From assembly GCF_013394695.1 (NCBI RefSeq), contig NZ_CP058258.1:1701731-1765730 (forward strand): a stretch of DNA of 64,000 nucleotides. The letters are read 5' to 3'. The notes under the pieces are model-generated. The model saw only the letters and a list, made by a program, of their open reading frames with translations. It had not been told where the DNA came from and did not search any database. Made by a program: the position numbers and the translations under genes. The stretch is from Streptococcus sp. oral taxon 061 (GTDB lineage: Bacteria > Bacillota > Bacilli > Lactobacillales > Streptococcaceae). Shown one piece after another: positions 1-64,000 of this stretch. Every line of letters begins with the position of its first letter. Position 1 is the stretch's first letter.

Positions 1-941
1 ATTTGCAGTCGACTCCTTTTATTACAGAACTAGTTCTTGAAAAGCATGGACAAACAAAACTGGATTTTTCTAAGACATCCATACATCGACTTTCCATTGA
101 TTTGACAGGTGTAGAGGAACTTATATTGAATGATGATCTGGAGGAGCTACTCTTATTAGGAGACATGAGCGACAATTGTCAGATACTTGTAAAGGATCAT
201 GGAGCCAGCTTACGATTACAACTTGATCGTTCTCTGCCTAAGGTACTGGGATTAAAGGATTTGGGAGCCATCCATTGTTCTAACATCCTTGAAATAGACT
301 TTGCACAAATCTTGAATAACTATCCAAATCTTAGGGAATTAAGATTGTGGGGGAAACCTGGTCATATTCTTAATTTCCATAAATTATCAGAGTTCAAAGA
401 GTTAGTCAATTTTTCAACTGTTGATTTGTTTGGCTTTACTGCAGAGGATATTCCCAAACCAGAAGATTTACCTCGATTAAGCATGTTTTGGATGAGCAGC
501 TTACCAGAAGAGGCCGCTAAAGTGGCCAAAAAATATTATAAAAAACAGCAGGACAAGGGACTGAATCTTTGGATAACAAAACCGAGAAAAGCTGAATGGC
601 TAGCCCAAAACCTAGACAATCCATTTCGCTCATGGGATGGTCAAGAGAATATTTCAACCGCAAACGCAAAAAAAGCAGCCTCTCTATATAGAAAGACTAG
701 AGCAAGCCTTATAAAGCTTCTAGAAAACCCCAATGAGAACACTATGACAAACGTAGAAGTTCTCATAAGAGAATATACTCAAGGTTTCAATAAAATGGAC
801 AAACGTAACTGTTTTATTGAAACAATCGAGAGAGAGGATATCTATAGTGCTCTAGTTGAGATCTTAGATTTACTACCTGAAGATTTAGGGATGGACAAAG
901 AAAAATTTATAGAAATCTTTGATGAGCTAAAAGATTTTTAA
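1..941 (+). CDS. Leucine-rich hypothetical protein, 5' end outside the window
   Basis: The reading frame is open from the first base, and the first possible start is a TTG at base 3 with no visible ribosome-binding site, so the true start is probably upstream. The 312 residues seen have irregular leucine-rich stretches in the first half (for example LEELLLLGD and YPNLRELRLWG), resembling degenerate leucine-rich repeats. A charged helical region with many Lys and Glu follows. There is no signal peptide or membrane segment in the visible part, so it is probably cytoplasmic. I do not recognise the family with confidence. The next gene follows after 41 bp on the same strand and may be co-transcribed. 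Confidence 0.7.
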   Translation, partial: LQSTPFITELVLEKHGQTKLDFSKTSIHRLSIDLTGVEELILNDDLEELLLLGDMSDNCQILVKDHGASLRLQLDRSLPKVLGLKDLGAIHCSNILEIDFAQILNNYPNLRELRLWGKPGHILNFHKLSEFKELVNFSTVDLFGFTAEDIPKPEDLPRLSMFWMSSLPEEAAKVAKKYYKKQQDKGLNLWITKPRKAEWLAQNLDNPFRSWDGQENISTANAKKAASLYRKTRASLIKLLENPNENTMTNVEVLIREYTQGFNKMDKRNCFIETIEREDIYSALVEILDLLPEDLGMDKEKFIEIFDELKDF

Positions 942-982
942 ATGAGAAATCTTTCTAGTTCATTCTTGAAACGGAGATTATC

Positions 983-1408
983 ATGACTAACTTTATACAA
1001 ACTATCACAGTCGAAAATCGGCAGGTCGACAAAGAAAATTACTTTACAATTGGCTACTCTCCTGAGATAGAAAAATCTTTACTGTGTGTTTATATTTCTT
1101 GGATTGCTGGTTATGAACGCTATTACCAGTTAGATGATGGAGATTTGGCTCTCTTTGAAAGCAAACGAGAAGCATTTCTCAAAAAATATGAAAAAGAAAT
1201 CAAGGCTTATCGGACTGAAAGATTGATTGGTTCTGGGGCTCTGAGGGATTACAATTTTAGTTCTTTGCCTGAGAATATCCTAAAAAACTTGGATAGCTAT
1301 CCTCCATTTAACGGATATGTCTATCAAAACGGCATCCTCTGTGCCAAAATCAAGATTGAAGACAAGTATTTTTATCTTCCGCCCATTTATGATGAGGATT
1401 ACAGATAA
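983..1408 (+). CDS. Hypothetical protein, 141 aa
   Basis: Starts at an ATG with a weak upstream GGAG (ACGGAGATTATC). The protein is soluble-looking, rich in aromatic residues (Tyr, Phe) and charged residues, and has no signal peptide, membrane helix or motif I recognise. It lies 41 bp after the leucine-rich protein and just before a terminator-like hairpin, so the two probably form the end of one transcription unit. Small partners of this kind are sometimes immunity or chaperone proteins for the preceding product, but nothing here proves that. Confidence 0.7.
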   Translation: MTNFIQTITVENRQVDKENYFTIGYSPEIEKSLLCVYISWIAGYERYYQLDDGDLALFESKREAFLKKYEKEIKAYRTERLIGSGALRDYNFSSLPENILKNLDSYPPFNGYVYQNGILCAKIKIEDKYFYLPPIYDEDYR

Positions 1409-1440
1409 GCATTGCCTCAAAGTAATGCAAAACAGCCTCC

Positions 1441-1469
1441 AATCTTCTAGTTTTTACTAGGAGATTTTT
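1441..1469 (+). terminator. Rho-independent terminator after the 141-aa gene
   Basis: A 10-bp stem (AATCTTCTAG / CTAGGAGATT, one G-U pair in RNA) with a 6-nt loop is followed by TTTA. It separates the left-edge gene pair from the PadR operon promoter. Confidence 0.65.
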
Positions 1470-1470
1470 A

Positions 1471-1560
1471 TATATAAAAATTTTACACATATTACTTGAC
1501 AGGGCTTTCATTTAGATGTATGATGTATGTGTAGAATAATTATATATAAAATTTTTACAT
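1471..1560 (+). promoter_or_regulatory. PadR operon promoter flanked by direct repeats
   Basis: A near-consensus promoter is visible: TTGACA at 1496-1501, a 17-bp spacer and TATGAT at 1519-1524. It is bracketed by two AT-rich direct repeats, at 1471-1490 and 1543-1560, that share TATATAAAA(A/T)TTTTACA. An inverted GTATGT / ACATAC pair lies at 1525-1530 and 1556-1561. PadR proteins usually bind ATGT/ACAT-type repeats and repress their own operons, so these are good operator candidates. Binding itself is inferred. Confidence 0.6.
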
Positions 1561-1580
1561 ACTAAAAAAGGAGGTGCCCC

Positions 1581-1907
1581 ATGTATTTTCCAACATCATC
1601 GGCCTTGATTGAATTTCTCATCTTGGCCATTCTAGAACAAGGGGATTCCTATGGTTATGAAATTAGCCAAACCATTAAACTCATCGCCAAAATCAAGGAA
1701 TCTACTCTCTACCCCATCTTGAAAAAACTGGAGACCAACCGCTATCTGACTACATACTCTCGCGAATACCAAGGTCGGATGCGCAAGTACTACTCCTTGA
1801 CAGAAATTGGAGAGGAGCAACTATTTGTCCTTCGAGAAGAATGGACACTCTATACTGACACTATCAACGGCATCATAGAAGGGAGCATTCGCCATGACAA
1901 GAACTGA
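1581..1907 (+). CDS. PadR family transcriptional regulator
   Basis: A 108-aa winged-helix protein that follows the PadR pattern: an LIEFLILAILEQGDSYGYEI start, then TLYPILKKLE for the recognition helix region, and the YYSLTEIGEEQL wing. It has a strong ribosome-binding site (AAAGGAGGTG) 7 bp before the ATG. PadR proteins are dimeric repressors that commonly respond to envelope stress or small phenolic or antimicrobial compounds; the ligand here is unknown. The end of the gene overlaps the following DUF1700 gene by 14 bp, so they are translationally linked. It is likely autoregulated through the repeats around its promoter. Confidence 0.92.
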   Translation: MYFPTSSALIEFLILAILEQGDSYGYEISQTIKLIAKIKESTLYPILKKLETNRYLTTYSREYQGRMRKYYSLTEIGEEQLFVLREEWTLYTDTINGIIEGSIRHDKN

Positions 1908-2487
1908 ATATTTGAATCAGCTTGAAGCCTATCTGATGAAGCTTCCTCAAGCTGATCGCATCGAAGCCATGGATTACTTCAAAGAACTCTTTGATGATGC
2001 TGGTCCTGAAGGCGAGGAAGACCTAATAGCTAGCCTGGGAAGTCCAAAAGAAGCTGCCCATGATGTCCTGACTACACTTCTTGATAAAAAAATCAACGAA
2101 GAAAATTCCAATAAGAACAACCGTCAGGTTTTACAAATCGCAATCATCGCACTTCTGGCTGCACCTATTGGGATTCCAGTCGGGATTGGTCTTCTCATGG
2201 CTATCATCGGGATTTTTATCGCTGCGGTTAGTGTACTTTTAGCCTTCTTTGCTGTATCAGCAGCTGGACTAATCCTAGGAGGCGTTCTCCTATTTGAAAG
2301 CTTCTACGTCCTGGCTGAATCTACATCTGCTTTTGTGCTGATTTTTGGTGGAGGTTTACTAGCTATCGGGGCTTCGTCTCTAGTCTTACTAGCGACTTCC
2401 TATGTAGCACGTTTCTTTGGATTACTAATCCTTCGACTTATTCAGTGGATTCTTAATAGAGGAAAGAGAGGTGAAAGTCATGCGTAA
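1894..2487 (+). CDS. DUF1700 (HAAS-type) integral membrane protein
   Basis: A 197-aa protein with an N-terminal cytoplasmic helical domain of about 75 residues (MTRTEYLNQLEAYLMKLP, then DYFKELFDDAGPEGEEDLI), typical of DUF1700/HAAS proteins. Three or four hydrophobic helices follow, at roughly residues 80-175. DUF1700 proteins are routinely encoded beside PadR regulators and DUF4097 proteins, and the N-terminal domain is thought to contact the regulator. The gene overlaps padR by 14 bp and the DUF4097 gene by 8 bp. No enzymatic activity is assigned to the family. Confidence 0.88.
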   Translation: MTRTEYLNQLEAYLMKLPQADRIEAMDYFKELFDDAGPEGEEDLIASLGSPKEAAHDVLTTLLDKKINEENSNKNNRQVLQIAIIALLAAPIGIPVGIGLLMAIIGIFIAAVSVLLAFFAVSAAGLILGGVLLFESFYVLAESTSAFVLIFGGGLLAIGASSLVLLATSYVARFFGLLILRLIQWILNRGKRGESHA

Positions 2488-3388
2488 ATTAACAAAAGGA
2501 TTTCTTATCTTTGGTGTTGTTACTAGTATCATTGGTTTTGCCATGATAATCATCGGCATCCAAACCGATGGTGTCAGAAGCCTCCTAGCAATGTCTCAAA
2601 ATCCAGTCTTTGAAAGCCGAATGGAAGAGCTCGTTTTTGATAAAGATATTGAAAATCTAAACATCTCACTAACAGAACATTCGCTCGTCATTACGGAGTC
2701 AAACGATGATAAGATCCACCTCCAGTATCACCCGACCATCTCTGAAAAAGAGAACCTTCAACACTCTATCAAAGAGAAAAGTCTTGAAATAACTGATACT
2801 AAATCAACTACACGTCGCTCTATAGGTTCTAGTATCGAAGGTATCCTCTTTATCGCAAGCGGAATTTCTAGCCGCAATGATGAAATCGTACTCTCATTAC
2901 CAAGAGGAAAGGACTTAAAAAATCTTACAGCTCAGGTTGACCATCGTATCCTTTCAATTTCCAATGCAAAAATCAACAATGCCAAGATTCTGTCAAATGG
3001 CTTTCTTCTTCGTATCACTGATAGCGAGATTAAAAATAGCCAACTGACTACAACTGGAATTGTCAATGTATTTGAAACCAGTCTAACAGATAGCCGCATC
3101 CAAGCAGATCATGAACATATCGAGGCAGACGATATCCAAGTGCATGGTCGAGTGGAATTCGAGGCAAGAAAAGATATCTCATTCGAGTTATCTCAAAAGG
3201 AACTTGATCGAATCAATGTTGAGTTTTCTGCTGAACATGGTGATATCTATCGTTGGCATCGAGACAGACGTGACATACCTACGGGAGGTAGTAAAGGTGA
3301 AGCATTAGCTAACCCTTACAAAACAGAAAAAAAAGATACGCAAGATCTCCTCGTCGCAAAATCGAATCAAAGTATCTATTTCCCATAA
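2480..3388 (+). CDS. DUF4097 family membrane-anchored beta-helix protein
   Basis: The 302-aa product begins with one N-terminal membrane segment (about residues 8-28). A long beta-strand-rich extracytoplasmic domain follows, with repeated Leu/Ile-Asn-Ala patterns such as ILSISNAKINNAKILSNG, as in DUF4097 proteins. I chose the ATG at 2480 because it has AGAGAGGTG 6 bp upstream; an in-frame GTG at 2471 would lie inside that ribosome-binding site. It overlaps the preceding gene by 8 bp. The C-terminal tail after about residue 255 is polar and low in structure. Its presumed role is in the envelope, together with its operon partners. Confidence 0.85.
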   Translation: MRKLTKGFLIFGVVTSIIGFAMIIIGIQTDGVRSLLAMSQNPVFESRMEELVFDKDIENLNISLTEHSLVITESNDDKIHLQYHPTISEKENLQHSIKEKSLEITDTKSTTRRSIGSSIEGILFIASGISSRNDEIVLSLPRGKDLKNLTAQVDHRILSISNAKINNAKILSNGFLLRITDSEIKNSQLTTTGIVNVFETSLTDSRIQADHEHIEADDIQVHGRVEFEARKDISFELSQKELDRINVEFSAEHGDIYRWHRDRRDIPTGGSKGEALANPYKTEKKDTQDLLVAKSNQSIYFP

Positions 3389-3475
3389 TAAGGTCGCATG
3401 CTTTCTTATAGAAATCATGAATAAAGACAACTAGTAGTTACTACTCAAAAATTAATCAAAAAAGGGAGGTCTATT

Positions 3476-4456
3476 ATGACTCAAGAATGGTTTGAAAGTG
3501 CTGATTTCGAAAAAACAGCCAACAATGATAAAAAAGATAGCCCATCCGACTCAGTTCTCCTTGAAGAAGATTCAGAGGCAAGAGAAGAGGCGCCAGTAGT
3601 TGAGGAAAATCCTCAAGCCAATCCTGAAAATCAGGAAACTGACCTAGAAAAAGTAGAGGCTGAAGAAGAAGAAACTGAAGAAGCTGAAGAAGAACTGGTA
3701 ACAAAGACAGACAAGTCAGAAGAACCTGTTGAAGAAGTTTCTCAGACAAGCAAACCTTTAACCAGCAAATCTTTGGAAAGCCCATTTTTACCAGACCCTA
3801 CATCTACAAAAACTGCAATCTTCAAAGAAGAATTGGCTGATTTTTGGATTTGGTTACAAGGTGCCCTTAAAGAACCGACAGCAAGTTTCGATACAGATAA
3901 AAAACACAGTTACACTGCTTTTGCGCTCCTAACTATCTTTTCTGCCACGAGTTTCCTCTTTACAGTTTATCACGCCAAGCAAGGCTACTACGGCCGCATG
4001 GCAGCCATCGACTCTAAAGCTCTCCAGCATCTCCCTTCACTAAATCTCTTTTCTATCTTCTCCATCCTGGTAGCGACAAGTTTGTTCTTCTTCTCTATCC
4101 TCATGGGTGGATTTGTAGTCAAACGTTTTGTCGATCAGGACAGTGATTGGACATTGGAAAGAGCCTTTCAAGTACATAGCAGACTCTTGGCTATCCCAAT
4201 TCTCTTGACAGGTATTGCTAGCTTCTTTGCCTTCTTTAACGGTCTACGCTTTGCGGCTCTTCTCTGCCTCATTAGTATGGGCATGGTTCTACTTGGTAAC
4301 CTCTATATCATTTCAAGACCTAGCAAGGACAGTCAAGTTGACTCCTTCTATCGCCTTCTCTTAGCCTTTCTAGTCAACGGAAGCATCCTATTTCTCTTTT
4401 TCCTAGCAGAAATGGCTCTTGTTTTTGACTATCTTCGAATCCTTGCTTTTATGTAA
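3476..4456 (+). CDS. Membrane protein with long acidic N-terminal region
   Basis: A 326-aa protein in two parts. Residues 1 to about 115 are an acidic, low-complexity cytoplasmic stretch with runs of Glu (for example EAEEEETEEAEEEL), and residues 140-326 contain about six hydrophobic helices. I recall a homologue at the same place in S. pneumoniae annotated as a conserved membrane protein (possibly DUF6574), but the function is unknown. It has a strong ribosome-binding site (AAAGGGAGGTC) and lies 87 bp after the DUF4097 gene, so it is probably the last member of the PadR module. Its stop codon is inside the terminator stem. Confidence 0.8.
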   Translation: MTQEWFESADFEKTANNDKKDSPSDSVLLEEDSEAREEAPVVEENPQANPENQETDLEKVEAEEEETEEAEEELVTKTDKSEEPVEEVSQTSKPLTSKSLESPFLPDPTSTKTAIFKEELADFWIWLQGALKEPTASFDTDKKHSYTAFALLTIFSATSFLFTVYHAKQGYYGRMAAIDSKALQHLPSLNLFSIFSILVATSLFFFSILMGGFVVKRFVDQDSDWTLERAFQVHSRLLAIPILLTGIASFFAFFNGLRFAALLCLISMGMVLLGNLYIISRPSKDSQVDSFYRLLLAFLVNGSILFLFFLAEMALVFDYLRILAFM

Positions 4457-4496
4457 GATAAAATCCTGTCACTCTTGACAGGATTTTATCTTACAT
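4451..4496 (+). terminator. 21-bp perfect-stem terminator overlapping the stop codon
   Basis: Two perfectly complementary 21-nt arms (4451-4471 and 4476-4496) surround a CTCT loop. The left arm contains the TAA stop codon of the upstream gene. The arms carry A-runs and T-runs, so the hairpin could work in both directions, although a second minus-strand hairpin lies just beyond it. Confidence 0.85.
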
Positions 4497-4523
4497 AAAA
4501 AGCAGACCAAAAATCTGCCTTTT
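4497..4523 (-). terminator. Terminator of the DUF4299 gene
   Basis: On the minus strand, GCAGA pairs with TCTGC across an 7-nt loop and is followed by TTTTT. It is placed 37 bp past the stop codon of the DUF4299 gene. Confidence 0.55.
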
Positions 4524-4559
4524 CACATTATTTAAAACCAATATCTTTCATTTATGCCT

Positions 4560-5420
4560 CTAGTTACCTTTTACTAAGTTCTCAAAATCTTTCCCTAAAA
4601 CAGGGCCTACTTCTACTTGGTTAGCATCTAAGTCCTGATAAAGTTCTTTTGGCAAAGCTTCTAAAAACGCTTGATAATCCAGTCTAGCTACTGCTTCATA
4701 GTCTTCTGGTTTTGAACCATCTCCAGAGATTTTCACCAGGTCAATCTCCCATACAAGCTCCTTGCCTACTAACTGTTCAACGTAAGGCGCTGGAATCACA
4801 GGTTCTTTTGGTAAGATAGTTTTTACTCCCTGAGCTAGGTGGTAGATACCATGAACCTTACCTTCTCCATCTGGATAAAATTTTGCGCTGGCAGGATATG
4901 CATCCGACCCTTGAACCTTTTTGACTAATGCTTCAAAACGTGCCAAACCATCTTCTTTTAAGAAGCTTTCTAAATCCTTCTTGTCAAAGTAAACAGGTGA
5001 TAGAATTCCTTGGCAGAAGCCCAAACGAGCACCCTTATCCGCCAAATAGTTTTTAACAGTATCGTGGAAATAATTTTCCAAATCAAAGTCTGCCAAGCCT
5101 TCAACTTCTTCACCGACCTTACTAGATAAGGCTTGCAAGAGAGCTTCTACAATCTCCCAATCAGCTCTTGTAATCAAGTCAGGAATGATTACTTGATAGC
5201 CTTTTTGAGAGTCTAGGTAGCGAACTTTAAAGAGGAACTGAGATTTGCCCACGATTCCACACTCGATATACTCGAGGCGATTAAGGGGTTGACGGAGATA
5301 GACAGCATCATAACTATGCGACTCTAGGCCTTCTACTAAACCTAAAATTGATTTGGCCGTAAGAATCTCCTGTTGTCCTAGAATACTTTGTTTATTTGGA
5401 ATAAAAAATGTTTTCACCAT
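4560..5420 (-). CDS. DUF4299 family protein
   Basis: A 286-aa soluble protein beginning MVKTFFIPNKQSILGQQEIL. It resembles the streptococcal DUF4299 family, whose role is unknown. I chose the ATG at 5420 because AAAGGAG is 7 bp upstream; a longer frame starting at 5462 would translate the ribosome-binding site and the promoter. No signal peptide or membrane helix is visible. Its promoter region carries a full-consensus cre site immediately after the -10, so it is probably under CcpA carbon catabolite control, which hints at a role in carbohydrate-dependent physiology. Confidence 0.82.
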   Translation of the reverse strand: MVKTFFIPNKQSILGQQEILTAKSILGLVEGLESHSYDAVYLRQPLNRLEYIECGIVGKSQFLFKVRYLDSQKGYQVIIPDLITRADWEIVEALLQALSSKVGEEVEGLADFDLENYFHDTVKNYLADKGARLGFCQGILSPVYFDKKDLESFLKEDGLARFEALVKKVQGSDAYPASAKFYPDGEGKVHGIYHLAQGVKTILPKEPVIPAPYVEQLVGKELVWEIDLVKISGDGSKPEDYEAVARLDYQAFLEALPKELYQDLDANQVEVGPVLGKDFENLVKGN

Positions 5421-5432
5421 AAATGGTCTCCT

Positions 5433-5456
5433 TTGAAATCGTTTACATATAGTATA
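5433..5456 (-). promoter_or_regulatory. Promoter -10 with overlapping cre (CcpA) site, DUF4299 gene
   Basis: On the minus strand the -10 TATACT lies at 5456-5451. The 15-mer at 5433-5447 (plus strand TTGAAATCGTTTACA) fits the cre consensus WTGNAANCGNWNNCW at every defined position. A CcpA complex there would cover the transcription start. The same arrangement recurs at the ngt transporter promoter. Confidence 0.7.
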
Positions 5457-5512
5457 CACCATTTTCCTGAAAGATGCAGAAACAAATTTAAGATTTTTTG
5501 GTCAAAAGCATA

Positions 5513-5536
5513 GAAAAACAGCCCTGAAAGGCTGTT
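5513..5536 (-). terminator. Terminator of trhO
   Basis: AACAGCC / GGCTGTT forms a 7-bp stem with a 6-nt loop, followed on the minus strand by TTTTTCT, just past the trhO stop codon. Confidence 0.7.
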
Positions 5537-5544
5537 AATATCTA

Positions 5545-6531
5545 TTATATAACTTCAGAATGATCTAGGTTCTCACCAATCGCTGCTAGACGCTCGATAA
5601 CTTGATCTTGCGTTAATTCATGCTCTAAAACGTAACGATTGCGTGGATGAACACGACACTCGTGTGAGCAACCACGGAGATATTTGTCTTCGTTGTCTTC
5701 TGATGCCAAGATACGGCGGTTACAGAATGGATTTCCACAGTTGACATAGCGTTCACATGGTGTTCCATCAAACCAATCTTTCCCTACAATGGTTGGATTG
5801 ACATGGTTGACATCGACTGCGATACGTTCATCAAATACGTACATTTTCCCATCCCAAAGTTCCCCTTGAACTTCTGGATCTTTCCCATAAGTCGCAATTC
5901 CTCCGTGCAATTGACCGACATCTTTGTAGCCTTCACGGACCATCCAACCTGAGAATTTCTCACAGCGGACTCCACCTGTACAGTAAACAACGACACGTTT
6001 ATCCATGAATTTTTCTTTGTTATCACGGACCCATTGTGGCAACTCACGGAAATTGCGGATATCCGGACGGATAGCTCCACGGAAATGTCCAAGATCGTAC
6101 TCGTAGTCATTGCGAGTATCAAGAACAACGGTATCTTCATCTAGAAGAGCTTCTTTGAATTCTTTTGGAGACAAGTAAGCACCTGTTGTTTCAAGAGGAT
6201 CGATGTCCTCGTCAAAGTTTTCATCTTCTAACCCAAGGTGAACGATTTCCTTTTTGTAGCGAACAAACATCTTCTTGAAAGCTTGCTCTTCTTCTTCATC
6301 AATCTTGAACCAGAGGTCTTCCATCCCTGGAAGGCTGTGAACATAGTCCATGTATTTTTGCGTTGTTTCGTAGTCACCAGAAACAGTTCCGTTGATCCCT
6401 TCGTCAGCCACTAGGATACGGCCCTTGAGGCCAATAGACTTACAGAAAGCCAAGTGGTCAGCCGCAAATTGTTCTGCGTTTTCGATGGGAACATATTTAT
6501 AGTAAAGTAAAACACGAATAGGTTTTGCCAT
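5545..6531 (-). CDS. trhO: tRNA uridine(34) hydroxylase, rhodanese-type (UPF0176)
   Basis: A 328-aa protein that matches the TrhO/YceA family throughout. It has an N-terminal acylphosphatase-like domain (about 1-95), a rhodanese domain (about 120-220) with the active loop [10 protein letters not shown], and a C-terminal cysteine-rich segment (CGNPFCNRR, then CSHECR) likely to bind metal. Family members hydroxylate uridine 34 in certain tRNAs in an oxygen-dependent reaction, the first step to 5-methoxyuridine-type wobble modifications. It stands alone between terminators. The length is the usual one for the family and nothing appears broken. Confidence 0.95.
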
Positions 6532-6631
6532 AAGATTCTCTTTTCTAAGATTAAATTATCAGAATTTTTCATTCAACTATACCAGTATACTCCCTCAAGA
6601 AAGCGAATGCAATTTATTTGACCGAAAATTA

Positions 6632-6661
6632 AAAACAAGACTTGAAAACAGGTCTTGTTTT
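6632..6661 (-). terminator. Terminator of the CPBP protease gene
   Basis: AAAACAAGAC / GTCTTGTTTT gives a 10-bp stem with a 10-nt loop, then TTTTTAATTTT on the minus strand. It overlaps the gene's stop codon. Confidence 0.75.
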
Positions 6662-7349
6662 AACTGAATATTCGATGAAGAAATGTTAACAAAAATGGCA
6701 ATGTTGCAACGATATTATTGATAACATGAACGATATAACCAGGATAGATACTCTTGGTATAACGAGTTAGACCCGCATAAAAGATTCCAAATGTCGCAAA
6801 AACAAGAATATCTAGTACACTGGGAAAACTTGTAAAGTGAGGAAGAGCAAATAAAACCGAAGGGAGAATCAGGTCAAGCCCAAATTTCGAATCTTTAAAG
6901 AAAGCATGTTGGAGCAATCCTCTATAAATCAACTCTTCCATCAGAGGTCCTAGAAAAAATAAGGATAGGTAGAGTCCCAACTCGGCAAAATTTGTCTCAC
7001 TATAACCGATTAACACGGCCCAACCTTCATAGGTAGACTGAACATGTCTAGCCGTTTGGAAATTAAACGTTATATGAAGCACAGCTACGAGAATCGTCAA
7101 AACTGTATACCAAAGCCATTTTTTCTTTGGAATAACAAAAAGATATCCATGACCTGTCTTGACTAATATCCATACCATCAGTCCGATGAAGACTAGACTG
7201 ACAAGATTTCGAATCCAGAAAAAATTGCCAATTTGAGAAGAAAATTGCCAGTAGTTTTGGATTATAAGTGTTAGCTGAGAAAGTCCATATACGAAAAATA
7301 AGTAGGATAAGATTGCACTAGTTTTGAAAATAAGATGGTATTTTTTCAT
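6660..7349 (-). CDS. CPBP family intramembrane metalloprotease
   Basis: A 229-aa polytopic membrane protein with about six or seven helices. The CPBP (Abi) signatures are all present: EELIYRG (EExxxR), the LPSVLFALPHF segment and the late HVINN motif that supplies a metal-binding histidine. CPBP proteases are related to CAAX proteases; in streptococci they are often linked to peptide or bacteriocin self-protection, but no such genes are adjacent. The ATG at 7349 was chosen over a TTG at 7394, although the upstream TAGG is a weak ribosome-binding site. It probably has its own terminator and is independent of the ngt genes. Confidence 0.85.
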   Translation of the reverse strand: MKKYHLIFKTSAILSYLFFVYGLSQLTLIIQNYWQFSSQIGNFFWIRNLVSLVFIGLMVWILVKTGHGYLFVIPKKKWLWYTVLTILVAVLHITFNFQTARHVQSTYEGWAVLIGYSETNFAELGLYLSLFFLGPLMEELIYRGLLQHAFFKDSKFGLDLILPSVLFALPHFTSFPSVLDILVFATFGIFYAGLTRYTKSIYPGYIVHVINNIVATLPFLLTFLHRIFS

Positions 7350-7422
7350 GTACCTATTACCAACGCTACTTGTAAGGCAAATGCCTGGGTTCAAAATGCA
7401 GATAATTATATGTATTTACTCT

Positions 7423-7470
7423 AAAAAGAATCACCACCCCATCTGGAAATACCCAGACAAGATAGTGATT
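7423..7470 (-). terminator. Terminator of the ngt operon
   Basis: On the minus strand AATCAC...GTGATT encloses an inner TCTGG/CCAGA stem and is followed by CTTTTT. It lies about 40 bp after the ngtS stop codon. Confidence 0.6.
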
Positions 7471-7507
7471 GCAATTTTTAGGAATGAATACACGAAATCA
7501 ATTATTC

Positions 7508-8992
7508 TTATGATTTTTTGCTTTTCAAGAATTCGTCGTATTGTTTTTGCATTTCATCCAATACTTTTTGGTAAGCACCTTCAGATTTAAGTTTTTCCAT
7601 CAATTCTGGAATAGCTTTTTCTGGGTCTACAGTACCAGTGTTGATAGCTGTATCGAATTGTTGCATAGTGTTAGTGATAGCTGAGATTTCAGATTTCACG
7701 TTGTCAGTGTTGAAGATGAATCCAAGCGCTGGAGATTCTTTTGCAGTTTCCAAATCTTTCTTAGATTGTGCAATTTGTTCATCTGTAACGTTTTCGTTGA
7801 TGTAAAGGATCCAGTTGTTACCAGTGTTCCATCCTGACATGTGAGTGTTTCCTTTGTATCCGTCAAGGACTTTAACACGGTTTTCTTTACCTTCAACTTT
7901 TTCCCAGTTCTTGCCTTCTGGACCGTAAACAAGACCGTTCAAGAGTTCTGGGTTAGTGTTCAAGAGGTTCAACACTTCCATTGCTTTTTCTTTGTTCTTA
8001 GAGTTGTTTGAGATTACAAAGTTTGCAACTTGAGTTGTTTGGTTTTTCTTGATGAAGTTAGTAAATGGTTTGATTTGGATGTCTCTGTTAGCAACACGAG
8101 AAAGCAAGCTGCTACCGTAGTCAGCTGGTCCCACTGTTTCTTCACGAACAAGCCAAGTATCCTGAGTAAGGTCATATGAAGTATCACTAGTTGCTACGTC
8201 TTTTGGAATGTATCCTGCTTCATAGTATTTGTGCATAGTCTTCAAGTGTTCTACGAAACGAGGAACTTCGTAACGGTTTACGATCTTAGTAGTGTCGCCT
8301 TCAAGGTCGATGACGAATGGAAGACCATTTGCAACTGGGTAGTCAAAGTTTTCTGATGGAATAAAGTTTTTACCAACAGCGAATGGCACTACATCTGGAG
8401 CTTTTTCTTTAATTTGTTTCAAGACTGGTTCAAGTGTTTCGTATGAAGTTACACCTGAAATATCGATACCATATTTTTCAAGAAGTGGGCCGTTGAAGGC
8501 AAAGTTTTGTGAAGATGCAACGTTAGCTGCAACTGGAACAGCGTAAATTTTACCGTTTATAGTGTTACCTTTGATGTAAGCTGGGTCAAGCGCTTTGTAA
8601 AGATCAGCTCCTTCTTTCTTGTACAATTCTGTCAAGTCAGCATAAGCACCCTTTTGAGCGTTTACTACGTAGTTATCTGCAAATGCGATATCATAGTTTT
8701 CACCTGATGAAGTGATAACTGACATTTTCTTACCGTAGTCACCCCAACCAAGGTATTGGATATCCAATTTAGCACCAACTTTTTCTCCGATGATTTTGTT
8801 TGCATTTTCTAGCAATTCATCCAAGTTATCTGGTTTGTCACCGATTTGGTACATTTTGATAACAGTTTTATCACCTGAAGCTGAGTCAGCAGCCTTTTGG
8901 TTGTTTCCTTTAAGGTTTCCACAAGCTGCAAGGCTAGCAGCTAAAGCGACAAGGCTAGCAGAAGCAAAAGCATATTTTTTCCAGTTTTTCAT
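7508..8992 (-). CDS. ngtS: N-glycan ABC transporter substrate-binding lipoprotein
   Basis: A 494-aa extracellular solute-binding protein of family 1. It has a lipoprotein signal peptide ending in LAAC with the modified cysteine at residue 24, so it should be anchored to the outer face of the membrane. From memory it is very close to the S. pneumoniae protein described as NgtS, which binds the trimmed mannose-containing N-glycan released after endoglycosidase cleavage. It is the last gene of an operon with the two permeases and lies 107 bp after ngtP2, behind a small intercistronic hairpin. The island encodes no ATPase; such systems commonly share a multi-sugar MsmK-type ATPase encoded elsewhere. 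Confidence 0.88.
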   Translation of the reverse strand: MKNWKKYAFASASLVALAASLAACGNLKGNNQKAADSASGDKTVIKMYQIGDKPDNLDELLENANKIIGEKVGAKLDIQYLGWGDYGKKMSVITSSGENYDIAFADNYVVNAQKGAYADLTELYKKEGADLYKALDPAYIKGNTINGKIYAVPVAANVASSQNFAFNGPLLEKYGIDISGVTSYETLEPVLKQIKEKAPDVVPFAVGKNFIPSENFDYPVANGLPFVIDLEGDTTKIVNRYEVPRFVEHLKTMHKYYEAGYIPKDVATSDTSYDLTQDTWLVREETVGPADYGSSLLSRVANRDIQIKPFTNFIKKNQTTQVANFVISNNSKNKEKAMEVLNLLNTNPELLNGLVYGPEGKNWEKVEGKENRVKVLDGYKGNTHMSGWNTGNNWILYINENVTDEQIAQSKKDLETAKESPALGFIFNTDNVKSEISAITNTMQQFDTAINTGTVDPEKAIPELMEKLKSEGAYQKVLDEMQKQYDEFLKSKKS

Positions 8993-9074
8993 GATAAAAA
9001 CTCCTTTTTTTATTTTTAATTTATAAACAATTTTAATGAGTAACTTTCCTTATGATGAAAAGTTAGATAGAGAA

Positions 9075-9091
9075 GAGAAAGCTTGTTTCTC
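9075..9091 (-). other. Intercistronic stem-loop between ngtP2 and ngtS
   Basis: GAGAAA / TTTCTC forms a 6-bp stem with a 5-nt loop in the 107-bp gap upstream of the lipoprotein gene. There is no T-run after it, so it is more likely to be an mRNA-stabilising element than a terminator. Binding-protein genes are often expressed more strongly than their permeases this way. Confidence 0.4.
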
Positions 9092-9099
9092 AGCGTCTC

Positions 9100-10020
9100 T
9101 TATTCTTTAACACCACCGATAGTCAAACCTTTTACAAAGTAGCGTTGGAAGAACGGATATAGAATCGCGATCGGAATAGTTGCAACTACAACCATAGCCA
9201 TACGGCCTGTTTCTTTTGGTAGGGCAACTGCAAGTTGTCCTGACATCCCAACTGACTTAGCAATGTAATCCATGTTGTTTTGAATTTGCATGAGCAAATA
9301 TTGCAATGGATACAAGTTGTCACTCTTGATGTAAAGAAGGGCATTGAACCAGTCGTTCCAGAATCCAAGTGCTGTCAAAAGTGTGATAGTCGCAATCCCT
9401 GGAAGAGAGAGTGGTAAACAGATTTGGAAGAAGATCCGCGCCTCACTAGCACCATCAATACGAGCCGATTCGAGGATTGCTTCTGGAATGGTTTTCTTGA
9501 AGAAAGACCGCATCAACATGATGTTGAATGGTGATAGAAGCATCGGAACAATCAAGGCCCAAATAGTATCACCCAAGTGAAGTAGCTGAGTTACCACGAT
9601 ATAGCCTGGTACCAAACCAGCATTGAACAACATACTAAGAAGAGCAAAGATTGTAAAGAATTTGCGATACTTAAATGTTGAACGTGAGATGGCATAAGCG
9701 TATGTTGTTGTGATGAATACGTTTGTCAAGGTACCGACAACTGTCACAAAGGTTGAGATAAAGAGTGCTTGCAAAATTTTGTCTTTAAATTGAGCCAAGA
9801 ATTGGAATCCATCTACACCAAACTTAGAAGGGAAGAAACTATATCCATATTGAACAATACTTTTTTCGTCTGTAACTGAAATAATGATTACGAAGATGAA
9901 AGGCAAGATACAAGAGAAGGCCAGCAAACCAGATATGATACTAAAGAAAATATCTGCCTTTTTGCTGAAGGAGTGTATGCCAACATTATCAATTTTTTCT
10001 TTTTGAATTTTTTTTGCCAT
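9100..10020 (-). CDS. ngtP2: N-glycan ABC transporter permease (second subunit)
   Basis: A 306-aa permease of the binding-protein-dependent sugar transport family (MalG/LplC-like), with six hydrophobic helices. The cytoplasmic EAA loop that docks the ATPase is visible as PEAILESARIDGASEARIFF. The start at 10020 has AGGAGG 8 bp upstream; the longer frame to 10071 would overlap ngtP1 and lacks a site. It begins 13 bp after ngtP1 ends. It should pair with NgtP1 to form the membrane channel for N-glycan uptake. Confidence 0.9.
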   Translation of the reverse strand: MAKKIQKEKIDNVGIHSFSKKADIFFSIISGLLAFSCILPFIFVIIISVTDEKSIVQYGYSFFPSKFGVDGFQFLAQFKDKILQALFISTFVTVVGTLTNVFITTTYAYAISRSTFKYRKFFTIFALLSMLFNAGLVPGYIVVTQLLHLGDTIWALIVPMLLSPFNIMLMRSFFKKTIPEAILESARIDGASEARIFFQICLPLSLPGIATITLLTALGFWNDWFNALLYIKSDNLYPLQYLLMQIQNNMDYIAKSVGMSGQLAVALPKETGRMAMVVVATIPIAILYPFFQRYFVKGLTIGGVKE

Positions 10021-10033
10021 ATGCTCCTCCTTT

Positions 10034-10963
10034 CTAGAATAGTGCTGAGTTAGGATCAACACGTCTTGCAAGTAAGTTTGATAGGATAACGAGAATCAAA
10101 CCGACGACTGACTGGTAGAGACCGGCTGCTGAAGCCATACCGATATCTGCTGTCTGAGTCAATCCGTTAAAGACATAGACGTCCAATACATTTGTTACAC
10201 TATAGAGCTGACCTGCGTTGTGAGGGATTTGGTAGAAGAGACCGAAGTCTGCACGGAAGATATTTCCGACTGCAAGGATGGTCAATACTGTCACAAGCGG
10301 TGTCAACTGAGGGATGGTTACGTTACGGATACGTTGCCATTTGCTAGCACCGTCCACTGTCGCTGCTTCGTAGTAAGTTGGGTCAATACCCATGATAGTT
10401 GCGTAGTACATCACACTACTATATCCAAAGCCTTTCCAGATACCTAGGAAAAGGAGAAGGTAAGGCCAAATACTTACATCAGCGTAGAAGTTAATACCCT
10501 TCATTCCAAGAGCTTCTAAGGTGTGGTTGATAAGCCCTTTATCGATGTTTAGGAAAGCATCTGTAAAGAAACTGATGATAACCCAAGATAGGAAGTAAGG
10601 GAACAACATAGATGTTTGGTAGATTTTAACCATTTGCTTAGAGCGAAGTTCACTAAGGATAATGGCGATACCAACTGACACAATTAAACCGATAAAGATA
10701 AATCCAAGGTTGTAAAGTACAGTGTTTCGAGTGATGACAAAGGCATCCTTGGAACTAAACAAGAATTTAAAGTTATCTAGTCCGACCCATTTACTATTTA
10801 TAATACTGTGGACGAATCCTTCACCAGTCATATGGTAGTCTTTGAAGGCAACCACATTCCCAAAAACTGGAATGTAGAAGAATAAAATCAACCAAATTGT
10901 TCCTGGTAGAACCATTAAGAGAAAAATCCAATTATCTCTTAAAGTTTTTGAAAACTTGTTCAT
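10034..10963 (-). CDS. ngtP1: N-glycan ABC transporter permease (first subunit)
   Basis: A 309-aa permease of the UgpA/LplB type with six predicted membrane helices and an EAA loop (YYEAATVDGASKWQRIRN). It is the first gene of the operon. GGGAGG lies about 8 bp before the ATG, and a promoter with a cre-like site lies about 55-75 bp upstream. A terminator separates it from the glycoside hydrolase genes upstream on the same strand, so transporter and enzymes are transcribed separately although adjacent. Confidence 0.9.
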   Translation of the reverse strand: MNKFSKTLRDNWIFLLMVLPGTIWLILFFYIPVFGNVVAFKDYHMTGEGFVHSIINSKWVGLDNFKFLFSSKDAFVITRNTVLYNLGFIFIGLIVSVGIAIILSELRSKQMVKIYQTSMLFPYFLSWVIISFFTDAFLNIDKGLINHTLEALGMKGINFYADVSIWPYLLLFLGIWKGFGYSSVMYYATIMGIDPTYYEAATVDGASKWQRIRNVTIPQLTPLVTVLTILAVGNIFRADFGLFYQIPHNAGQLYSVTNVLDVYVFNGLTQTADIGMASAAGLYQSVVGLILVILSNLLARRVDPNSALF

Positions 10964-11014
10964 AATTTCCTCCCTTTTTATTTTCTAAAACTTCATAATC
11001 TCACATTTTTAAAT

Positions 11015-11040
11015 TTGATAACGTTTACAAAAATAGTATA
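11015..11040 (-). promoter_or_regulatory. ngt operon promoter with cre-like site
   Basis: On the minus strand TATACT (11040-11035) is a good -10, with a weak -35 TTAAAC at 11063-11058. Plus-strand TTGATAACGTTTACA (11015-11029) matches the cre consensus except at one position. It starts 5 bp after the -10, over the transcription start, so CcpA should repress the transporter when preferred sugars are available. Confidence 0.65.
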
Positions 11041-11077
11041 CTCTTATTTTTAGGACAGTTTAAACTACAAATTATAG

Positions 11078-11115
11078 AAAAAACTCCACAAATTATTTTA
11101 TGTGGAGAGCTTTTT
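11078..11115. terminator. Terminator between the glycosidase operon and ngtP1
   Basis: CTCCACA (11084-11090) pairs with TGTGGAG (11101-11107) across a 10-nt loop. A-runs and T-runs flank both sides, so it can act on either strand. It ends the GH125-GH38-ROK-GH20 unit. Confidence 0.7.
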
Positions 11116-11128
11116 TATATAAGAAGGA

Positions 11129-11144
11129 TGTTTCACGAGAAACT
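11129..11144. other. Degenerate parS-like palindrome
   Basis: The 16-mer TGTTTCACGAGAAACT differs from the parS consensus at one core position and one outer position. It can also fold as a GTTTC/GAAAC hairpin downstream of the GH20 gene, so it may simply be part of the 3' untranslated structure. Confidence 0.25.
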
Positions 11145-11165
11145 TTCTTCCTGAATAGAGTTTTC

Positions 11166-13046
11166 CTAGGTTGTATAAATGGTCGAAGCTGTCGCAATAG
11201 TATGCCACTGGTTAGCCGTTGTGGCTGCGAAGTCCTGATCCCCGTAGAAATCGTTGAATGGCAAGATCTCTACTTCTAGTTCGTCGATACGAGAGATTTC
11301 GCCTGCTAGATAGTTTTCAATGCGACTTTCTGCGCGCTTGATCCGTTGCAAGAGCCCACCCATACGAATGTCTACTGTATCCAAGCCAAAGACCTTGTTT
11401 TCTTTCAACCATTGTTGACTAAAGAGAGCATGGAAGATTTCAATCTGGCTTCTGAGTTTTGGCAATTCTCCTCTAGCTATTCCTTGCAAACTGTCTTTAT
11501 CATCAGCTTGATAAACTTGACGGATACGTCGCCCCACATCCACTTTACTACTTAAAATGGCATTCAACTGTGCCTGAGTTTCGAAAAGATAAGCGTAAAT
11601 GCCTGCTTTTTCTTTGATAGTAGTAAGAGTCTCAGCTGCTTGGGCAAAGTGTGGCTTGTCCTGTTCAGGTGTCATGTGCTTGTCAAGAATTGGGCAGAGA
11701 ACATCCTGATAAAAGACATAACGGTTAGGGTTAATCCCACTGAGATTATCTGGTAGATCTGGCAAGAGGTTAGCAAGGTCAAGTTGCATGAAGTCTTCAA
11801 CCGATAAACCTGTATTGGTCTTGAAATGAGCTGACAAACGGTCTAAATCATTGCGGTAGCTGAGTTCTGCCCAGATTTGCAAGCTTGGAAAGATAGAGAA
11901 CTGGGCTGTTTCCCCACCATTGTCCCCCCAACCCGTCACGATGACTTCCTTGATCTGATTAGCACGACAGGCTTTATTAGCTTCAAGAGCGATAAGACGA
12001 CTGAAATGGTTGTGTGGTGTAAAGCCAATCCACTTCCAGGCACCACCTGCAAAAGCGATATCCTGGCTAATCTTGTGGTGATTACGGAAGTTACGGTTGT
12101 ATTTTTCTTCGCTATCCTGATAATAATCCCAGTAAACCAAGGTCACACGGTCTTTGAGACGATCAAGATAAACGCGCGTTTCCTCTGGAATTTCCACATC
12201 ACGATCATACTGCCCATCTGCTGACATAAGCTTGAAGAACATATCGCTCCACATCTGGCAGTGGAAACCATACTTGTCTGCAATATCCAGCACGCGCTCC
12301 AAGTGTTGGCACATGAGGAGACTCCGATCAACCACACCGTTCAGGATAAGGTAACGTCCCAAACCAACTAGGTGAGCTTCGTCCATTCCGATATTGACCT
12401 TGCGAGTTTGTAGTTTAGATAACGTCGCAAACATACCGTCAATCAGGTCGTAGACTTTTTCTTCACCGATGAGAAGAATGTCTTCTACATCGCGGAGTTG
12501 CTGGACTTCTTTGACACCCCATTTGACAAAGGCTGATAAGTGGGCCAGGGTTTGGATACATGGGACAAAGGTCATGTCAAACTGCTGAGCGTATGCTTCG
12601 ATTTCCTGTAATTCCTCAGCTGAATAAGCCCCACGGAAATAACCAAAGTAAGGTTGTCCTTCAATTTGATAAGTGTCTTCCATGTAGAGCTCAAAGGTTG
12701 AATAACCCATCAGAGCTAAGACTTCAATCATCTGCTTGGCAGATGCGACATTGAGCACGGCATTGCGCGAACAGTCAGCCATGTAGGCTAAATCTTCATA
12801 AGCTGCTTGTTCTTCAATCTCTACCTTATCACCTTCTTCTAAAGCTGTTGCTAGCACAGACAAGGCACGATAGAGTTGATGAGGTTTTCGATAGGTCAAT
12901 TGATAGTGGCCACCCTCACCCTTGATAGAGATGGAGGCCTGATCAGACTGAGCGACTGCCACCTCTACATCTGGTAGAGAAATGTGATTTTTTAATACTT
13001 CGATAGATTGGGCTTGTTTGGGACTAAGTCCTGTAAAACTTACCAT
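11166..13046 (-). CDS. Family GH20 beta-N-acetylhexosaminidase (GH20C-like)
   Basis: A 626-aa hydrolase without signal peptide, so cytoplasmic. It carries the GH20 catalytic Asp-Glu pair in IGMDEAH, in a TIM-barrel region (about residues 90-400), and corresponds to the enzyme I recall as GH20C in S. pneumoniae. It removes terminal beta-linked GlcNAc or GalNAc, here presumably the GlcNAc left after mannose removal from the imported core. The start at 13046 has CAGGAGG 7 bp upstream. It overlaps the ROK stop codon by 7 bp (ATGGTAA), so the two are translationally coupled. It is the last gene of the glycosidase operon. Confidence 0.88.
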
Positions 13047-13909
13047 TGGTTTTCCTCCTGTAACCAGTTGACAAGGGCACCGTAGAGATTGGCATCTGCG
13101 TGATAGGTGCAAGCTTGGATGACTGGAGCGATTGTATATTCTTCATATCTTTCCACAAAGGTATCTACTGCTTTTTGCACACCTTTGATAAAATCTGGGT
13201 TTTGACTGATAGAGCCACCTAGGCTAATCACATCTGGATCAATGAGATACTGGATATTGAGCAGGCCTTGAGCAAGATTACGATTCATACGCTCAATGGC
13301 TTCCTGGCAAAGAGCATTGCCGGCTGCAGCTTCTTGGTAAATCTTACGGCCATCCCAGTCAGACTGACCTGATTTCTCAATCACATAACGAACCATGTTC
13401 CCCGTAGAAGCTAGTAACGACCAGTTATTGAGCTTTTCTGCAGGCTCGATGGTTGTCATGTAGCCAAACTCACCGCCCAAACCATGACGACCACGGTGTA
13501 GCTTCCCATTGATAATCATGGCTCCACCGATTCCTGTACCAATGACAACACAGGCTGCATTTTCAATCTCAGGATGCGCCAGCAATTCACTCAGCCCAAC
13601 GCAGTTGGCATCATTTTCTAAATGAACAGGTAGTTTGTGATGAGCAAGGGCCTCATACCAAGAAAAACCATGGATGTAAGGAATGGCGCTAATTCCCTCA
13701 ATCACTCCTGTTTCTTGGTTAACTGCACCTGGCACACTCATAGCAATCCCACGATAGTCTTGTTCTGACAAACGTTGGTCCAACCAAGCAAGCAACTCTT
13801 CTAGAGTCTCTGGCGTCGGTGTGCTGATCTTATCTAAAATCTTTCCATCAGGAGTTAGACTAGCAAACTTAATGCCAGTTCCTCCAATATCAATGGTTGC
13901 AAGGGTCAT
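13040..13909 (-). CDS. ROK family sugar kinase
   Basis: A 289-aa protein with the ATP-binding motif [10 protein letters not shown] at the N-terminus and the [18 protein letters not shown] segment in the middle. It lacks the N-terminal winged helix of ROK repressors, so it is probably an enzyme. The cysteine-rich zinc motif usual in ROK kinases (CxCGxxGCxE) is missing; NWSLLAST occupies that region. Phosphorylation of mannose, GlcNAc or a derivative released by the neighbouring hydrolases fits the context, but the substrate is not shown by the sequence. The ATG at 13909 has AGGTG upstream and directly follows a terminator-like hairpin. Confidence 0.85.
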
Positions 13910-13920
13910 GGCTTTCACCT

Positions 13921-13964
13921 GTAAAAAGGAGCGAATCAGCAGTTGGTCCTTACTTTTTCGCTCC
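13921..13964 (-). terminator. Internal terminator or attenuator before the ROK gene
   Basis: GGAGCGAA pairs perfectly with TTCGCTCC around a 21-nt loop. On the minus strand it is followed by TTTTT, ending 11 bp before the ROK start codon. It sits inside the operon, so it should reduce expression of the kinase and GH20 relative to GH125 and GH38 unless read-through is regulated. Confidence 0.65.
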
Positions 13965-13993
13965 TCCTTTCTGTTTATGTTTTCTTGTTGAAA

Positions 13994-16639
13994 TTAAATT
14001 TCTTCTTTTTTGATCAATTCTGTACGAATTTCCTGTGGTGCCAATAGTCCTGAATGAACTGGATATGGGCGTTCCAACAAATCAAGAATGGTTTGTTGTT
14101 TTTCAGACACGCGAACATTTTCTTGACTCATATTGTAGTAACGAAGGACGTATCCTTCTTCATTTTCAGCAACTTTAAAGGCTGTTGGGCAGACTTGTGG
14201 CAAGTTGAGGGCTGCATGGTTGAAGAGACTACCTGTTGCAGCAACGCTACCTTCTTGTTTTGCAACTTGAAGGGCTGTAAATGGCACCTGGAAGGCTTTT
14301 GCACGACGGAAGGCTGAGAAACGTTCGCCTGCTTGATGGCATTCTACTGCAAACTCAACTTCGATATCGCGCAAGCACTGGGCTTCTGGCGTTGGGAAGT
14401 AGCCCCAGTCACCTAGCTCACCTGAAGCACGGAGAAGAGTTACAGCCATGGTGTCGTCTCCAAGGATTTCGTATTCGTGCAATCCTTTATTGGATACGGT
14501 CACTCCTTTTACATCATCATACAAACTGACAAAGGCTTGTTGGTGTTGTGGATTTTCAGGATTTTCCCAAGAAGCTGCCGGTTTATTTGGTCTTGTCACA
14601 ACTTCATAGATGCTTTCAGAATCATTACTTGGGCGTGTGTTATGAGTTTTGACCAAGAGACGAATGCGGTGGTCTTTGGCTGTATTGGTAAAGCGAGTCT
14701 TGAAGCGAATCTGTGGATTGTCCACAAAGACAGTCATTTCTGTTTCAAGAGGAATGGTTGTCAACTCTTCTGAACGACCTGCATCTCGTTTCATGAACTC
14801 GATGATACCTCTTTGTTCAGCATCCAATTTTTCATCTGCGCTAACTGGAATAGTCAAGTCATGTTTGAGCAAAACCTTAGCATAGCGAGCATTGTTTTCT
14901 AAGACTTCATAGCCTTTCAGTTGAGCGTAGATTGGCTCAGTTCCTTTTGGTTGGAAATAAATGTACTCATTCCCGATATCTCCACGGTCCTCGAATTGGA
15001 TGAAATCTTCGTAGGCTTCGTTAGTAGTCTTGTCGTAGACTGTAATTCCTTCATCTACACTCACTGTCACGAATGGTGTATCAATGACTCCATTTTGGTA
15101 AATACCATCACGGTGATCTACTTGACCTTCGACCAATTGGAAGCTTGCCCAAGAAAGCGGAGCAAGGTGGACTGGGATTGTCACGCGAACTTGGCGTGCA
15201 ATATATGGTTGGCGGAATTTATCCTTAGGCAAGGTATAACCAAAACTTGCTCCCAAGTCTTCAATCTTGGCTTCAAGGACATGGCCATCCAAATCTTCAA
15301 CATGGTAATCTGGCAAGGTCACAGCTGCCATCTTCTTGTAACCTTCTGTTGGGTGCAATTCTTTGAAATCACAAGTCACAACATCCACTACAACACTGAC
15401 TGTATCAACCTTGTCATGTAAAGTTGTATTGACAACCGTAAAGAGGTGGTCACTTTGCGCTTCTTGAGTTGCTATTTTATGTTTCCACTCATTGAGAAGG
15501 TTGGTCTTGACAAAGTTTCCAACCTGATTGACCTTGGCAAAACGAGTTTCCATTTCACGGTGTACTTCATCAATACTGCATCCACAGATGCTATCGTGTG
15601 GTGCATTTTGCAAGAGTACTTTCCAAGCATAGGTCAATTGATCCTTGTGGTTATGTCCACCAGTAATGATGGTCAAAGGTTCTACTACTTGCTCCAACAA
15701 ATTGCTGTTTTCTTGGAAGGCTTGTTTGAGATAAACGCGTGAAGAAGAGGTGTTAGCAAGGGTGTACCAACCATCAGTTTCCTGGCTAGTCAACTCACCT
15801 GTAACTGTTGATAGATGTTCAGGAAGTGCACTTTCCACTGCTTGAACGTATTCATCAAAGGAGCTGTGAACAAAGGTCACGTCAGGGAAAAGTTCGTTTG
15901 CCACACGAATGGCTTCACTCAAATTTCGTTGAACTGGTTGGTGATCACATCCGTTCATCATCAACCATTGGTTAGTAGAAGCATAGTCACGGACGTCTGC
16001 CAATTTTTGTTTCCAGAAGGTCAAGGCTTCATCTTTATCTACTGGAATTTCGTTCCCGTTACTGTACCAGTTAGCAAATAGAATGCCGAGCACACGGCTA
16101 CCATCCGCACCTTGCCAGTACATCTCAGAAAATTGAGAGGTAAACTGCTCATCTTCGAGGACTTGGTTGTCAAAGCCGATCGGTTTGACACCACGACCAA
16201 AGGCTGCTACGTGAATACCTGATTTTTGAAGGATTTGAGGAGCTTGCCCCATATTTCCAAAAGTATCTGGAAAGTAACCAATCTGAGTTGATTTACCCCA
16301 TTTAGCACATTCAGCTTGGCCAATCAAGGTATTGCGGACATTGGCTTCACTGGAAATCAAATAATCATCCTGCAAGATGTAGAATGGTCCAATCTTGAGT
16401 TTCCCTTCGTCGATATAACGCTGCACCTTGTCACGGTTTTCAGGGCGAATTTCTAAATAGTCATCGAGGACAATGGTTTGTCCATCTAGGTGGAAGCTCT
16501 TGAACTCAGGATCATTTTCAAAAAGATCAAAAAGATTGTCAAAAAGTTCCACCAATTGCATCCGGTGACTTTCAAAAGGTAGATACCACTCACGATCCCA
16601 GTGACTGTGAGAAATAATATGTACAACAACATTTTCCAT
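13994..16639 (-). CDS. Family GH38 alpha-mannosidase
   Basis: An 881-aa cytoplasmic enzyme. The N-terminal HSHWDREWYLPFE motif provides the His and Asp zinc ligands and YFPDTFGNMGQ holds the catalytic nucleophile Asp. A helical bundle and long beta-sandwich domains follow, as in class II mannosidases. From memory the pneumococcal homologue lies in a cluster with GH92 and GH125, and streptococcal GH38 enzymes prefer alpha-1,3-linked mannose. I chose the ATG at 16639 (TGAGG 9 bp upstream) over the ATG at 16654, which lacks a site. It lies 77 bp after GH125 in the same operon. Confidence 0.92.
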   Translation of the reverse strand: MENVVVHIISHSHWDREWYLPFESHRMQLVELFDNLFDLFENDPEFKSFHLDGQTIVLDDYLEIRPENRDKVQRYIDEGKLKIGPFYILQDDYLISSEANVRNTLIGQAECAKWGKSTQIGYFPDTFGNMGQAPQILQKSGIHVAAFGRGVKPIGFDNQVLEDEQFTSQFSEMYWQGADGSRVLGILFANWYSNGNEIPVDKDEALTFWKQKLADVRDYASTNQWLMMNGCDHQPVQRNLSEAIRVANELFPDVTFVHSSFDEYVQAVESALPEHLSTVTGELTSQETDGWYTLANTSSSRVYLKQAFQENSNLLEQVVEPLTIITGGHNHKDQLTYAWKVLLQNAPHDSICGCSIDEVHREMETRFAKVNQVGNFVKTNLLNEWKHKIATQEAQSDHLFTVVNTTLHDKVDTVSVVVDVVTCDFKELHPTEGYKKMAAVTLPDYHVEDLDGHVLEAKIEDLGASFGYTLPKDKFRQPYIARQVRVTIPVHLAPLSWASFQLVEGQVDHRDGIYQNGVIDTPFVTVSVDEGITVYDKTTNEAYEDFIQFEDRGDIGNEYIYFQPKGTEPIYAQLKGYEVLENNARYAKVLLKHDLTIPVSADEKLDAEQRGIIEFMKRDAGRSEELTTIPLETEMTVFVDNPQIRFKTRFTNTAKDHRIRLLVKTHNTRPSNDSESIYEVVTRPNKPAASWENPENPQHQQAFVSLYDDVKGVTVSNKGLHEYEILGDDTMAVTLLRASGELGDWGYFPTPEAQCLRDIEVEFAVECHQAGERFSAFRRAKAFQVPFTALQVAKQEGSVAATGSLFNHAALNLPQVCPTAFKVAENEEGYVLRYYNMSQENVRVSEKQQTILDLLERPYPVHSGLLAPQEIRTELIKKEEI

Positions 16640-16716
16640 GGAGTAAAACCTCATTCTAACTTAAATTTAAAAATATATTTGTGATTCTGTACAAGAATCT
16701 ATTGAGCTAAGGCTTA

Positions 16717-17997
16717 TTAGCGAATATCTAGGTAATCCAAGACCAATTCGCAGAACATCATGTTGGCCCATGAGAACCATTCACGAGAGTAGAGAGTCGG
16801 ATCGTCTACGTGGAAGCTTTCGTGCATGACACCTGTTCCACCATCGCAGGCAACGAGTTGATCTAGCAAATGTTTTTTCTCCGCCTTATCCGTCGTTGTC
16901 AATCCTTGGATAGATAGAGCAATCGGCCAGATATAGCGGTAGAAGGTATGTGAACTTCCGAGTCCACTAGCGTATTCTCCTTGGTAGAAGTATGGATTTT
17001 CAGGGCTCAGAATAGTGCGACGAGTGGCTTGATACACTTCGTCATTGACATCACAGTAACCAAGATATGGAGCAGCCAACAAACTTGGCACGTTAGGATC
17101 GTCCATGATGCTAGCATTTCCTAGACCGTCTACCTCAAAGGCATAAATCTTTTCACCCTTACTATTTGTAGTGTAGGCGTAATTTTCGATCCCTTCTTGA
17201 ATCTCAGTTTGGAGGCGTTTGGCATCAGCAATAATACTTTCGCTATCGGCTAGAGTCAATTCTGCAAAGATTTCTTGGACATAACCCAAGACAACCACTG
17301 CAAACATATTCGACGGAATCAAGTAGCTATACTGACAGCAGTCATCACTTGGACGGAAGGCTGACCAGGTCATTCCTGTCACGGCAAAGTCAGGACCAAA
17401 TCCATCATTTACCAAGGTATCCTCCTTGCGATCAGTGTCACGAACGAAACGGTATGGTGAATTATTGTGATCTTGCTCCACCGTCCAAAGATGAAGGATT
17501 TCCTTGGCCGCGGTGACAAAGATTTCATCAAATTGACTCGTCTCACCAGTTTCCTTCCAAAGGAGATAAGCCAATTGCAAGGGATAGCAAAGCGAATCCA
17601 CTTCATACTTACGTTCCCAAATCCAGCCATTGAGGTCTGTATGGTCTGTCTCGTGATGACCCTTCCAGTTCTCCTCAATATTGAAAGAGTTGGCATAGGG
17701 ATCCTTGAGAATCAAAGCCATCTGGCGTTTAACCAAGCCAGCAATGGTCTGGCGCAAACGAGGGTCTCTTTTTGCCACATGAAGGTATGGTCTAAGCTGA
17801 GCAGTTGAATCACGGAGCCACATAGCTGGAATATCCCCGGTTAGCACAAAGGTCGAGCCGTCTTCTAAGATTTCAACTGTATTGTCTAAAGTGTCTGTGT
17901 AGCAACGTTCAAAGACATCCACCCATTCCGGATGATCTTTAGCACGCTCCGCTACCTCATCTAGCCACTCTCTAACAATTTCTTTTGAATAAACCAT
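16717..17997 (-). CDS. Family GH125 exo-alpha-1,6-mannosidase
   Basis: A 426-aa enzyme with the hallmarks of GH125: an (alpha/alpha)6-type fold pattern and the MWLRDSTAQLRPY motif near residue 60. It has no signal peptide. The family uses an inverting mechanism on non-reducing alpha-1,6-linked mannose, the branch found in the N-glycan core. It is the first gene of the minus-strand glycosidase operon, with a TATACT -10 at 18040-18035 and only a short leader. It is divergent from GH92 across 171 bp. I see no cre site in this intergenic region, unlike the transporter promoter. Confidence 0.92.
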   Translation of the reverse strand: MVYSKEIVREWLDEVAERAKDHPEWVDVFERCYTDTLDNTVEILEDGSTFVLTGDIPAMWLRDSTAQLRPYLHVAKRDPRLRQTIAGLVKRQMALILKDPYANSFNIEENWKGHHETDHTDLNGWIWERKYEVDSLCYPLQLAYLLWKETGETSQFDEIFVTAAKEILHLWTVEQDHNNSPYRFVRDTDRKEDTLVNDGFGPDFAVTGMTWSAFRPSDDCCQYSYLIPSNMFAVVVLGYVQEIFAELTLADSESIIADAKRLQTEIQEGIENYAYTTNSKGEKIYAFEVDGLGNASIMDDPNVPSLLAAPYLGYCDVNDEVYQATRRTILSPENPYFYQGEYASGLGSSHTFYRYIWPIALSIQGLTTTDKAEKKHLLDQLVACDGGTGVMHESFHVDDPTLYSREWFSWANMMFCELVLDYLDIR

Positions 17998-18137
17998 AAA
18001 CTATTTTGCCTCTTTCAAACAAATTTTCATTTTCAGTATATAGCTTTTAGTCCAGAAAATATATACACAAATGTTAGTCATTATTCTACAAAATTGTTAT
18101 ATTTGAAAGTCATTTTCTAAAAGTCTCCTTTTTCTGA

Positions 18138-18143
18138 TATAAT
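18138..18143 (+). promoter_or_regulatory. Extended -10 of the GH92 gene
   Basis: TATAAT preceded by TGA (TGNTATAAT) lies 25 bp before the GH92 start codon. An extended -10 explains the lack of a clear -35. AAGGA serves as the ribosome-binding site. Confidence 0.65.
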
Positions 18144-18168
18144 GTAAAAAACTAACTAAGGAACCACT

Positions 18169-20253
18169 ATGAAACCTATACTTGAAACCATTGATACGCG
18201 TTTTGGCACCGCGAGCAAGCATGCCTTTTCACGAGGCAATACACTACCCTACACTGGAGTGCCTTTTGGGATGAATTACTTTGTTCCACAAACTAGTGAT
18301 CAGGAAGGATCTTGGTTTTTTGATCCCCATCTTCCCATATTTCAGGGTATTCGATTAACCCATCAGCCTAGCCCTTGGATTGGTGATTATTCTTGGTTAC
18401 TACTGACTCCTGTTACAGGAAAAATCAGCGGTGACACGCTCTTCTATCGTCAGTCTTCCTATAACTTGGAGCGTGCCATTTTCAATCCCCATTATCTCAG
18501 AATTTTTTCTGAACGTTACCAGATTGAAACTCAACTCACACCGACTTGCTATGGAGCTTCTATCCAACTAAGACAAACACAAGGCCAGCACCTCTCGCTC
18601 TATATTCGTGCAGCTGATGATTTAACATTAGAGCAAGTGGATAATCGTACTATCGACTTTCGACAAAGTGGATTAACAGAAACAAACAAAAGTCCCCTAG
18701 TCATGTTCACTGTCCTCGCATTCTCTACGGATATTAAATCTATCAATCAAGAGGGGGAAGACTGGCGTATTGACTTGGCTGGAGCAGAAGCTCAAGTTCA
18801 ACTGGCAACTTCCTTTATTTCCAAAGAGCAAGCCCTCTTTAATCTCCCTAAACAAGATTTTGAAGAAACAAAAGCAGATGCTAAAGATAGTTGGGAAGAC
18901 CTTCTGGGCCGTTTTGATGTCGTAGAAACCGGCTCAGTAGACCGAACATTTTTTGACCACTGCCTCTACAGGCTTTTCCTCTTCCCGCAAACATTTTATG
19001 AGGTGAATGAGCAGGGCGAGAATATTCATATGGGCCTTGCTTCAGGAACGATCAAGCCTGGTCTACTCTATACCAACAATGGTTTTTGGGATACCTTCCG
19101 CACTTCATTCCCACTCTTTGCCTTGATTATTCCGGAATACTATCACCAATTTCTTGAGGGCTTCCTTAATAGCTACCGCGACACTGGCTATCTCCCTAAG
19201 TGGCTTGCTCCTGACGAACGAGGAATGATGCCTGGTACTTTGATTGATGGTCTTATTGCAGATAGCGCTTGTAAAGGCATGGCACCTGAACTTGAAGAAG
19301 AATTTCTCAAAGCCATGATTGAAACTGCGACCAAGGCAGATCCAAAAGCTGTCAACGGGCGACACGGTCTTGCTCAATACCAAGAACTTGGCTACCTATC
19401 CACAGATTATCATGAAAGTGTCAGTCATACACTGGACTATGCTTATAGTGATTTTTGCATCTCTACCTGCGCAGCAAAATTGGGTCAAGAAGAACTAGCA
19501 CAAACTTATTCCCAATATTCTAAGAATTATCAAAATCTATTTGACCCTGAAACAGGCTACATGAGGGCGCGTGATGTAGATGGCAACTTCCGTCCTGACT
19601 TTTCTCCTTATAGTTGGGGTCGTGACTACGCTGAGTGTTCAGCCGTTCAAGCCAGTCTCGGTGTCTTACATGATATTTCTGGACTTAGCCAACTAATGGG
19701 GGGAAAAGAATCCTTTAGTAACTATCTTTTGAAAACTTGTCAAAGTCTCCCTCTCTTTGAAACGACCGGCTATGGTTATGAAATCCATGAAATGAGCGAA
19801 ATGGCAACAGCGCCATTTGGTCAACTAGCCATTTCAAACCAACCAAGTTTCCACATCCCTTACCTTTTCCGCTACAGTAATTATTCTCAATATACCAGTC
19901 TCTTAATCAAGACCCTTCGTCAAAAAGCCTTTCGATCTGACTGGGATGCTTATCCAGGAGACGAGGATAACGGTAGTCTATCAGCTTGGTATGTCTGGTC
20001 TGCTCTTGGGCTTTACCCAACCTGTCCAGGAAAAGCATCTTACGACCTTGGGATTCCACTCTTTGATCATCTGCGTGTCTATCTGGCAGAAAAAGAGCAG
20101 TGGTTGGATATTCGTACTCAGCAAAATCATGAACATTTCCACTTTGTACAAGACTGTCGATTGGACGGGAAAGAAAAACAAACCATCAGTCATCAGGAAC
20201 TGCTTAATGCTCAAACCCTTGACTTTAATCTCAGTTGGTTACCGAAGCATTAA
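18169..20253 (+). CDS. Family GH92 alpha-mannosidase
   Basis: A 694-aa protein with diagnostic GH92 motifs: NGFWDTFRT in the first half, EMSEMATAPFGQLAISNQPS in the catalytic region and GDEDNGSLSAWYVWSALG near the C-terminus. GH92 enzymes are calcium-dependent inverting alpha-mannosidases, and the pneumococcal relative is reported as alpha-1,2-active. There is no signal peptide, which fits intracellular trimming of imported high-mannose glycans. It is transcribed divergently from the GH125 operon with its own extended -10 promoter, and ends at a weak hairpin. The pneumococcal fucosidase gene I recall next to it is not present here. Confidence 0.92.
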   Translation: MKPILETIDTRFGTASKHAFSRGNTLPYTGVPFGMNYFVPQTSDQEGSWFFDPHLPIFQGIRLTHQPSPWIGDYSWLLLTPVTGKISGDTLFYRQSSYNLERAIFNPHYLRIFSERYQIETQLTPTCYGASIQLRQTQGQHLSLYIRAADDLTLEQVDNRTIDFRQSGLTETNKSPLVMFTVLAFSTDIKSINQEGEDWRIDLAGAEAQVQLATSFISKEQALFNLPKQDFEETKADAKDSWEDLLGRFDVVETGSVDRTFFDHCLYRLFLFPQTFYEVNEQGENIHMGLASGTIKPGLLYTNNGFWDTFRTSFPLFALIIPEYYHQFLEGFLNSYRDTGYLPKWLAPDERGMMPGTLIDGLIADSACKGMAPELEEEFLKAMIETATKADPKAVNGRHGLAQYQELGYLSTDYHESVSHTLDYAYSDFCISTCAAKLGQEELAQTYSQYSKNYQNLFDPETGYMRARDVDGNFRPDFSPYSWGRDYAECSAVQASLGVLHDISGLSQLMGGKESFSNYLLKTCQSLPLFETTGYGYEIHEMSEMATAPFGQLAISNQPSFHIPYLFRYSNYSQYTSLLIKTLRQKAFRSDWDAYPGDEDNGSLSAWYVWSALGLYPTCPGKASYDLGIPLFDHLRVYLAEKEQWLDIRTQQNHEHFHFVQDCRLDGKEKQTISHQELLNAQTLDFNLSWLPKH

Positions 20254-20258
20254 TAACC

Positions 20259-20288
20259 AAACCCCTTTGTCGTACATAAAGGAGTTTT
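20259..20288 (+). terminator. Terminator of the GH92 gene
   Basis: AAACCCCTTT and AAAGGAGTTT pair with one mismatch around a 9-nt loop, then TTTTCTT follows. Confidence 0.5.
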
Positions 20289-20303
20289 CTTATCAATATA
20301 AAG

Positions 20304-20324
20304 TTATCCACAAACTGTGAATAA
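20304..20324. other. Inverted pair of DnaA boxes (first)
   Basis: A perfect DnaA box TTATCCACA at 20304-20312 faces a one-base variant TGTGAATAA (TTATTCACA on the other strand) at 20316-20324, three bases apart. Confidence 0.65.
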
Positions 20325-20528
20325 CCTTCAAACTTTCTTCGGAAAATATTTTCAAGATTTTCCAAAACAAATCTCCAACCAAATTATATATGATTTGCAA
20401 TAGAAATGCTGTTAGAACCCTTGTCCAATGAGGCTTTATCCCAGATTATCCTCTCTTATAATTCCTAAATTTCTTGTCTCCTTTACAAATGATAGCTATA
20501 AAAATATTTTTGATAGGCTAGTATCGAG

Positions 20529-20549
20529 TTATCCACAACTTGTGGATAA
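20529..20549. other. Inverted pair of DnaA boxes (second)
   Basis: Two perfect boxes, TTATCCACA at 20529-20537 and TGTGGATAA at 20541-20549, face each other 3 bp apart. The same motif arrangement occurs at oriC (63873-63893). Confidence 0.75.
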
Positions 20550-20680
20550 CTCTTTCTCAATCAACAAGGGCTTCCTCCTATATTTTAGCGAGCCTTTACA
20601 TTTTTTATAGTAAATTTCAAATTTTATTAGGCGCTTTCAAAAAAACATGATAAACTGAAATTATCAGAAAAGGAGACATT

Positions 20681-22129
20681 ATGAAAAAAGATCAACACCA
20701 ACTTAATTGGCTGATGGTTTCTCTGATCGCTTTCAACATGGTTTGGGGGCTAGGAAACGTCGTCAACAACTATTCTCAACAGGGAATTTCAGTCGTCGTA
20801 TCTTGGGTTTTAATCCTCGCACTCTACTTCATCCCTTATTCCCTCATTGTCGGACAACTAGGTTCTACCTTTAAGGAAAGCGGAAGCGGTGTTAGTGACT
20901 GGGTTGAAAAAACATCAACCAAACGTCTCGCCTACTTTGCCGCTTGGACCTACTGGGTTGTGCATATCCCTTACCTCGCACAAAAACCTCAAGGAATCCT
21001 GATTCCGCTTGGATGGGCCTTGCAAGGCAACGGTCAATTTCTAAAACAAATTGACTTCCACTGGATTGTTATTCTCAGCTTACTAATCTTTGGACTTTTC
21101 CTCTACCTTTCTACAAAGGGATTGGCAACTCTAAAAGTTATCGGTAGCTTGGCGGGAAGTGCTATGTTGATTATGTCTCTATTCTTTGTGCTTTTGGCTG
21201 TCGGTCTGCCTTTCATCAAGCCTGATATTCAGTTTGCGACACCACACATGGATCAGCTGAGCACCTACATTCCAAACTTTGATTTTTCTTATTTTACAAC
21301 GATTTCACTGCTAGTATTTGCAGTTGGTGGTTGTGAAAAAATTTCCCCTTACGTGAATCAAACCCGCAACCCTGCAAAAGAATTTCCAAAAGGTATGATT
21401 GTCATGGCCATCATGGTAGGTCTCTCTGCTATCCTTGGTTCAGTTGCCATGGGAATGCTATTTGATGGCAATAATATCCCTGAAGACCTCATGCGTAATG
21501 GTGCTTATCAAGCCTTCCAAATGCTAGGAAATTCTTGGGGCGTTGGAAACCTCTTTGTCGTAATCTATGCTCTTACAAACATGGTCGGACAAATTGCGGC
21601 ACTTGCCTTCTCTATTGATGCACCACTGCAAATCCTTCTCAATAACGCTGATGAAAACTACATCCCAAGTTGGCTTCGTAAACGTACTGAAAAAGGCGTC
21701 CTCATTAATGGTTATCTCCTTACAGGCGTCCTCGTTAGTCTCATCATCATCCTCCCAATTTTTGGTATCCAGGAAATTGACGGACTTGTAAAATGGATGA
21801 CCAACCTCAATTCTATCGTGATGCCGATGCGTTACCTCTGGGTATTCCTTGCCTACATGATGCTCAATCGCGCCTGGAAGACATACAAAAATGCCGAATA
21901 CAAGTTTGTGAAAAATCCTAAACTTGGCTTTATTATCGGTACTTGGTGCTTCCTCTTTACAGCCTTTGCTTGTATCCTAGGTATGGTTCCAAAAATTAAC
22001 TATGCTGAGAATCCAACTGCTTGGCAATTCTCTCTACTTACAAATATCTTAACACCAATTATTCTGATTGGTTTGGGTGTTATTCTACCAGTACTTGCCA
22101 AAAAAGAACAAAAGAAACAAAGCAAATAA
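20681..22129 (+). CDS. APC family amino acid permease
   Basis: A 482-aa integral membrane protein with about 12 hydrophobic helices in the amino acid/polyamine/organocation pattern. The first helix includes NMVWGLGNVVNNYS, where the unwound glycine-rich segment binds substrate in this fold. It resembles glutamate/GABA-antiporter-type members (YhdG/GadC-like), but the substrate cannot be read from sequence. AAAAGGAG lies 6 bp before the ATG. It is monocistronic, converging on polA, and shares a bidirectional terminator with it. Confidence 0.88.
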   Translation: MKKDQHQLNWLMVSLIAFNMVWGLGNVVNNYSQQGISVVVSWVLILALYFIPYSLIVGQLGSTFKESGSGVSDWVEKTSTKRLAYFAAWTYWVVHIPYLAQKPQGILIPLGWALQGNGQFLKQIDFHWIVILSLLIFGLFLYLSTKGLATLKVIGSLAGSAMLIMSLFFVLLAVGLPFIKPDIQFATPHMDQLSTYIPNFDFSYFTTISLLVFAVGGCEKISPYVNQTRNPAKEFPKGMIVMAIMVGLSAILGSVAMGMLFDGNNIPEDLMRNGAYQAFQMLGNSWGVGNLFVVIYALTNMVGQIAALAFSIDAPLQILLNNADENYIPSWLRKRTEKGVLINGYLLTGVLVSLIIILPIFGIQEIDGLVKWMTNLNSIVMPMRYLWVFLAYMMLNRAWKTYKNAEYKFVKNPKLGFIIGTWCFLFTAFACILGMVPKINYAENPTAWQFSLLTNILTPIILIGLGVILPVLAKKEQKKQSK

Positions 22130-22174
22130 ATTCTACTATTAGCTAGATAGTTTCGCTTTTGTCTTTTCCTGAAA

Positions 22175-22217
22175 GAAAAATCCCCTTTGAACCATATTGT
22201 TCAAGGGGATTTTTTTG
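22175..22217. terminator. Bidirectional terminator between permease and polA
   Basis: ATCCCCTTTGAAC and GTTCAAGGGGAT pair with one bulged T around CATATT. AAAAA and TTTTTTT flank the stem, which serves both converging genes. Confidence 0.85.
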
Positions 22218-22233
22218 TTTGATAATCTATTTT

Positions 22234-24867
22234 CTACTTAGCTTCGTACCAAGTTACACCTTCATTTTCGTCAGCAATCAGTGGCACACTGAGTTGAATG
22301 GCTTCTTCCATAGTTTGTTTGACAAGATTTTTAATAACTATCAATTCTGACTTAGGCACCTCAAGTACAATTTCATCGTGTACTTGTAACAGCATCTTAG
22401 TCTGATAACCACCTGCTACCAAGGCTTTATCTAACTGAATCATAGCGATTTTGAGAATATCTGCAGCCGAACCTTGGATAGGTGAGTTGATAGCTGTACG
22501 TTCCGCAAAACCACGAATGTTAAAGTTACGCGAATTGATATCTGGCAACTCACGACGACGTTTGAAAAGAGTCTCTACATAACCCTTATCACGCGCTTCA
22601 CGCACCACTTCATCCATGTAGTTTTTAATACCTGGGAAGCGTTCAAAGTAGGTATCGATATAGGCCTTCGCCTCTTTACGGCTGATACCTAGGTTATTGG
22701 ATAAACCAAAGTCTGAAATTCCGTAAACCACTCCAAAGTTGACAGCCTTGGCATTGCGACGGTCATTCGGAGTCACATCCTCAGGACGTTCAATCCCAAA
22801 GACACGCATGGCTGTCGAGGTATGAATATCCGCTCCTTCTTGGAAGGCCTTAATTAAGTGTTCATCCTTAGAGATATGCGCCAAAACGCGCAATTCAATC
22901 TGTGAGTAGTCCGAGCTGAGAAGGACACTATCCTCCCACTCTGGCACAAAAGCCTTACGAATAAGACGACCTTGTTCCAATCGAACAGGGATATTTTGCA
23001 AGTTTGGATCCACACTAGACAGACGACCGGTCTGAGTCAAATCCTGTACATAGCGCGTGTGAATCTTGCCATCCGCTAAAATCCAGTCCTGTAGACCGAT
23101 TACATAAGTGGATTGAATCTTAGCAATCTGACGGTAATCGAGAATTTTCTTAACGATTGGGGCAATAGGAGCTAGACGTTCCAAGACATCTACTGCTGTC
23201 GAGTAACCGGTCTTAGTTTTCTTCGTGTATTCGAGAGGGAGACCTAGCTTTTCAAAAAGCAATTCGCCAAGCTGTTTAGGCGAGTTGATATTAAATTCCT
23301 CACCAGCCAATTCATAAATCTCTTGCGTCAACTTTTCGATGACGAGCTCATTTTCAGCTTGCATCTCAAGCAAGGTTTCTTTTTTGACCTTGATCCCAGC
23401 GATTTCCATCTTAGCTAGAACAAGGGCCAGAGGTTGCTCCATCTCATAGAGGAGGTCTAATTGACCGTTTTCACTTAACTTGTCAAGTAAAACAGGTTCA
23501 GTTTCAACTAAAACAGCAACCTTACGAGCTAAGTGTTCCAAGAATTTCTCTCGCTCAGGGATAGCTTTCTTGACACCCTTGCCGTAGAAGGTTTCATCAT
23601 CAGGTAAATATGTCTTACCGTATAGACTAGCAATGGTTGAAATTTCATTATTCTCTACTGTTGAGAGAAGATACTTAGCCAAACGGCTGTCAAAAGCAGG
23701 AGCCTGTAAATTCAAACCAAAGCGATTTAAGAGAACTTTAGCCTTCTTAAAGTCATACACTTTCAGAGGTGTTTTTTCTAGAAAATCCTTAAGAATCGGA
23801 TCCTGCAGAAGTTCTAGCTTATCTGTAGCGTAAAGTTTGTCTCCACAAGACCAGGCAAAGCCAACTAAATCATCTATATGATAGTTTTCTCCAAAAAGTT
23901 CAAAGTGGAAGATAGAGTCTTCACTCAGCATATCTTGACTTACTTTATCCACCATAGTGAAATTCAAAGTCTCAGCTTGGTTAGTCTGAGAAGCATTCAA
24001 GGCTTGCTTGAGCTGCTTAAAGCCCATCTCATCGTAGAATTTCCCAAGGTTTTCCACATTTGGCCCACTATAGACCAAATCATCCAGACCTATCTCGATT
24101 GGCGCTTTCGTGTCGATGGTAGCTAGTGTTTTAGACAGAAAGGCTTGTTCCTTGTCATTGACAAGATTTTCCTTCATCTTTGAAGCCTTCATGCTGTCAA
24201 TATTTTCATAAATACCTTCAAGCGAGCCATGTTCTAACAAGAGCTTGATCCCAGTCTTTTCACCAATCTTAGTTACACCAGGGATATTATCTGACTTATC
24301 TCCCATGAGGGCTTTAAGATCAATGAACTGAGCTGGTGTGATGCCCATCTTTTCCATGAGATATTCTGGTGTAAACGCCTCAAATTCAGCTACACCTTTC
24401 TTAGAAATCTCAACCACTGTATGTTCATCTGTCAACTGAATCAAGTCCTTGTCTCCACTGACGATCGTTACATCAAAAGATTCCTTTTCAGCCAAGCGTC
24501 CCAAGGTACCAATGATATCATCTGCTTCATACTGGGCCAACTCATAATGACGAATCCCAAGATGGTCTAGCAACTCACGAATAAAGGGAAATTGCTCACG
24601 AAACTCATCCGGAGTCTTAGCACGGCCACCCTTATAATCAGCATACATCTCTGTACGGAAAGTTGTCTTTCCTGCATCAAAAGCAACCAGGATATGACTC
24701 GGTTGGACACGTTCCAATAGGTGATTTAGCATCAGATGAAATCCATAGATTGCATTGGTATGTAGTCCATTGTCATTTTTAAAACGATCCAGTTGCTGAT
24801 AAAGTGCAAAGAATGCTCGGAAAGCAACCGAAGAACCATCAATCAATAATAATTTTTTCTTGTCCAT
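22234..24867 (-). CDS. polA: DNA polymerase I
   Basis: An 877-aa polymerase. The 5'-nuclease domain is at about 1-290 (LLIDGSSVAFRAFFA start, with GDKSDNIPGV for the helix-hairpin-helix region). The 290-470 region is a degenerate 3'-5' exonuclease domain without the DEDD acidic residues, as known for streptococcal PolA. The polymerase domain follows, with DYSQIELRVLAH and LLQVHDEIVLEVP. It acts in Okazaki fragment processing and repair. The start at 24867 matches the family, but no ribosome-binding site precedes it. A TATAAT ends 6 bp before the ATG, which suggests a leaderless mRNA. Confidence 0.96.
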   Translation of the reverse strand: MDKKKLLLIDGSSVAFRAFFALYQQLDRFKNDNGLHTNAIYGFHLMLNHLLERVQPSHILVAFDAGKTTFRTEMYADYKGGRAKTPDEFREQFPFIRELLDHLGIRHYELAQYEADDIIGTLGRLAEKESFDVTIVSGDKDLIQLTDEHTVVEISKKGVAEFEAFTPEYLMEKMGITPAQFIDLKALMGDKSDNIPGVTKIGEKTGIKLLLEHGSLEGIYENIDSMKASKMKENLVNDKEQAFLSKTLATIDTKAPIEIGLDDLVYSGPNVENLGKFYDEMGFKQLKQALNASQTNQAETLNFTMVDKVSQDMLSEDSIFHFELFGENYHIDDLVGFAWSCGDKLYATDKLELLQDPILKDFLEKTPLKVYDFKKAKVLLNRFGLNLQAPAFDSRLAKYLLSTVENNEISTIASLYGKTYLPDDETFYGKGVKKAIPEREKFLEHLARKVAVLVETEPVLLDKLSENGQLDLLYEMEQPLALVLAKMEIAGIKVKKETLLEMQAENELVIEKLTQEIYELAGEEFNINSPKQLGELLFEKLGLPLEYTKKTKTGYSTAVDVLERLAPIAPIVKKILDYRQIAKIQSTYVIGLQDWILADGKIHTRYVQDLTQTGRLSSVDPNLQNIPVRLEQGRLIRKAFVPEWEDSVLLSSDYSQIELRVLAHISKDEHLIKAFQEGADIHTSTAMRVFGIERPEDVTPNDRRNAKAVNFGVVYGISDFGLSNNLGISRKEAKAYIDTYFERFPGIKNYMDEVVREARDKGYVETLFKRRRELPDINSRNFNIRGFAERTAINSPIQGSAADILKIAMIQLDKALVAGGYQTKMLLQVHDEIVLEVPKSELIVIKNLVKQTMEEAIQLSVPLIADENEGVTWYEAK

Positions 24868-24879
24868 ACACCCATTATA
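24868..24879 (-). promoter_or_regulatory. polA -10 element at leaderless spacing
   Basis: On the minus strand TATAAT (24879-24874) is followed by GGGTGT and then the polA ATG. Transcription normally starts about 7 nt after the -10, which is the A of the start codon. No convincing -35 is visible. Confidence 0.5.
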
Positions 24880-24931
24880 TAGGAAAGCAGGGAAAAATAC
24901 CATTGCTAAGAGTTATATTAAAGGAGAAGGC

Positions 24932-26053
24932 TTATTGGGATGTTTTTTCAACTCGCGCACCATTGCTATCAACTTGGAATCCATCTATAATCGTATCTAC
25001 TGCCAATTCTCCAGATGCGTTCACGTAATAATATTTCCCTGAAACCTGGAACCACTGACTAGCCTTCATTGCACCTGAGCTTTCGAGATAATACCAAATG
25101 CCCTTATCCTTCAACCATCCTGTCTGCATTTCCCCAGATGATTTCAAGTAGTACCACTTAGAACCGTCTTTTAACCATCCTGTTCTCATGGCACCATTTG
25201 TTTGGAAATAATACCAACTTCCGTTTATCTTTTTCCATCCAAGTGCGACTTTGCCATGTTCATAGTAGTACCAGATTGTTCCCTGTTTTTCCCATCCATT
25301 CTTCGAGGTTTCCGTTTTAATTAAGGGGATATAACGTCTGTTCCCACTTCGTGAAATATAACTAATCCATCTATAGCCATCCTTTTCAAGAGTCTGATCA
25401 TAATGAACACTCATTCCAGGTTCATAGTAATCGATAATAGTAGATGTCAATGATGGCTGATTCATAATAGCTGCTTTTTCTGTAAAGTAGTGAGTTCCAC
25501 TAGAAGCTAGTACAGATTGATTATTTCCTACACTAGCATTCCCCACATCTTTAAAATGAATGAACCCAGTCATAGTACTTGCTTTAACCGTCCTACGATG
25601 ATACGTTTCTGTATAATCGTAATTGTACTCCTCGATTTCAACCATATCTCCAATCACGTTAGAAACCCAAGCTACGTGACCATGAGTTCCCCTCGTGCTC
25701 CAAGCAATTGCCCCAATCGCTGGTCTCTGATCCACACGATATCCTTCTTTTTGAGCTCGATAGCCCCATTCTTTCGCATGCCCATAAGCAGCTGGTAGTT
25801 CGAATCCATTTACACTACTTAATCGAAAAGCAGCAAAAGATGTACACTGTCTGGAGTATAGACGCCATTTATCAATATTTTGACTTCCATTTTTATAATA
25901 ATAAGGATAATCATCTCCACGTGCCAACGATCCATTGTTTGCCTGGTTGGCATGAACAGTTCCACCACCAAACAGAAAAGCTCCTGCTAACAATAGTGAA
26001 GCTGTACCCACAGTCGTTCTTTTAAGCAAAGTTCTCTTTTTACTAAATGCCAT
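24932..26053 (-). CDS. cbpD: CbpD-type choline-binding murein hydrolase (CHAP, SH3b)
   Basis: A 373-aa secreted protein. The signal peptide ends near VHA at residue 35. A CHAP amidase/endopeptidase domain (about 45-170) has catalytic Cys70 (SRQCTSFAAF) and His126 (GHVAWVSN). One bacterial SH3 domain (about 185-245) and about five choline-binding repeats with paired aromatics (WYYF, KWYYL) follow. It matches pneumococcal CbpD, the fratricide hydrolase that attacks non-competent kin, but from memory that protein has two SH3b copies and about 450 residues. A strong AAGGAG precedes the start. The upstream competence box is imperfect (TTCGAATG). Confidence 0.9.
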   Translation of the reverse strand: MAFSKKRTLLKRTTVGTASLLLAGAFLFGGGTVHANQANNGSLARGDDYPYYYKNGSQNIDKWRLYSRQCTSFAAFRLSSVNGFELPAAYGHAKEWGYRAQKEGYRVDQRPAIGAIAWSTRGTHGHVAWVSNVIGDMVEIEEYNYDYTETYHRRTVKASTMTGFIHFKDVGNASVGNNQSVLASSGTHYFTEKAAIMNQPSLTSTIIDYYEPGMSVHYDQTLEKDGYRWISYISRSGNRRYIPLIKTETSKNGWEKQGTIWYYYEHGKVALGWKKINGSWYYFQTNGAMRTGWLKDGSKWYYLKSSGEMQTGWLKDKGIWYYLESSGAMKASQWFQVSGKYYYVNASGELAVDTIIDGFQVDSNGARVEKTSQ

Positions 26054-26116
26054 TCATTCTCCTTCGAATAGATAAATTTTTGAGGTTGACCTCATTTATA
26101 TCATTCGAAAGAAAAA

Positions 26117-26143
26117 GAAAAAAGTGAGAAAACTCCCACTTTC
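26117..26143 (-). terminator. Terminator of the dnaB-veg unit
   Basis: On the minus strand AGTGGGA pairs with TCTCACT (one G-U) across a 4-nt loop, then TTTTTTC follows, just past veg. Confidence 0.65.
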
Positions 26144-26147
26144 AACC

Positions 26148-26414
26148 TTAATCCAAATAGTGAATCAAATTCTTTTCCGTTAAAATATCTGAATAGGTGA
26201 AGGATTCAACATAGACATTGGCCTGTTTGTCCCCTTCAACATTTCCAAATTCAACGATAAAGAGCGATGGATAAACTTCAATGAGTCTTCCTAAGCGATT
26301 CTTTTGGCGTTTACGACCATTTTCTAAGGTCATTTCCACGACTTGTCCTTCATGTGCCTTGATTTCCTCTTTGATTTTTTTCATCTTGGCTACATCTGTA
26401 AATGCATCTGTCAT
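26148..26414 (-). CDS. veg: Veg family protein (DUF1021)
   Basis: An 88-aa protein that fits the Veg family: an N-terminal helix (DVAKMKKIKEEIKAHEGQ) then a small beta-barrel (VVEMTLENGRKRQKNRLG). In Bacillus subtilis Veg stimulates biofilm gene expression; in streptococci its role is not established. It overlaps the dnaB stop by 4 bp (ATGA), so expression is coupled to the replicative helicase. I recall the same gene order in S. pneumoniae. Confidence 0.85.
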   Translation of the reverse strand: MTDAFTDVAKMKKIKEEIKAHEGQVVEMTLENGRKRQKNRLGRLIEVYPSLFIVEFGNVEGDKQANVYVESFTYSDILTEKNLIHYLD

Positions 26415-27769
26415 CTTTGTTCCTCTCTCTTCGAAATGCTTGAAAACTTGTTATACTCTTTTTGGAAAATCAATTCTACCGTTCCACGTGCACCGCTACG
26501 GTTTTTCTCGATAATAACTTCTACTTTGTTATTAGGAAGACCTTCCTCTTCTTCGCCACCACGCTCATAATAGTCGTCACGATAAAGAAAGGCTACAATA
26601 TCCGCATCCTGCTCGATAGATCCAGACTCACGAATATCTGATAATACCGGTCTTTTATCTTGACGTTGTTCAACACTACGCGACAACTGACTCAGCGCGA
26701 TAACGGGAACCTTCAATTCCTTGGCCAAAATCTTCAACTGACGTGAAATCTCTGACACCTCTTGTTGACGGTTTTCTCTGCCTGTTCCTGTGATTAGCTG
26801 CAGGTAGTCAATCAAGATTAATCCAAGATTGCCTGTTTCCTGAGACAATTTTCTGGCGCGTGACCGAATTTCAGTAATCCGGATTCCGGGTGTGTCATCG
26901 ATATAGATGCTTGCTTTAGCAAGATTCCCTTGAGCAATCGTATATTTGCGCCATTCTTCCTCAGTAAGTTGTCCAGTACGAATAGAGTGAGACTCTACTA
27001 GCCCTTCGGCAGCCAACATACGGTCGACCAGACTCTCTGCACCCATCTCGAGAGAGAAAATTGCAACAGTCTTGTCTAGCTTAGTTCCAATGTTTTGAGC
27101 AATATTCAATGCAAAGGCCGTCTTACCAACAGCAGGACGAGCTGCTATAATAATCAACTCTTCCTCGTGTAAACCTGTAGTCATATGATCCAAATCTTGA
27201 TAACCAGTAGCAATTCCTGTAATATCAGATGTTTGTTGTGAGCGAGTTTCCAAATTTCCAAAGTTTAGGTTTAGGATATCACGAATATTTCTAAACCCAC
27301 TACGATTGGTATTTTCGCTAACATCAATCAAGCCCTTTTCTGCCTGAGCAATAATTTCATCCACAGGACTAGACGCTTCATAAGCTTGATTAACAGATTC
27401 TGTCAACTTAGCAATCAGGCGACGAAGCATAGCCTTCTCTGCTACAATCTTTGCATAGTATTCAGCGTTTGCAGAGGTTGGTACAGAGTTGATAATCTCA
27501 ACAAGGTAGGACAAACCACCAATATTTTGCAAATCACCTTGATCATCTAAGATCGTGCGAACAGTCGTTGCATCAATGGCTTCGCCACGATCTGACAAGT
27601 CAACCATGGCCTGAAAAATCAAACGGTGAGCATACTTAAAGAAGTCTCGAGAGTCTATATATTCTCGAACAAACACGAGTTTACTCTCATCGATAAATAT
27701 AGCTCCCAATACAGATTGTTCTGCCAAGATATCCTGGGGCTGAACTCGTAGTTCCTCTACTTCTGCCAT
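26411..27769 (-). CDS. dnaB: Replicative DNA helicase
   Basis: A 452-aa hexameric helicase. The N-terminal helical DnaB domain (about 10-115, starting QPQDILAEQSVLGAIF) is followed by a RecA-like ATPase with Walker A ARPAVGKTAFAL and Walker B LILIDYLQLI. It unwinds DNA ahead of the replisome and loads primase. It is 42 bp downstream of rplI on the same strand, so it is probably transcribed with gdpP and rplI, and it overlaps veg at its end. Confidence 0.96.
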   Translation of the reverse strand: MAEVEELRVQPQDILAEQSVLGAIFIDESKLVFVREYIDSRDFFKYAHRLIFQAMVDLSDRGEAIDATTVRTILDDQGDLQNIGGLSYLVEIINSVPTSANAEYYAKIVAEKAMLRRLIAKLTESVNQAYEASSPVDEIIAQAEKGLIDVSENTNRSGFRNIRDILNLNFGNLETRSQQTSDITGIATGYQDLDHMTTGLHEEELIIIAARPAVGKTAFALNIAQNIGTKLDKTVAIFSLEMGAESLVDRMLAAEGLVESHSIRTGQLTEEEWRKYTIAQGNLAKASIYIDDTPGIRITEIRSRARKLSQETGNLGLILIDYLQLITGTGRENRQQEVSEISRQLKILAKELKVPVIALSQLSRSVEQRQDKRPVLSDIRESGSIEQDADIVAFLYRDDYYERGGEEEEGLPNNKVEVIIEKNRSGARGTVELIFQKEYNKFSSISKREEQR

Positions 27770-27811
27770 CAGATTTCCCTTCCTTTTACAACATAATTAC
27801 TCAAATCTAGA

Positions 27812-28264
27812 TTAGCCTTCTTTTACATGAAGATTGATGACGCTAGTCACATCCTGATAAATTTTTACCGGAACATCAATCAAGCCAACTGCTCGAATTG
27901 GAGATTGAACTTGAATATGACGTTTATCAATTTTAATTCCAAATTGTTTTTGGAGTTCTTCCGCAATTTTCTTGCTAGTAATTGAACCAAAAGTTCTTCC
28001 ATCTGGACCAACTTTTTCAACAAACTCAACGATTGTTTCTTCTGCTTCAAGTTTCGCCTTGATTTCTTGTGCTTCTGCAAGAAGTTGAGCATGTGCTTTT
28101 TCTTCAGATTTTTGCTTGCCACGCAACTCACCAATTGCTTGAGAAGTCGCTTCTTTAGCAAGGTTTTTCTTAATCAAAAAGTTTTGCGCATAACCTGTTG
28201 GCACTTCCTTGATTTCGCCTTTTTTTCCTTTGCCTTTTACATCTGCTAAAAAGATTACTTTCAT
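27812..28264 (-). CDS. rplI: 50S ribosomal protein L9
   Basis: A 150-aa protein with the L9 signature [20 protein letters not shown] at the N-terminus, a long connecting helix rich in Lys, Glu and Ala, and a C-terminal globular domain. It binds 23S rRNA at the base of the L1 stalk and supports translational fidelity. The start codon overlaps the gdpP stop by 4 bp (28261-28264), indicating coupling. Pairing of rplI with gdpP and dnaB is widespread in Firmicutes. Confidence 0.97.
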
Positions 28265-30234
28265 TCTTCTGTCTCCTTTTCTCTAATTTCATTAGAAATA
28301 ACGGTTTTTAGTTTATCACCTGCTTCTTGCAGAGTCATATCTGTCAGTCGGGCAGCTGCCAGGTTGAAGTGGCCTCCACCTCCCAATTCTTCCATAATCC
28401 GTTGCACATTGATCTTACTTCGACTTCGTGCAGAGATGGAAATATCCCCTTGGCTGTTTTTTGCAATGACAAAGCTAGCCTCAATACCTGACATGGCTAA
28501 CATAGTATCAGCTGCTTTACTAATCACTACCGTATCATACTCCTTAGTATCCTTGGCTTGAGCGACAAGAATTGAAGGTTGTACAGCCTGTCCTTGTAAG
28601 ATTAGCTCATTAACCAATCGATACTCTTCGAAATCAGTAGCTGCAAGTTCCTGGATAACAATACTATCACTTCCACGTGTTCTTAGATAACTTGCAACGT
28701 CAAAGGTACGGCTAGTTACACGAGAGGTGAAATTCTTAGTATCCAGCATCATACCGCCCATGAGAACACTAGCTTGAATACGACTTAAGCGTGCTTTCTT
28801 AGAGTTTTGGAATTGAATCAACTCTGTTACAAGCTCGCTCGCGCTACTTGCTCCACTCTCGATATAGGTGATAACAGCATTTTCCGGGAAATCCTGATCT
28901 CGTCTATGGTGGTCGATAACAATCGTTTGCGTGAATAAGTCATAAAACTCTTTTGACAAGGTTAAAGCGGTCTTAGAGTGGTCCACCATCACTAACAAGG
29001 AACGATTAGTGACCATTTCCATAGCTTGAGTTAGAGGGATGAGTTTTGTCACTCCCTCATTCTCTAAAAATTGAATGGCACGATGGATGTCCGGAGACAT
29101 TTGTTCTGCATCATAGACCACATAACTTTCATCCAAGACGTTACTAGAGAACAACTGCATACCAACAGCAGAGCCTAAAGCATCCATGTCTAAGTTTTTA
29201 TGACCAACTACGAATACATGGTCGACACTTCTCAACTTTTCAGAGATTGCCGTCATCATTGCTCTTGTACGTGTTCTTGTTCGCTTAATAGAAGCTGCAG
29301 AACCACCACCAAAATAAATTGGATTTTTCGTTTCGTCATTCTCTTTTACGACAACTTGGTCCCCACCTCGAACTTCTGCAAGGTTGAGATTTGATAAAGC
29401 AACTTTACCAATACCCTCATGATCGCCATCACCGTATGACAAGCCCATACTCATGGTTAAGGCTAAATCTCTCTGCTTAGCTTCTTCACGGAAGGTATCA
29501 ATTACAGAAAATTTATCCTGCATCAATTGCTCCAATACCGTATAGTCCGTAAACAAGTAGAAACGATCCATAGTCACTCTGCGAGAGAACATCTTATGTT
29601 TTCCAGTAAACTCTGCGACATAATTCGCAACAAAACTATTAATATGGCTGATGTCTGATTCAGATGTTTCATTCTCTAAATCATCATAGTTATCTACCGA
29701 AATAACACCGATAACAGGGCGACTCGTAACCAACTCTACAGTGGCTTCGTACTCTCCAGAAACATCAAAAAAGTAGAGCACACCAGAATTTCTATCTAGA
29801 TGTACCGCATAACGTTTTTCTCCCACATTGGCATAAATTCCAGGAGAAGATATGGATGTTTTTATAATTTCTTGAACTTGAGGAAGGTCAATTTCTCCAT
29901 CTTCCGTTGTCAGCATTAACTCTGCGTAGGGATTGAACCACTCAATCTCACTACTTTCCATGTTTAGTTTGACAACTCCAACCGGCATCTGTTCTAAGAG
30001 TGAACTTAAACTATCTTCCGCCTGATGGTTTACGTACTGGATTTGTTCAATTTCTGTTTTTTGATAAGATTTCTTCTGAAAATAAAATAGCAGAAGAAAT
30101 GCCACCATTAACAAAAATAAGCATGCTATTGTGACTAGGTTATTTTGAAGAAAAATAACCAATACAGTCATGATTATAAAGTCAATCCCAACAAATAAGT
30201 ATATAAAAAAGGGATTCATTTCATTTTTTTTCAT
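28261..30234 (-). CDS. gdpP: Cyclic-di-AMP phosphodiesterase GdpP/Pde1
   Basis: A 657-aa membrane-bound phosphodiesterase. Two membrane helices (about 10-55) are followed by a degenerate PAS domain, a degenerate GGDEF domain and a DHH/DHHA1 catalytic module. The DHH motifs seen are [20 protein letters not shown] and [10 protein letters not shown], and [10 protein letters not shown] gives the DHHA1 signature. It hydrolyses c-di-AMP to pApA and so affects potassium balance, wall stress and beta-lactam tolerance. I chose the ATG at 30234 (AGAGG 7 bp upstream) over a longer TTG frame. Confidence 0.94.
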
Positions 30235-30332
30235 TACAAACCTCTTGCGCAATATTATACCATATTTGCACTGAAAAAGCGACCTTTAAAGAAGGAATAG
30301 CACTTGTGCTCAAATGTAGTAATCATGAATAC

Positions 30333-30366
30333 AAAAGGTGGTTTACACTAGTGTAAACCACCTTTT
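30333..30366 (-). terminator. Perfect 34-bp palindromic terminator after hpf
   Basis: The whole stretch is a perfect palindrome centred on CACTAGTG, with AAAA and TTTT ends. It lies 20 bp after the hpf stop codon. The genes on both sides are on the minus strand, so its use is to end hpf transcription. Confidence 0.8.
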
Positions 30367-30386
30367 TAATCTAAGCATATTAAGTA

Positions 30387-30935
30387 TTATGATTCTTTCA
30401 CTTCAAGAAGACCAATATCTCCATCTTCGCGTCGATAAATGACATTTGTTGTTTCATCTTCAACATCGATATAGATGAAGAAATCATGCCCCAATAAGTC
30501 CATCTGAAGAAGTGCTTCTTCAAGGTCCATTGGTTTTAAATCAATTTGTTTTGAACGAACAACTTTAGCTTGAGCCCCATCTGTCTCTTCAACCAAAGCA
30601 TCTGTAAATAATTGGCTAGTAGAAACTTTATTTCTGTTCTTACGTTCAATTTTAGTTTTGTTTTTACGGATTTGACGTTCAATCTTATCTGTCACCAAAT
30701 CAATAGATCCATACATATCTTGAGAAACATCTTCTGCACGAAGAGTAATAGATCCAAGTGGAATTGTTACTTCTACCTTAGCAGTCTTTTCACGATACAC
30801 TTTCAAATTTACACGTGCATCTAGTTCTTGATCTGCTTGGAAGTATTTTTCGATCTTTTCGAGTTTAGAAACTACATAATCACGAATTGCTTCTGTTACT
30901 TCTAGGTTTTCACCACGGATACTATATTTAATCAT
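30387..30935 (-). CDS. hpf: Long-form ribosome hibernation promoting factor
   Basis: A 182-aa protein. The N-terminal S30AE domain (about 1-100, starting MIKYSIRGENLEVTEAIRDY) binds the decoding centre. The C-terminal domain (about 125-180, VVRSKQIDLKPMDLEEALLQM) dimerises to join two ribosomes into inactive 100S particles. The long form is standard in Firmicutes. AGAAGGTACTT precedes the ATG. The promoter is strong (TTGCAA, 17 bp, TATAAT) and contains a near-consensus cre site, matching my recollection that lactococcal yfiA is under CcpA control. Confidence 0.96.
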   Translation of the reverse strand: MIKYSIRGENLEVTEAIRDYVVSKLEKIEKYFQADQELDARVNLKVYREKTAKVEVTIPLGSITLRAEDVSQDMYGSIDLVTDKIERQIRKNKTKIERKNRNKVSTSQLFTDALVEETDGAQAKVVRSKQIDLKPMDLEEALLQMDLLGHDFFIYIDVEDETTNVIYRREDGDIGLLEVKES

Positions 30936-30976
30936 ATAAGTACCTTCTTTCTAAACATATTTGTTTTTCTATATTT

Positions 30977-31005
30977 ATTATAACGCTTTCAAAAAATTAT
31001 TGCAA
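30977..31005 (-). promoter_or_regulatory. hpf promoter with embedded cre-like site
   Basis: On the minus strand TTGCAA (31005-31000), a 17-bp spacer and TATAAT (30982-30977) make a good promoter. Plus-strand TTATAACGCTTTCAA (30978-30992) reads on the minus strand as a cre box with one mismatch, covering spacer and -10. Confidence 0.6.
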
Positions 31006-31014
31006 TCTTTTTCC

Positions 31015-31677
31015 TCATCTTACGAGGGAAAATGTTCTAACCTCTTCTGCTCCTGCATTTTCTAGCATACTCTTGACACGGTTAACAGTCGCTCCCGTCG
31101 TATAAATATCATCAATCAATAGAATTTTCTTTGGAACCCTACTGTCTTCTTTAATAAAAAATGGAAGTTCCGTGGCCAAACGCTCTGAACGATTTTTAGA
31201 AGAACTTGCTTTTTCTTCTCTTTTCCCTAATGCGTCCTGATGGGAAAGTCCTGCAGCCTCTATTAGGCCTGCAACCTGATTAAAACCTCTTTTTGCATAC
31301 CTCTCAGGGCTTAACGGTATTAAAATAAAATGGTAATCCTTGTATTTTTTTAAATTCTCATTTAAAATCATTGCAAAAGCTTTTCGGAGAATATAATCGC
31401 CATCAAATTTGTAACGATTAAAAAAGTCTTTCATTGCTTGATTATAAGTAAAAATCGCTTCATGACTTACTGCAAACCCTTCTTTACACCAAAGTTGACA
31501 ATCTTGACACGATGTTGACACCCCTTTTTTATAACAATTTGGGCAATGTTCTTCCCCAATCATTTCAAAACTTGAGTAACAAGCTAAACAAAGTGAGCTC
31601 TCCTCCTTTTTCAAAAAAAGAAGCTCTCCAAAGGTTAGATTTTTCTTCAAATGTTGTCCACAAAGTAAACAAATCAT
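31015..31677 (-). CDS. comFC: Competence protein ComFC, phosphoribosyltransferase-like
   Basis: A 220-aa protein with N-terminal zinc-finger cysteines (CLLCGQHL, CLAC, then CPNC and CQDC) and a C-terminal type I phosphoribosyltransferase fold with the PRPP loop ILLIDDIYTTGAT. It works with ComFA in moving transforming single-stranded DNA into the cytoplasm. The start overlaps comFA by 4 bp, so they form one late-competence operon driven by the cin-box upstream of comFA. Confidence 0.93.
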   Translation of the reverse strand: MICLLCGQHLKKNLTFGELLFLKKEESSLCLACYSSFEMIGEEHCPNCYKKGVSTSCQDCQLWCKEGFAVSHEAIFTYNQAMKDFFNRYKFDGDYILRKAFAMILNENLKKYKDYHFILIPLSPERYAKRGFNQVAGLIEAAGLSHQDALGKREEKASSSKNRSERLATELPFFIKEDSRVPKKILLIDDIYTTGATVNRVKSMLENAGAEEVRTFSLVR

Positions 31678-32972
31678 AAGCCTGCCTCCTTGTTCATCAG
31701 CTTGATTTCCTTTATAGCATTCTTAATCGAACGGTTTAATCCATTATGAAAGAAAATTAAATCTCCTGTTGGCCTATCCATGCTACGACCTACACGTCCT
31801 CCAATTTGAATGAGACTTGATTTTGTAAAAAGACGATGGTTTGCTTCTACGACACAGACATCAACAGAAGGGAAGGTAACTCCGCGCTCCAATATTGTTG
31901 TGCTTATCAATATGGTCATTTCCCTATCCCTAAAAGCTTGAACTTGCTCTAATCTATCTTCAGTAACTGAGGATACGAAACCAATTTTCTCATTCGGAAA
32001 CTCTAGCTGCAAGATTTCCTTCAACTTCTCTCCCTTTGTAATTTCTGATGCAAATATTAGTAAGGGGTAGCCAGTTCTTCTCTGGTTTTCAACATATCTT
32101 TTTAACTTTAATGGTAGGCGAAACTTATCCAAACATTTATCCAGATCAGATAGCCAGACGGGTTTTGGAATAATTAAAGGATTCCCATGGAACCGCCTTG
32201 GTAGGCTTAGTCGTTTTAGTTCCCCTAGTCGAACCTTCTTATCCAACTCGTCTGTAGAAGTAGCGGTGAGGAAAATTCTTAGTCCATCATCCTTTACACA
32301 ATTCTTTACAGCTTTGTAAAGCATCCTGTTATCAACATATGGAAAAGCATCTACTTCATCTACTATTAGCAAATCAAAAGCATGATAAAACTTTAATAAT
32401 TGATGAGTCGTCGCAACAACCAGAGGTGTCCGAAAATATGGTTTGGACTCTCCATGCAGCAAGGCTATCTCACAAGTAAAATCATTCTGCAATCGCTTAT
32501 ACAATTCCAAACAAACATCTATACGGGGACTGGCTAGACAAACTGCGCCACCATCATTAATAACTTTCGCAACAACTTGATAAATCATCTCTGTCTTCCC
32601 AGCGCCAGTCACTGCATGAACTAAAGTTGGCTGCTGACTTTCTACCGCTTGAAGTAATCCCTCTGATACTTTCTCTTGAAATGGAGTCAATTGTCCCTTC
32701 CATTTAAGAACATCTTGTTTTGGAAATTTTTCCTGAGGGAAATAATATAATCCTTGATCACTCCTAACTCGCTTCATCAACAAGCATTCTCGGCAGTAAT
32801 GAGCATTAATAGGTAGAGACCATTCATCTTGAATCATACTATCACATCGTTGACAGAAGAGTTTCCCCTTCTCTTTTCTCATGCTTGGTAGCTTCTCCGC
32901 CAACTGTTGTTCTTCTGAGCTTAATTCTTGTTCTGTAAAAAGTCGACCAAGATAATTTGGATTTATTTTCAT
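31674..32972 (-). CDS. comFA: Competence DNA helicase ComFA
   Basis: A 432-aa superfamily 2 ATPase. A four-cysteine zinc finger (CQRC and CREC) precedes Walker A VTGAGKTEM, then DEVD (DEAD-like) and late helicase motifs (TTILERGVTFP, QIGGRVGRS). ComFA powers uptake of transforming DNA at the inner face of the membrane. The start lies only 7 bp past an exact cin-box, so the transcript leader should be very short or absent. Length and motifs look intact, so DNA uptake machinery seems preserved even though comC is missing from the comDE locus. Confidence 0.95.
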   Translation of the reverse strand: MKINPNYLGRLFTEQELSSEEQQLAEKLPSMRKEKGKLFCQRCDSMIQDEWSLPINAHYCRECLLMKRVRSDQGLYYFPQEKFPKQDVLKWKGQLTPFQEKVSEGLLQAVESQQPTLVHAVTGAGKTEMIYQVVAKVINDGGAVCLASPRIDVCLELYKRLQNDFTCEIALLHGESKPYFRTPLVVATTHQLLKFYHAFDLLIVDEVDAFPYVDNRMLYKAVKNCVKDDGLRIFLTATSTDELDKKVRLGELKRLSLPRRFHGNPLIIPKPVWLSDLDKCLDKFRLPLKLKRYVENQRRTGYPLLIFASEITKGEKLKEILQLEFPNEKIGFVSSVTEDRLEQVQAFRDREMTILISTTILERGVTFPSVDVCVVEANHRLFTKSSLIQIGGRVGRSMDRPTGDLIFFHNGLNRSIKNAIKEIKLMNKEAGL

Positions 32973-32979
32973 ACTTCTT

Positions 32980-32987
32980 TATTCGTA
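32980..32987 (-). promoter_or_regulatory. Cin-box (ComX/SigX promoter) of comFAC
   Basis: The minus strand reads TACGAATA, an exact match to the streptococcal late-competence box that serves as -10 for the alternative sigma factor ComX. It ends 7 bp before the comFA ATG. Confidence 0.88.
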
Positions 32988-33015
32988 AAATCTAGAACTT
33001 TAGGTTATTTTTTAG

Positions 33016-33027
33016 TACAATAAAATT
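33016..33027 (+). promoter_or_regulatory. yigZ -10 element at leaderless spacing
   Basis: TACAAT at 33016-33021 is followed by AAAATT and then the ATG at 33028, with no ribosome-binding site. The expected start point is the A of the start codon. A weak TAGAAC lies 17 bp upstream. Confidence 0.45.
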
Positions 33028-33663
33028 ATGGAATTTAGAACGATAAAAGAGGACGGACAAGTCCAAGAAGAAATCAAAAAATCTCGCTTTATTTGCCATT
33101 CAAAGCGTGTCTATAGCGAGGAAGAAGCCCGTGCTTTCATTACTGCTATAAAAAAAGAGCACTATAAAGCGACCCATAACTGCTCTGCTTTTATCATAGG
33201 TGAACGTAGTGAAATCAAACGAACCAGTGATGATGGGGAGCCAAGTGGAACTGCTGGTGCACCTATGCTAGGAGTTTTGGAAAATCACAATTTAACCAAC
33301 GTCTGTGTAGTTGTTACCCGTTATTTTGGTGGTATTAAGCTAGGGGCTGGGGGGCTCATTCGCGCTTATGCAGGTAGTGTTGCCTTAGCTGTCAAAGAAA
33401 TTGGAATTGTTGAAATTAAAGAACAAGCAGGGATTCAAATTCAAATGAGCTATGCACAATATCAAGAGTATGGGAATTTTCTTAAAGAACATAATCTTAT
33501 GGAACTCGAAACCAACTTTACAGATCAAGTTGACACAATTATCTTTGTCAATAAAGAAGATAAAGAGGATACCAAAGCTGCCCTCATAGAATTTTTTAAT
33601 GGGAAAGTTATCCTAACAGATCAAGGTTTACGAGAAGTTGAAGTTCCTGTAAACCTTGTGTAA
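33028..33663 (+). CDS. yigZ: YigZ/IMPACT family protein (UPF0029)
   Basis: A 211-aa two-domain protein: an N-terminal IMPACT/UPF0029 domain (about 1-125, with SKRVYSEEEARAFI and the conserved DDGEPSGTAG and VVVTRYFGG motifs) and a C-terminal DUF1949 domain with a ferredoxin-like fold. Family members are linked to translation control and possibly RNA or proline-peptide handling, but the biochemical role is unsettled. It is divergent from comFA across 55 bp and has its own terminator. Confidence 0.92.
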   Translation: MEFRTIKEDGQVQEEIKKSRFICHSKRVYSEEEARAFITAIKKEHYKATHNCSAFIIGERSEIKRTSDDGEPSGTAGAPMLGVLENHNLTNVCVVVTRYFGGIKLGAGGLIRAYAGSVALAVKEIGIVEIKEQAGIQIQMSYAQYQEYGNFLKEHNLMELETNFTDQVDTIIFVNKEDKEDTKAALIEFFNGKVILTDQGLREVEVPVNLV

Positions 33664-33730
33664 ATTATTTTTTATATCCCCCCTTAATTTTTAGATTTAC
33701 ACTGACTATTTTTTCTGATTGTTATAAAAA

Positions 33731-33758
33731 AATCCTATCGCCTCGATAGGATTTCTAT
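33731..33758 (+). terminator. Terminator of yigZ
   Basis: AATCCTATCG (33731-33740) pairs perfectly with CGATAGGATT (33744-33753) around CCT, with A- and T-runs on both sides. Confidence 0.85.
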
Positions 33759-33760
33759 AT

Positions 33761-33789
33761 TTTACAAAAGTCAAAGTTAGCGTTATACT
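33761..33789 (+). promoter_or_regulatory. cysK promoter
   Basis: TTTACA at 33761-33766, a 17-bp spacer and TATACT at 33784-33789 precede cysK with a leader of about 22 bp that contains AGAGGTG. Confidence 0.7.
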
Positions 33790-33818
33790 AGTAGCATCTT
33801 ATATATAGAGGTGCTAAT

Positions 33819-34745
33819 ATGGCGATTTATAACAATATCACTGAACTTGTCGGTAGAACACCGATTGTTAAATTGAACAACATCGTACCTGAGGGTGCAG
33901 CAGATGTTTACGTAAAACTAGAAGCATTTAACCCAGGGTCATCCGTTAAAGACCGCATTGCTCTAAGCATGATTGAAAAAGCTGAACAAGAAGGTAAACT
34001 TAAACCTGGTTCTACTATTGTAGAAGCAACAAGCGGAAACACTGGTATCGGTCTTTCATGGGTTGGTGCTGCTAAAGGCTACAAAGTTGTCATCGTTATG
34101 CCTGAGACAATGAGTGTGGAACGTCGTAAAATCATCCAAGCATATGGTGCTGAACTCGTTCTAACTCCAGGAAGTGAAGGTATGAAAGGCGCTATTGCTA
34201 AAGCTGAAGAAATCGCTGCTGAACGTGATGGTTTCCTACCTTTGCAATTTATCAACCAAGCTAACCCAGAAGTTCACGAAAGAACAACAGGAGCTGAAAT
34301 TCTAGCTGATTTCGGAGCTGACGGTTTAGATGCCTTTGTTGCCGGTGTTGGTACTGGAGGAACTATTTCAGGTGTTTCTCATGCTCTTAAAGCTGCGAAT
34401 TCAAACATTCAAGTTTTTGCAGTTGAGGCAGACGAATCAGCTATCTTATCAGGCGAAAAACCTGGACCTCATAAGATTCAAGGTATCTCTGCTGGATTCA
34501 TCCCAGAAACACTTGACACGAAAGCTTACGATGGTATCGTTCGCGTAACATCAGACAATGCTCTTGCACTTGGTCGTGAAATCGGTGGAAAAGAAGGTTT
34601 CTTGGTAGGTATTTCTTCTGCCGCATCTATCTATGCAGCAATCGAAGTTGCTAAAAAACTTGGGGCAGGTAAAAAAATCCTTGCGCTTGCACCAGATAAC
34701 GGAGAACGTTACCTATCTACAGCACTCTATGAGTTTGAAGTCTAG
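33819..34745 (+). CDS. cysK: Cysteine synthase A (O-acetylserine sulfhydrylase)
   Basis: A 308-aa pyridoxal-phosphate enzyme of fold type II. The PLP lysine is in [12 protein letters not shown] (about residue 45), the substrate-binding loop is EATSGNTG, and the phosphate-binding glycine loop is GTGGTISG. It makes L-cysteine from O-acetylserine and sulfide in the cytoplasm. AGAGGTG lies 7 bp before the ATG. It is monocistronic, with its own terminator. The IS element lies 67 bp beyond its stop codon and does not touch the gene. Confidence 0.97.
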
Positions 34746-34760
34746 TCTCCTAAATACACA

Positions 34761-34784
34761 AAGCCCTTGTTAAAGGGCTTTTTA
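34761..34784 (+). terminator. Terminator of cysK
   Basis: AAGCCCTT (34761-34768) pairs with AAGGGCTT (34773-34780), then TTT follows. It precedes the IS and remains intact. Confidence 0.85.
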
Positions 34785-34812
34785 ATTTTTTATAAAAGAA
34801 AAAGGAAGCAAA

Positions 34813-34837
34813 TGAACTGCACCCCAAAAGTTAGACA
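34813..34837 (+). repeat. Left terminal inverted repeat of the IS
   Basis: A 25-bp end beginning TGAACTGCACCCC. It matches the reverse complement of 36224-36248 at 22 of 25 positions. Confidence 0.9.
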
Positions 34838-34860
34838 GGAAAAAATCTAACTTTTGGGGT
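34821..34860 (+). terminator. Hairpin inside the IS left end
   Basis: The 15 bases at 34821-34835, largely within the left repeat, are perfectly complementary to 34846-34860 across a 10-nt loop. GTTTTATT follows, then the orfA start at 34869. In transcripts entering from outside this would form a terminator-like structure just before the transposase, a common way for an IS to avoid activation by neighbouring promoters. Confidence 0.65.
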
Positions 34861-34868
34861 GTTTTATT

Positions 34869-35387
34869 ATGAAATTAACTTATGAAGATAAAGTTCGGAT
34901 CTATGAACTCAAAAAGCAAGGAGAGAGCTTTAGAAAGCTTTCAAATCAATTTGGGATAAATATTTCTAATCTTCAGTACATGATTAAATTGATTGATCGT
35001 TATGGGATAAAAATCGTCAAAAAAGGAAAGAATTGTTACTATTCTCCTGAACTAAAACAAGAGATCATTGATAAAGTTCTTCTTGAAGGTCGTTCACAAA
35101 TTAGGGTGTCTCTGGATTATGCTCTTCCAAGTAGTGGATTACTTTCGAATTGGCTGGCACAATACAAGAAAAACGGGTATACTATTGTTGAGAAAATAAG
35201 AGGGAGACCACCTAAAATGGGACGTAAGTCAAAGAAGAAACCTGAAGAGATGACAGAGTTAGAACGTCTTCAAGCAGAAAATGAATACCTGAGAGCGGAG
35301 AATGCTGTTCTAAAAAAGTTGAGAGAACTCCGATTGAGGGACGAAAAAGAGCAAGAAGAAAAACGGAAATTGTCCGAGGATTGGTAA
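34869..35387 (+). CDS. IS3-family transposase OrfA
   Basis: A 172-aa DNA-binding protein. A helix-turn-helix lies at about residues 5-50 ([18 protein letters not shown]) and a second at about 60-110. A leucine-zipper-like coiled coil at the C-terminus (about 130-165, [18 protein letters not shown]) is typical of IS150-group OrfA. I chose the ATG at 34869, because the TTG at 34854 lies inside the upstream hairpin. The gene contains A AAA AAG at 35312-35318 in the correct phase for a -1 frameshift that yields the OrfAB transposase; OrfA alone usually represses. Confidence 0.92.
35312..35318 (+). promoter_or_regulatory. Programmed -1 frameshift site (A6G heptamer)
   Basis: AAAAAAG is phased as A AAA AAG in orfA. 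After slipping back one base, the frame stays open through to orfB with no stop codon, as needed for an OrfAB fusion. Confidence 0.8.
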
Positions 35388-36217
35388 CAGAGTTTTCTTT
35401 AGAGATTCTTCTAAAGATTATTAAGCTTGCCCGTTCAACTTATTATTATCATTTAAAACAGCTCGATCAAAACGATAAAGATTATGATGTTAAAGTTGAA
35501 ATTCAAGCTATTTTTACTGAGCATAAAGGGAATTACGGCTATCGTCGAATGACTCTTGAATTGAGGAATCGTGGTTTTGTAGTGAATCATAAGAAGGTGC
35601 AACGTCTAATGAAGGTCCTTGGTTTAAGTGCTCGAATTCGTCGTAAACGGAAGTATTCTTCATACCAAGGAGAGATTGGCAAGAAAGCAGACAATCTTAT
35701 TCAACGTCAATTTGAAGCAACCAAACCAATGCAAAAGTGCTACACAGATGTGACAGAATTTACCATTCCAGCAAGCAGTCAAAAGCTTTATTTATCACCA
35801 GTTTTAGATGGCTTTAACAGCGAAATTATCTCCTACAATCTTTCTACTTCACCGAACTTAGTACAAATGAAAGCTATGCTAGAACAAGCCTTTACAGAGA
35901 ACCATTACGAAAATACAATTCTCCATAGTGACCAAGGATGGCAATACCAACACGATTTCTATCATCATTTTTTAAAGAATAAGGGAATCCAACCATCTAT
36001 GTCACGTAAGGGAAATAGCCCAGATAACGGTATGATGGAATCTTTCTTTGGCATTCTTAAGTCTGAAATGTTTTATGGTTATGAGAATACGTTTCAGTCA
36101 CTTGAGCACTTGGAACAAGCTATTGTAGACTATATTGATTACTACAACAACAAACGAATTAAGGTAAAACTAAAAGGACTTAGTCCTGTACAATACAGAA
36201 CTAAATCCTTTGGGTAA
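35381..36217 (+). CDS. IS3-family transposase OrfB (catalytic, DDE)
   Basis: A 278-aa segment from the first possible TTG, normally expressed fused to OrfA by frameshift. An HTH_21 domain (about 40-100, with [13 protein letters not shown]) precedes an rve-type integrase core (about 115-275). The DDE residues can be placed in [18 protein letters not shown] and [12 protein letters not shown]. The overlap with orfA is 7 bp and the frame is -1. There is no stop or frameshift lesion, so the transposase looks functional. Confidence 0.92.
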
Positions 36218-36223
36218 ATTAAT

Positions 36224-36248
36224 TGTCTAACTTTTTGGGGGCAGTACA
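36224..36248 (+). repeat. Right terminal inverted repeat of the IS
   Basis: A 25-bp end finishing GGGGGCAGTACA, beginning 7 bp after the orfB stop codon. It is complementary to the left end with three mismatches. Confidence 0.9.
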
Positions 36249-36272
36249 CAAATCTGCTTCCTCTTTTTATTA

Positions 36273-37313
36273 TTAGTTATTCAAAGCTGCTGCCATTGTA
36301 GCTGCAACTTCAGCTTCAAAGTCATTTGCAGCTTTCTCGATACCTTCACCAACTTCAAAGCGAGCGAACTCAACTACTGAAGCGTTAACTGATTCAAGGT
36401 ATGCTTCAACTGTCTTGCTGTCATCCATGATGTAGACTTGTGCAAGAAGTGTGTATGCTTGGTCGACTTTAGTGTTGTCAAGCATGAAGCGATCCATTTT
36501 TCCTGGAATGATTTTATCCCAGATTTTTTCTGGTTTACCTTCTGCAGCCAACTCTGCTTTAATGTCAGCTTCAGCTTGAGCGATAACTTCATCAGTCAAT
36601 TGTGCTTTTGATCCATACTTCAAGTGTGGAAGAGCTGGTTTGTTAACCATTGCACGGCTTTCGTTATCTTGGTCAATAACGTGGTTCAATTGAGCCAACT
36701 CATCTTTAACAAATTGCTCATCCAATTCTTTGTATGAAAGAACTGTTGGTTTCATCGCAGCAATATGCATTGAGATTTGTTTAGCAAGTGCTTCGTCTCC
36801 ACCTTCGATTACAGAGATAACACCGATACGTCCGCCGTTGTGTTGGTACGCACCGAAGTGTTGTGCATCTGTTTTTTCAAGCAAAGCAAAACGACGGAAT
36901 GAGATTTTTTCACCGATTGTAGCTGTTGCAGATACATATGCAGCTTCAAGAGTTTCACCTGAAGGCATTGTCAAAGCAAGTGCTTCTTCGTTGTTAGCTG
37001 GTTTACCTTCAGCGATTACTTTAGCTGTAGCATTTACCAACTCAACGAATTGAGCGTTTTTCGCAACGAAGTCAGTTTCAGCATTTACTTCAACTACTGC
37101 TGCAACGTTACCGTTAACAAATACACCTGTCAAACCTTCTGCAGCAACACGGTCAGCTTTTTTAGCTGCCTTAGCCATACCTTTTTCGCGAAGCAATTCA
37201 ATCGCTTTTTCGATATCACCTTCAACTTCAACCAATGCTTTCTTAGCGTCCATAACACCAGCACCAGATTTTTCACGCAACTCTTTAACAAGTTTAGCTG
37301 TAATTTCTGCCAT
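36273..37313 (-). CDS. tsf: Elongation factor Ts
   Basis: A 346-aa guanine-nucleotide exchange factor for EF-Tu. The N-terminal UBA-like domain ([21 protein letters not shown]) and the TDFVAKN motif are diagnostic. It lies 78 bp after rpsB in the usual rpsB-tsf operon. The ribosome-binding site AGGAG (37325-37321) is in the 3' arm of a predicted 7-bp hairpin, so access to it may be restricted. Its own downstream terminator has been split by the IS insertion. Confidence 0.97.
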
Positions 37314-37320
37314 TTTGATT

Positions 37321-37345
37321 CTCCTATATTTTTTAAAAATAGGAG
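37321..37345 (-). promoter_or_regulatory. Hairpin that masks the tsf ribosome-binding site
   Basis: On the minus strand CTCCTAT (37345-37339) pairs with ATAGGAG (37327-37321), the latter containing the tsf ribosome-binding site. The 11-nt loop is AT-only. It is directly downstream of a GC-rich GGGGCTTAGCCC hairpin near rpsB. Confidence 0.5.
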
Positions 37346-37391
37346 AGCCGGGCTAAGCCCCGCCCTCCTAGGTAATTACTATTTATACGAA

Positions 37392-38174
37392 TTAAGCGTT
37401 GTCGCCTTCAACAACTTCAACGATTTCTTCGATTGAGTCTGCTTGAGCTTCTGAAGCTGCAAATTCTGCTTCAACTGCTACTACAGCATCTTCACCTTGG
37501 CGACCTTCGATGATAGCGTCTGCCAATTTAGCTGTGATCAACTTAACTGCGCGGATAGCGTCATCGTTAGCTGGGATGATTACATCGATATCATCTGGAT
37601 CAGTGTTTGTGTCAACCATCGCTACAACTGGGATTCCCAATTTTTTAGCTTCTTTAACAGCGATTTGCTCTTTATGTGGGTCAACTACGTACATTACATC
37701 TGGGATGCGAGGCATGTCTTCGATACCACCCAAGAATTTTTCAAGACGTGCACGTTGTTTGTTAAGAAGTGCAACTTCTTTCTTAGGAAGAACATCGAAG
37801 ATTCCTTCTTCTTCCATGCGTTTGATTTCTTTCAAACGAGCGATACGTTTTTGGATTGTTCCCCAGTTAGTAAGAGTTCCACCCAACCAACGGTGGTTGA
37901 TGAAGTATTGACCAGAACGCTCTGCTTCTTCTTTAACAGCGTCAGCAGCTTGTTTCTTAGTACCAACGAACAATACAACTGCGTCGTTAGCTGCTGCATC
38001 ACGCATAAAGTCGTATGCTTGGTCAGCGTATTTTACAGTTTGTTGCAAGTCGATAACGTGGATTCCGTTACGTTCAGTGAAGATGTACTTAGCCATCTTA
38101 GGGTTCCAGCGACGAGTTTGGTGACCAAAGTGTACACCAGCCTCAAGAAGTTGTTTCATTGAAATTACTGCCAT
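37392..38174 (-). CDS. rpsB: 30S ribosomal protein S2
   Basis: A 260-aa protein with S2 signatures ([21 protein letters not shown] at the start and [20 protein letters not shown]). It binds at the head-body junction of the small subunit and brings in S1-like proteins. The start at 38174 has AAAAGGAG 9 bp upstream; the longer frame to 38258 translates untranslated leader. The last 30 residues are acidic and rich in Glu and Ala. The promoter is about 120 bp upstream, leaving a leader that could host autoregulation. Confidence 0.97.
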
Positions 38175-38290
38175 GAGTATTTCTCCTTTTTTGTTTTTTC
38201 CTCTTCTTGATTTCAGCTTGCAAAACAACCCAAGGGCAACAGTTTCACAATTCATCAAGAATGAGTATTATCGTTCACACGACAAGTTTC

Positions 38291-38319
38291 ATTTTATCAT
38301 AATTAGAGCTTTATTTCAA
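38291..38319 (-). promoter_or_regulatory. rpsB-tsf promoter
   Basis: On the minus strand TTGAAA (38319-38314), a 17-bp spacer and TAAAAT (38296-38291) fit sigma-A. The leader to the rpsB start is about 110 nt. Confidence 0.65.
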
Positions 38320-38371
38320 GTAATTTTGTTATTTTCTCCTTATTAAATTACTAGTTAAAAGCTCTAAATTT

Positions 38372-38404
38372 AAAACATCTCAACATACACTGCTGAGATG
38401 TTCT
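38372..38404 (-). terminator. Terminator of the MurM-like gene
   Basis: AACATCTCA / TGAGATGTT forms a 9-bp stem with an 11-nt loop, followed on the minus strand by TTTAAATT. Confidence 0.7.
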
Positions 38405-38444
38405 AATTGCTAATTTTTTAAAATTTAATGTAGTGGTGTTTATG

Positions 38445-39656
38445 CTATCTACTTCGAAGTTTCTTACGAATCTTATAAGCTAGATTAAACAAGAAATATA
38501 ATGAACTAGTTGGATAGTTAAACTCACCAGCAAATTCCTCAATAGTGGGATTAAACTTAGATTTAAAATTAAATAACCCGCCTTCTAAGTTGTTTTCAAT
38601 TCCACCCATATTATGAGTCTCTGCCCCACGTTCAAATGAATGTTGAGCTGTCTCAAACCATGTAGGTATAGCAGGTTGATAGTGTCTAAACTCTTCATTC
38701 ATTCCAGCATATAAGTTTTCAGATGTTTTCCCAAATTCGATGGTCAAAGTTCCAGACAATGGAACGACACTGTCCCCTCCATCAATATGGCTCTTAAGAA
38801 AAGAAATTTCTTCTTCTAATCGTTTTCTCTCTTGCTGATTCTCTTTTACTTTGCCTTCTTTCGTTTTATCTGTAAACTTCTGCGCTGTTTTTAGATTCTT
38901 TTCGAGTTGATTCTCAACTTCTTTCAGTCTATTAGGTAAATCTAAATAGCTCAGTGTGATAAAGGAGTGATCAGGATAAGTATTCAGTAACTTCTGATAA
39001 TAATCTTTGCCTCGTAAACTAATGTTCTTGCGAGACTCTGTTTTCTTCATTAAAAATGAAAATTCATCTAATAAGTCGAGTCCACCGAATTTTACTTTCA
39101 ATCCTTTATTTCTTGCAGTTCGGATTGCCTGTCTAGTAGACTTGGATAGTTGATCCAGAGAGAAGTTTTCTTTATGAATATTAGCTTGAAAACGTGGTTG
39201 TATATTTTCTGCCATATCCTTTGTCAAACCAGTCCAATGAACTTTGTTTTTTTGCAATTCCTCAATAATTTCAAAAGTTTTAGAATTTTGAATAATTTCT
39301 TGGTCGATAAGACTTCGACTGATAAACAAACTTGGATCAAATTTAACCATTATTGCATGGCTTTTTTTAGCAAGTTTTTTCAACGTTAAAAGTACAAATT
39401 TCAGAAGTTCTTTATCTTCATAGTCAATTACTGGACCTCGTGGAATATAGAACATAGAAAGTCCTAATGGTAGCGGCTGAATTAAGATATTCGCTACTCC
39501 AACTAGTTGATTTTCTTTATAAAATCCAACTCTCTCATTCCCCCAAGTATCCTTTATCTTGGCCCAATCACTACTCTGCAATAAATTTCCTTGAGGATGA
39601 TTTTCTAAAAACAAATCCCACTCTTTGACATCAACATTTATTTTATATGTAAACAT
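38445..39656 (-). CDS. MurM-like peptidoglycan branching transferase (Fem family)
   Basis: A 403-aa FemABX-type aminoacyltransferase. The N-terminal GNLLQSSDWAKIK and LPLGLSMFYIPRGPV, the mid-protein STRQAIRTARNKG and a coiled-coil arm (about 235-290) match pneumococcal MurM closely from memory. Such enzymes transfer Ser or Ala from charged tRNA to the lysine of lipid II to build interpeptide bridges. Here it sits between rpsB and pcsB rather than in a murMN pair, so it may be an additional copy. It is monocistronic, with its own terminator. Confidence 0.88.
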   Translation of the reverse strand: MFTYKINVDVKEWDLFLENHPQGNLLQSSDWAKIKDTWGNERVGFYKENQLVGVANILIQPLPLGLSMFYIPRGPVIDYEDKELLKFVLLTLKKLAKKSHAIMVKFDPSLFISRSLIDQEIIQNSKTFEIIEELQKNKVHWTGLTKDMAENIQPRFQANIHKENFSLDQLSKSTRQAIRTARNKGLKVKFGGLDLLDEFSFLMKKTESRKNISLRGKDYYQKLLNTYPDHSFITLSYLDLPNRLKEVENQLEKNLKTAQKFTDKTKEGKVKENQQERKRLEEEISFLKSHIDGGDSVVPLSGTLTIEFGKTSENLYAGMNEEFRHYQPAIPTWFETAQHSFERGAETHNMGGIENNLEGGLFNFKSKFNPTIEEFAGEFNYPTSSLYFLFNLAYKIRKKLRSR

Positions 39657-39817
39657 AACTCCAACACCGACTCCCTTTAGAAACCTTTTTTATTAACGTG
39701 CTACACTCGTACTAAATCTCTAAATTTCATCTAACTTTAACTAAATAATTATAAGAAAAGAATATAAAATAAGTTCAAGTAATTATATAATGAAATTTAT
39801 TTTTCAGCACTATACAA

Positions 39818-39844
39818 AGGGTGAGATTTATAAAACCTCACCCT
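39818..39844 (-). terminator. Possible terminator of pcsB
   Basis: AGGGTGAG / CTCACCCT forms an 8-bp GC-containing stem with an 11-nt loop past the pcsB stop. The following minus-strand TTTGTAT is a weak T-run. Confidence 0.5.
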
Positions 39845-39866
39845 AAATTTAGTAATAATCAGTATA

Positions 39867-41072
39867 TTAGTTTGGATAAATGTATCTTACAGTACCTCTT
39901 GATGCTGTCGGATTAAACCATCCACGATAATTTCCAATTGGTTGAGTTCCACTACCATCATAGTTACATTCAGAAACTTGAATACGAGTTGATGATTCAA
40001 CAGCCGTAACAACTGCTACGTGACCGTATCCCCCATCATCCCATGAAGCAATTGCACCAACTTGTGGTGTAGAACCCGTACGGAAACCTGCAGCCGCTGC
40101 ACTTGCAGCCCATTGGCCACCATTTCCCCAGTAATCACCAGCCCATGGTGCTAAAGTTTTTGCACCCCATGTACATTGACCTACAGGATAACTTGATGCA
40201 TTTGAACTATAGGTTGGGCGCTGACTTACAGTAGTTACTGCAGGTGTGTAGCTTGAATCATCGTCTGATGATGAGCTTGAAGTTGCTTGTACTTGTGCTG
40301 CAAAGGTTGTATTTGCTGAAGCAGCAACTGTTTGTTGTTGACTTGCTTGTTTCGCTTTGTATGCTGCTTCTGCTTCAGCTGCAGCCTTAGCTTCTGCTTC
40401 AGCTGCTGCTTTTTGCTCTAACAAAGTAGCTTTTTCACTTTCTGCGGTAGCTTTTTCTGCTGCAAGATTCAACTCAGCGGCTTTCAATTCTGCCTGTTTT
40501 GTTGTCAAGGCTTGAGCGTCATCAGCAAGTGTTTGTTGGTTGGCAATAACTGTGTTGATTGCATCATTGTTTGCAACTTGTTTTTCAGAGATGGCTTTTT
40601 TATCTTCTTTTTGTTGTTGCAACATTTTATTGTTTGCTGAGACAATTTCACTCATAGCTGCTACACGAGAAATAGCTTCTGTGATTGAGTTAGAGTTAAT
40701 AATTGTATTAATGTAGCTTGTAGCAGTTCCGTTAGTTTGTGCACTACGAGCTTGGTTTTCAAGCGATTCATTACGAGCTACGATGTTTTTTGAAAGCTCT
40801 GTGATTTCACCTTCAAGTTTTTTAGACTCTTCTTGAAGTTTTTCATTCTCAGCTTGCAACTTTTCTTGTTCCGTTTGAATAGCTGTTACTTTAGTTTGAA
40901 TCTCATCAACTTGTTTTTGAGCTTCCTTTTGTTGTGTTGTCAATTCACTAATTTTGCTATCTTGAGCAGCAATTTTTTCATTTGTTGTATTGGCTCGGAC
41001 ACTTGAAAGCACAGCTCCTTGTGAAACTAATACTGTACTTAATAAGAGTGATGCTAGAATTTTTTTCTTCAT
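39867..41072 (-). CDS. pcsB: PcsB, FtsEX-dependent peptidoglycan hydrolase
   Basis: A 401-aa secreted division hydrolase. A signal peptide (about 1-28, cleaved near VRA) is followed by a long coiled coil (about 35-245, with [20 protein letters not shown]), an Ala/Ser-rich linker, and a C-terminal CHAP domain with catalytic Cys in [11 protein letters not shown] and His in GYGHVAVV. In pneumococcus FtsEX at the septum activates PcsB to split daughter cells, and WalRK controls it. It is immediately upstream of the MurM-like gene on the same strand. Confidence 0.95.
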
Positions 41073-41164
41073 AGTGTAAATGCTCCTTCTTTAAAAAGAC
41101 AATACTAGTATATCAAAAAAAGGCCTAATAAATATTACGCCTTTATTACAGTTTTGTTTCTTTC

Positions 41165-41659
41165 TTATAGATATATTTTTTCAAAAATATATTGGAAAAC
41201 TAACATCCATATAAAATTCAACATCATAGTAGGACCCAGACTATAAACTATAAAAACAGGTAGATTTTCTGCAGTCATTCCTACCACCTGCGCTAGGATA
41301 AAACTTCCAAATTCAAATGTAAAAGTCATCATTAAAATAGCTAATAATCTTGTCCATCTATTTGACAAAATAACTGAGTTGCTTTTATATACGATTGCTC
41401 CAATAATCACAAAAAGAAGACTGGCTATCCCTATCAGATGGAAGAAATAGATATCGTATATAAGTCCTAGAACCAAGCAATAGGCCAAAAACAGATATTC
41501 TGATACTTCGATTGTCTCGAATAATAAGAAGATGAAGATGAAGTGGCTTACAATTTGAAAATGTGGGAAAAAGCTATTTACAAATTGTCCTAAGTGGCTA
41601 TCTATTAAAATGATTACGGGCAAGAGCAAAAACATACCTATTTGCTTAAAAAGTCTCAT
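41165..41659 (-). CDS. mreD: Rod-shape determining protein MreD
   Basis: A 164-aa hydrophobic protein with about five membrane helices, matching MreD in size and place. It overlaps mreC by 4 bp (41656-41659). In ovococci MreCD helps direct peripheral wall growth with PBP2b, RodA and RodZ. MreB is absent from streptococci, so this pair works without the actin homologue. Confidence 0.9.
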   Translation of the reverse strand: MRLFKQIGMFLLLPVIILIDSHLGQFVNSFFPHFQIVSHFIFIFLLFETIEVSEYLFLAYCLVLGLIYDIYFFHLIGIASLLFVIIGAIVYKSNSVILSNRWTRLLAILMMTFTFEFGSFILAQVVGMTAENLPVFIVYSLGPTMMLNFIWMLVFQYIFEKIYL

Positions 41660-42477
41660 GATAGATTCCCCACTAACTCTACGACTTTAAGATTCATTGG
41701 ATCAGCATGCATTTTGACCATAACTTCTCTTGTTAGATAGTCCGTACTATGTGTCACTGATACGACTTCTCCTACAGGGATATCTGTAGCATTAAAATTT
41801 CCCAAACCTCCAGTTACCACTTTGTCGCCTTGGCTAATGTCGCCATTGCTATTGAGCTGGCTGATTTTCAAAAGTTCTTTTTCCTTATCATAACCGATAA
41901 TAATACCATAAATGCTACTAGAACCGTGCTGGATTTTAACGGAAATCTTCTCTGTATTCTCAGCGTTTGTCAATAAATTGACCACAGTTGAGTTGTCTTC
42001 TACTTTTTCAACACTTCCAACCAATCCTCCACCAGCAACAACAAGCATGTTTGTCGTTGCTCCTTGTTGAGAACCAACGTTAACTGTTAATTCTTGTTTC
42101 CAGGTTGATGGAGTTCTCATGATGACATCCGCAGCAATTAACTTGGTCACATTTAATTTGGACTTCATATCTAATAACTGACGTAATTGCTCATTTTCTT
42201 CCTTCAGACTGTCTGCTTCATTCGTTTCTTTTTCCATTTGATAGAGTTCTTTTTTAAGAGTTTCATTCTCATTGTAAGCTCTCGTCAAATTTCCTAAATC
42301 AGACTTTGTAGATTCTAACCATTGGAATGGTTTTTGAACAATTCTATCTATCAGAGAAATGCCATCTCCAACTTTTGTCACAACCGCACTTGATTTCGTC
42401 ATCACTAAAAAAACTGAAACCACTAATACAACGACAAATAGAACAATGATATATTTTGATTTTTTAAAACGGTTCAT
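41656..42477 (-). CDS. mreC: Rod-shape determining protein MreC
   Basis: A 273-aa protein with one N-terminal membrane helix (about 8-28), a coiled coil (about 65-105, NENETLKKELYQMEKETNEA) and a periplasm-facing double beta-barrel (about 115-270). It forms a scaffold for peripheral peptidoglycan synthesis. It lies 31 bp after ecfT and is coupled to mreD by a 4-bp overlap. Length and domain order are typical. Confidence 0.94.
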   Translation of the reverse strand: MNRFKKSKYIIVLFVVVLVVSVFLVMTKSSAVVTKVGDGISLIDRIVQKPFQWLESTKSDLGNLTRAYNENETLKKELYQMEKETNEADSLKEENEQLRQLLDMKSKLNVTKLIAADVIMRTPSTWKQELTVNVGSQQGATTNMLVVAGGGLVGSVEKVEDNSTVVNLLTNAENTEKISVKIQHGSSSIYGIIIGYDKEKELLKISQLNSNGDISQGDKVVTGGLGNFNATDIPVGEVVSVTHSTDYLTREVMVKMHADPMNLKVVELVGNLS

Positions 42478-42508
42478 ACCTCTACCCTATCTCATTCTAT
42501 ACTTCACT

Positions 42509-43303
42509 CTAGGATTTTAACAAAAATAGAATACCGCCCAAGACACAAATAAGTAATAGAGCTACACTATCTTTATTCATCCATTTCAACTGTCGATACT
42601 GACTACGTCCATTTCCGCCTTGATACCCTCTAGCTTCCATAGCTGTAGCAAGAGAATCCGCTCTTTTCAAACTGGTAGCGAACAAAGGTATCAAAATAGG
42701 TATCATAGCCTTGACTTTTTGGATTACATTCCCTTCTCCAAAATCAACACCACGCGCCTTTTGAGCATTCATAATGCGAATAGTATCATCCATCAATGTT
42801 GGTACAAAACGTAAGCTCATAGACAACATGAGACCTATTTCATGCACAGGAACCTTCAGCTTTTTTAAAGGCCCAAGCAAGGATTCAACCGCTGTCGCTA
42901 AGCTCAATGGCATGGTTGTCAGAGTAAGCAAGGTTGAGAAAAAGATAATCAAAACAAAGCGACAAAAAATGATTCCAGCCTGCTCAATACCATGACTCGT
43001 GATTTTTATAAACCCCATCTCGAATAGGACTTGACCACCAGAAATAAAGAAAAGTTGAAAAAGTGTTGTAAAAGCAATCAGAAAAAACATAGACCGCAAA
43101 CCTTTTATGAAAAAAGATAAGGGAACTTCTGATAAGGCTACAAAAATGCCAGTTGCAACGAAAAGGATCAAATTTGTTATTGGATTATTGGCCCAAAAAA
43201 CAATCAAAATTAATAAAATCATCGCCACTAACTTACTACGAGGATCCAAACGATGAACAATCGAATTTCCTGGTATGTAACGACCTAAAATCATGTTATC
43301 CAT
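42509..43303 (-). CDS. ecfT: ECF transporter transmembrane subunit EcfT
   Basis: A 264-aa membrane protein with about five or six helices. It has the two cytoplasmic ARG-type coupling motifs expected of EcfT ([12 protein letters not shown] and [12 protein letters not shown]), which contact the two ATPases. It energises exchangeable vitamin-binding S components. No S component gene lies here, so it serves as a shared module. It overlaps ecfA2 by 8 bp. Confidence 0.94.
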
Positions 43304-44135
43304 TGATGAACTCCTTAAACTCCTCTATCGTTATCGGCAATTGTTTGAAAGAAAGTCCTCTGTCAGCTAATCTTTGAGCAAATCTTGTGATTTTTGGAAC
43401 ACCTAATTGGATTTTTTCCATAAATTCGACATTTTGAAAAACAAGACTTGGCTTCCCACTCTTGACTAACTTTCCTTTTTCCATTACGTAAACTTGGTCA
43501 GCAAATTCTGCTACATCATCCATAAGGTGAGTCACCAAAACAATCGTGATACCATCCTGATGAAGCTTTTTAAATAAGGTCATCAACTCTTTTCGTCCAA
43601 TTGGATCTAGTCCTGCTGTAGGTTCATCTAAAACTAAGATACTAGGCTCCATTGCTAAAATCCCAGCAATAGCAACCCTTCTCATTTGTCCTCCTGAGAG
43701 TTCAAATGGACTACGTTCAAAAAGTGACTCGTCAATTCCCACTAAAGCTAATTTTTCACGTGCAATAGCCTCGGCATCTTCTACAGAAACTCCAAAATTT
43801 TGAGGACCAAAAGCCACATCTTTTAAGACTGTTTCCTCAAAAATTTGATTTTCAGCAAACTGAAAAACCAATCCTACTTGTTTGCGGATTTGACGAATTT
43901 GCTTATTGACTGATGTTGATGTAATTAATGTATCAAAGACACGAACACTTCCCTTTGTGGGAACCAACAAACCATTCAAAAGTTGTAGAATTGTAGATTT
44001 CCCACTTCCTGTATGCCCAATAATTGCTGTATAAGATCCATCCTCTATTGACAAACTAACATCGGACAAGGCAGCTGAGGCAAAGGGTGTTCCTTCCTGA
44101 TACGTATAACTCACATTGTCTAGAATAATTCCCAT
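43296..44135 (-). CDS. ecfA2: ECF transporter ATPase EcfA2
   Basis: A 279-aa ABC ATPase with Walker [11 protein letters not shown], signature [13 protein letters not shown], Walker [13 protein letters not shown] and the H-loop histidine in VLVTHLMDD. It pairs with EcfA1 to power EcfT. It overlaps ecfA1 by 16 bp and ecfT by 8 bp, so the three subunits are made together. Confidence 0.95.
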
Positions 44136-44947
44136 AAAGCCTCCTCAAGTTCCTCCTCTGTGAGATAGAACTCTGGCAAGTCCAGACCACTGGTACGTAG
44201 CGATTCTTTTAATTGGTTGACAAAGGGTTGGTCTAAGCCGATTTGATCTAGATCTGATCTAGAAAATAATTCTCTAGGAGTACTTGTTGACTCAACTTCT
44301 CCTTTTTTCATTACCAAAACACGGTCACTCATAGCAACCTCATCTAAATCATGCGTAATAGAGATAACTGTCATCTGGTGGTCTTGGCGAATCTTCTGAA
44401 CTATCTTAATCAACTCTAGTCGTCCTTCTGGGTCCAACATACTTGTAGCCTCATCCAAGATTAAAATATCTGGTCGCAGAGCTACTACTCCTGCAATTGC
44501 CACTCTCTGTTTCTGACCTCCAGACAAGCGAGCTGGTTCTTTTTTTGTAAATTCCGCCATCCCAACTAATGACAAAGCTTCAGAGACTCGTTTCTTCATC
44601 TCTTCAACTGGAATCCCTTGGTTTTCTAAGCCAAAAGCAACGTCATCTTCAACAGTTGCTCCTACGAACTGATTATCGGGATTTTGAAATACCATACCAA
44701 TCTTACGTCTTTTCTCCCAGACATTTTCTGGTGTTAGGCAATCACCATCTATCCAAATTTCTCCAGATTCAGCCTCGAGTAAGCCATCAATCAAGCGAAC
44801 TGTCGTTGATTTCCCACTCCCGTTGTGACCAACGATTGACAACCATTCTCCACGTTTCACGTGAAACGAAATGTTATGAACATCATAATGTTCTTGATCT
44901 GCCTGGTATCGAAATGACAGATCCTTAATTTCAATAATCGATTCCAT
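44120..44947 (-). CDS. ecfA1: ECF transporter ATPase EcfA1
   Basis: A 275-aa ABC ATPase with Walker [12 protein letters not shown], signature [13 protein letters not shown] and Walker [16 protein letters not shown]. It forms a heterodimer with EcfA2. It starts 2 bp after pgsA. Its coding sequence contains a 16-bp perfect palindrome (44853-44868) that matches the core of parS, which means the codons there have been kept compatible with a segregation site. Confidence 0.95.
44853..44868. other. parS-like site within ecfA1
   Basis: CGTTTCACGTGAAACG is a perfect 16-bp palindrome that carries the whole parS core TTTCACGTGAAA. It differs from TGTTTCACGTGAAACA only in the outermost base at each end. 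ParB is encoded about 18 kb to the right. Confidence 0.75.
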
Positions 44948-44949
44948 AT

Positions 44950-45489
44950 CTAGCGAAAGGTTCCTTTAAATAAATATGCGCTTCCCTTGAAGTAATCATA
45001 ACCAGAATAAACTGTGAAGAACAAGGCAATATAAAGAGTTATCTGACCGAGTAAATTCCAATGGAATAACAAGAAGATAATCGCGAACATCTGGCTAAAT
45101 GTCTTGATTTTTCCTGGCATTGCTGCAGCTAAAACAGTACCTCCGGTTTCAACTAAAAGCAAGCGCAAACCAGTAACTGCAAGTTCACGACAAATGATAA
45201 CAGCCACCACCCAAGCAGGAGCCATATCGAGGCCAACTAGCATGATAAAGGCTGACATTACCAATAGCTTATCAGCCATTGGATCCGCAAATTTCCCGAA
45301 ATTGCTAACGACTTGCCATTTTCTAGCCAAATAACCATCTAGATAATCCGTGATACTGGCGATAGCAAAAATAATTGCTGCTATTTTATGTAACACAGGA
45401 GATGGGCCAAATGATAGAAGGAGAACAAAAATCGGAATAAATAAAATTCTACCAAGCGTAAGTATGTTAGGAATATTTTCTTTTTTCAT
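44950..45489 (-). CDS. pgsA: CDP-diacylglycerol-glycerol-3-phosphate 3-phosphatidyltransferase
   Basis: A 179-aa membrane enzyme with the CDP-alcohol phosphatidyltransferase motif, seen as TDYLDGYLARKW then GKFADPMADK, giving the metal-binding aspartates. It makes phosphatidylglycerol phosphate, the committed step to phosphatidylglycerol and, indirectly, to lipoteichoic acid and cardiolipin. It lies 11 bp after rodZ and 2 bp before ecfA1, in one long minus-strand operon that starts with the M16 peptidases. Confidence 0.95.
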   Translation of the reverse strand: MKKENIPNILTLGRILFIPIFVLLLSFGPSPVLHKIAAIIFAIASITDYLDGYLARKWQVVSNFGKFADPMADKLLVMSAFIMLVGLDMAPAWVVAVIICRELAVTGLRLLLVETGGTVLAAAMPGKIKTFSQMFAIIFLLFHWNLLGQITLYIALFFTVYSGYDYFKGSAYLFKGTFR

Positions 45490-45500
45490 ATTATCCTTCC

Positions 45501-46328
45501 TTAGTTTGAACTCACTGTTAGTCTAATCCAACCAGTTTGACCGGTTAATTTCGCAGTGTCAATTTCTTGATTATCAATTTTAATTTTAACGCCTTTTACA
45601 ACGCCTAATGTGATTGTTACCGGAGAGCCTTTATAAATTGTTGTTTTAGCTGTTTTGTTATTTGGCTCGAGAGTAGTTCCTCCAGCTAGATCCGTATCTG
45701 ATACACTTATCCAACTTGTTGCATCCGTCACAGATAATTGAAGTTCAGCAGTATCTTTAGAAGTTTTATACTCTACTGATATCACATCTCCCTGACCTGA
45801 AACAGTCACAGTTGATGCTTCACTCGAACTTGATGGACTAGTGGTTTGGTTGCTAGTTGTTATTTCACTAGTTGTTGCATTTGTAGTAGTAGTTACAACA
45901 TTATAGTTAGCTGAAGTTGTTTCTGTTGGTTGTGTTTGAATATAATTCCAAACATAATAGGTTACGAATACTAAAATTGATAAGGAGAATAAGACGAAGT
46001 AAAAAAGTGGAAGCAGGGAACGTTTCTTTCGATTAGAACGTCTACGACCTGATAGTTCTATCTCATCAACATCAACTTCTTCATAGGTAATCATACTACC
46101 TGAATCATAAGCATCTAAAACTATACTTTCATCCAATTCAACTGCCCAAGCATACTTTCTCAAAAAAGAGCGAACATAAAAGGGACTAGGTAATTTATCA
46201 AAATCATCTGACTCTAAAGCTTCTAGCATATCCAGTTGAATATCTGTCTTGCGCTGCAACTCCTCTAAACTCAACCCCTGGTTTACTCTTGCTAAACGTA
46301 AAACTTCACCGATTGTTTTTTTCCTCAT
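45501..46328 (-). CDS. rodZ: RodZ-like membrane protein (HTH_25, DUF4115)
   Basis: A 275-aa protein with an N-terminal helix-turn-helix (about 5-70, TIGEVLRLARVNQGLSLEEL), a basic juxtamembrane RRSNRKKRS, one membrane helix (about 107-128), a Thr/Ser-rich linker and a C-terminal DUF4115 beta domain. RodZ helps peripheral cell-wall synthesis and elongation in ovococci. The ATG at 46328 was preferred to the one at 46337, because AAGGA abuts the latter. It follows the M16 genes after 40 bp and precedes pgsA, an order common in Firmicutes. Confidence 0.9.
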   Translation of the reverse strand: MRKKTIGEVLRLARVNQGLSLEELQRKTDIQLDMLEALESDDFDKLPSPFYVRSFLRKYAWAVELDESIVLDAYDSGSMITYEEVDVDEIELSGRRRSNRKKRSLLPLFYFVLFSLSILVFVTYYVWNYIQTQPTETTSANYNVVTTTTNATTSEITTSNQTTSPSSSSEASTVTVSGQGDVISVEYKTSKDTAELQLSVTDATSWISVSDTDLAGGTTLEPNNKTAKTTIYKGSPVTITLGVVKGVKIKIDNQEIDTAKLTGQTGWIRLTVSSN

Positions 46329-46368
46329 ACTTATCATTCCTTCTTTCTAGTCTCATTTTTTTCAATTA

Positions 46369-47649
46369 TTATAGCGGAAAAATCGTAAACTCAACCATTT
46401 CACTATTATCAATAAAATGATGACCTACCTCAAGAACATCTTCTAAGGTCATTTCCTGTATAATCTTTGGCAAATCAAACAAGGTTGATTCATCAACGTG
46501 CGACTGATATTGAGTCGCAATAAATTCTAAAGAATTCAGATTATGGATAAACTCTCCATAAATTTCACTTTTTATTAAATCAAGATGCTCCTCTGACACA
46601 TCCGGATCAGTTACAAAATTTTTTATTGCCTTTCGAAATTGGTGTGAAATGGCAACAGGTTCTTTTGTATCCATTGTCAGCATCAAAAAATTAAAACGAT
46701 GATTGATTTCAACCTCCATAGATAATGAAGAATCTAGTTTCCCAGTTTCATACAAACTTTGAAATCTTTTTGAGGTCCATCCAAACATCATCGAAAACAA
46801 GGCCTTCAACAAAACACCGTATCGATAGCAGTCTTTACTCTCCATCTCAGCATTTGTTCGAACTCCAATAGCTAATTTAGGAGAAGCAACATCCATACGA
46901 ATACTCTCTACCTTCTTTACAAGGTGTAAAGCTATTTTTTCTCTAGCAGTTTTAGTTATCTGATTTCCAGTATGTCCATTAGAGAAATAACTCTGTATTA
47001 ATCCTAAATCAAAGTTCCCAACGAGAAAAACATGGCTGTTGACAGGTGTGTAAAACTCATCAAAATTATCTCGTAAATCCTCTAAACGAATATCTTCTAT
47101 CGAATGTTCAGTACCAACAATATCCGAAGCTAAAGGACTTTCTGGATAAAGATTTGCAAGAGTTTTAAAGAACAAGCAAGAATCTGGATCATCCTGATAC
47201 ATTTCACGTTCTTGCTGGATGATATCCTTTTCACGCTCAACTGACTCTTTGGTAATATGAAAACTTGTAACGAGTTCTTCAAGCAAATCCAAACACTCTA
47301 TAACATGATCAGATGTTGAAAATAGATAGCTAGTATTTGTAAAGCTTGTAAAGGCATTACTTTCTGCTCCTAGTTCTGTAAAAGCAGCCATGATATCTTC
47401 GGAGTTTTCTCTTTCAAAAAGTTTATGTTCTAAAAAATGAGCAATTCCATTAGGATATTTTTTCTTTTTCCCATCTCTATCTGTAAACTCGGTGTCAACC
47501 GAACCAACTTGAACAGTTACCACACCATAAACTTCGTTAAAATCATTTTTAGGAAGTAAAGAAACTGTCAAGCCGTTTTTTAATGTTGCTTGATAAAGAG
47601 TTTCCTTTACAGCAGGATAGTATTTCTCTTGAAAAGTAACTCTAGTCAT
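46369..47649 (-). CDS. M16 family zinc peptidase (catalytic, YmfH-type)
   Basis: A 426-aa M16B peptidase with the inverted zinc motif HFLEH (in NGIAHFLEHKLFE) and the downstream glutamate region (ESVEREKDIIQQE). It has no signal peptide and is likely cytoplasmic. It pairs with the upstream non-catalytic M16 protein, which it overlaps by 4 bp, as in YmfF/YmfH pairs. The substrate is unknown; M16B pairs in Gram-positives have been tied to peptide maturation or turnover. Confidence 0.92.
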   Translation of the reverse strand: MTRVTFQEKYYPAVKETLYQATLKNGLTVSLLPKNDFNEVYGVVTVQVGSVDTEFTDRDGKKKKYPNGIAHFLEHKLFERENSEDIMAAFTELGAESNAFTSFTNTSYLFSTSDHVIECLDLLEELVTSFHITKESVEREKDIIQQEREMYQDDPDSCLFFKTLANLYPESPLASDIVGTEHSIEDIRLEDLRDNFDEFYTPVNSHVFLVGNFDLGLIQSYFSNGHTGNQITKTAREKIALHLVKKVESIRMDVASPKLAIGVRTNAEMESKDCYRYGVLLKALFSMMFGWTSKRFQSLYETGKLDSSLSMEVEINHRFNFLMLTMDTKEPVAISHQFRKAIKNFVTDPDVSEEHLDLIKSEIYGEFIHNLNSLEFIATQYQSHVDESTLFDLPKIIQEMTLEDVLEVGHHFIDNSEMVEFTIFPL

Positions 47650-48896
47650 TCTGCTCCTTCCATAAAATAGATTGCCTGCAATTTTAGACTAGATGCAGCT
47701 TTACAAATCGCATCCTTGTCAACTTGTTCTAGTTTTTCTATCAAAGTCTCTAGGTCTAAAACTGACTTACCAAAAAAGATAGTTAAGTATTCTCTATCTA
47801 TAATCGAGTCTTGGTTATCTTGACTTAGCAACATATTTCTGCGAATCATTTCCTTAGTCTGATTGATTTCAGCATCTGTAAATCGACCATTTTTGATATC
47901 GAATAATTGATCATTCATCAGTTTCCGTACTCGATTTCGGTCTTGATGGTTAATACCAGCAAAGAGTCGCAAAAAACCACTAAAAAGATCTAAATGACTA
48001 GATACTGTATAAGCCAAGCCTTCCTTTTCCCTTACTTGAGTAAACAGTTTAGAATGTGGGAAAGCCCCAAGTAGACCATTTAAAAGAAGTAAAGCCATTT
48101 TTTGATCATCCTCATAACCAATCGTGCTATGGTAACCCATCTCTAAAATGGACTGACCTAGGTTTCTCCTGATAATTCCTTCTCTAAGAACATTTGAATA
48201 CTCTTGTCGATATTGAATGTTTACAGTTTCTTTACGACCTGTCAACTTATATTTCTTCAGGCTTTCTAGAACTTCAATTTCATTAAAGTCTCCTAAAAAG
48301 AATAAATCAATCCTATCTTCTTTCAGCATTTTTTGAAAACTTGAATAGCAAGATTTAGAAGTCTCTTCGGAAATTCTGGCAATTAAATCTTTAGGAACTA
48401 ACTGCATTGATTCTTCTTGGAAAAACAACTGATCCAATTCTTTATGGGCAAAGAAGAAAGGATCCTCTAATTCTGATTCTAGTCTCGCCAACAATTGTTT
48501 TTTTTCAATTTCAAAGGCATTGTTCTCAAATTCATCTTCATCTGACAATGGATTAAATATGACTTGATACAATAATTCTAAAATCTGAGCAGTTAATACG
48601 TTTTTCTTACTTAAAAATTCATCTCGAACATAAGTCAAACTCACGTCTACTAAGTGACTTTGCCCCCTTCTATAAGCATGAGTTGACAAATCTGCTCCAT
48701 ACAATGCTGCCAGATGTTTTCTAAGAACCTGGGCAGTTGGATAACCTTTATTAGCAGTTTCAAGCATACTGGCACTTAGCATGCGACCAGAGATTAAATC
48801 CAGAGATAATGGAGCTGTGAAACGCATGGTTATTTTATTTGTCTTAAACTTTTTAGAATAGATAAAATGCACTGCAATTCCAGGGAATAACTCCAT
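47646..48896 (-). CDS. M16 family peptidase-like protein lacking the zinc motif (YmfF-type)
   Basis: A 416-aa member of the M16 superfamily. The N-terminal region that should hold HxxEH reads SGRMLSASMLETANKGYP, so it cannot bind zinc and is probably the non-catalytic partner of the next gene. The C-terminal R/Y pair region (EGLAYTVSS) is conserved. It is the first gene of a long minus-strand operon; an extended -10 (TGGTATAAT, hexamer at 48929-48924) and AAAGGAGG precede it. It is divergent from yaaA across 159 bp. Confidence 0.9.
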   Translation of the reverse strand: MELFPGIAVHFIYSKKFKTNKITMRFTAPLSLDLISGRMLSASMLETANKGYPTAQVLRKHLAALYGADLSTHAYRRGQSHLVDVSLTYVRDEFLSKKNVLTAQILELLYQVIFNPLSDEDEFENNAFEIEKKQLLARLESELEDPFFFAHKELDQLFFQEESMQLVPKDLIARISEETSKSCYSSFQKMLKEDRIDLFFLGDFNEIEVLESLKKYKLTGRKETVNIQYRQEYSNVLREGIIRRNLGQSILEMGYHSTIGYEDDQKMALLLLNGLLGAFPHSKLFTQVREKEGLAYTVSSHLDLFSGFLRLFAGINHQDRNRVRKLMNDQLFDIKNGRFTDAEINQTKEMIRRNMLLSQDNQDSIIDREYLTIFFGKSVLDLETLIEKLEQVDKDAICKAASSLKLQAIYFMEGAE

Positions 48897-48923
48897 CTTT
48901 TACCTCCTTTTACATAGAGTTCT

Positions 48924-48932
48924 ATTATACCA
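48924..48932 (-). promoter_or_regulatory. Extended -10 promoter of the M16-rodZ-pgsA-ecf operon
   Basis: The minus strand reads TGGTATAAT, a consensus extended -10, about 28 bp before the start codon of the first M16 gene. Confidence 0.6.
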
Positions 48933-49026
48933 TGAAAACGAAAATTTTTCCTGTTCTCTTTGACGCTTTTGAAATTAAAATCGTTTTCATATCTTAGGTT
49001 TTCCTTCCACTATTTTAAGTAAAATA

Positions 49027-49035
49027 TGGTATAAT
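49027..49035 (+). promoter_or_regulatory. Extended -10 promoter of yaaA-recF
   Basis: TGGTATAAT (hexamer 49030-49035) lies 20 bp before the yaaA ATG, with GAGGTGA as the ribosome-binding site between them. It mirrors the divergent promoter of the M16 operon. Confidence 0.65.
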
Positions 49036-49055
49036 ACCAAAGATTGAGGTGAACT

Positions 49056-49424
49056 ATGGAATACAAATTATTTGAAGAATTTATTACGCTCCAAGCTCTT
49101 TTAAAAGATCTTGGAATCATCCAAAGTGGTGGCGCTATTAAATCATTTTTAGCTGACCATCTTGTATATTTTAATGGGGAATTAGAAAATCGTCGCGGCA
49201 AAAAAATTAGAATCGGAGATTCTATTGAAATCCCTGATTTAAAAACTCAAATTATTCTAGTTAAACCAACATCAGAAGAACTAGAGGAGTTTCGTCTAGA
49301 AAAACTTGAGAAAGAACGTGTAGCTAAGCTTGTCAAGGAAATGAATAAAAAGATACAAAAGAAGCCAGCGAAAAAGAACCAGTCAACAAAAGCAAAACCT
49401 GCACCACGTTTCCCAGGTAGATAA
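49056..49424 (+). CDS. yaaA: S4 domain RNA-binding protein YaaA
   Basis: A 122-aa protein with an S4 RNA-binding domain (about 5-68, [20 protein letters not shown]) and a basic Lys-rich tail. YaaA-type proteins are found just upstream of recF throughout Firmicutes and are linked to late 50S subunit assembly. It ends 2 bp before recF begins, so the two are co-transcribed. Confidence 0.92.
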
Positions 49425-49426
49425 AT

Positions 49427-50518
49427 ATGTGGCTGAAAAATCTATCCATTAAACAATTTCGTAACTATCGAGATGTCGAAGTTAATTTTAATCCAAAATT
49501 AAACGTATTTGTTGGCCGAAACGCTCAAGGAAAAACCAATCTTCTTGAAAGTATTTACTTTTTAGCCTTAACGAGAAGTCATCGAACAAAGACTGATAAA
49601 AATTTAATTCAATTTGAACAAGAACAACTGCAAGTTTCTGGAATCTTGAAAAAGAAAACAACAAGCATTCCACTTGAAATTGACCTAACTCAAAAAGGGC
49701 GAATTACTAAAGTGAATCACTTAAAGCAAGCTCGCCTATCAGATTATATTGGTCATATGAATGTTGTCTTATTTGCTCCAGAAGATTTACAACTTGTCAA
49801 AGGTGCTCCGGCCATTCGTCGTAAGTTTATTGACATAGAATTAGGGCAAATTAAACCAATTTACTTGTCAGACCTGTCAAGTTATAACCACGTCCTTAAA
49901 CAGAGAAATACCTATCTCAAATCTACACAAAACATAGACGAGACTTTCCTATCTGTTCTTGATGACCAACTAATAGAGTATGGATGTCGTGTAATGATTC
50001 ATCGAGCTGACTTTATCCAGAAAATGGAACTCTTTGGCAAGAAAAAACATTTTGACATCTCAGATCAGTTAGAAGAATTGTCAATCATTTATCAACCTTC
50101 TGTAAACTTTATTGACAAGGAACATTTGGCTGAATCTTTCCATATAGCACTTCAAAAAAGTAGATCCAGAGATTTATTTAAAAAGAATACTGGAGTTGGT
50201 CCTCATCGAGATGATATGATTTTCATGATTAATGGAATGGAAGCAAGTTTCGGAAGTCAAGGGCAACATCGTAGCTTGGTACTTTCTATAAAACTTGCTG
50301 AGATCGAATTGATGGAGAGCATTACCAAAGAATCTCCCGTTCTTTTGCTTGACGATGTCATGAGTGAACTTGACAATACTCGTCAACTTAAATTATTGGA
50401 AACTATTTCTCATAACATCCAAACTTTTATTACAACTACTAGTTTAGACCATCTTCAAAACTTGCCTGATAACTTGAGCGTCTTTACAGTAGATAATGGT
50501 CAATTGACTGTAAATTAA
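49427..50518 (+). CDS. recF: DNA replication and repair protein RecF
   Basis: A 363-aa SMC-like ATPase. Walker A is [13 protein letters not shown] near residue 30, the signature-like [17 protein letters not shown] is near 285, and Walker B is [12 protein letters not shown]. It loads RecA at gaps with RecO and RecR. In many Firmicutes recF lies in the dnaA-dnaN-recF-gyr cluster; here, as in other streptococci, it is separated from dnaA by about 13 kb. It converges on guaB through a shared terminator. Confidence 0.96.
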
Positions 50519-50541
50519 AGTTTACATCTATGTAAAATAAA

Positions 50542-50570
50542 AAATCTCCTGTTTAACAGGAGATTTTTTT
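50542..50570. terminator. Bidirectional terminator between recF and guaB
   Basis: AAATCTCCTG / CAGGAGATTT is a 10-bp stem with a TTTAA loop, flanked by A- and T-runs, and ends both converging genes. Confidence 0.88.
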
Positions 50571-50571
50571 A

Positions 50572-52080
<1,509 letters not shown>

Positions 52081-52104
52081 CTAAACGCTTTTTGTATTGT
52101 ATCT

Positions 52105-52132
52105 ATCATACCATTCTATGAAAATTTGTCAA
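52105..52132 (-). promoter_or_regulatory. guaB promoter
   Basis: On the minus strand consensus TTGACA (52132-52127), a 16-bp spacer and TATGAT (52110-52105). Confidence 0.75.
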
Positions 52133-52155
52133 TTAAATTTATAAGAGAATAAATA

Positions 52156-52194
52156 AAAAACTATCCCTCTTATTTTAAAGAAGAAATAGTTTTA
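52156..52194 (-). terminator. Terminator of trpS
   Basis: AAAACTAT / ATAGTTTT with an inner CTCTT/AGAAG pairing forms an imperfect hairpin. TTTTTTATTT follows on the minus strand. Confidence 0.65.
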
Positions 52195-52212
52195 TAGTTC
52201 ATATTTTATCCA

Positions 52213-53238
52213 TTAATGAAAGTAATTTAACCCCATTGCTGATTTAACTTCCGATAAGGTTTGACCAGCAACTTCTCGAGCTTTTTCACTACCTTTTTGA
52301 AGCATATTATAAACCTCACCCATATCTTTAGCATATTCTAGGCGACGTTCACGGATTGGACCAAGTTCACGTTCTAGGATTTCAAGTAGGTAGCGTTTGG
52401 TCTTAACATCACCAAGACCTCCACGTTGATAATGTTCCTTCATTTCAGCAATTTCTTGAGCATCCTCTGGTCGACCGAATACATCCAAGTAATGGAAAAC
52501 CATATTTCCTTCAATCTTACCTGGATCCTCAACACGAATATGGTCTGGATCTGTATACATACTCATTACTTTTTTACGCAAAGTATCCGCATCATCAGCT
52601 AGGTAAATACCATTATTGAGTGATTTCGACATTTTCGCATTGCCATCAAGTCCTGGTAAACGTCCTGCTCCTTCATGCTCAGGATAAATTCCTTCTGGTT
52701 CTACTAAAACATCACAGTTATAGGCATGGTTGAAAGAACGCACAATTTCACGTGTTTGTTCAATCATCGGCTTTTGATCATTCCCTACTGGAACTAAGTT
52801 CGCCTTAAATGCTGTAATATCTGCTGCTTGCGAGATTGGATAAACTAAAAATCCAGTTGGAATACTTTCTCCAAAGCCTTTTTGAGCAATTTCAGTCTTT
52901 ACGGTTGGATTTCGTTCCAAACGAGCTAATGAAACTAGGTTCATATAGTACATAGACAGCTCTGCCAATTCTGGAATCTGACTTTGAATGAAAATCGTTG
53001 CTTTATTAGGATCTAATCCCACTGCAAGATAGTCCAAGGCAACATTCCCAATAGACTCTACAATAGTTTGTGGATCTTTTGCATGGTCTGTTAGTGCTTG
53101 CTGGTCAGCTAAAAAAACAAACATGTCATATTTATTTTCTTCTTGTAGTAAGACACGATTTTTCAAGCTACCAACGTAGTGCCCAATATGTAATTTCCCC
53201 GTTGGACGATCTCCTGTTAAAATAATGGGTTTACTCAT
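52213..53238 (-). CDS. trpS: Tryptophanyl-tRNA synthetase
   Basis: A 341-aa class I synthetase with the HIGH-type motif [12 protein letters not shown] at about residue 14-24 and [11 protein letters not shown] at about 205. It charges tRNA-Trp. The upstream 205 bp contain no T-box (no long leader, no TGGNACCGCG element), so it is not controlled like many Firmicutes synthetases. It is divergent from the ABC-F gene. Confidence 0.96.
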
Positions 53239-53443
53239 AATATTCTCCTTTGATATGGTCCTTTCAATTATAGCATTTTTTTGATAAAAAGACAGATAAT
53301 TTTTTCAATCAAACAATAGTTTTCTAGCCATATATCCGTAAAGAAACTGTCAACTTACTTTACAAAAAATTGACAAATAAAAATTTGAATATTTACTAAT
53401 TTTCTAGTAGAATTAGAGTATTACATATAATAGGAGAAAAACA

Positions 53444-55066
53444 TTGCTAACAGTATCTGATGTTTCACTACGTTTTAGTGATCGCAAACTTTTTGATGAT
53501 GTCAACATTAAATTTACAGAAGGAAACACCTATGGTTTGATTGGTGCTAATGGTGCCGGAAAATCAACCTTTTTGAAAATTTTAGCTGGTGATATTGAAC
53601 CAACAACTGGTCATGTCTCTCTAGGACCAGACGAACGTCTTTCAGTTCTTCGTCAAAATCATTTTGACTATGAGGACGAACGTGTTATTGATGTTGTCAT
53701 CATGGGAAATGAAAAACTTTACAACATCATGAAAGAAAAAGACGCCATTTATATGAAGGAAGATTTTTCAGACGAAGATGGTGTTCGTGCTGCTGAACTT
53801 GAAGGAGAATTTGCTGAACTAGGTGGTTGGGAAGCTGAGAGTGAAGCTTCACAACTTTTACAAAATTTGAATATCCCAGAGGATCTTCATTACCAAAATA
53901 TGAGCGAACTTGCAAACGGGGACAAAGTGAAAGTCCTCCTAGCAAAAGCTCTCTTTGGTAAACCAGACGTCCTTCTTTTGGACGAGCCGACCAACGGTCT
54001 TGATATTCAATCTATTACTTGGTTAGAAGATTTCTTAATTGACTTTGATAACACAGTTATTGTCGTATCCCACGACCGTCACTTCTTGAACAAAGTATGT
54101 ACACACATGGCTGACCTTGACTTTGGAAAAATCAAACTCTATGTCGGAAACTACGACTTCTGGAAGGAGTCTTCTGAGCTTGCTGCTAAATTGCTAGCAG
54201 ACCGTAATGCTAAAGCAGAAGAAAAAATCAAACAACTTCAAGAATTCGTTGCTCGTTTCTCTGCCAATGCTTCTAAATCAAGACAAGCAACTTCACGTAA
54301 AAAAATGCTTGATAAGATTGAGCTAGAGGAAATTGTCCCTTCTAGTCGTAAATACCCATTCATCAGCTTTAAAGCTGAACGTGAAATTGGGAACGACCTC
54401 TTGACAGTAGAAAATCTATCTGTAAAGATTGACGGTGAAACTATTCTTGACAACATCAGCTTCATCTTGCGTCCAGGTGACAAGACAGCTCTTATCGGAC
54501 AAAACGACATCCAAACAACTGCCTTGATTCGTGCCATTATGGGTGAAATTGACTATGAAGGAACTGTCAAGTGGGGAGTTACAACTAGTCGCTCTTATTT
54601 GCCAAAAGACAATTCAGCTGATTTTGCTGGCAGTGAATCTATCCTTGACTGGCTCCGTCAATTCGCAAGTAAAGAAGAAGATGACAATACCTTCCTTCGT
54701 GGATTCCTCGGACGCATGCTCTTTTCTGGAGACGAGGTTAACAAGCCTGTAAACGTCTTGTCAGGGGGAGAAAAGGTGCGCGTGATGCTTTCAAAACTCA
54801 TGCTTTTGAAATCAAACGTTCTTGTACTTGACGATCCTACAAATCACTTGGATTTGGAATCTATTTCAAGCTTGAACGATGGATTGAAAAACTTCAAAGA
54901 ATCTATCATCTTTGCCAGTCACGACCATGAGTTTATTCAAACTTTGGCTAACCATATCATTGTCTTATCTAAAAACGGTGTCATCGATCGTATTGATGAA
55001 ACCTATGATGAATTCTTAGAAAATGCTGAAGTGCAAGCAAAAGTAAAAGAACTTTGGAAAGATTAA
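53444..55066 (+). CDS. ABC-F family ATPase, YbiT-like
   Basis: A 540-aa duplicated ABC protein without membrane domains. The first nucleotide-binding domain has Walker A GANGAGKST and LLLDEPTNGLD. The second keeps LSGGEKVRV and LDDPTNHLD, but its Walker A region reads IGQNDIQTTAL, without the lysine and the GKS/T triplet. The linker LQEFVARFSANASKSRQATS is typical of YbiT. ABC-F proteins act on ribosomes. The start is a TTG preceded by AGGAG, with an upstream TTGACA at about 53370. From memory the odd second site is shared by streptococcal orthologues. Confidence 0.9.
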   Translation: MLTVSDVSLRFSDRKLFDDVNIKFTEGNTYGLIGANGAGKSTFLKILAGDIEPTTGHVSLGPDERLSVLRQNHFDYEDERVIDVVIMGNEKLYNIMKEKDAIYMKEDFSDEDGVRAAELEGEFAELGGWEAESEASQLLQNLNIPEDLHYQNMSELANGDKVKVLLAKALFGKPDVLLLDEPTNGLDIQSITWLEDFLIDFDNTVIVVSHDRHFLNKVCTHMADLDFGKIKLYVGNYDFWKESSELAAKLLADRNAKAEEKIKQLQEFVARFSANASKSRQATSRKKMLDKIELEEIVPSSRKYPFISFKAEREIGNDLLTVENLSVKIDGETILDNISFILRPGDKTALIGQNDIQTTALIRAIMGEIDYEGTVKWGVTTSRSYLPKDNSADFAGSESILDWLRQFASKEEDDNTFLRGFLGRMLFSGDEVNKPVNVLSGGEKVRVMLSKLMLLKSNVLVLDDPTNHLDLESISSLNDGLKNFKESIIFASHDHEFIQTLANHIIVLSKNGVIDRIDETYDEFLENAEVQAKVKELWKD

Positions 55067-55080
55067 GTATAACTTTAAAA

Positions 55081-55115
55081 AACTCAGTTGGATTAACCAA
55101 CTGAGTTTTTTTTTA
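55081..55115 (+). terminator. Terminator of the ABC-F gene
   Basis: AACTCAGTTGG / CCAACTGAGTT is a perfect 11-bp stem with an ATTAA loop, followed by at least seven T. Confidence 0.9.
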
Positions 55116-55180
55116 AAATTAGTTACTTGTAATTTGTTCATTTACAGTTCTGTCAAATTGTTTTCTTTTAAAATATTCAT

Positions 55181-55196
55181 TGTTTCACGTGAAACT
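55181..55196. other. parS site next to the YhgE gene
   Basis: TGTTTCACGTGAAACT matches the parS consensus TGTTTCACGTGAAACA in 15 of 16 positions with a perfect core. It lies between the ABC-F terminator and the 3' end of the YhgE gene, about 3.6 kb from comE. From memory, pneumococcal ParB loads at a parS near comCDE and affects competence. Confidence 0.88.
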
Positions 55197-55199
55197 TTT

Positions 55200-57854
55200 T
55201 TAATCTTCATCCATTTTTTTAGGTTGATAAGCTAACATGCCTAATCCTATGAATAAAACCAAAGTTACGAGAAGGAAAATTACCTGATGATGAATATTTC
55301 CTGTCATAGAAATGGTTTGTCTCAATCCTGAAACTGAATAACTCATTGGTAACCAAGGATTAACAGCTTTAAAGAAATCATTTGTCAAAGCAAGTGGATA
55401 TGTTCCTGCACTCGAAGCTAATTGTAATAATAGCAATATTAGAGAGAAGAAAGCACCCAAACGACTATTCCATGTTGTTAATGCAGTTACCATAGACATA
55501 AATGTTAAGCTTGCGATAATAATTAAGAATAAAGTTCTCATTTCATGATTTGCTGTTAGACCAATAAGATGAACTCCACCAAATACTAACACAGCTGCTA
55601 ACACAGCGATAACTCCATTTATCTCAAAGCGAGATTTGAACCAAGCCCAGCGAGTTTCAGGATGACGACCTGAAGGTAATTTAGCAAAAATCATATTTGT
55701 TGATAATGCAGCGACAAAGAGAGCGACTGATATCATATAAGGAGCCATAGCAATCCCATTTACAGGAACTTGATCATTATCTTTTTTTGAAAGACTCAAA
55801 GGCTCAGATAATATTTCTGCATTATTAGACTCTGTTGATGCTGATTTTAGTTGATTGCTAGCACTTCTTAAGCCTTGTCCTAGGTCAGTAGTTCCTACTT
55901 GTAAACTTCCAATACCAGCAGTTAAAGTTGCTCCACCTTCAGCTAATTTTCCAGCACCATCTGCAATTTTTGCTGCTCCATTTCCTAACTGAGAGCTAGC
56001 TGAAAGCAATTGACTTGATTTATCTGTTAATTGACTTGAACCAAGCTGTATTTTATCAAGTCCTGCAATTAATTCCGGACTCTTGCTATTTAATTGGTTA
56101 GAACCAGATGATAGTTTTTCAATACCTGTTACTAATTCTGGTGTTTTCCCAGCTAGAGTATCCAAACCAGTTGTCAATTTTGAAGAGTTTTCTGTCAACT
56201 TGGTTGAGCCAGAAACCAATTGATCCAAACTTGTTGTTAAAGTTGTATTCTTTTCACTTAGTTGATTTACACCTAAAGAAATAGTATCCAATCCTTTAGT
56301 ATACGCATTAACTCCATTTTCAATTGATTGACTTCCGGGAACTAACTGATTATCTACAGCATTTTGCAACTGTGTAAATCCACTTGACATAGATGTCAAG
56401 GAACTAGACGCTATAGGTAAAAGTTGATTTGCTTTAGTCTGTAAAGTAGAAAGATTAGAGATTGGTTGGTTTATACTTCCTAAATTTTCTTTTAAATCTC
56501 CTGCCGTCGTTAAAATTGCTTTTGCTGACTCTATCGTAGAATTAGAATTATTTGAAACAGCTTCAGTCAGTTCTTTTTTCTGAGTATCAGTAAGAGACTG
56601 ATAAGTTGCTGTTGCTTGAAGATTGGTAAGAATTTTTTCTTGCTCTATTTGACTATTAGTCACAATAGTTTGAGCGAGAGTAGTTATAGTTGTTAAGTCA
56701 TTAGATATTGTATTTTTAAGATCAGTATTATCTGAAACTGTAACTGATTGGAGAGCCTTATTCAACTCATCTAAACTGCTTGCTAATTGAGTGATTTCCT
56801 CTTTTTGTTGAGATGAAGTATTCAATTGAGTCGAAATTTCTTTAATCCCTTTATTTAATTGGGCGATACCGTCTCTCAATGTATCTGATTGACTTGAAAG
56901 TTGTTTTGTACCAACAGATAATTTGTCCACTCCACTTGTATAGGCATTGACACCAACCGAAAATTGACTGAGACCTGAATTGAGTTGTGAAACTCCACCA
57001 GCATATGACTTCATCCCTGTATTTAACTGGTTGATACCTGTTACTAATTCAGGAGTCTTGGAAGATAATTGATTAAGTCCAGTGTCAACCTGTGAAACTG
57101 CACTTGTATAGTTCTGTAAACCATCATTAAATGTTCCTAAGCCACTATTCAGTTGCTTTACTCCTGTGACATATGTTGTCAACCCTCTTGTAAATTGTTC
57201 ACTTCCATCAGAAAAAGTTAAACTTGAGTTAGCTAAAGTATTAAGATTTGAAGACAATGTTTGACTTCCTACAGCCAATTGACCAGCTCCGTTGGCTAAT
57301 TGTTCACTTCCATCTGCAGCTTTGGTTAAACCGGATTTTAAATCACCCATCTTTTGAAATAAAGCTTTCGTGTAAGTCTCAGTTACACTGGCAGAAACAT
57401 TTTGTTTTAACTGTGTCATAGCAGAATCGCTCATCTTACTTGCAATGAAGCTATGTCCACTAGAAGTTTGATAGTCAATGTTCATTTGTTCTGGGTGATC
57501 TGTTAAAATAGAAGCAGCCTTTTCAGACAAGTCGCTTGGCAAAGTGACTACCATATAGTAGTCACCGTCTTCTAGACCCTTCTTACCTTCTTCTTCATTG
57601 ACAAAATGAAAATCTAATGATTTATTTTCCTTTAAATTAGACACCATGTCTTTTCCGATAGCCATCGTATTTCCATTGTAAGTCGCTTCTTTATCATTAT
57701 TAACGACCGCTACAGGCAACTCAGATAATTGGCCATATGGATCCCACATAGATGATAAAAATATGATGTTGTATAAAGCTGGAATGAGAGAAATCCCTAT
57801 CATTACAATGATAAAGGTTGGTTTTTTAAATATTGCTTTCCATTCTTTAAACAT
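55200..57854 (-). CDS. YhgE/Pip family membrane protein (phage-infection-protein-like)
   Basis: An 884-aa protein: one N-terminal membrane helix (about 12-32), an extracellular region of about 650 residues, then about five C-terminal membrane helices (about 695-875) of ABC-2 type. The extracellular part holds many repeats of the form L..G...L.(T/S)G, such as QLNSGLSQFSVGVNAYTSG, predicted as long helices. Members include the lactococcal phage receptor Pip and ESX/type VII-linked proteins, but the function is unsettled here. The ATG at 57854 has AAAGGAG upstream. A divergent TetR regulator suggests controlled expression, perhaps in response to lipids or drugs. Confidence 0.9.
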   Translation of the reverse strand: MFKEWKAIFKKPTFIIVMIGISLIPALYNIIFLSSMWDPYGQLSELPVAVVNNDKEATYNGNTMAIGKDMVSNLKENKSLDFHFVNEEEGKKGLEDGDYYMVVTLPSDLSEKAASILTDHPEQMNIDYQTSSGHSFIASKMSDSAMTQLKQNVSASVTETYTKALFQKMGDLKSGLTKAADGSEQLANGAGQLAVGSQTLSSNLNTLANSSLTFSDGSEQFTRGLTTYVTGVKQLNSGLGTFNDGLQNYTSAVSQVDTGLNQLSSKTPELVTGINQLNTGMKSYAGGVSQLNSGLSQFSVGVNAYTSGVDKLSVGTKQLSSQSDTLRDGIAQLNKGIKEISTQLNTSSQQKEEITQLASSLDELNKALQSVTVSDNTDLKNTISNDLTTITTLAQTIVTNSQIEQEKILTNLQATATYQSLTDTQKKELTEAVSNNSNSTIESAKAILTTAGDLKENLGSINQPISNLSTLQTKANQLLPIASSSLTSMSSGFTQLQNAVDNQLVPGSQSIENGVNAYTKGLDTISLGVNQLSEKNTTLTTSLDQLVSGSTKLTENSSKLTTGLDTLAGKTPELVTGIEKLSSGSNQLNSKSPELIAGLDKIQLGSSQLTDKSSQLLSASSQLGNGAAKIADGAGKLAEGGATLTAGIGSLQVGTTDLGQGLRSASNQLKSASTESNNAEILSEPLSLSKKDNDQVPVNGIAMAPYMISVALFVAALSTNMIFAKLPSGRHPETRWAWFKSRFEINGVIAVLAAVLVFGGVHLIGLTANHEMRTLFLIIIASLTFMSMVTALTTWNSRLGAFFSLILLLLQLASSAGTYPLALTNDFFKAVNPWLPMSYSVSGLRQTISMTGNIHHQVIFLLVTLVLFIGLGMLAYQPKKMDED

Positions 57855-57982
57855 ATTGTCTCCTTTTTTACACATATTGTCTAAAATTTTGATATAATAG
57901 ATTATACATTAAAAAATCTAAATTACAAGGTAAAAATTAAATTTTTAGACACTACGTCTATTTTTGTTCACAAGGAGGAACT

Positions 57983-58525
57983 ATGACAGAGAGTAACAAA
58001 CGCTTAAAAACAAAACGTACTATCGAGAATGCTATGGTTCAATTATTAATGGAACAACCATTTGATCAAATTTCTACTGTTAAGCTAGCTGAGAAAGCCG
58101 GAATTAGTCGCTCTAGCTTTTATACACATTACAAAGATAAGTATGATATGATTGAACATTACCAAAGTAAGCTTTTTCATACCTTTGAGTATATTTTCCA
58201 AAAACACGCAAATCATAAAAGAGATGCTATTCTAGAAGTGTTTGAATACTTAGAGTCTGAACCTTTATTAGCTGCTCTTCTATCTGAAAATGGTACAAAA
58301 GAGATACAAAACTTCCTGAGAAATAAACTTCATATCATGCTTAGCACTGACCTCCAGAAACGCTTTATGCAATTAAATTTAAACGACATTGAGTTAGAAT
58401 ATAGTAGCATCTATCTAACCAATGCACTATTTGGTGTATGCCAAACTTGGATTGCTCATGGAAAAAAAGAAAGTCCGCAAGAAATGACAGACTTTCTTAT
58501 GAAAATGTTAGGAGATTCAAATTAG
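57983..58525 (+). CDS. TetR family transcriptional regulator
   Basis: A 180-aa regulator with an N-terminal TetR helix-turn-helix (about 8-55: TKRTIENAMVQLLMEQPFDQ, then KAGISRSSFYTHYKDKYD) and a ligand-binding C-terminal region with little conservation. AAGGAGG lies 6 bp before the ATG. It is divergent from the YhgE/Pip gene across 128 bp and probably represses it and itself. Its ligand is unknown. Confidence 0.92.
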   Translation: MTESNKRLKTKRTIENAMVQLLMEQPFDQISTVKLAEKAGISRSSFYTHYKDKYDMIEHYQSKLFHTFEYIFQKHANHKRDAILEVFEYLESEPLLAALLSENGTKEIQNFLRNKLHIMLSTDLQKRFMQLNLNDIELEYSSIYLTNALFGVCQTWIAHGKKESPQEMTDFLMKMLGDSN

Positions 58526-58527
58526 CA

Positions 58528-58562
58528 ACAAAAAAAGAACACCAATGGTGTTCTTTTTTTGT
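58528..58562. terminator. Bidirectional terminator between tetR and tRNA-Asn
   Basis: GAACACC (58537-58543) / GGTGTTC (58547-58553) with an AAT loop, flanked by A7 and T7 runs. It ends tetR and, on the other strand, the tRNA-comE region. Confidence 0.88.
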
Positions 58563-58566
58563 TTGA

Positions 58567-58640
58567 CTCCGCCAGTAGGACTCGAACCTACGACATCATG
58601 ATTAACAGTCATGCGCTACTACCAACTGAGCTATGGCGGA
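58567..58640 (-). tRNA. tRNA-Asn (GTT)
   Basis: The minus strand begins TCCGCCATAGCTCAG and pairs with a TGGCGGA 3' acceptor arm. The anticodon loop CTGTTAA gives GTT (Asn), and the T-arm GGTTCGAGTCC is canonical. No CCA is encoded. Confidence 0.95.
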
Positions 58641-58645
58641 TAATA

Positions 58646-58717
58646 TAGTCCGTACGGGATTCGAACCCGTGTTACCGCCGTGAAAAGGCGGTGTCTTAAC
58701 CCCTTGACCAACGGACC
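58646..58717 (-). tRNA. tRNA-Glu (TTC)
   Basis: The minus strand begins GGTCCGTTGGTCAAG. The anticodon loop CTTTTCA gives TTC (Glu), and the T-arm GGTTCGAATCC is canonical. It lies 5 bp from tRNA-Asn, and the pair is downstream of comE. Confidence 0.95.
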
Positions 58718-58768
58718 ATCTATCTGTAGCAGATATAACCATTATATCAATTTCTTACTAATTGTCAA

Positions 58769-59521
58769 TCACTTTTTAGATTTTTTCTCCAGAATATCTC
58801 TTAATTTCCGAACCTTGAGACGGGTAATCGGGCAGCGATGTTCCTCATAAAAAACCACTTCTAAATTTTTTCGATCAATTTCCCTAATATTTCCTACATT
58901 AACAAGAAATGATTTATGAGCAGAATAAAATCTTTGAGTATCTTTATCTTTTTCTTGAATATCCGCCATAGTCCCATAAAATTCTTTGGCAAAATTCTTA
59001 CCAATAATCCTTAACTTATGAGATACTCCTGTTGTTTCAATATATAAAATATCATGGTAGGGAATTTTTAAATCATTTCCTTTGTAGTTATAGTCAAAAT
59101 AATCCACAACATCTTTATTTTCAAGCAGCATACTTTTGGTATATAAGATACTCTGTTCGATACGTTTTTTAAATAATTCATCATTGATATCTTTATCAAC
59201 AAAATCCAAGGCTGATACTTGATATTTGTAAGTTAAGGTAGCAAATTCTGATCTACTAGTGATAAATACGATAATTGCATAGGGATTGTGGCGACGAATA
59301 AACTGTGCTACCTCAAATCCTTTTTTCTCAACTCCATGAATATCAATATCTAGAAAATAAAGCTGGTTTACTTCATCATTTTCGATATATTCCTTAAACT
59401 CTCGTTCTTTACCTGTTGTTTTATAAGAAATAGGAATATTCAATTCCTTTGAAATTTCATCCAAGGTTCTTTCTAATCTGACTTGATGTTGAATAACATC
59501 TTCTAAAATTAATACTTTCAT
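58769..59521 (-). CDS. comE: Competence response regulator ComE
   Basis: A 250-aa response regulator. The receiver domain (about 1-125) has the phospho-acceptor Asp58 in YFLDID, and a C-terminal LytTR DNA-binding domain (about 145-245) is present. In pneumococcus phosphorylated ComE binds paired direct repeats at comCDE and comX. It overlaps comD by 4 bp. A ComE-type repeat pair is present upstream of comD, so the autoregulatory loop is formally intact apart from the missing pheromone gene. Confidence 0.95.
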   Translation of the reverse strand: MKVLILEDVIQHQVRLERTLDEISKELNIPISYKTTGKEREFKEYIENDEVNQLYFLDIDIHGVEKKGFEVAQFIRRHNPYAIIVFITSRSEFATLTYKYQVSALDFVDKDINDELFKKRIEQSILYTKSMLLENKDVVDYFDYNYKGNDLKIPYHDILYIETTGVSHKLRIIGKNFAKEFYGTMADIQEKDKDTQRFYSAHKSFLVNVGNIREIDRKNLEVVFYEEHRCPITRLKVRKLRDILEKKSKK

Positions 59522-60837
59522 TCAAACTCTCTCTTAAATCTAATAATCTGTCTAAACGTACTATCTTCCATCTCTGTCTCTAAAATGATATTTTCATACT
59601 TATCCAAAATCTCTTTGACATTATTAAGGCCAATTCCTCTATTTCTACCTTTAGTAGAAAAACCTAGTTCAAACAAGTCTTCTGAAGGTGTCATAGTAAT
59701 TCTACACGAATTTTGAATCACGATAACTGTTTCTAAATCCATCTTAATCACTGCAACTTCCATTTGTTTTAAATAACTTTCTGCAGCACCCTCAACAGCA
59801 TTATTTAACAAAACACTCATAATACGAACAAGATCGAGTAAATCGATTGACAATCTTGTGATAATATCCTTTACTTCTAATGTAAACTCTACGTCATTAT
59901 TTCTGGCATATACAATAGATTGAGCAATCAAACTTCGTAAAGCTGAATCTTCTATATTGTTTAAATCAAAGTATGTATACTTATCTGAACGTAATTTTTG
60001 ATTAGCTTTGACTAGAACTTCATTGTAAACCCTGTAAATTTCCTGTAAATCTCCACTATCAATCGCCATTTGCATACTAACAAGCATACCTGCATAATCA
60101 TGACGAAAACCACGGATTTCATTGTACAAACCAACAATTTCATCTGTATATGTCTGTAAATGTTCTTGTTCAAATTTTTTCTGTTTTAGGGCAATTTCTT
60201 TTTCAACTCGCACCTTATGAGAATTCATAGCGAAGAATATTAGTAGTAAACAGATAAAGACAATTGTTGCTAAAATACTACTGAAATTATTAAAATGAGC
60301 ATGAATACCCACCATATCTGAAATGAATAATAGAACTTGTAAAGTAAAGAAAATTAAAATGACCTTTTTGAAAAATGGATAAAGGTAATTTTTATCAAAA
60401 TAAGTAAGTTCAAGATGAAAATAAGTAATAATTTTTTTAGTGATAAAATACGTCAGCATCAAAACCACTACAAAAAATAAATCTTCATATTTTATTAAGA
60501 AAGAATCACCTGTTATAGAGGATATGATTACTGCTATAAATGTATGAGTACTTTGATATAATAAAGACAATAATAAACTAATAAAAATAGCTTTGAACTT
60601 ATTATATTTTTTAAATCCTATTAAATAAGCAAAGATAATACAGGTAAATGAAATTTTTTCCATTCCTAATCCATGTAAAGAAGTTAAATAGAATAAAATT
60701 TCAACAATAGACTGTAATATAAATACCCAAGAAATAAACAGATATCTTTCTTTTTTTATTGCCTTACAAATGAGTTCATAGCTATTTGTTAGAATAAGAA
60801 TATGAAGAATAACTATGAGTATTTTCAATAAATCCAT
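59518..60837 (-). CDS. comD: Competence pheromone sensor kinase ComD
   Basis: A 439-aa HPK10-type histidine kinase with about six or seven N-terminal membrane helices (about 1-210) that form the pheromone sensor. The phospho-acceptor His is in IRGFRHDYAGML (about residue 248), and a C-terminal ATPase domain has NNAVEGA and GRNRGIGLNNVKE. The C-terminal half is nearly pneumococcal from memory, while the sensor half is divergent, as expected for a different pherotype. The ribosome-binding site GGGAG is present. It directly follows the promoter; comC, which should lie between, is absent. Confidence 0.95.
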   Translation of the reverse strand: MDLLKILIVILHILILTNSYELICKAIKKERYLFISWVFILQSIVEILFYLTSLHGLGMEKISFTCIIFAYLIGFKKYNKFKAIFISLLLSLLYQSTHTFIAVIISSITGDSFLIKYEDLFFVVVLMLTYFITKKIITYFHLELTYFDKNYLYPFFKKVILIFFTLQVLLFISDMVGIHAHFNNFSSILATIVFICLLLIFFAMNSHKVRVEKEIALKQKKFEQEHLQTYTDEIVGLYNEIRGFRHDYAGMLVSMQMAIDSGDLQEIYRVYNEVLVKANQKLRSDKYTYFDLNNIEDSALRSLIAQSIVYARNNDVEFTLEVKDIITRLSIDLLDLVRIMSVLLNNAVEGAAESYLKQMEVAVIKMDLETVIVIQNSCRITMTPSEDLFELGFSTKGRNRGIGLNNVKEILDKYENIILETEMEDSTFRQIIRFKREFE

Positions 60838-60890
60838 TATATCTCCCTATAATGTTTTCTCTTTTTCTTTATAAATAAACTTACAAGCCT

Positions 60891-60957
60891 ATTATACAAA
60901 ACGGAGTCTGTTTTAAAACATTTCATTCTCAACTGCACATTTTTGTACCTGAACTGT
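60891..60957 (-). promoter_or_regulatory. ComE-box and promoter of comDE
   Basis: On the minus strand ACAGTTCAG (60957-60949) and GCAGTTGAG (60936-60928) are direct repeats separated by exactly 12 nt, the ComE-binding arrangement. TATAAT lies at 60896-60891. The leader to comD is then only about 47 nt. Confidence 0.82.
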
Positions 60958-60964
60958 CAATTTT

Positions 60965-60993
60965 TACAAAAAACGCTGGGTTTCCCCAGCGTT
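60965..60993 (-). terminator. Terminator of tRNA-Arg
   Basis: AACGCTGGG / CCCAGCGTT forms a 9-bp stem with a 4-nt loop, followed by TTTTTTGT on the minus strand. It insulates the tRNA from the comDE promoter. Confidence 0.85.
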
Positions 60994-61005
60994 AAATCTA
61001 GTATA

Positions 61006-61079
61006 TGATCCCAGCAGGATTCGAACCTGCGACCGTTCGCTTAGAAGGCGAATGCTCTATCCAGCTGAGCTATGAGACC
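61006..61079 (-). tRNA. tRNA-Arg (TCT)
   Basis: The minus strand starts GGTCTCATAGCTCAG. The anticodon loop CTTCTAA gives TCT (Arg, AGA codons), and the T-arm GGTTCGAATCC is canonical. It marks the upstream border of the com locus. Confidence 0.94.
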
Positions 61080-61120
61080 TAACTAGTTTATCTTATCAAA
61101 ATAATCGAGAATAGTCAATC

Positions 61121-61600
61121 CTATTTATGATAGGGAGAACCTTGTTGGATGGTAAAGGCTCGGTATATCTGTTCTACAAGAACTAGACGCATTAATTGAT
61201 GTGGAAGAGTCAGTCTACCAAAACTAAGGGATAGATTCGCTCGATTTTTTACTTGAGGAGAAAGACCCAGACTCCCACCAATCACAAAGGTTAAGGTTGA
61301 ATAACCATTAATAGAAGCTTGTTCTAGTTGTTTACTGAATTCTTCAGAAGACAAGGTTTTCTCTTCAATAGCTAAAACGACAACAAATTCTCTATCCCCA
61401 ATTTTGGAAAGAATTCGATTTCCCTCTAAATCTAAGATTTTTTCATTTTCTGAATCGCTGGCACGATCTGGTGTCTTTTCATCAGCTAATTCAATCATTT
61501 CTACGGCAGCAAATCGTGATATTCTTTTAGAATATTCTGCAATTCCATCTTTGAGATACTTTTCTTTTAGTTTTCCAACTGTTACAATTTTTATTTTCAT
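61121..61600 (-). CDS. rlmH: 23S rRNA (pseudouridine-1915-N3)-methyltransferase
   Basis: A 159-aa SPOUT methyltransferase with the knot motifs [10 protein letters not shown] and [19 protein letters not shown] and the invariant C-terminal SPYHK. It methylates pseudouridine 1915 in helix 69 of 23S rRNA on the assembled ribosome. It is divergent from htrA across 185 bp. Length and the active-site region are complete. Confidence 0.97.
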
Positions 61601-61636
61601 GCTTCTATTTTATCATAATCGCATTCTATTCACATC

Positions 61637-61700
61637 TTATTCACAAATGAAAAAGGTTAAAAAACACAATAAATTCACAAGTTTTAATCAGTTATCCACA
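61637..61700. other. DnaA boxes upstream of htrA
   Basis: A perfect TTATCCACA (61692-61700) and a one-base variant TTATTCACA (61637-61645) lie in the rlmH-htrA gap, 2.2 kb from the main oriC cluster. A further CTATTCACA lies just left of them. Confidence 0.5.
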
Positions 61701-61722
61701 GATTGTTAAAAACTTAAACTTT

Positions 61723-61755
61723 TTTAAGCTAGGATTAAGTTAATAATTTTATACT
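61723..61755 (+). promoter_or_regulatory. CiaR-box and promoter of htrA
   Basis: TTTAAG (61723-61728), 5 bp, ATTAAG (61734-61739) fits the CiaR direct repeat TTTAAG-N5-TTTAAG with one mismatch. TATACT at 61750-61755 is the -10. CiaR activates htrA in pneumococcus. Confidence 0.8.
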
Positions 61756-61785
61756 TTCACTAATAAATCAAATTTGGAGGATTCT

Positions 61786-62967
61786 ATGAAAAACTTTAAC
61801 AAGTTTTCAAAAACAATTGGACAACTTTTACTAGTTATTCTTATTAGCTTTTTTAGTGGTCTATTAGGAAGTTTGGCTGTTCTTCAATTCAACCAAAAGC
61901 AAGGAAGGGGAGAACAAAATAGTGCAGCGATCACTCAGACTGCTTCGAAAAATGAAAATTCTACCACACAGGCTGTAGATAAAGTTAAAGATGCTGTTGT
62001 ATCTGTCATTACTTACTCATCAAACTCTCAAAATAGTTTACTCGGATCTGATGAAACTGATACAGATACCAATTCTGAACAAGTATACAGCGAAGGTTCT
62101 GGTGTCATTTATAAAAAGGAAGGGGATACTGCTTACCTTGTAACCAATACTCACGTTATTAATGGTGCTAAAAAAGTTGATATTCGTTTAGCAGATGGCA
62201 CAAAAGTCCCTGGTGAAATTGTGGGTTCTGATACTTATTCAGATATTGCCGTTGTAAAAATTGCTGCAGATAAAGTCACAACAGTAGCCGAATTTGGTGA
62301 TTCTAGTCAATTAACAGTTGGAGAAACAGCTATTGCAATCGGAAGTCCTCTAGGTTCTGAATATGCCAATACTGTGACACAGGGGATTGTATCAAGTTTA
62401 AATAGAAATGTATCTCTAAAATCTGAAGACGGACAAGCTATCTCAACCAATGCTATCCAAACAGATACAGCTATTAACCCTGGGAACTCAGGTGGTCCTT
62501 TGATTAATATCCAAGGCCAAGTTATCGGTATTACATCAAGTAAGATTGCCTCTAATGGTGGAACATCTGTCGAAGGTCTTGGTTTTGCCATTCCTGCAAA
62601 CGATGTAATCAATATTATTAAGCAGTTGGAAAAAGATGGAAAAGTAACTCGACCTGCTCTTGGAATCCACATGGTTAACTTATCAAATCTTAGTACAACT
62701 GATCTTCAAAAACTAAAACTTCCTGGAAATGTTACTTCTGGTGTAGCTGTTCGTTCTGTTCAAAAAAATATGCCTGCAAATGGACATTTACAACAATATG
62801 ATGTCATCACAAAAGTAGATGATACCAAGATTTCATCTACAACTGAATTGCAAAATGCTCTATATAGTCACTCTATTGGAGATGAAATGACTGTAACTTA
62901 TTACCGTAATGGTAAAGAAGAAAAAACTACAATCAAACTAGATAAGAGTACAAGTGATTTAAATTAA
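61786..62967 (+). CDS. htrA: Serine protease HtrA (DegP family)
   Basis: A 393-aa surface protease. An N-terminal membrane anchor (about 10-32) is followed by a trypsin-like domain with catalytic His (NTHVINGA), Asp (SDIAVVKI) and Ser (GNSGGPLI), and one C-terminal PDZ domain (about 290-385). It degrades misfolded exported proteins and, in pneumococcus, the competence pheromone, so it damps competence. GGAGG is 7 bp before the ATG at 61786; the TTG at 61774 lies within that site. The CiaR-box links it to CiaRH. Confidence 0.95.
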
Positions 62968-62991
62968 TAGTTTACATATTTGTAAACCTAC

Positions 62992-63026
62992 TTTACAGAA
63001 TATCAAAGATGTGATACTGTAGAAAT
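62992..63026 (+). promoter_or_regulatory. Possible parB promoter at leaderless spacing
   Basis: TTTACA (62992-62997), 17 bp, TGA then TACTGT (63015-63020) gives an extended -10 that ends 6 bp before the parB ATG. No ribosome-binding site is visible. Read-through from htrA is also possible. Confidence 0.4.
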
Positions 63027-63788
63027 ATGGAAGAACTCAAACTCATTCGTATCAGTGATATTCAAAAAAATCCCTATCAACCTCGTAAAGAATTTTCAAA
63101 AGAAAAAATTCAAGAACTTGCCCAATCTATTAAAGAAAATGGTTTAATTCAACCTATTATTGTCCGTCAATCTCCAGTTATCGGATATGAAATCCTAGCT
63201 GGAGAAAGACGGTATCGGGCATCAATAGCAGCTGGGCTAACAGAAGTTCCGGTAATCATCAAAAAACTATCTGATCAAGATATGATGATTCACTCAATCA
63301 TTGAAAATTTGCAGCGGGAAGACTTAAATCCGATTGAGGAAGCAAAAGCTTATCAATCTTTAATTGATAAAGGGTATACTCATGCAGAAATTGCTGACAA
63401 AATGGGGAAATCACGTCCCTATATTACCAATCTTGTTCGCTTACTAACACTTCCCAATTTTATTCTAATGGAAGTAGAGAAAGGAAAATTATCTCAAGCA
63501 CATGCTAGGCTTCTAATTCAACTACCTGTGAAAGAACAAAAAAATTTACTCAATCGCATTCAGAAAGAGGATTTATCAGTTCGGCAGGTGGAACATCTAC
63601 TTAAAGAAGAAAAAAATAAGAAGAAAAGCAAAGAAAAAGATCACTTTATCAAAGAAGAAGAAGAAAATTTGAAAAAATTGTTGGGATTAGATGTCCAAAT
63701 CGTCCTTCAAAAAAAAGAGGCAGGAAAAATAACTATCTCTTTTCATAATCAAGAAGAATACCAACGTTTTATTAACAGCCTAAGATAA
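63027..63788 (+). CDS. parB: Chromosome partitioning protein ParB (Spo0J)
   Basis: A 253-aa CTP-dependent DNA clamp. The N-terminal ParB/Srx domain carries GYEILAGERRYRAS (CTP-binding C-motif), a helix-turn-helix follows (about 110-165, AEIADKMGKSRPYITNLVRL) and a C-terminal dimerisation domain closes it. It loads at parS, and two parS-like sites are present in this window. No parA lies next to it, as known for streptococci, so it probably works through condensin loading. It directly precedes oriC and dnaA. Confidence 0.96.
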   Translation: MEELKLIRISDIQKNPYQPRKEFSKEKIQELAQSIKENGLIQPIIVRQSPVIGYEILAGERRYRASIAAGLTEVPVIIKKLSDQDMMIHSIIENLQREDLNPIEEAKAYQSLIDKGYTHAEIADKMGKSRPYITNLVRLLTLPNFILMEVEKGKLSQAHARLLIQLPVKEQKNLLNRIQKEDLSVRQVEHLLKEEKNKKKSKEKDHFIKEEEENLKKLLGLDVQIVLQKKEAGKITISFHNQEEYQRFINSLR

Positions 63789-63806
63789 GGCTGTTATTTT
63801 ATTTTT
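63774..63806 (+). terminator. Terminator of parB
   Basis: AACAGCC (63774-63780) / GGCTGTT (63789-63795) with the stop codon in the loop, then ATTTTATTTTT. Confidence 0.75.
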
Positions 63807-63820
63807 CTCAACTCACATAA

Positions 63821-63936
63821 TTATCCACTGGATTAGTATAGAAAAAGTCGATTAAATCAAAAATAAGATAATTTATCCACAACTTGTGGATAAATCTTTT
63901 AAACATTGTGGATTGTTTTTCACAAGTTGTGGAAAA
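63821..63936. other. Chromosomal replication origin (oriC) with DnaA-box cluster
   Basis: Perfect boxes TTATCCACA (63873-63881) and TGTGGATAA (63885-63893) face each other. Variants are TTATCCACT (63821-63829), TGTGGATTG (63907-63915), TTTTTCACA (63916-63924) and TGTGGAAAA (63928-63936). The stretch is AT-rich and lies between parB and dnaA, the usual streptococcal origin position. Confidence 0.9.
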
Positions 63937-63949
63937 ATTGCTTGCTATG

Positions 63950-63997
63950 TGATAAAATAGTGTTTAAGATTACACCATTTAGAAAAGGAGGAGTTTG
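63950..63997 (+). promoter_or_regulatory. dnaA promoter and ribosome-binding site
   Basis: TGATAAAAT (hexamer 63953-63958) is an extended -10. AAAAGGAGGAG (63983-63993) is a strong ribosome-binding site for the gene that begins at the window edge. The promoter abuts the last DnaA-box variants, which fits DnaA autoregulation. Confidence 0.65.
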
Positions 63998-64000
63998 TTG
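63998..64000 (+). CDS. dnaA: Probable TTG start codon of dnaA (rest outside window)
   Basis: Only the start codon is inside the window. The call rests on position (after parB and a DnaA-box cluster), on the strong AGGAGG 6-7 bp upstream, and on my memory that streptococcal dnaA begins at a TTG in this context. An alternative TTG at 63995 is closer to the ribosome-binding site. Confidence 0.55.

Follow-up and report, generated by a model that had tools for sequence, protein, structure and literature searches.

Receiver half of a mitis-type competence circuit, with comC and comAB deleted and comDE under constraint, in oral streptococci of the Streptococcus infantis group

The closest described relatives of the locus considered here are the ComABCDE systems of mitis-group streptococci, in which comC promoters have spacings of 12 nt between two ComE-box repeats and 31 nt from the second repeat to the -10 element (PMC6001120, Table 2). 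Departures from the complete system have been reported. S. parasanguinis FW213 and ATCC 15912 carry ComD and ComE while ComC is reported absent (PMC9638458), and in a 4,089-genome study comC-less pneumococci made up approximately 0.27% of strains, which the authors suspect to reflect incomplete sequencing, inferring strong selection against comC loss in pneumococcus (PMC5629823). In pneumococcus R6, cross-pherotype sensing that induces comM has been described (Johnsborg 2008, as cited in PMC6456647). Within the literature searched (supplementary tables lay outside its scope, as did most subscription journals) we came across no account of S. infantis strains that had lost comC or comAB. Stable listen-only states in peptide quorum sensing remain an open evolutionary question, which a commensal group without pheromone and exporter, with a constrained receptor and with comC-positive kin as controls, makes directly testable.

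Here we characterize the com locus of the window, by which we mean the whole stretch of DNA analyzed, comprising the final 64 kb of one 1,765,730-base contig from an oral Streptococcus of the S. infantis group. Of a mitis-type ComABCDE circuit the locus retains the receiver half: comC and comAB have been deleted, comDE is constrained and the ComE-box promoter is kept. At roughly even odds (a probability of about 0.5), we propose that this ComDE circuit acts in reception only and has probably been maintained for sensing the pheromone of neighbors.

The original prediction, made from the letters of the window, held that between tRNA-Arg and comD there remain a terminator, a pair of ComE repeats, a TATAAT and a leader running into the comD ribosome-binding site. 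This arrangement was confirmed (Table 1): the gap measures 168 bp, comC is absent from it, and the comDE promoter consists of two 9-mers 12 nt apart with the -10 element at 31 nt, as in the ComE-box consensus taken from PMC6001120. A sigma-70 scan is ill-suited to promoters of this type. The predicted lack of a double-glycine frame also held, the sole ORF of at least 25 aa within the gap being a 33-aa GTG frame without Gly-Gly. The genome-wide search for ComC that had been proposed, carried out with the Pfam model PF03047, gave no match over cut-off in the readable sequence of the whole window genome; two sub-threshold matches lie inside long frames, at a level (E <= 10) at which eight of 14 controls match as well.

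Table 1. Features of the com locus and of comFA, in window coordinates.
Feature	Position	Strand	Description
comFA	31674-32972	-	intact 432-aa frame, helicase domains by Pfam; SigX box TACGAATA at 32980-32987
tRNA-Glu (ttc)	58645-58718	-	downstream border of the com locus
comE	58769-59521	-	250-aa response regulator, receiver and LytTR domains, intact; adjoins comD
comD	59518-60837	-	439-aa pheromone receptor histidine kinase, intact, GHKL PF14501; starts MDLLKILIVILHIL
comD ribosome-binding site AGGGAGA	60842-60848	-	
A-rich stretch, comC absent (~140-150 bp)	60856-60870	-	pre-comC leader joins comC-comD intergenic sequence; alignment-based
-10 element TATAAT	60891-60896	-	31 nt past ComE-box repeat 2
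ComE-box repeat 2 GCAGTTGAG	60928-60936	-	12 nt from repeat 1
ComE-box repeat 1 ACAGTTCAG	60949-60957	-	
terminator after tRNA-Arg	60972-60993	-	
tRNA-Arg (tct)	61006-61079	-	upstream border of the com locus

Alignment with comC-positive loci, likewise proposed at the outset, mapped the deletion to the A-rich stretch. Across six comC-less and seven comC-positive leaders, the left arm runs to this stretch, ahead of the point at which comC would begin, and the right arm resumes in the comC-comD gap, as in the S. infantis type strain, approximately 140-150 bp being gone. Direct repeats of at least 8 nt spanning comC were not present in two comC-positive loci. Since both arms align, the suggestion of a precise removal that left the comDE promoter in place stands, while its framing as an event in one strain does not, because six genomes share the haplotype. 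Two objections were considered and rejected. An assembly error at the junction is very unlikely because five other assemblies carry the identical junction; and the possibility that the lineage never had comC at this site is contradicted by the alignment of both arms with comC-positive loci and by the presence of comC there in 92 of 99 comD genomes.

The comC-less state was found both in a first scan of named genomes with ComD and in a broader survey. The scan gave 13 loci, 12 of them streptococcal, and four of the latter (S. infantis UC921A, SO and SPAR10, and 74_SPSE, a genome labelled S. pseudopneumoniae) were comC-less with the same leader. Among 284 Streptococcus genomes surveyed, 99 encode a ComD of at least 64% identity, the next match standing at 46%; comC was called from the upstream DNA in 46 of these and from the coordinates of Pfam ComC beside comD in 53. 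The gene is present in 92, absent in six (the window genome, the four just named, and G271), which have one common leader, and reduced to a remnant in one, Streptococcus sp. SK643. In the last, a 23-aa comC remnant without Gly-Gly is followed by a full 445-aa comD, a loss apparently independent of the six-genome haplotype; SK643 has one stop in ComA and gave no match in the ComX search.

The original prediction named only the loss of comC. The search for comAB that accompanied it showed that the exporter is absent as well, so that the whole sending module is gone. TIGR01193, the model for bacteriocin-type ABC exporters, should cover ComA, and the absence of a ComA-type exporter rests on it rather than on a ComB search. 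It scored over cut-off in 93 of the 99 comD genomes (in two pieces in SK970, with one stop each in SK643 and G202) and was absent in exactly the six comC-less ones. This model presumably does not separate ComA from BlpA, so that some of the 93 presences may be BlpA; in the six comC-less genomes no C39-peptidase ABC transporter of either kind exceeded its cut-off. Two genes that we take to be acpP and purC flank comAB in the S. infantis type strain, and the distance from the end of acpP to a marker upstream of purC is 132 bp in the window genome versus 3,419 bp in the type strain. The scar is contiguous in four of the six (the window genome, SPAR10, 74_SPSE and G271); in SO and UC921A acpP and purC are separated from each other. 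At the scar in SO, cysK-, comFA- and comFC-like genes adjoin acpP, and UC921A has the same acpP-side sequence. Because a cysK-like gene adjoins acpP and the two flanking genes lie apart, an origin-spanning inversion seems to have broken at the scar in SO. In the window, two frames at 34869-36217 that we take to be IS-like adjoin the cysK-like gene (region 33819-36217).

Across the origin, the distance between the comC and comAB sites is a mere 39 kb or so, and the joint loss could therefore reflect linkage; the naive probability of the six-of-99 coincidence, approximately 9e-10, is not a valid P value, since the genomes share a haplotype and the loci are this close. A sign test for joint change of comC and comA, on 13 rows with comA coded as found and with SK643 and G072 (which would be discordant) set aside, gave three supported independent contrasts, all in one direction (p = 0.25), too few for significance. 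G072 is a counter-example, having the comAB-less junction with comC kept; its contig ends just inside comD, and comD was not found.

A tree of polA, the one gene used to represent lineages (SK970, whose polA is in two pieces, was left out), scatters the comC-less genomes, with five changes of which at least three are forced by supported branches, and rejects a single comC-less clade (AU p = 3e-6). In the tree of the ComD sensor half (first 200 codons) all six form one clade, with moderate support (83/79) below the starred level, and S. peroris stands beside it (98/99 for all seven). In trees of the ComD C-half and of comE, comC-less and comC-positive strains are mixed. Sensor-half dS is 0.08-0.38 among the five intact comC-less rows versus 0.41-0.84 to comC-positive rows (S. 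peroris left out); the pair G271 and 74_SPSE has a dS of 0.12 for the sensor half and of 1.37 for the C-half. Since the grouping seen with the sensor halves is not recovered with polA, the kinase half or comE, one comC-less haplotype seems to have spread by recombination, the leader and sensor domain appearing to have moved together between lineages. Another sign of recombination is the promoter half of the window, which is that of the comC-positive type strain and unlike those of the other S. infantis comC-less rows. Separately, the polA protein of G271 is 97% identical to that of the window genome, but its comE reaches no more than 79-82% identity with the others in the comparison, as if it came from an unsampled lineage or were evolving fast.

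ComD of the window is 96% identical to that of S. infantis SO and 88% to that of the S. infantis type strain, and contains GFRHDYAG, LLNNAVEG and STKGRNRGIGLNN, which we take to be its kinase boxes. Its sensor half shows 59-81% identity to comC-positive receptors among the best 24 rows. The nearest sensor halves paired with a pheromone are those of S. peroris (81%; mature peptide DRRITSFFANLFQKRKK) and S. infantis (77.5-80.4%; DKRLTYFITNLFPKRKK), which suggests these peptides as candidate ligands.

ComD and ComE are as constrained in comC-less as in comC-positive strains. With SPAR10 and S. peroris left out for their broken frames, comD gave dN/dS of 0.083-0.237 in ten comC-less pairs versus 0.099-0.263 in 15 comC-positive pairs, and the sensor half alone 0.16-0.43 versus 0.14-0.47. 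For ComE, the ten comC-less pairs that exclude G271 gave 0.018-0.043 (0.018-0.038 for the window against SO, UC921A, 74_SPSE and SPAR10) and the five that include it 0.073-0.101, the comE of G271 standing at 0.07-0.10 against every row; among comC-positive strains, 20 of 21 pairs fell at 0.008-0.085, the remaining pair reaching 0.263 at a dS of 0.006. Under neutral simulation along the sensor-half clade, the five intact rows should have gathered 4.2 stops (probability of zero, 0.014) and all six rows 6.6 (probability of zero, 0.0005); none was seen in the sensor half. One of the six comD genes, that of SPAR10, has a one-base frameshift near its start. An intact, selected receptor without a signal gene, as expected of an eavesdropper, is what is found, one receptor in six being frameshifted. 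The reverse state was observed in S. infantis SK970, in which comC is intact with a Gly-Gly leader and comD is full of stops; its ComA and ComX are each in two pieces. The type-strain record of S. peroris ATCC 700780 has an in-frame stop at comD codon 238, with comC, ComA and ComX present.

We searched for other ComE-box pairs in three genomes, using the reversed pattern as a control. Matches numbered 7 versus 17 for the control in the window genome, 8 versus 16 in SO and 14 versus 14 in the type strain; single matches therefore mean little, the counts not exceeding the control. Sharing alone is likewise weak evidence, since further one-mismatch pairs are common to two genomes (L171/L188, L172/L177 and L184/L185, the last inside a coding frame). 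What sets three kinds of site apart is a TATAAT placed exactly 31 nt beyond the pair. The first is that of comDE, in the window genome and the comC-positive type strain. The second, in the window genome, SO and the type strain, precedes a gene for a 208-217-aa membrane protein, which is followed by a CAAX-protease-like gene. This protein received no name from Pfam or NCBIfam, and among the 120 listed of its 157 relatives one is named, as 'hypothetical protein'; we term it ComM-like from its 37% identity over 208 aa to a query sequence taken as pneumococcal ComM. Alleles of comM are reported to be only 40% identical between S. mitis clusters (PMC6722419). The third, in the window genome and the type strain, precedes a gene that encodes a DUF6556 protein of 133 aa and neighbors a cysteine-desulfurase-like gene; it does not appear in the portion consulted of the published early-gene table and is a candidate new ComE target.

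Of the genes farther downstream, comX encodes an intact product of 159-165 aa in SO, UC921A, 74_SPSE and SPAR10, and the match in G271 is open and free of stops. Loss of ComX from the window genome was entertained and rejected, as the orthologous site holds unreadable letters in the sequence copy; the ComX search also gave no match in G203 and G244, the stretch in G244 likewise having unreadable letters. No strict ComE-box match was found before comX in any of the ten genomes searched (G271 was not among them), comC-positive ones included. The window also carries a late competence gene, presumably comFA, whose SigX box ends 7 nt before the ATG, so that its transcript would have almost no leader. 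The window contains TACGAATA seven times, a count that not one of 100 shuffled versions attained (expectation 1.3), and the sites other than the comFA promoter fall inside genes. The earlier statement that comFA keeps its promoter and frame was thus upheld. The wider view, that the downstream machinery is not obviously decayed, holds for comFA; the part concerning comX can be read only in the five other comC-less genomes, where the gene is intact.

If the circuit is receive-only, CSP-like peptides of neighbors, most likely of the S. infantis and S. peroris pherotypes that belong to the nearest sensor domains, would bind ComD; ligand-bound ComD would phosphorylate ComE; and ComE would switch on comDE and the ComM-like immunity operon, together with comX and competence in strains that have them. 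Such a cell would react to its neighbors' competence without making or exporting pheromone, and its immunity to their fratricidal lysins would perhaps be raised. Competence and fratricide immunity could then be triggered one way across strains. A bolder version, against which we would sooner bet than for it, is that the comC-less leader and sensor domain, in comAB-less genomes, constitute a 'null pherotype' that recombination is carrying through the S. infantis complex because hearing the pheromone of neighbors pays, through ComM-type immunity or through uptake of the DNA they release, without the cost of signaling. Were this so, peptide quorum sensing would offer a natural case in which selection favors receiving alone.

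The main competing account, which we consider less likely, is piecemeal decay, in which the S. infantis/S. peroris group is losing natural competence, the first genes to go having been comC and comAB, with comDE a remnant still unbroken in most lineages. Breakage among kin is consistent with it, com genes being broken or missing in SPAR10 (comD), SK970 (comD, ComA and ComX), S. peroris (comD), SK643 and G072, as is the reductive loss of competence genes described in S. mitis (PMC6722419, PMC6001120). Against it stand the matching dN/dS of ComD and ComE in comC-less and comC-positive rows, the lack of in-frame stops in the sensor half where four to seven are predicted, and the intact comX of all five readable comC-less genomes; and the occurrence of the haplotype in several lineages suggests spread rather than dying out. 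Still less probable, in our estimate, is a job independent of pheromone, with basal or stress-driven ComD/ComE signaling controlling comM and other genes without CSP. Retention of ComE boxes at comDE and ahead of the comM-like and DUF6556 genes would fit such a role, as would the divergent yet constrained comE of G271, but a CSP-free function should have relaxed the sensor half, which is instead constrained and forms one pherotype-like class. It is highly improbable that ComD is served by a functional comC, or by some other double-glycine peptide, encoded elsewhere in the genome and exported through a different transporter, for although the window genome copy has unreadable stretches and PF03047 covers only ComC-type leaders, that model found nothing over cut-off there, comC sits beside comD in 92 of 99 genomes, and none of the six has a C39-peptidase transporter over the TIGR01193 cut-off, even a BlpA-like one.

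Set beside known systems, the receive-only circuit that we favor agrees with the ComABCDE systems of S. infantis ATCC 700779 and S. pneumoniae in its tRNA-Arg and tRNA-Glu borders near the origin, its comD-comE order, its ComE-box promoter with spacings of 12 and 31 nt, the ComE box before a comM-like gene and the SigX box of comFA. It differs in that the window genome has neither comC nor comAB and hence no sender module, and because these two elements are wanting the system is not a complete member of ComABCDE. With the two S. parasanguinis strains it shares the presence of ComD and ComE without ComC, but the S. parasanguinis ComD is reported to lack the H- and N-boxes (PMC9638458), whereas comD of the window is full length and constrained. 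The resemblance to R6 is one of function, in that sensing the CSP of others would raise ComM immunity (Johnsborg 2008, as cited in PMC6456647); unlike R6, which produces CSP itself, the comC-less strains are without genes for CSP production. As in the comC-less pneumococci, comC is missing here, but in contrast to what is reported for those strains (PMC5629823) the haplotype is common to six genomes, and comAB has been lost besides.
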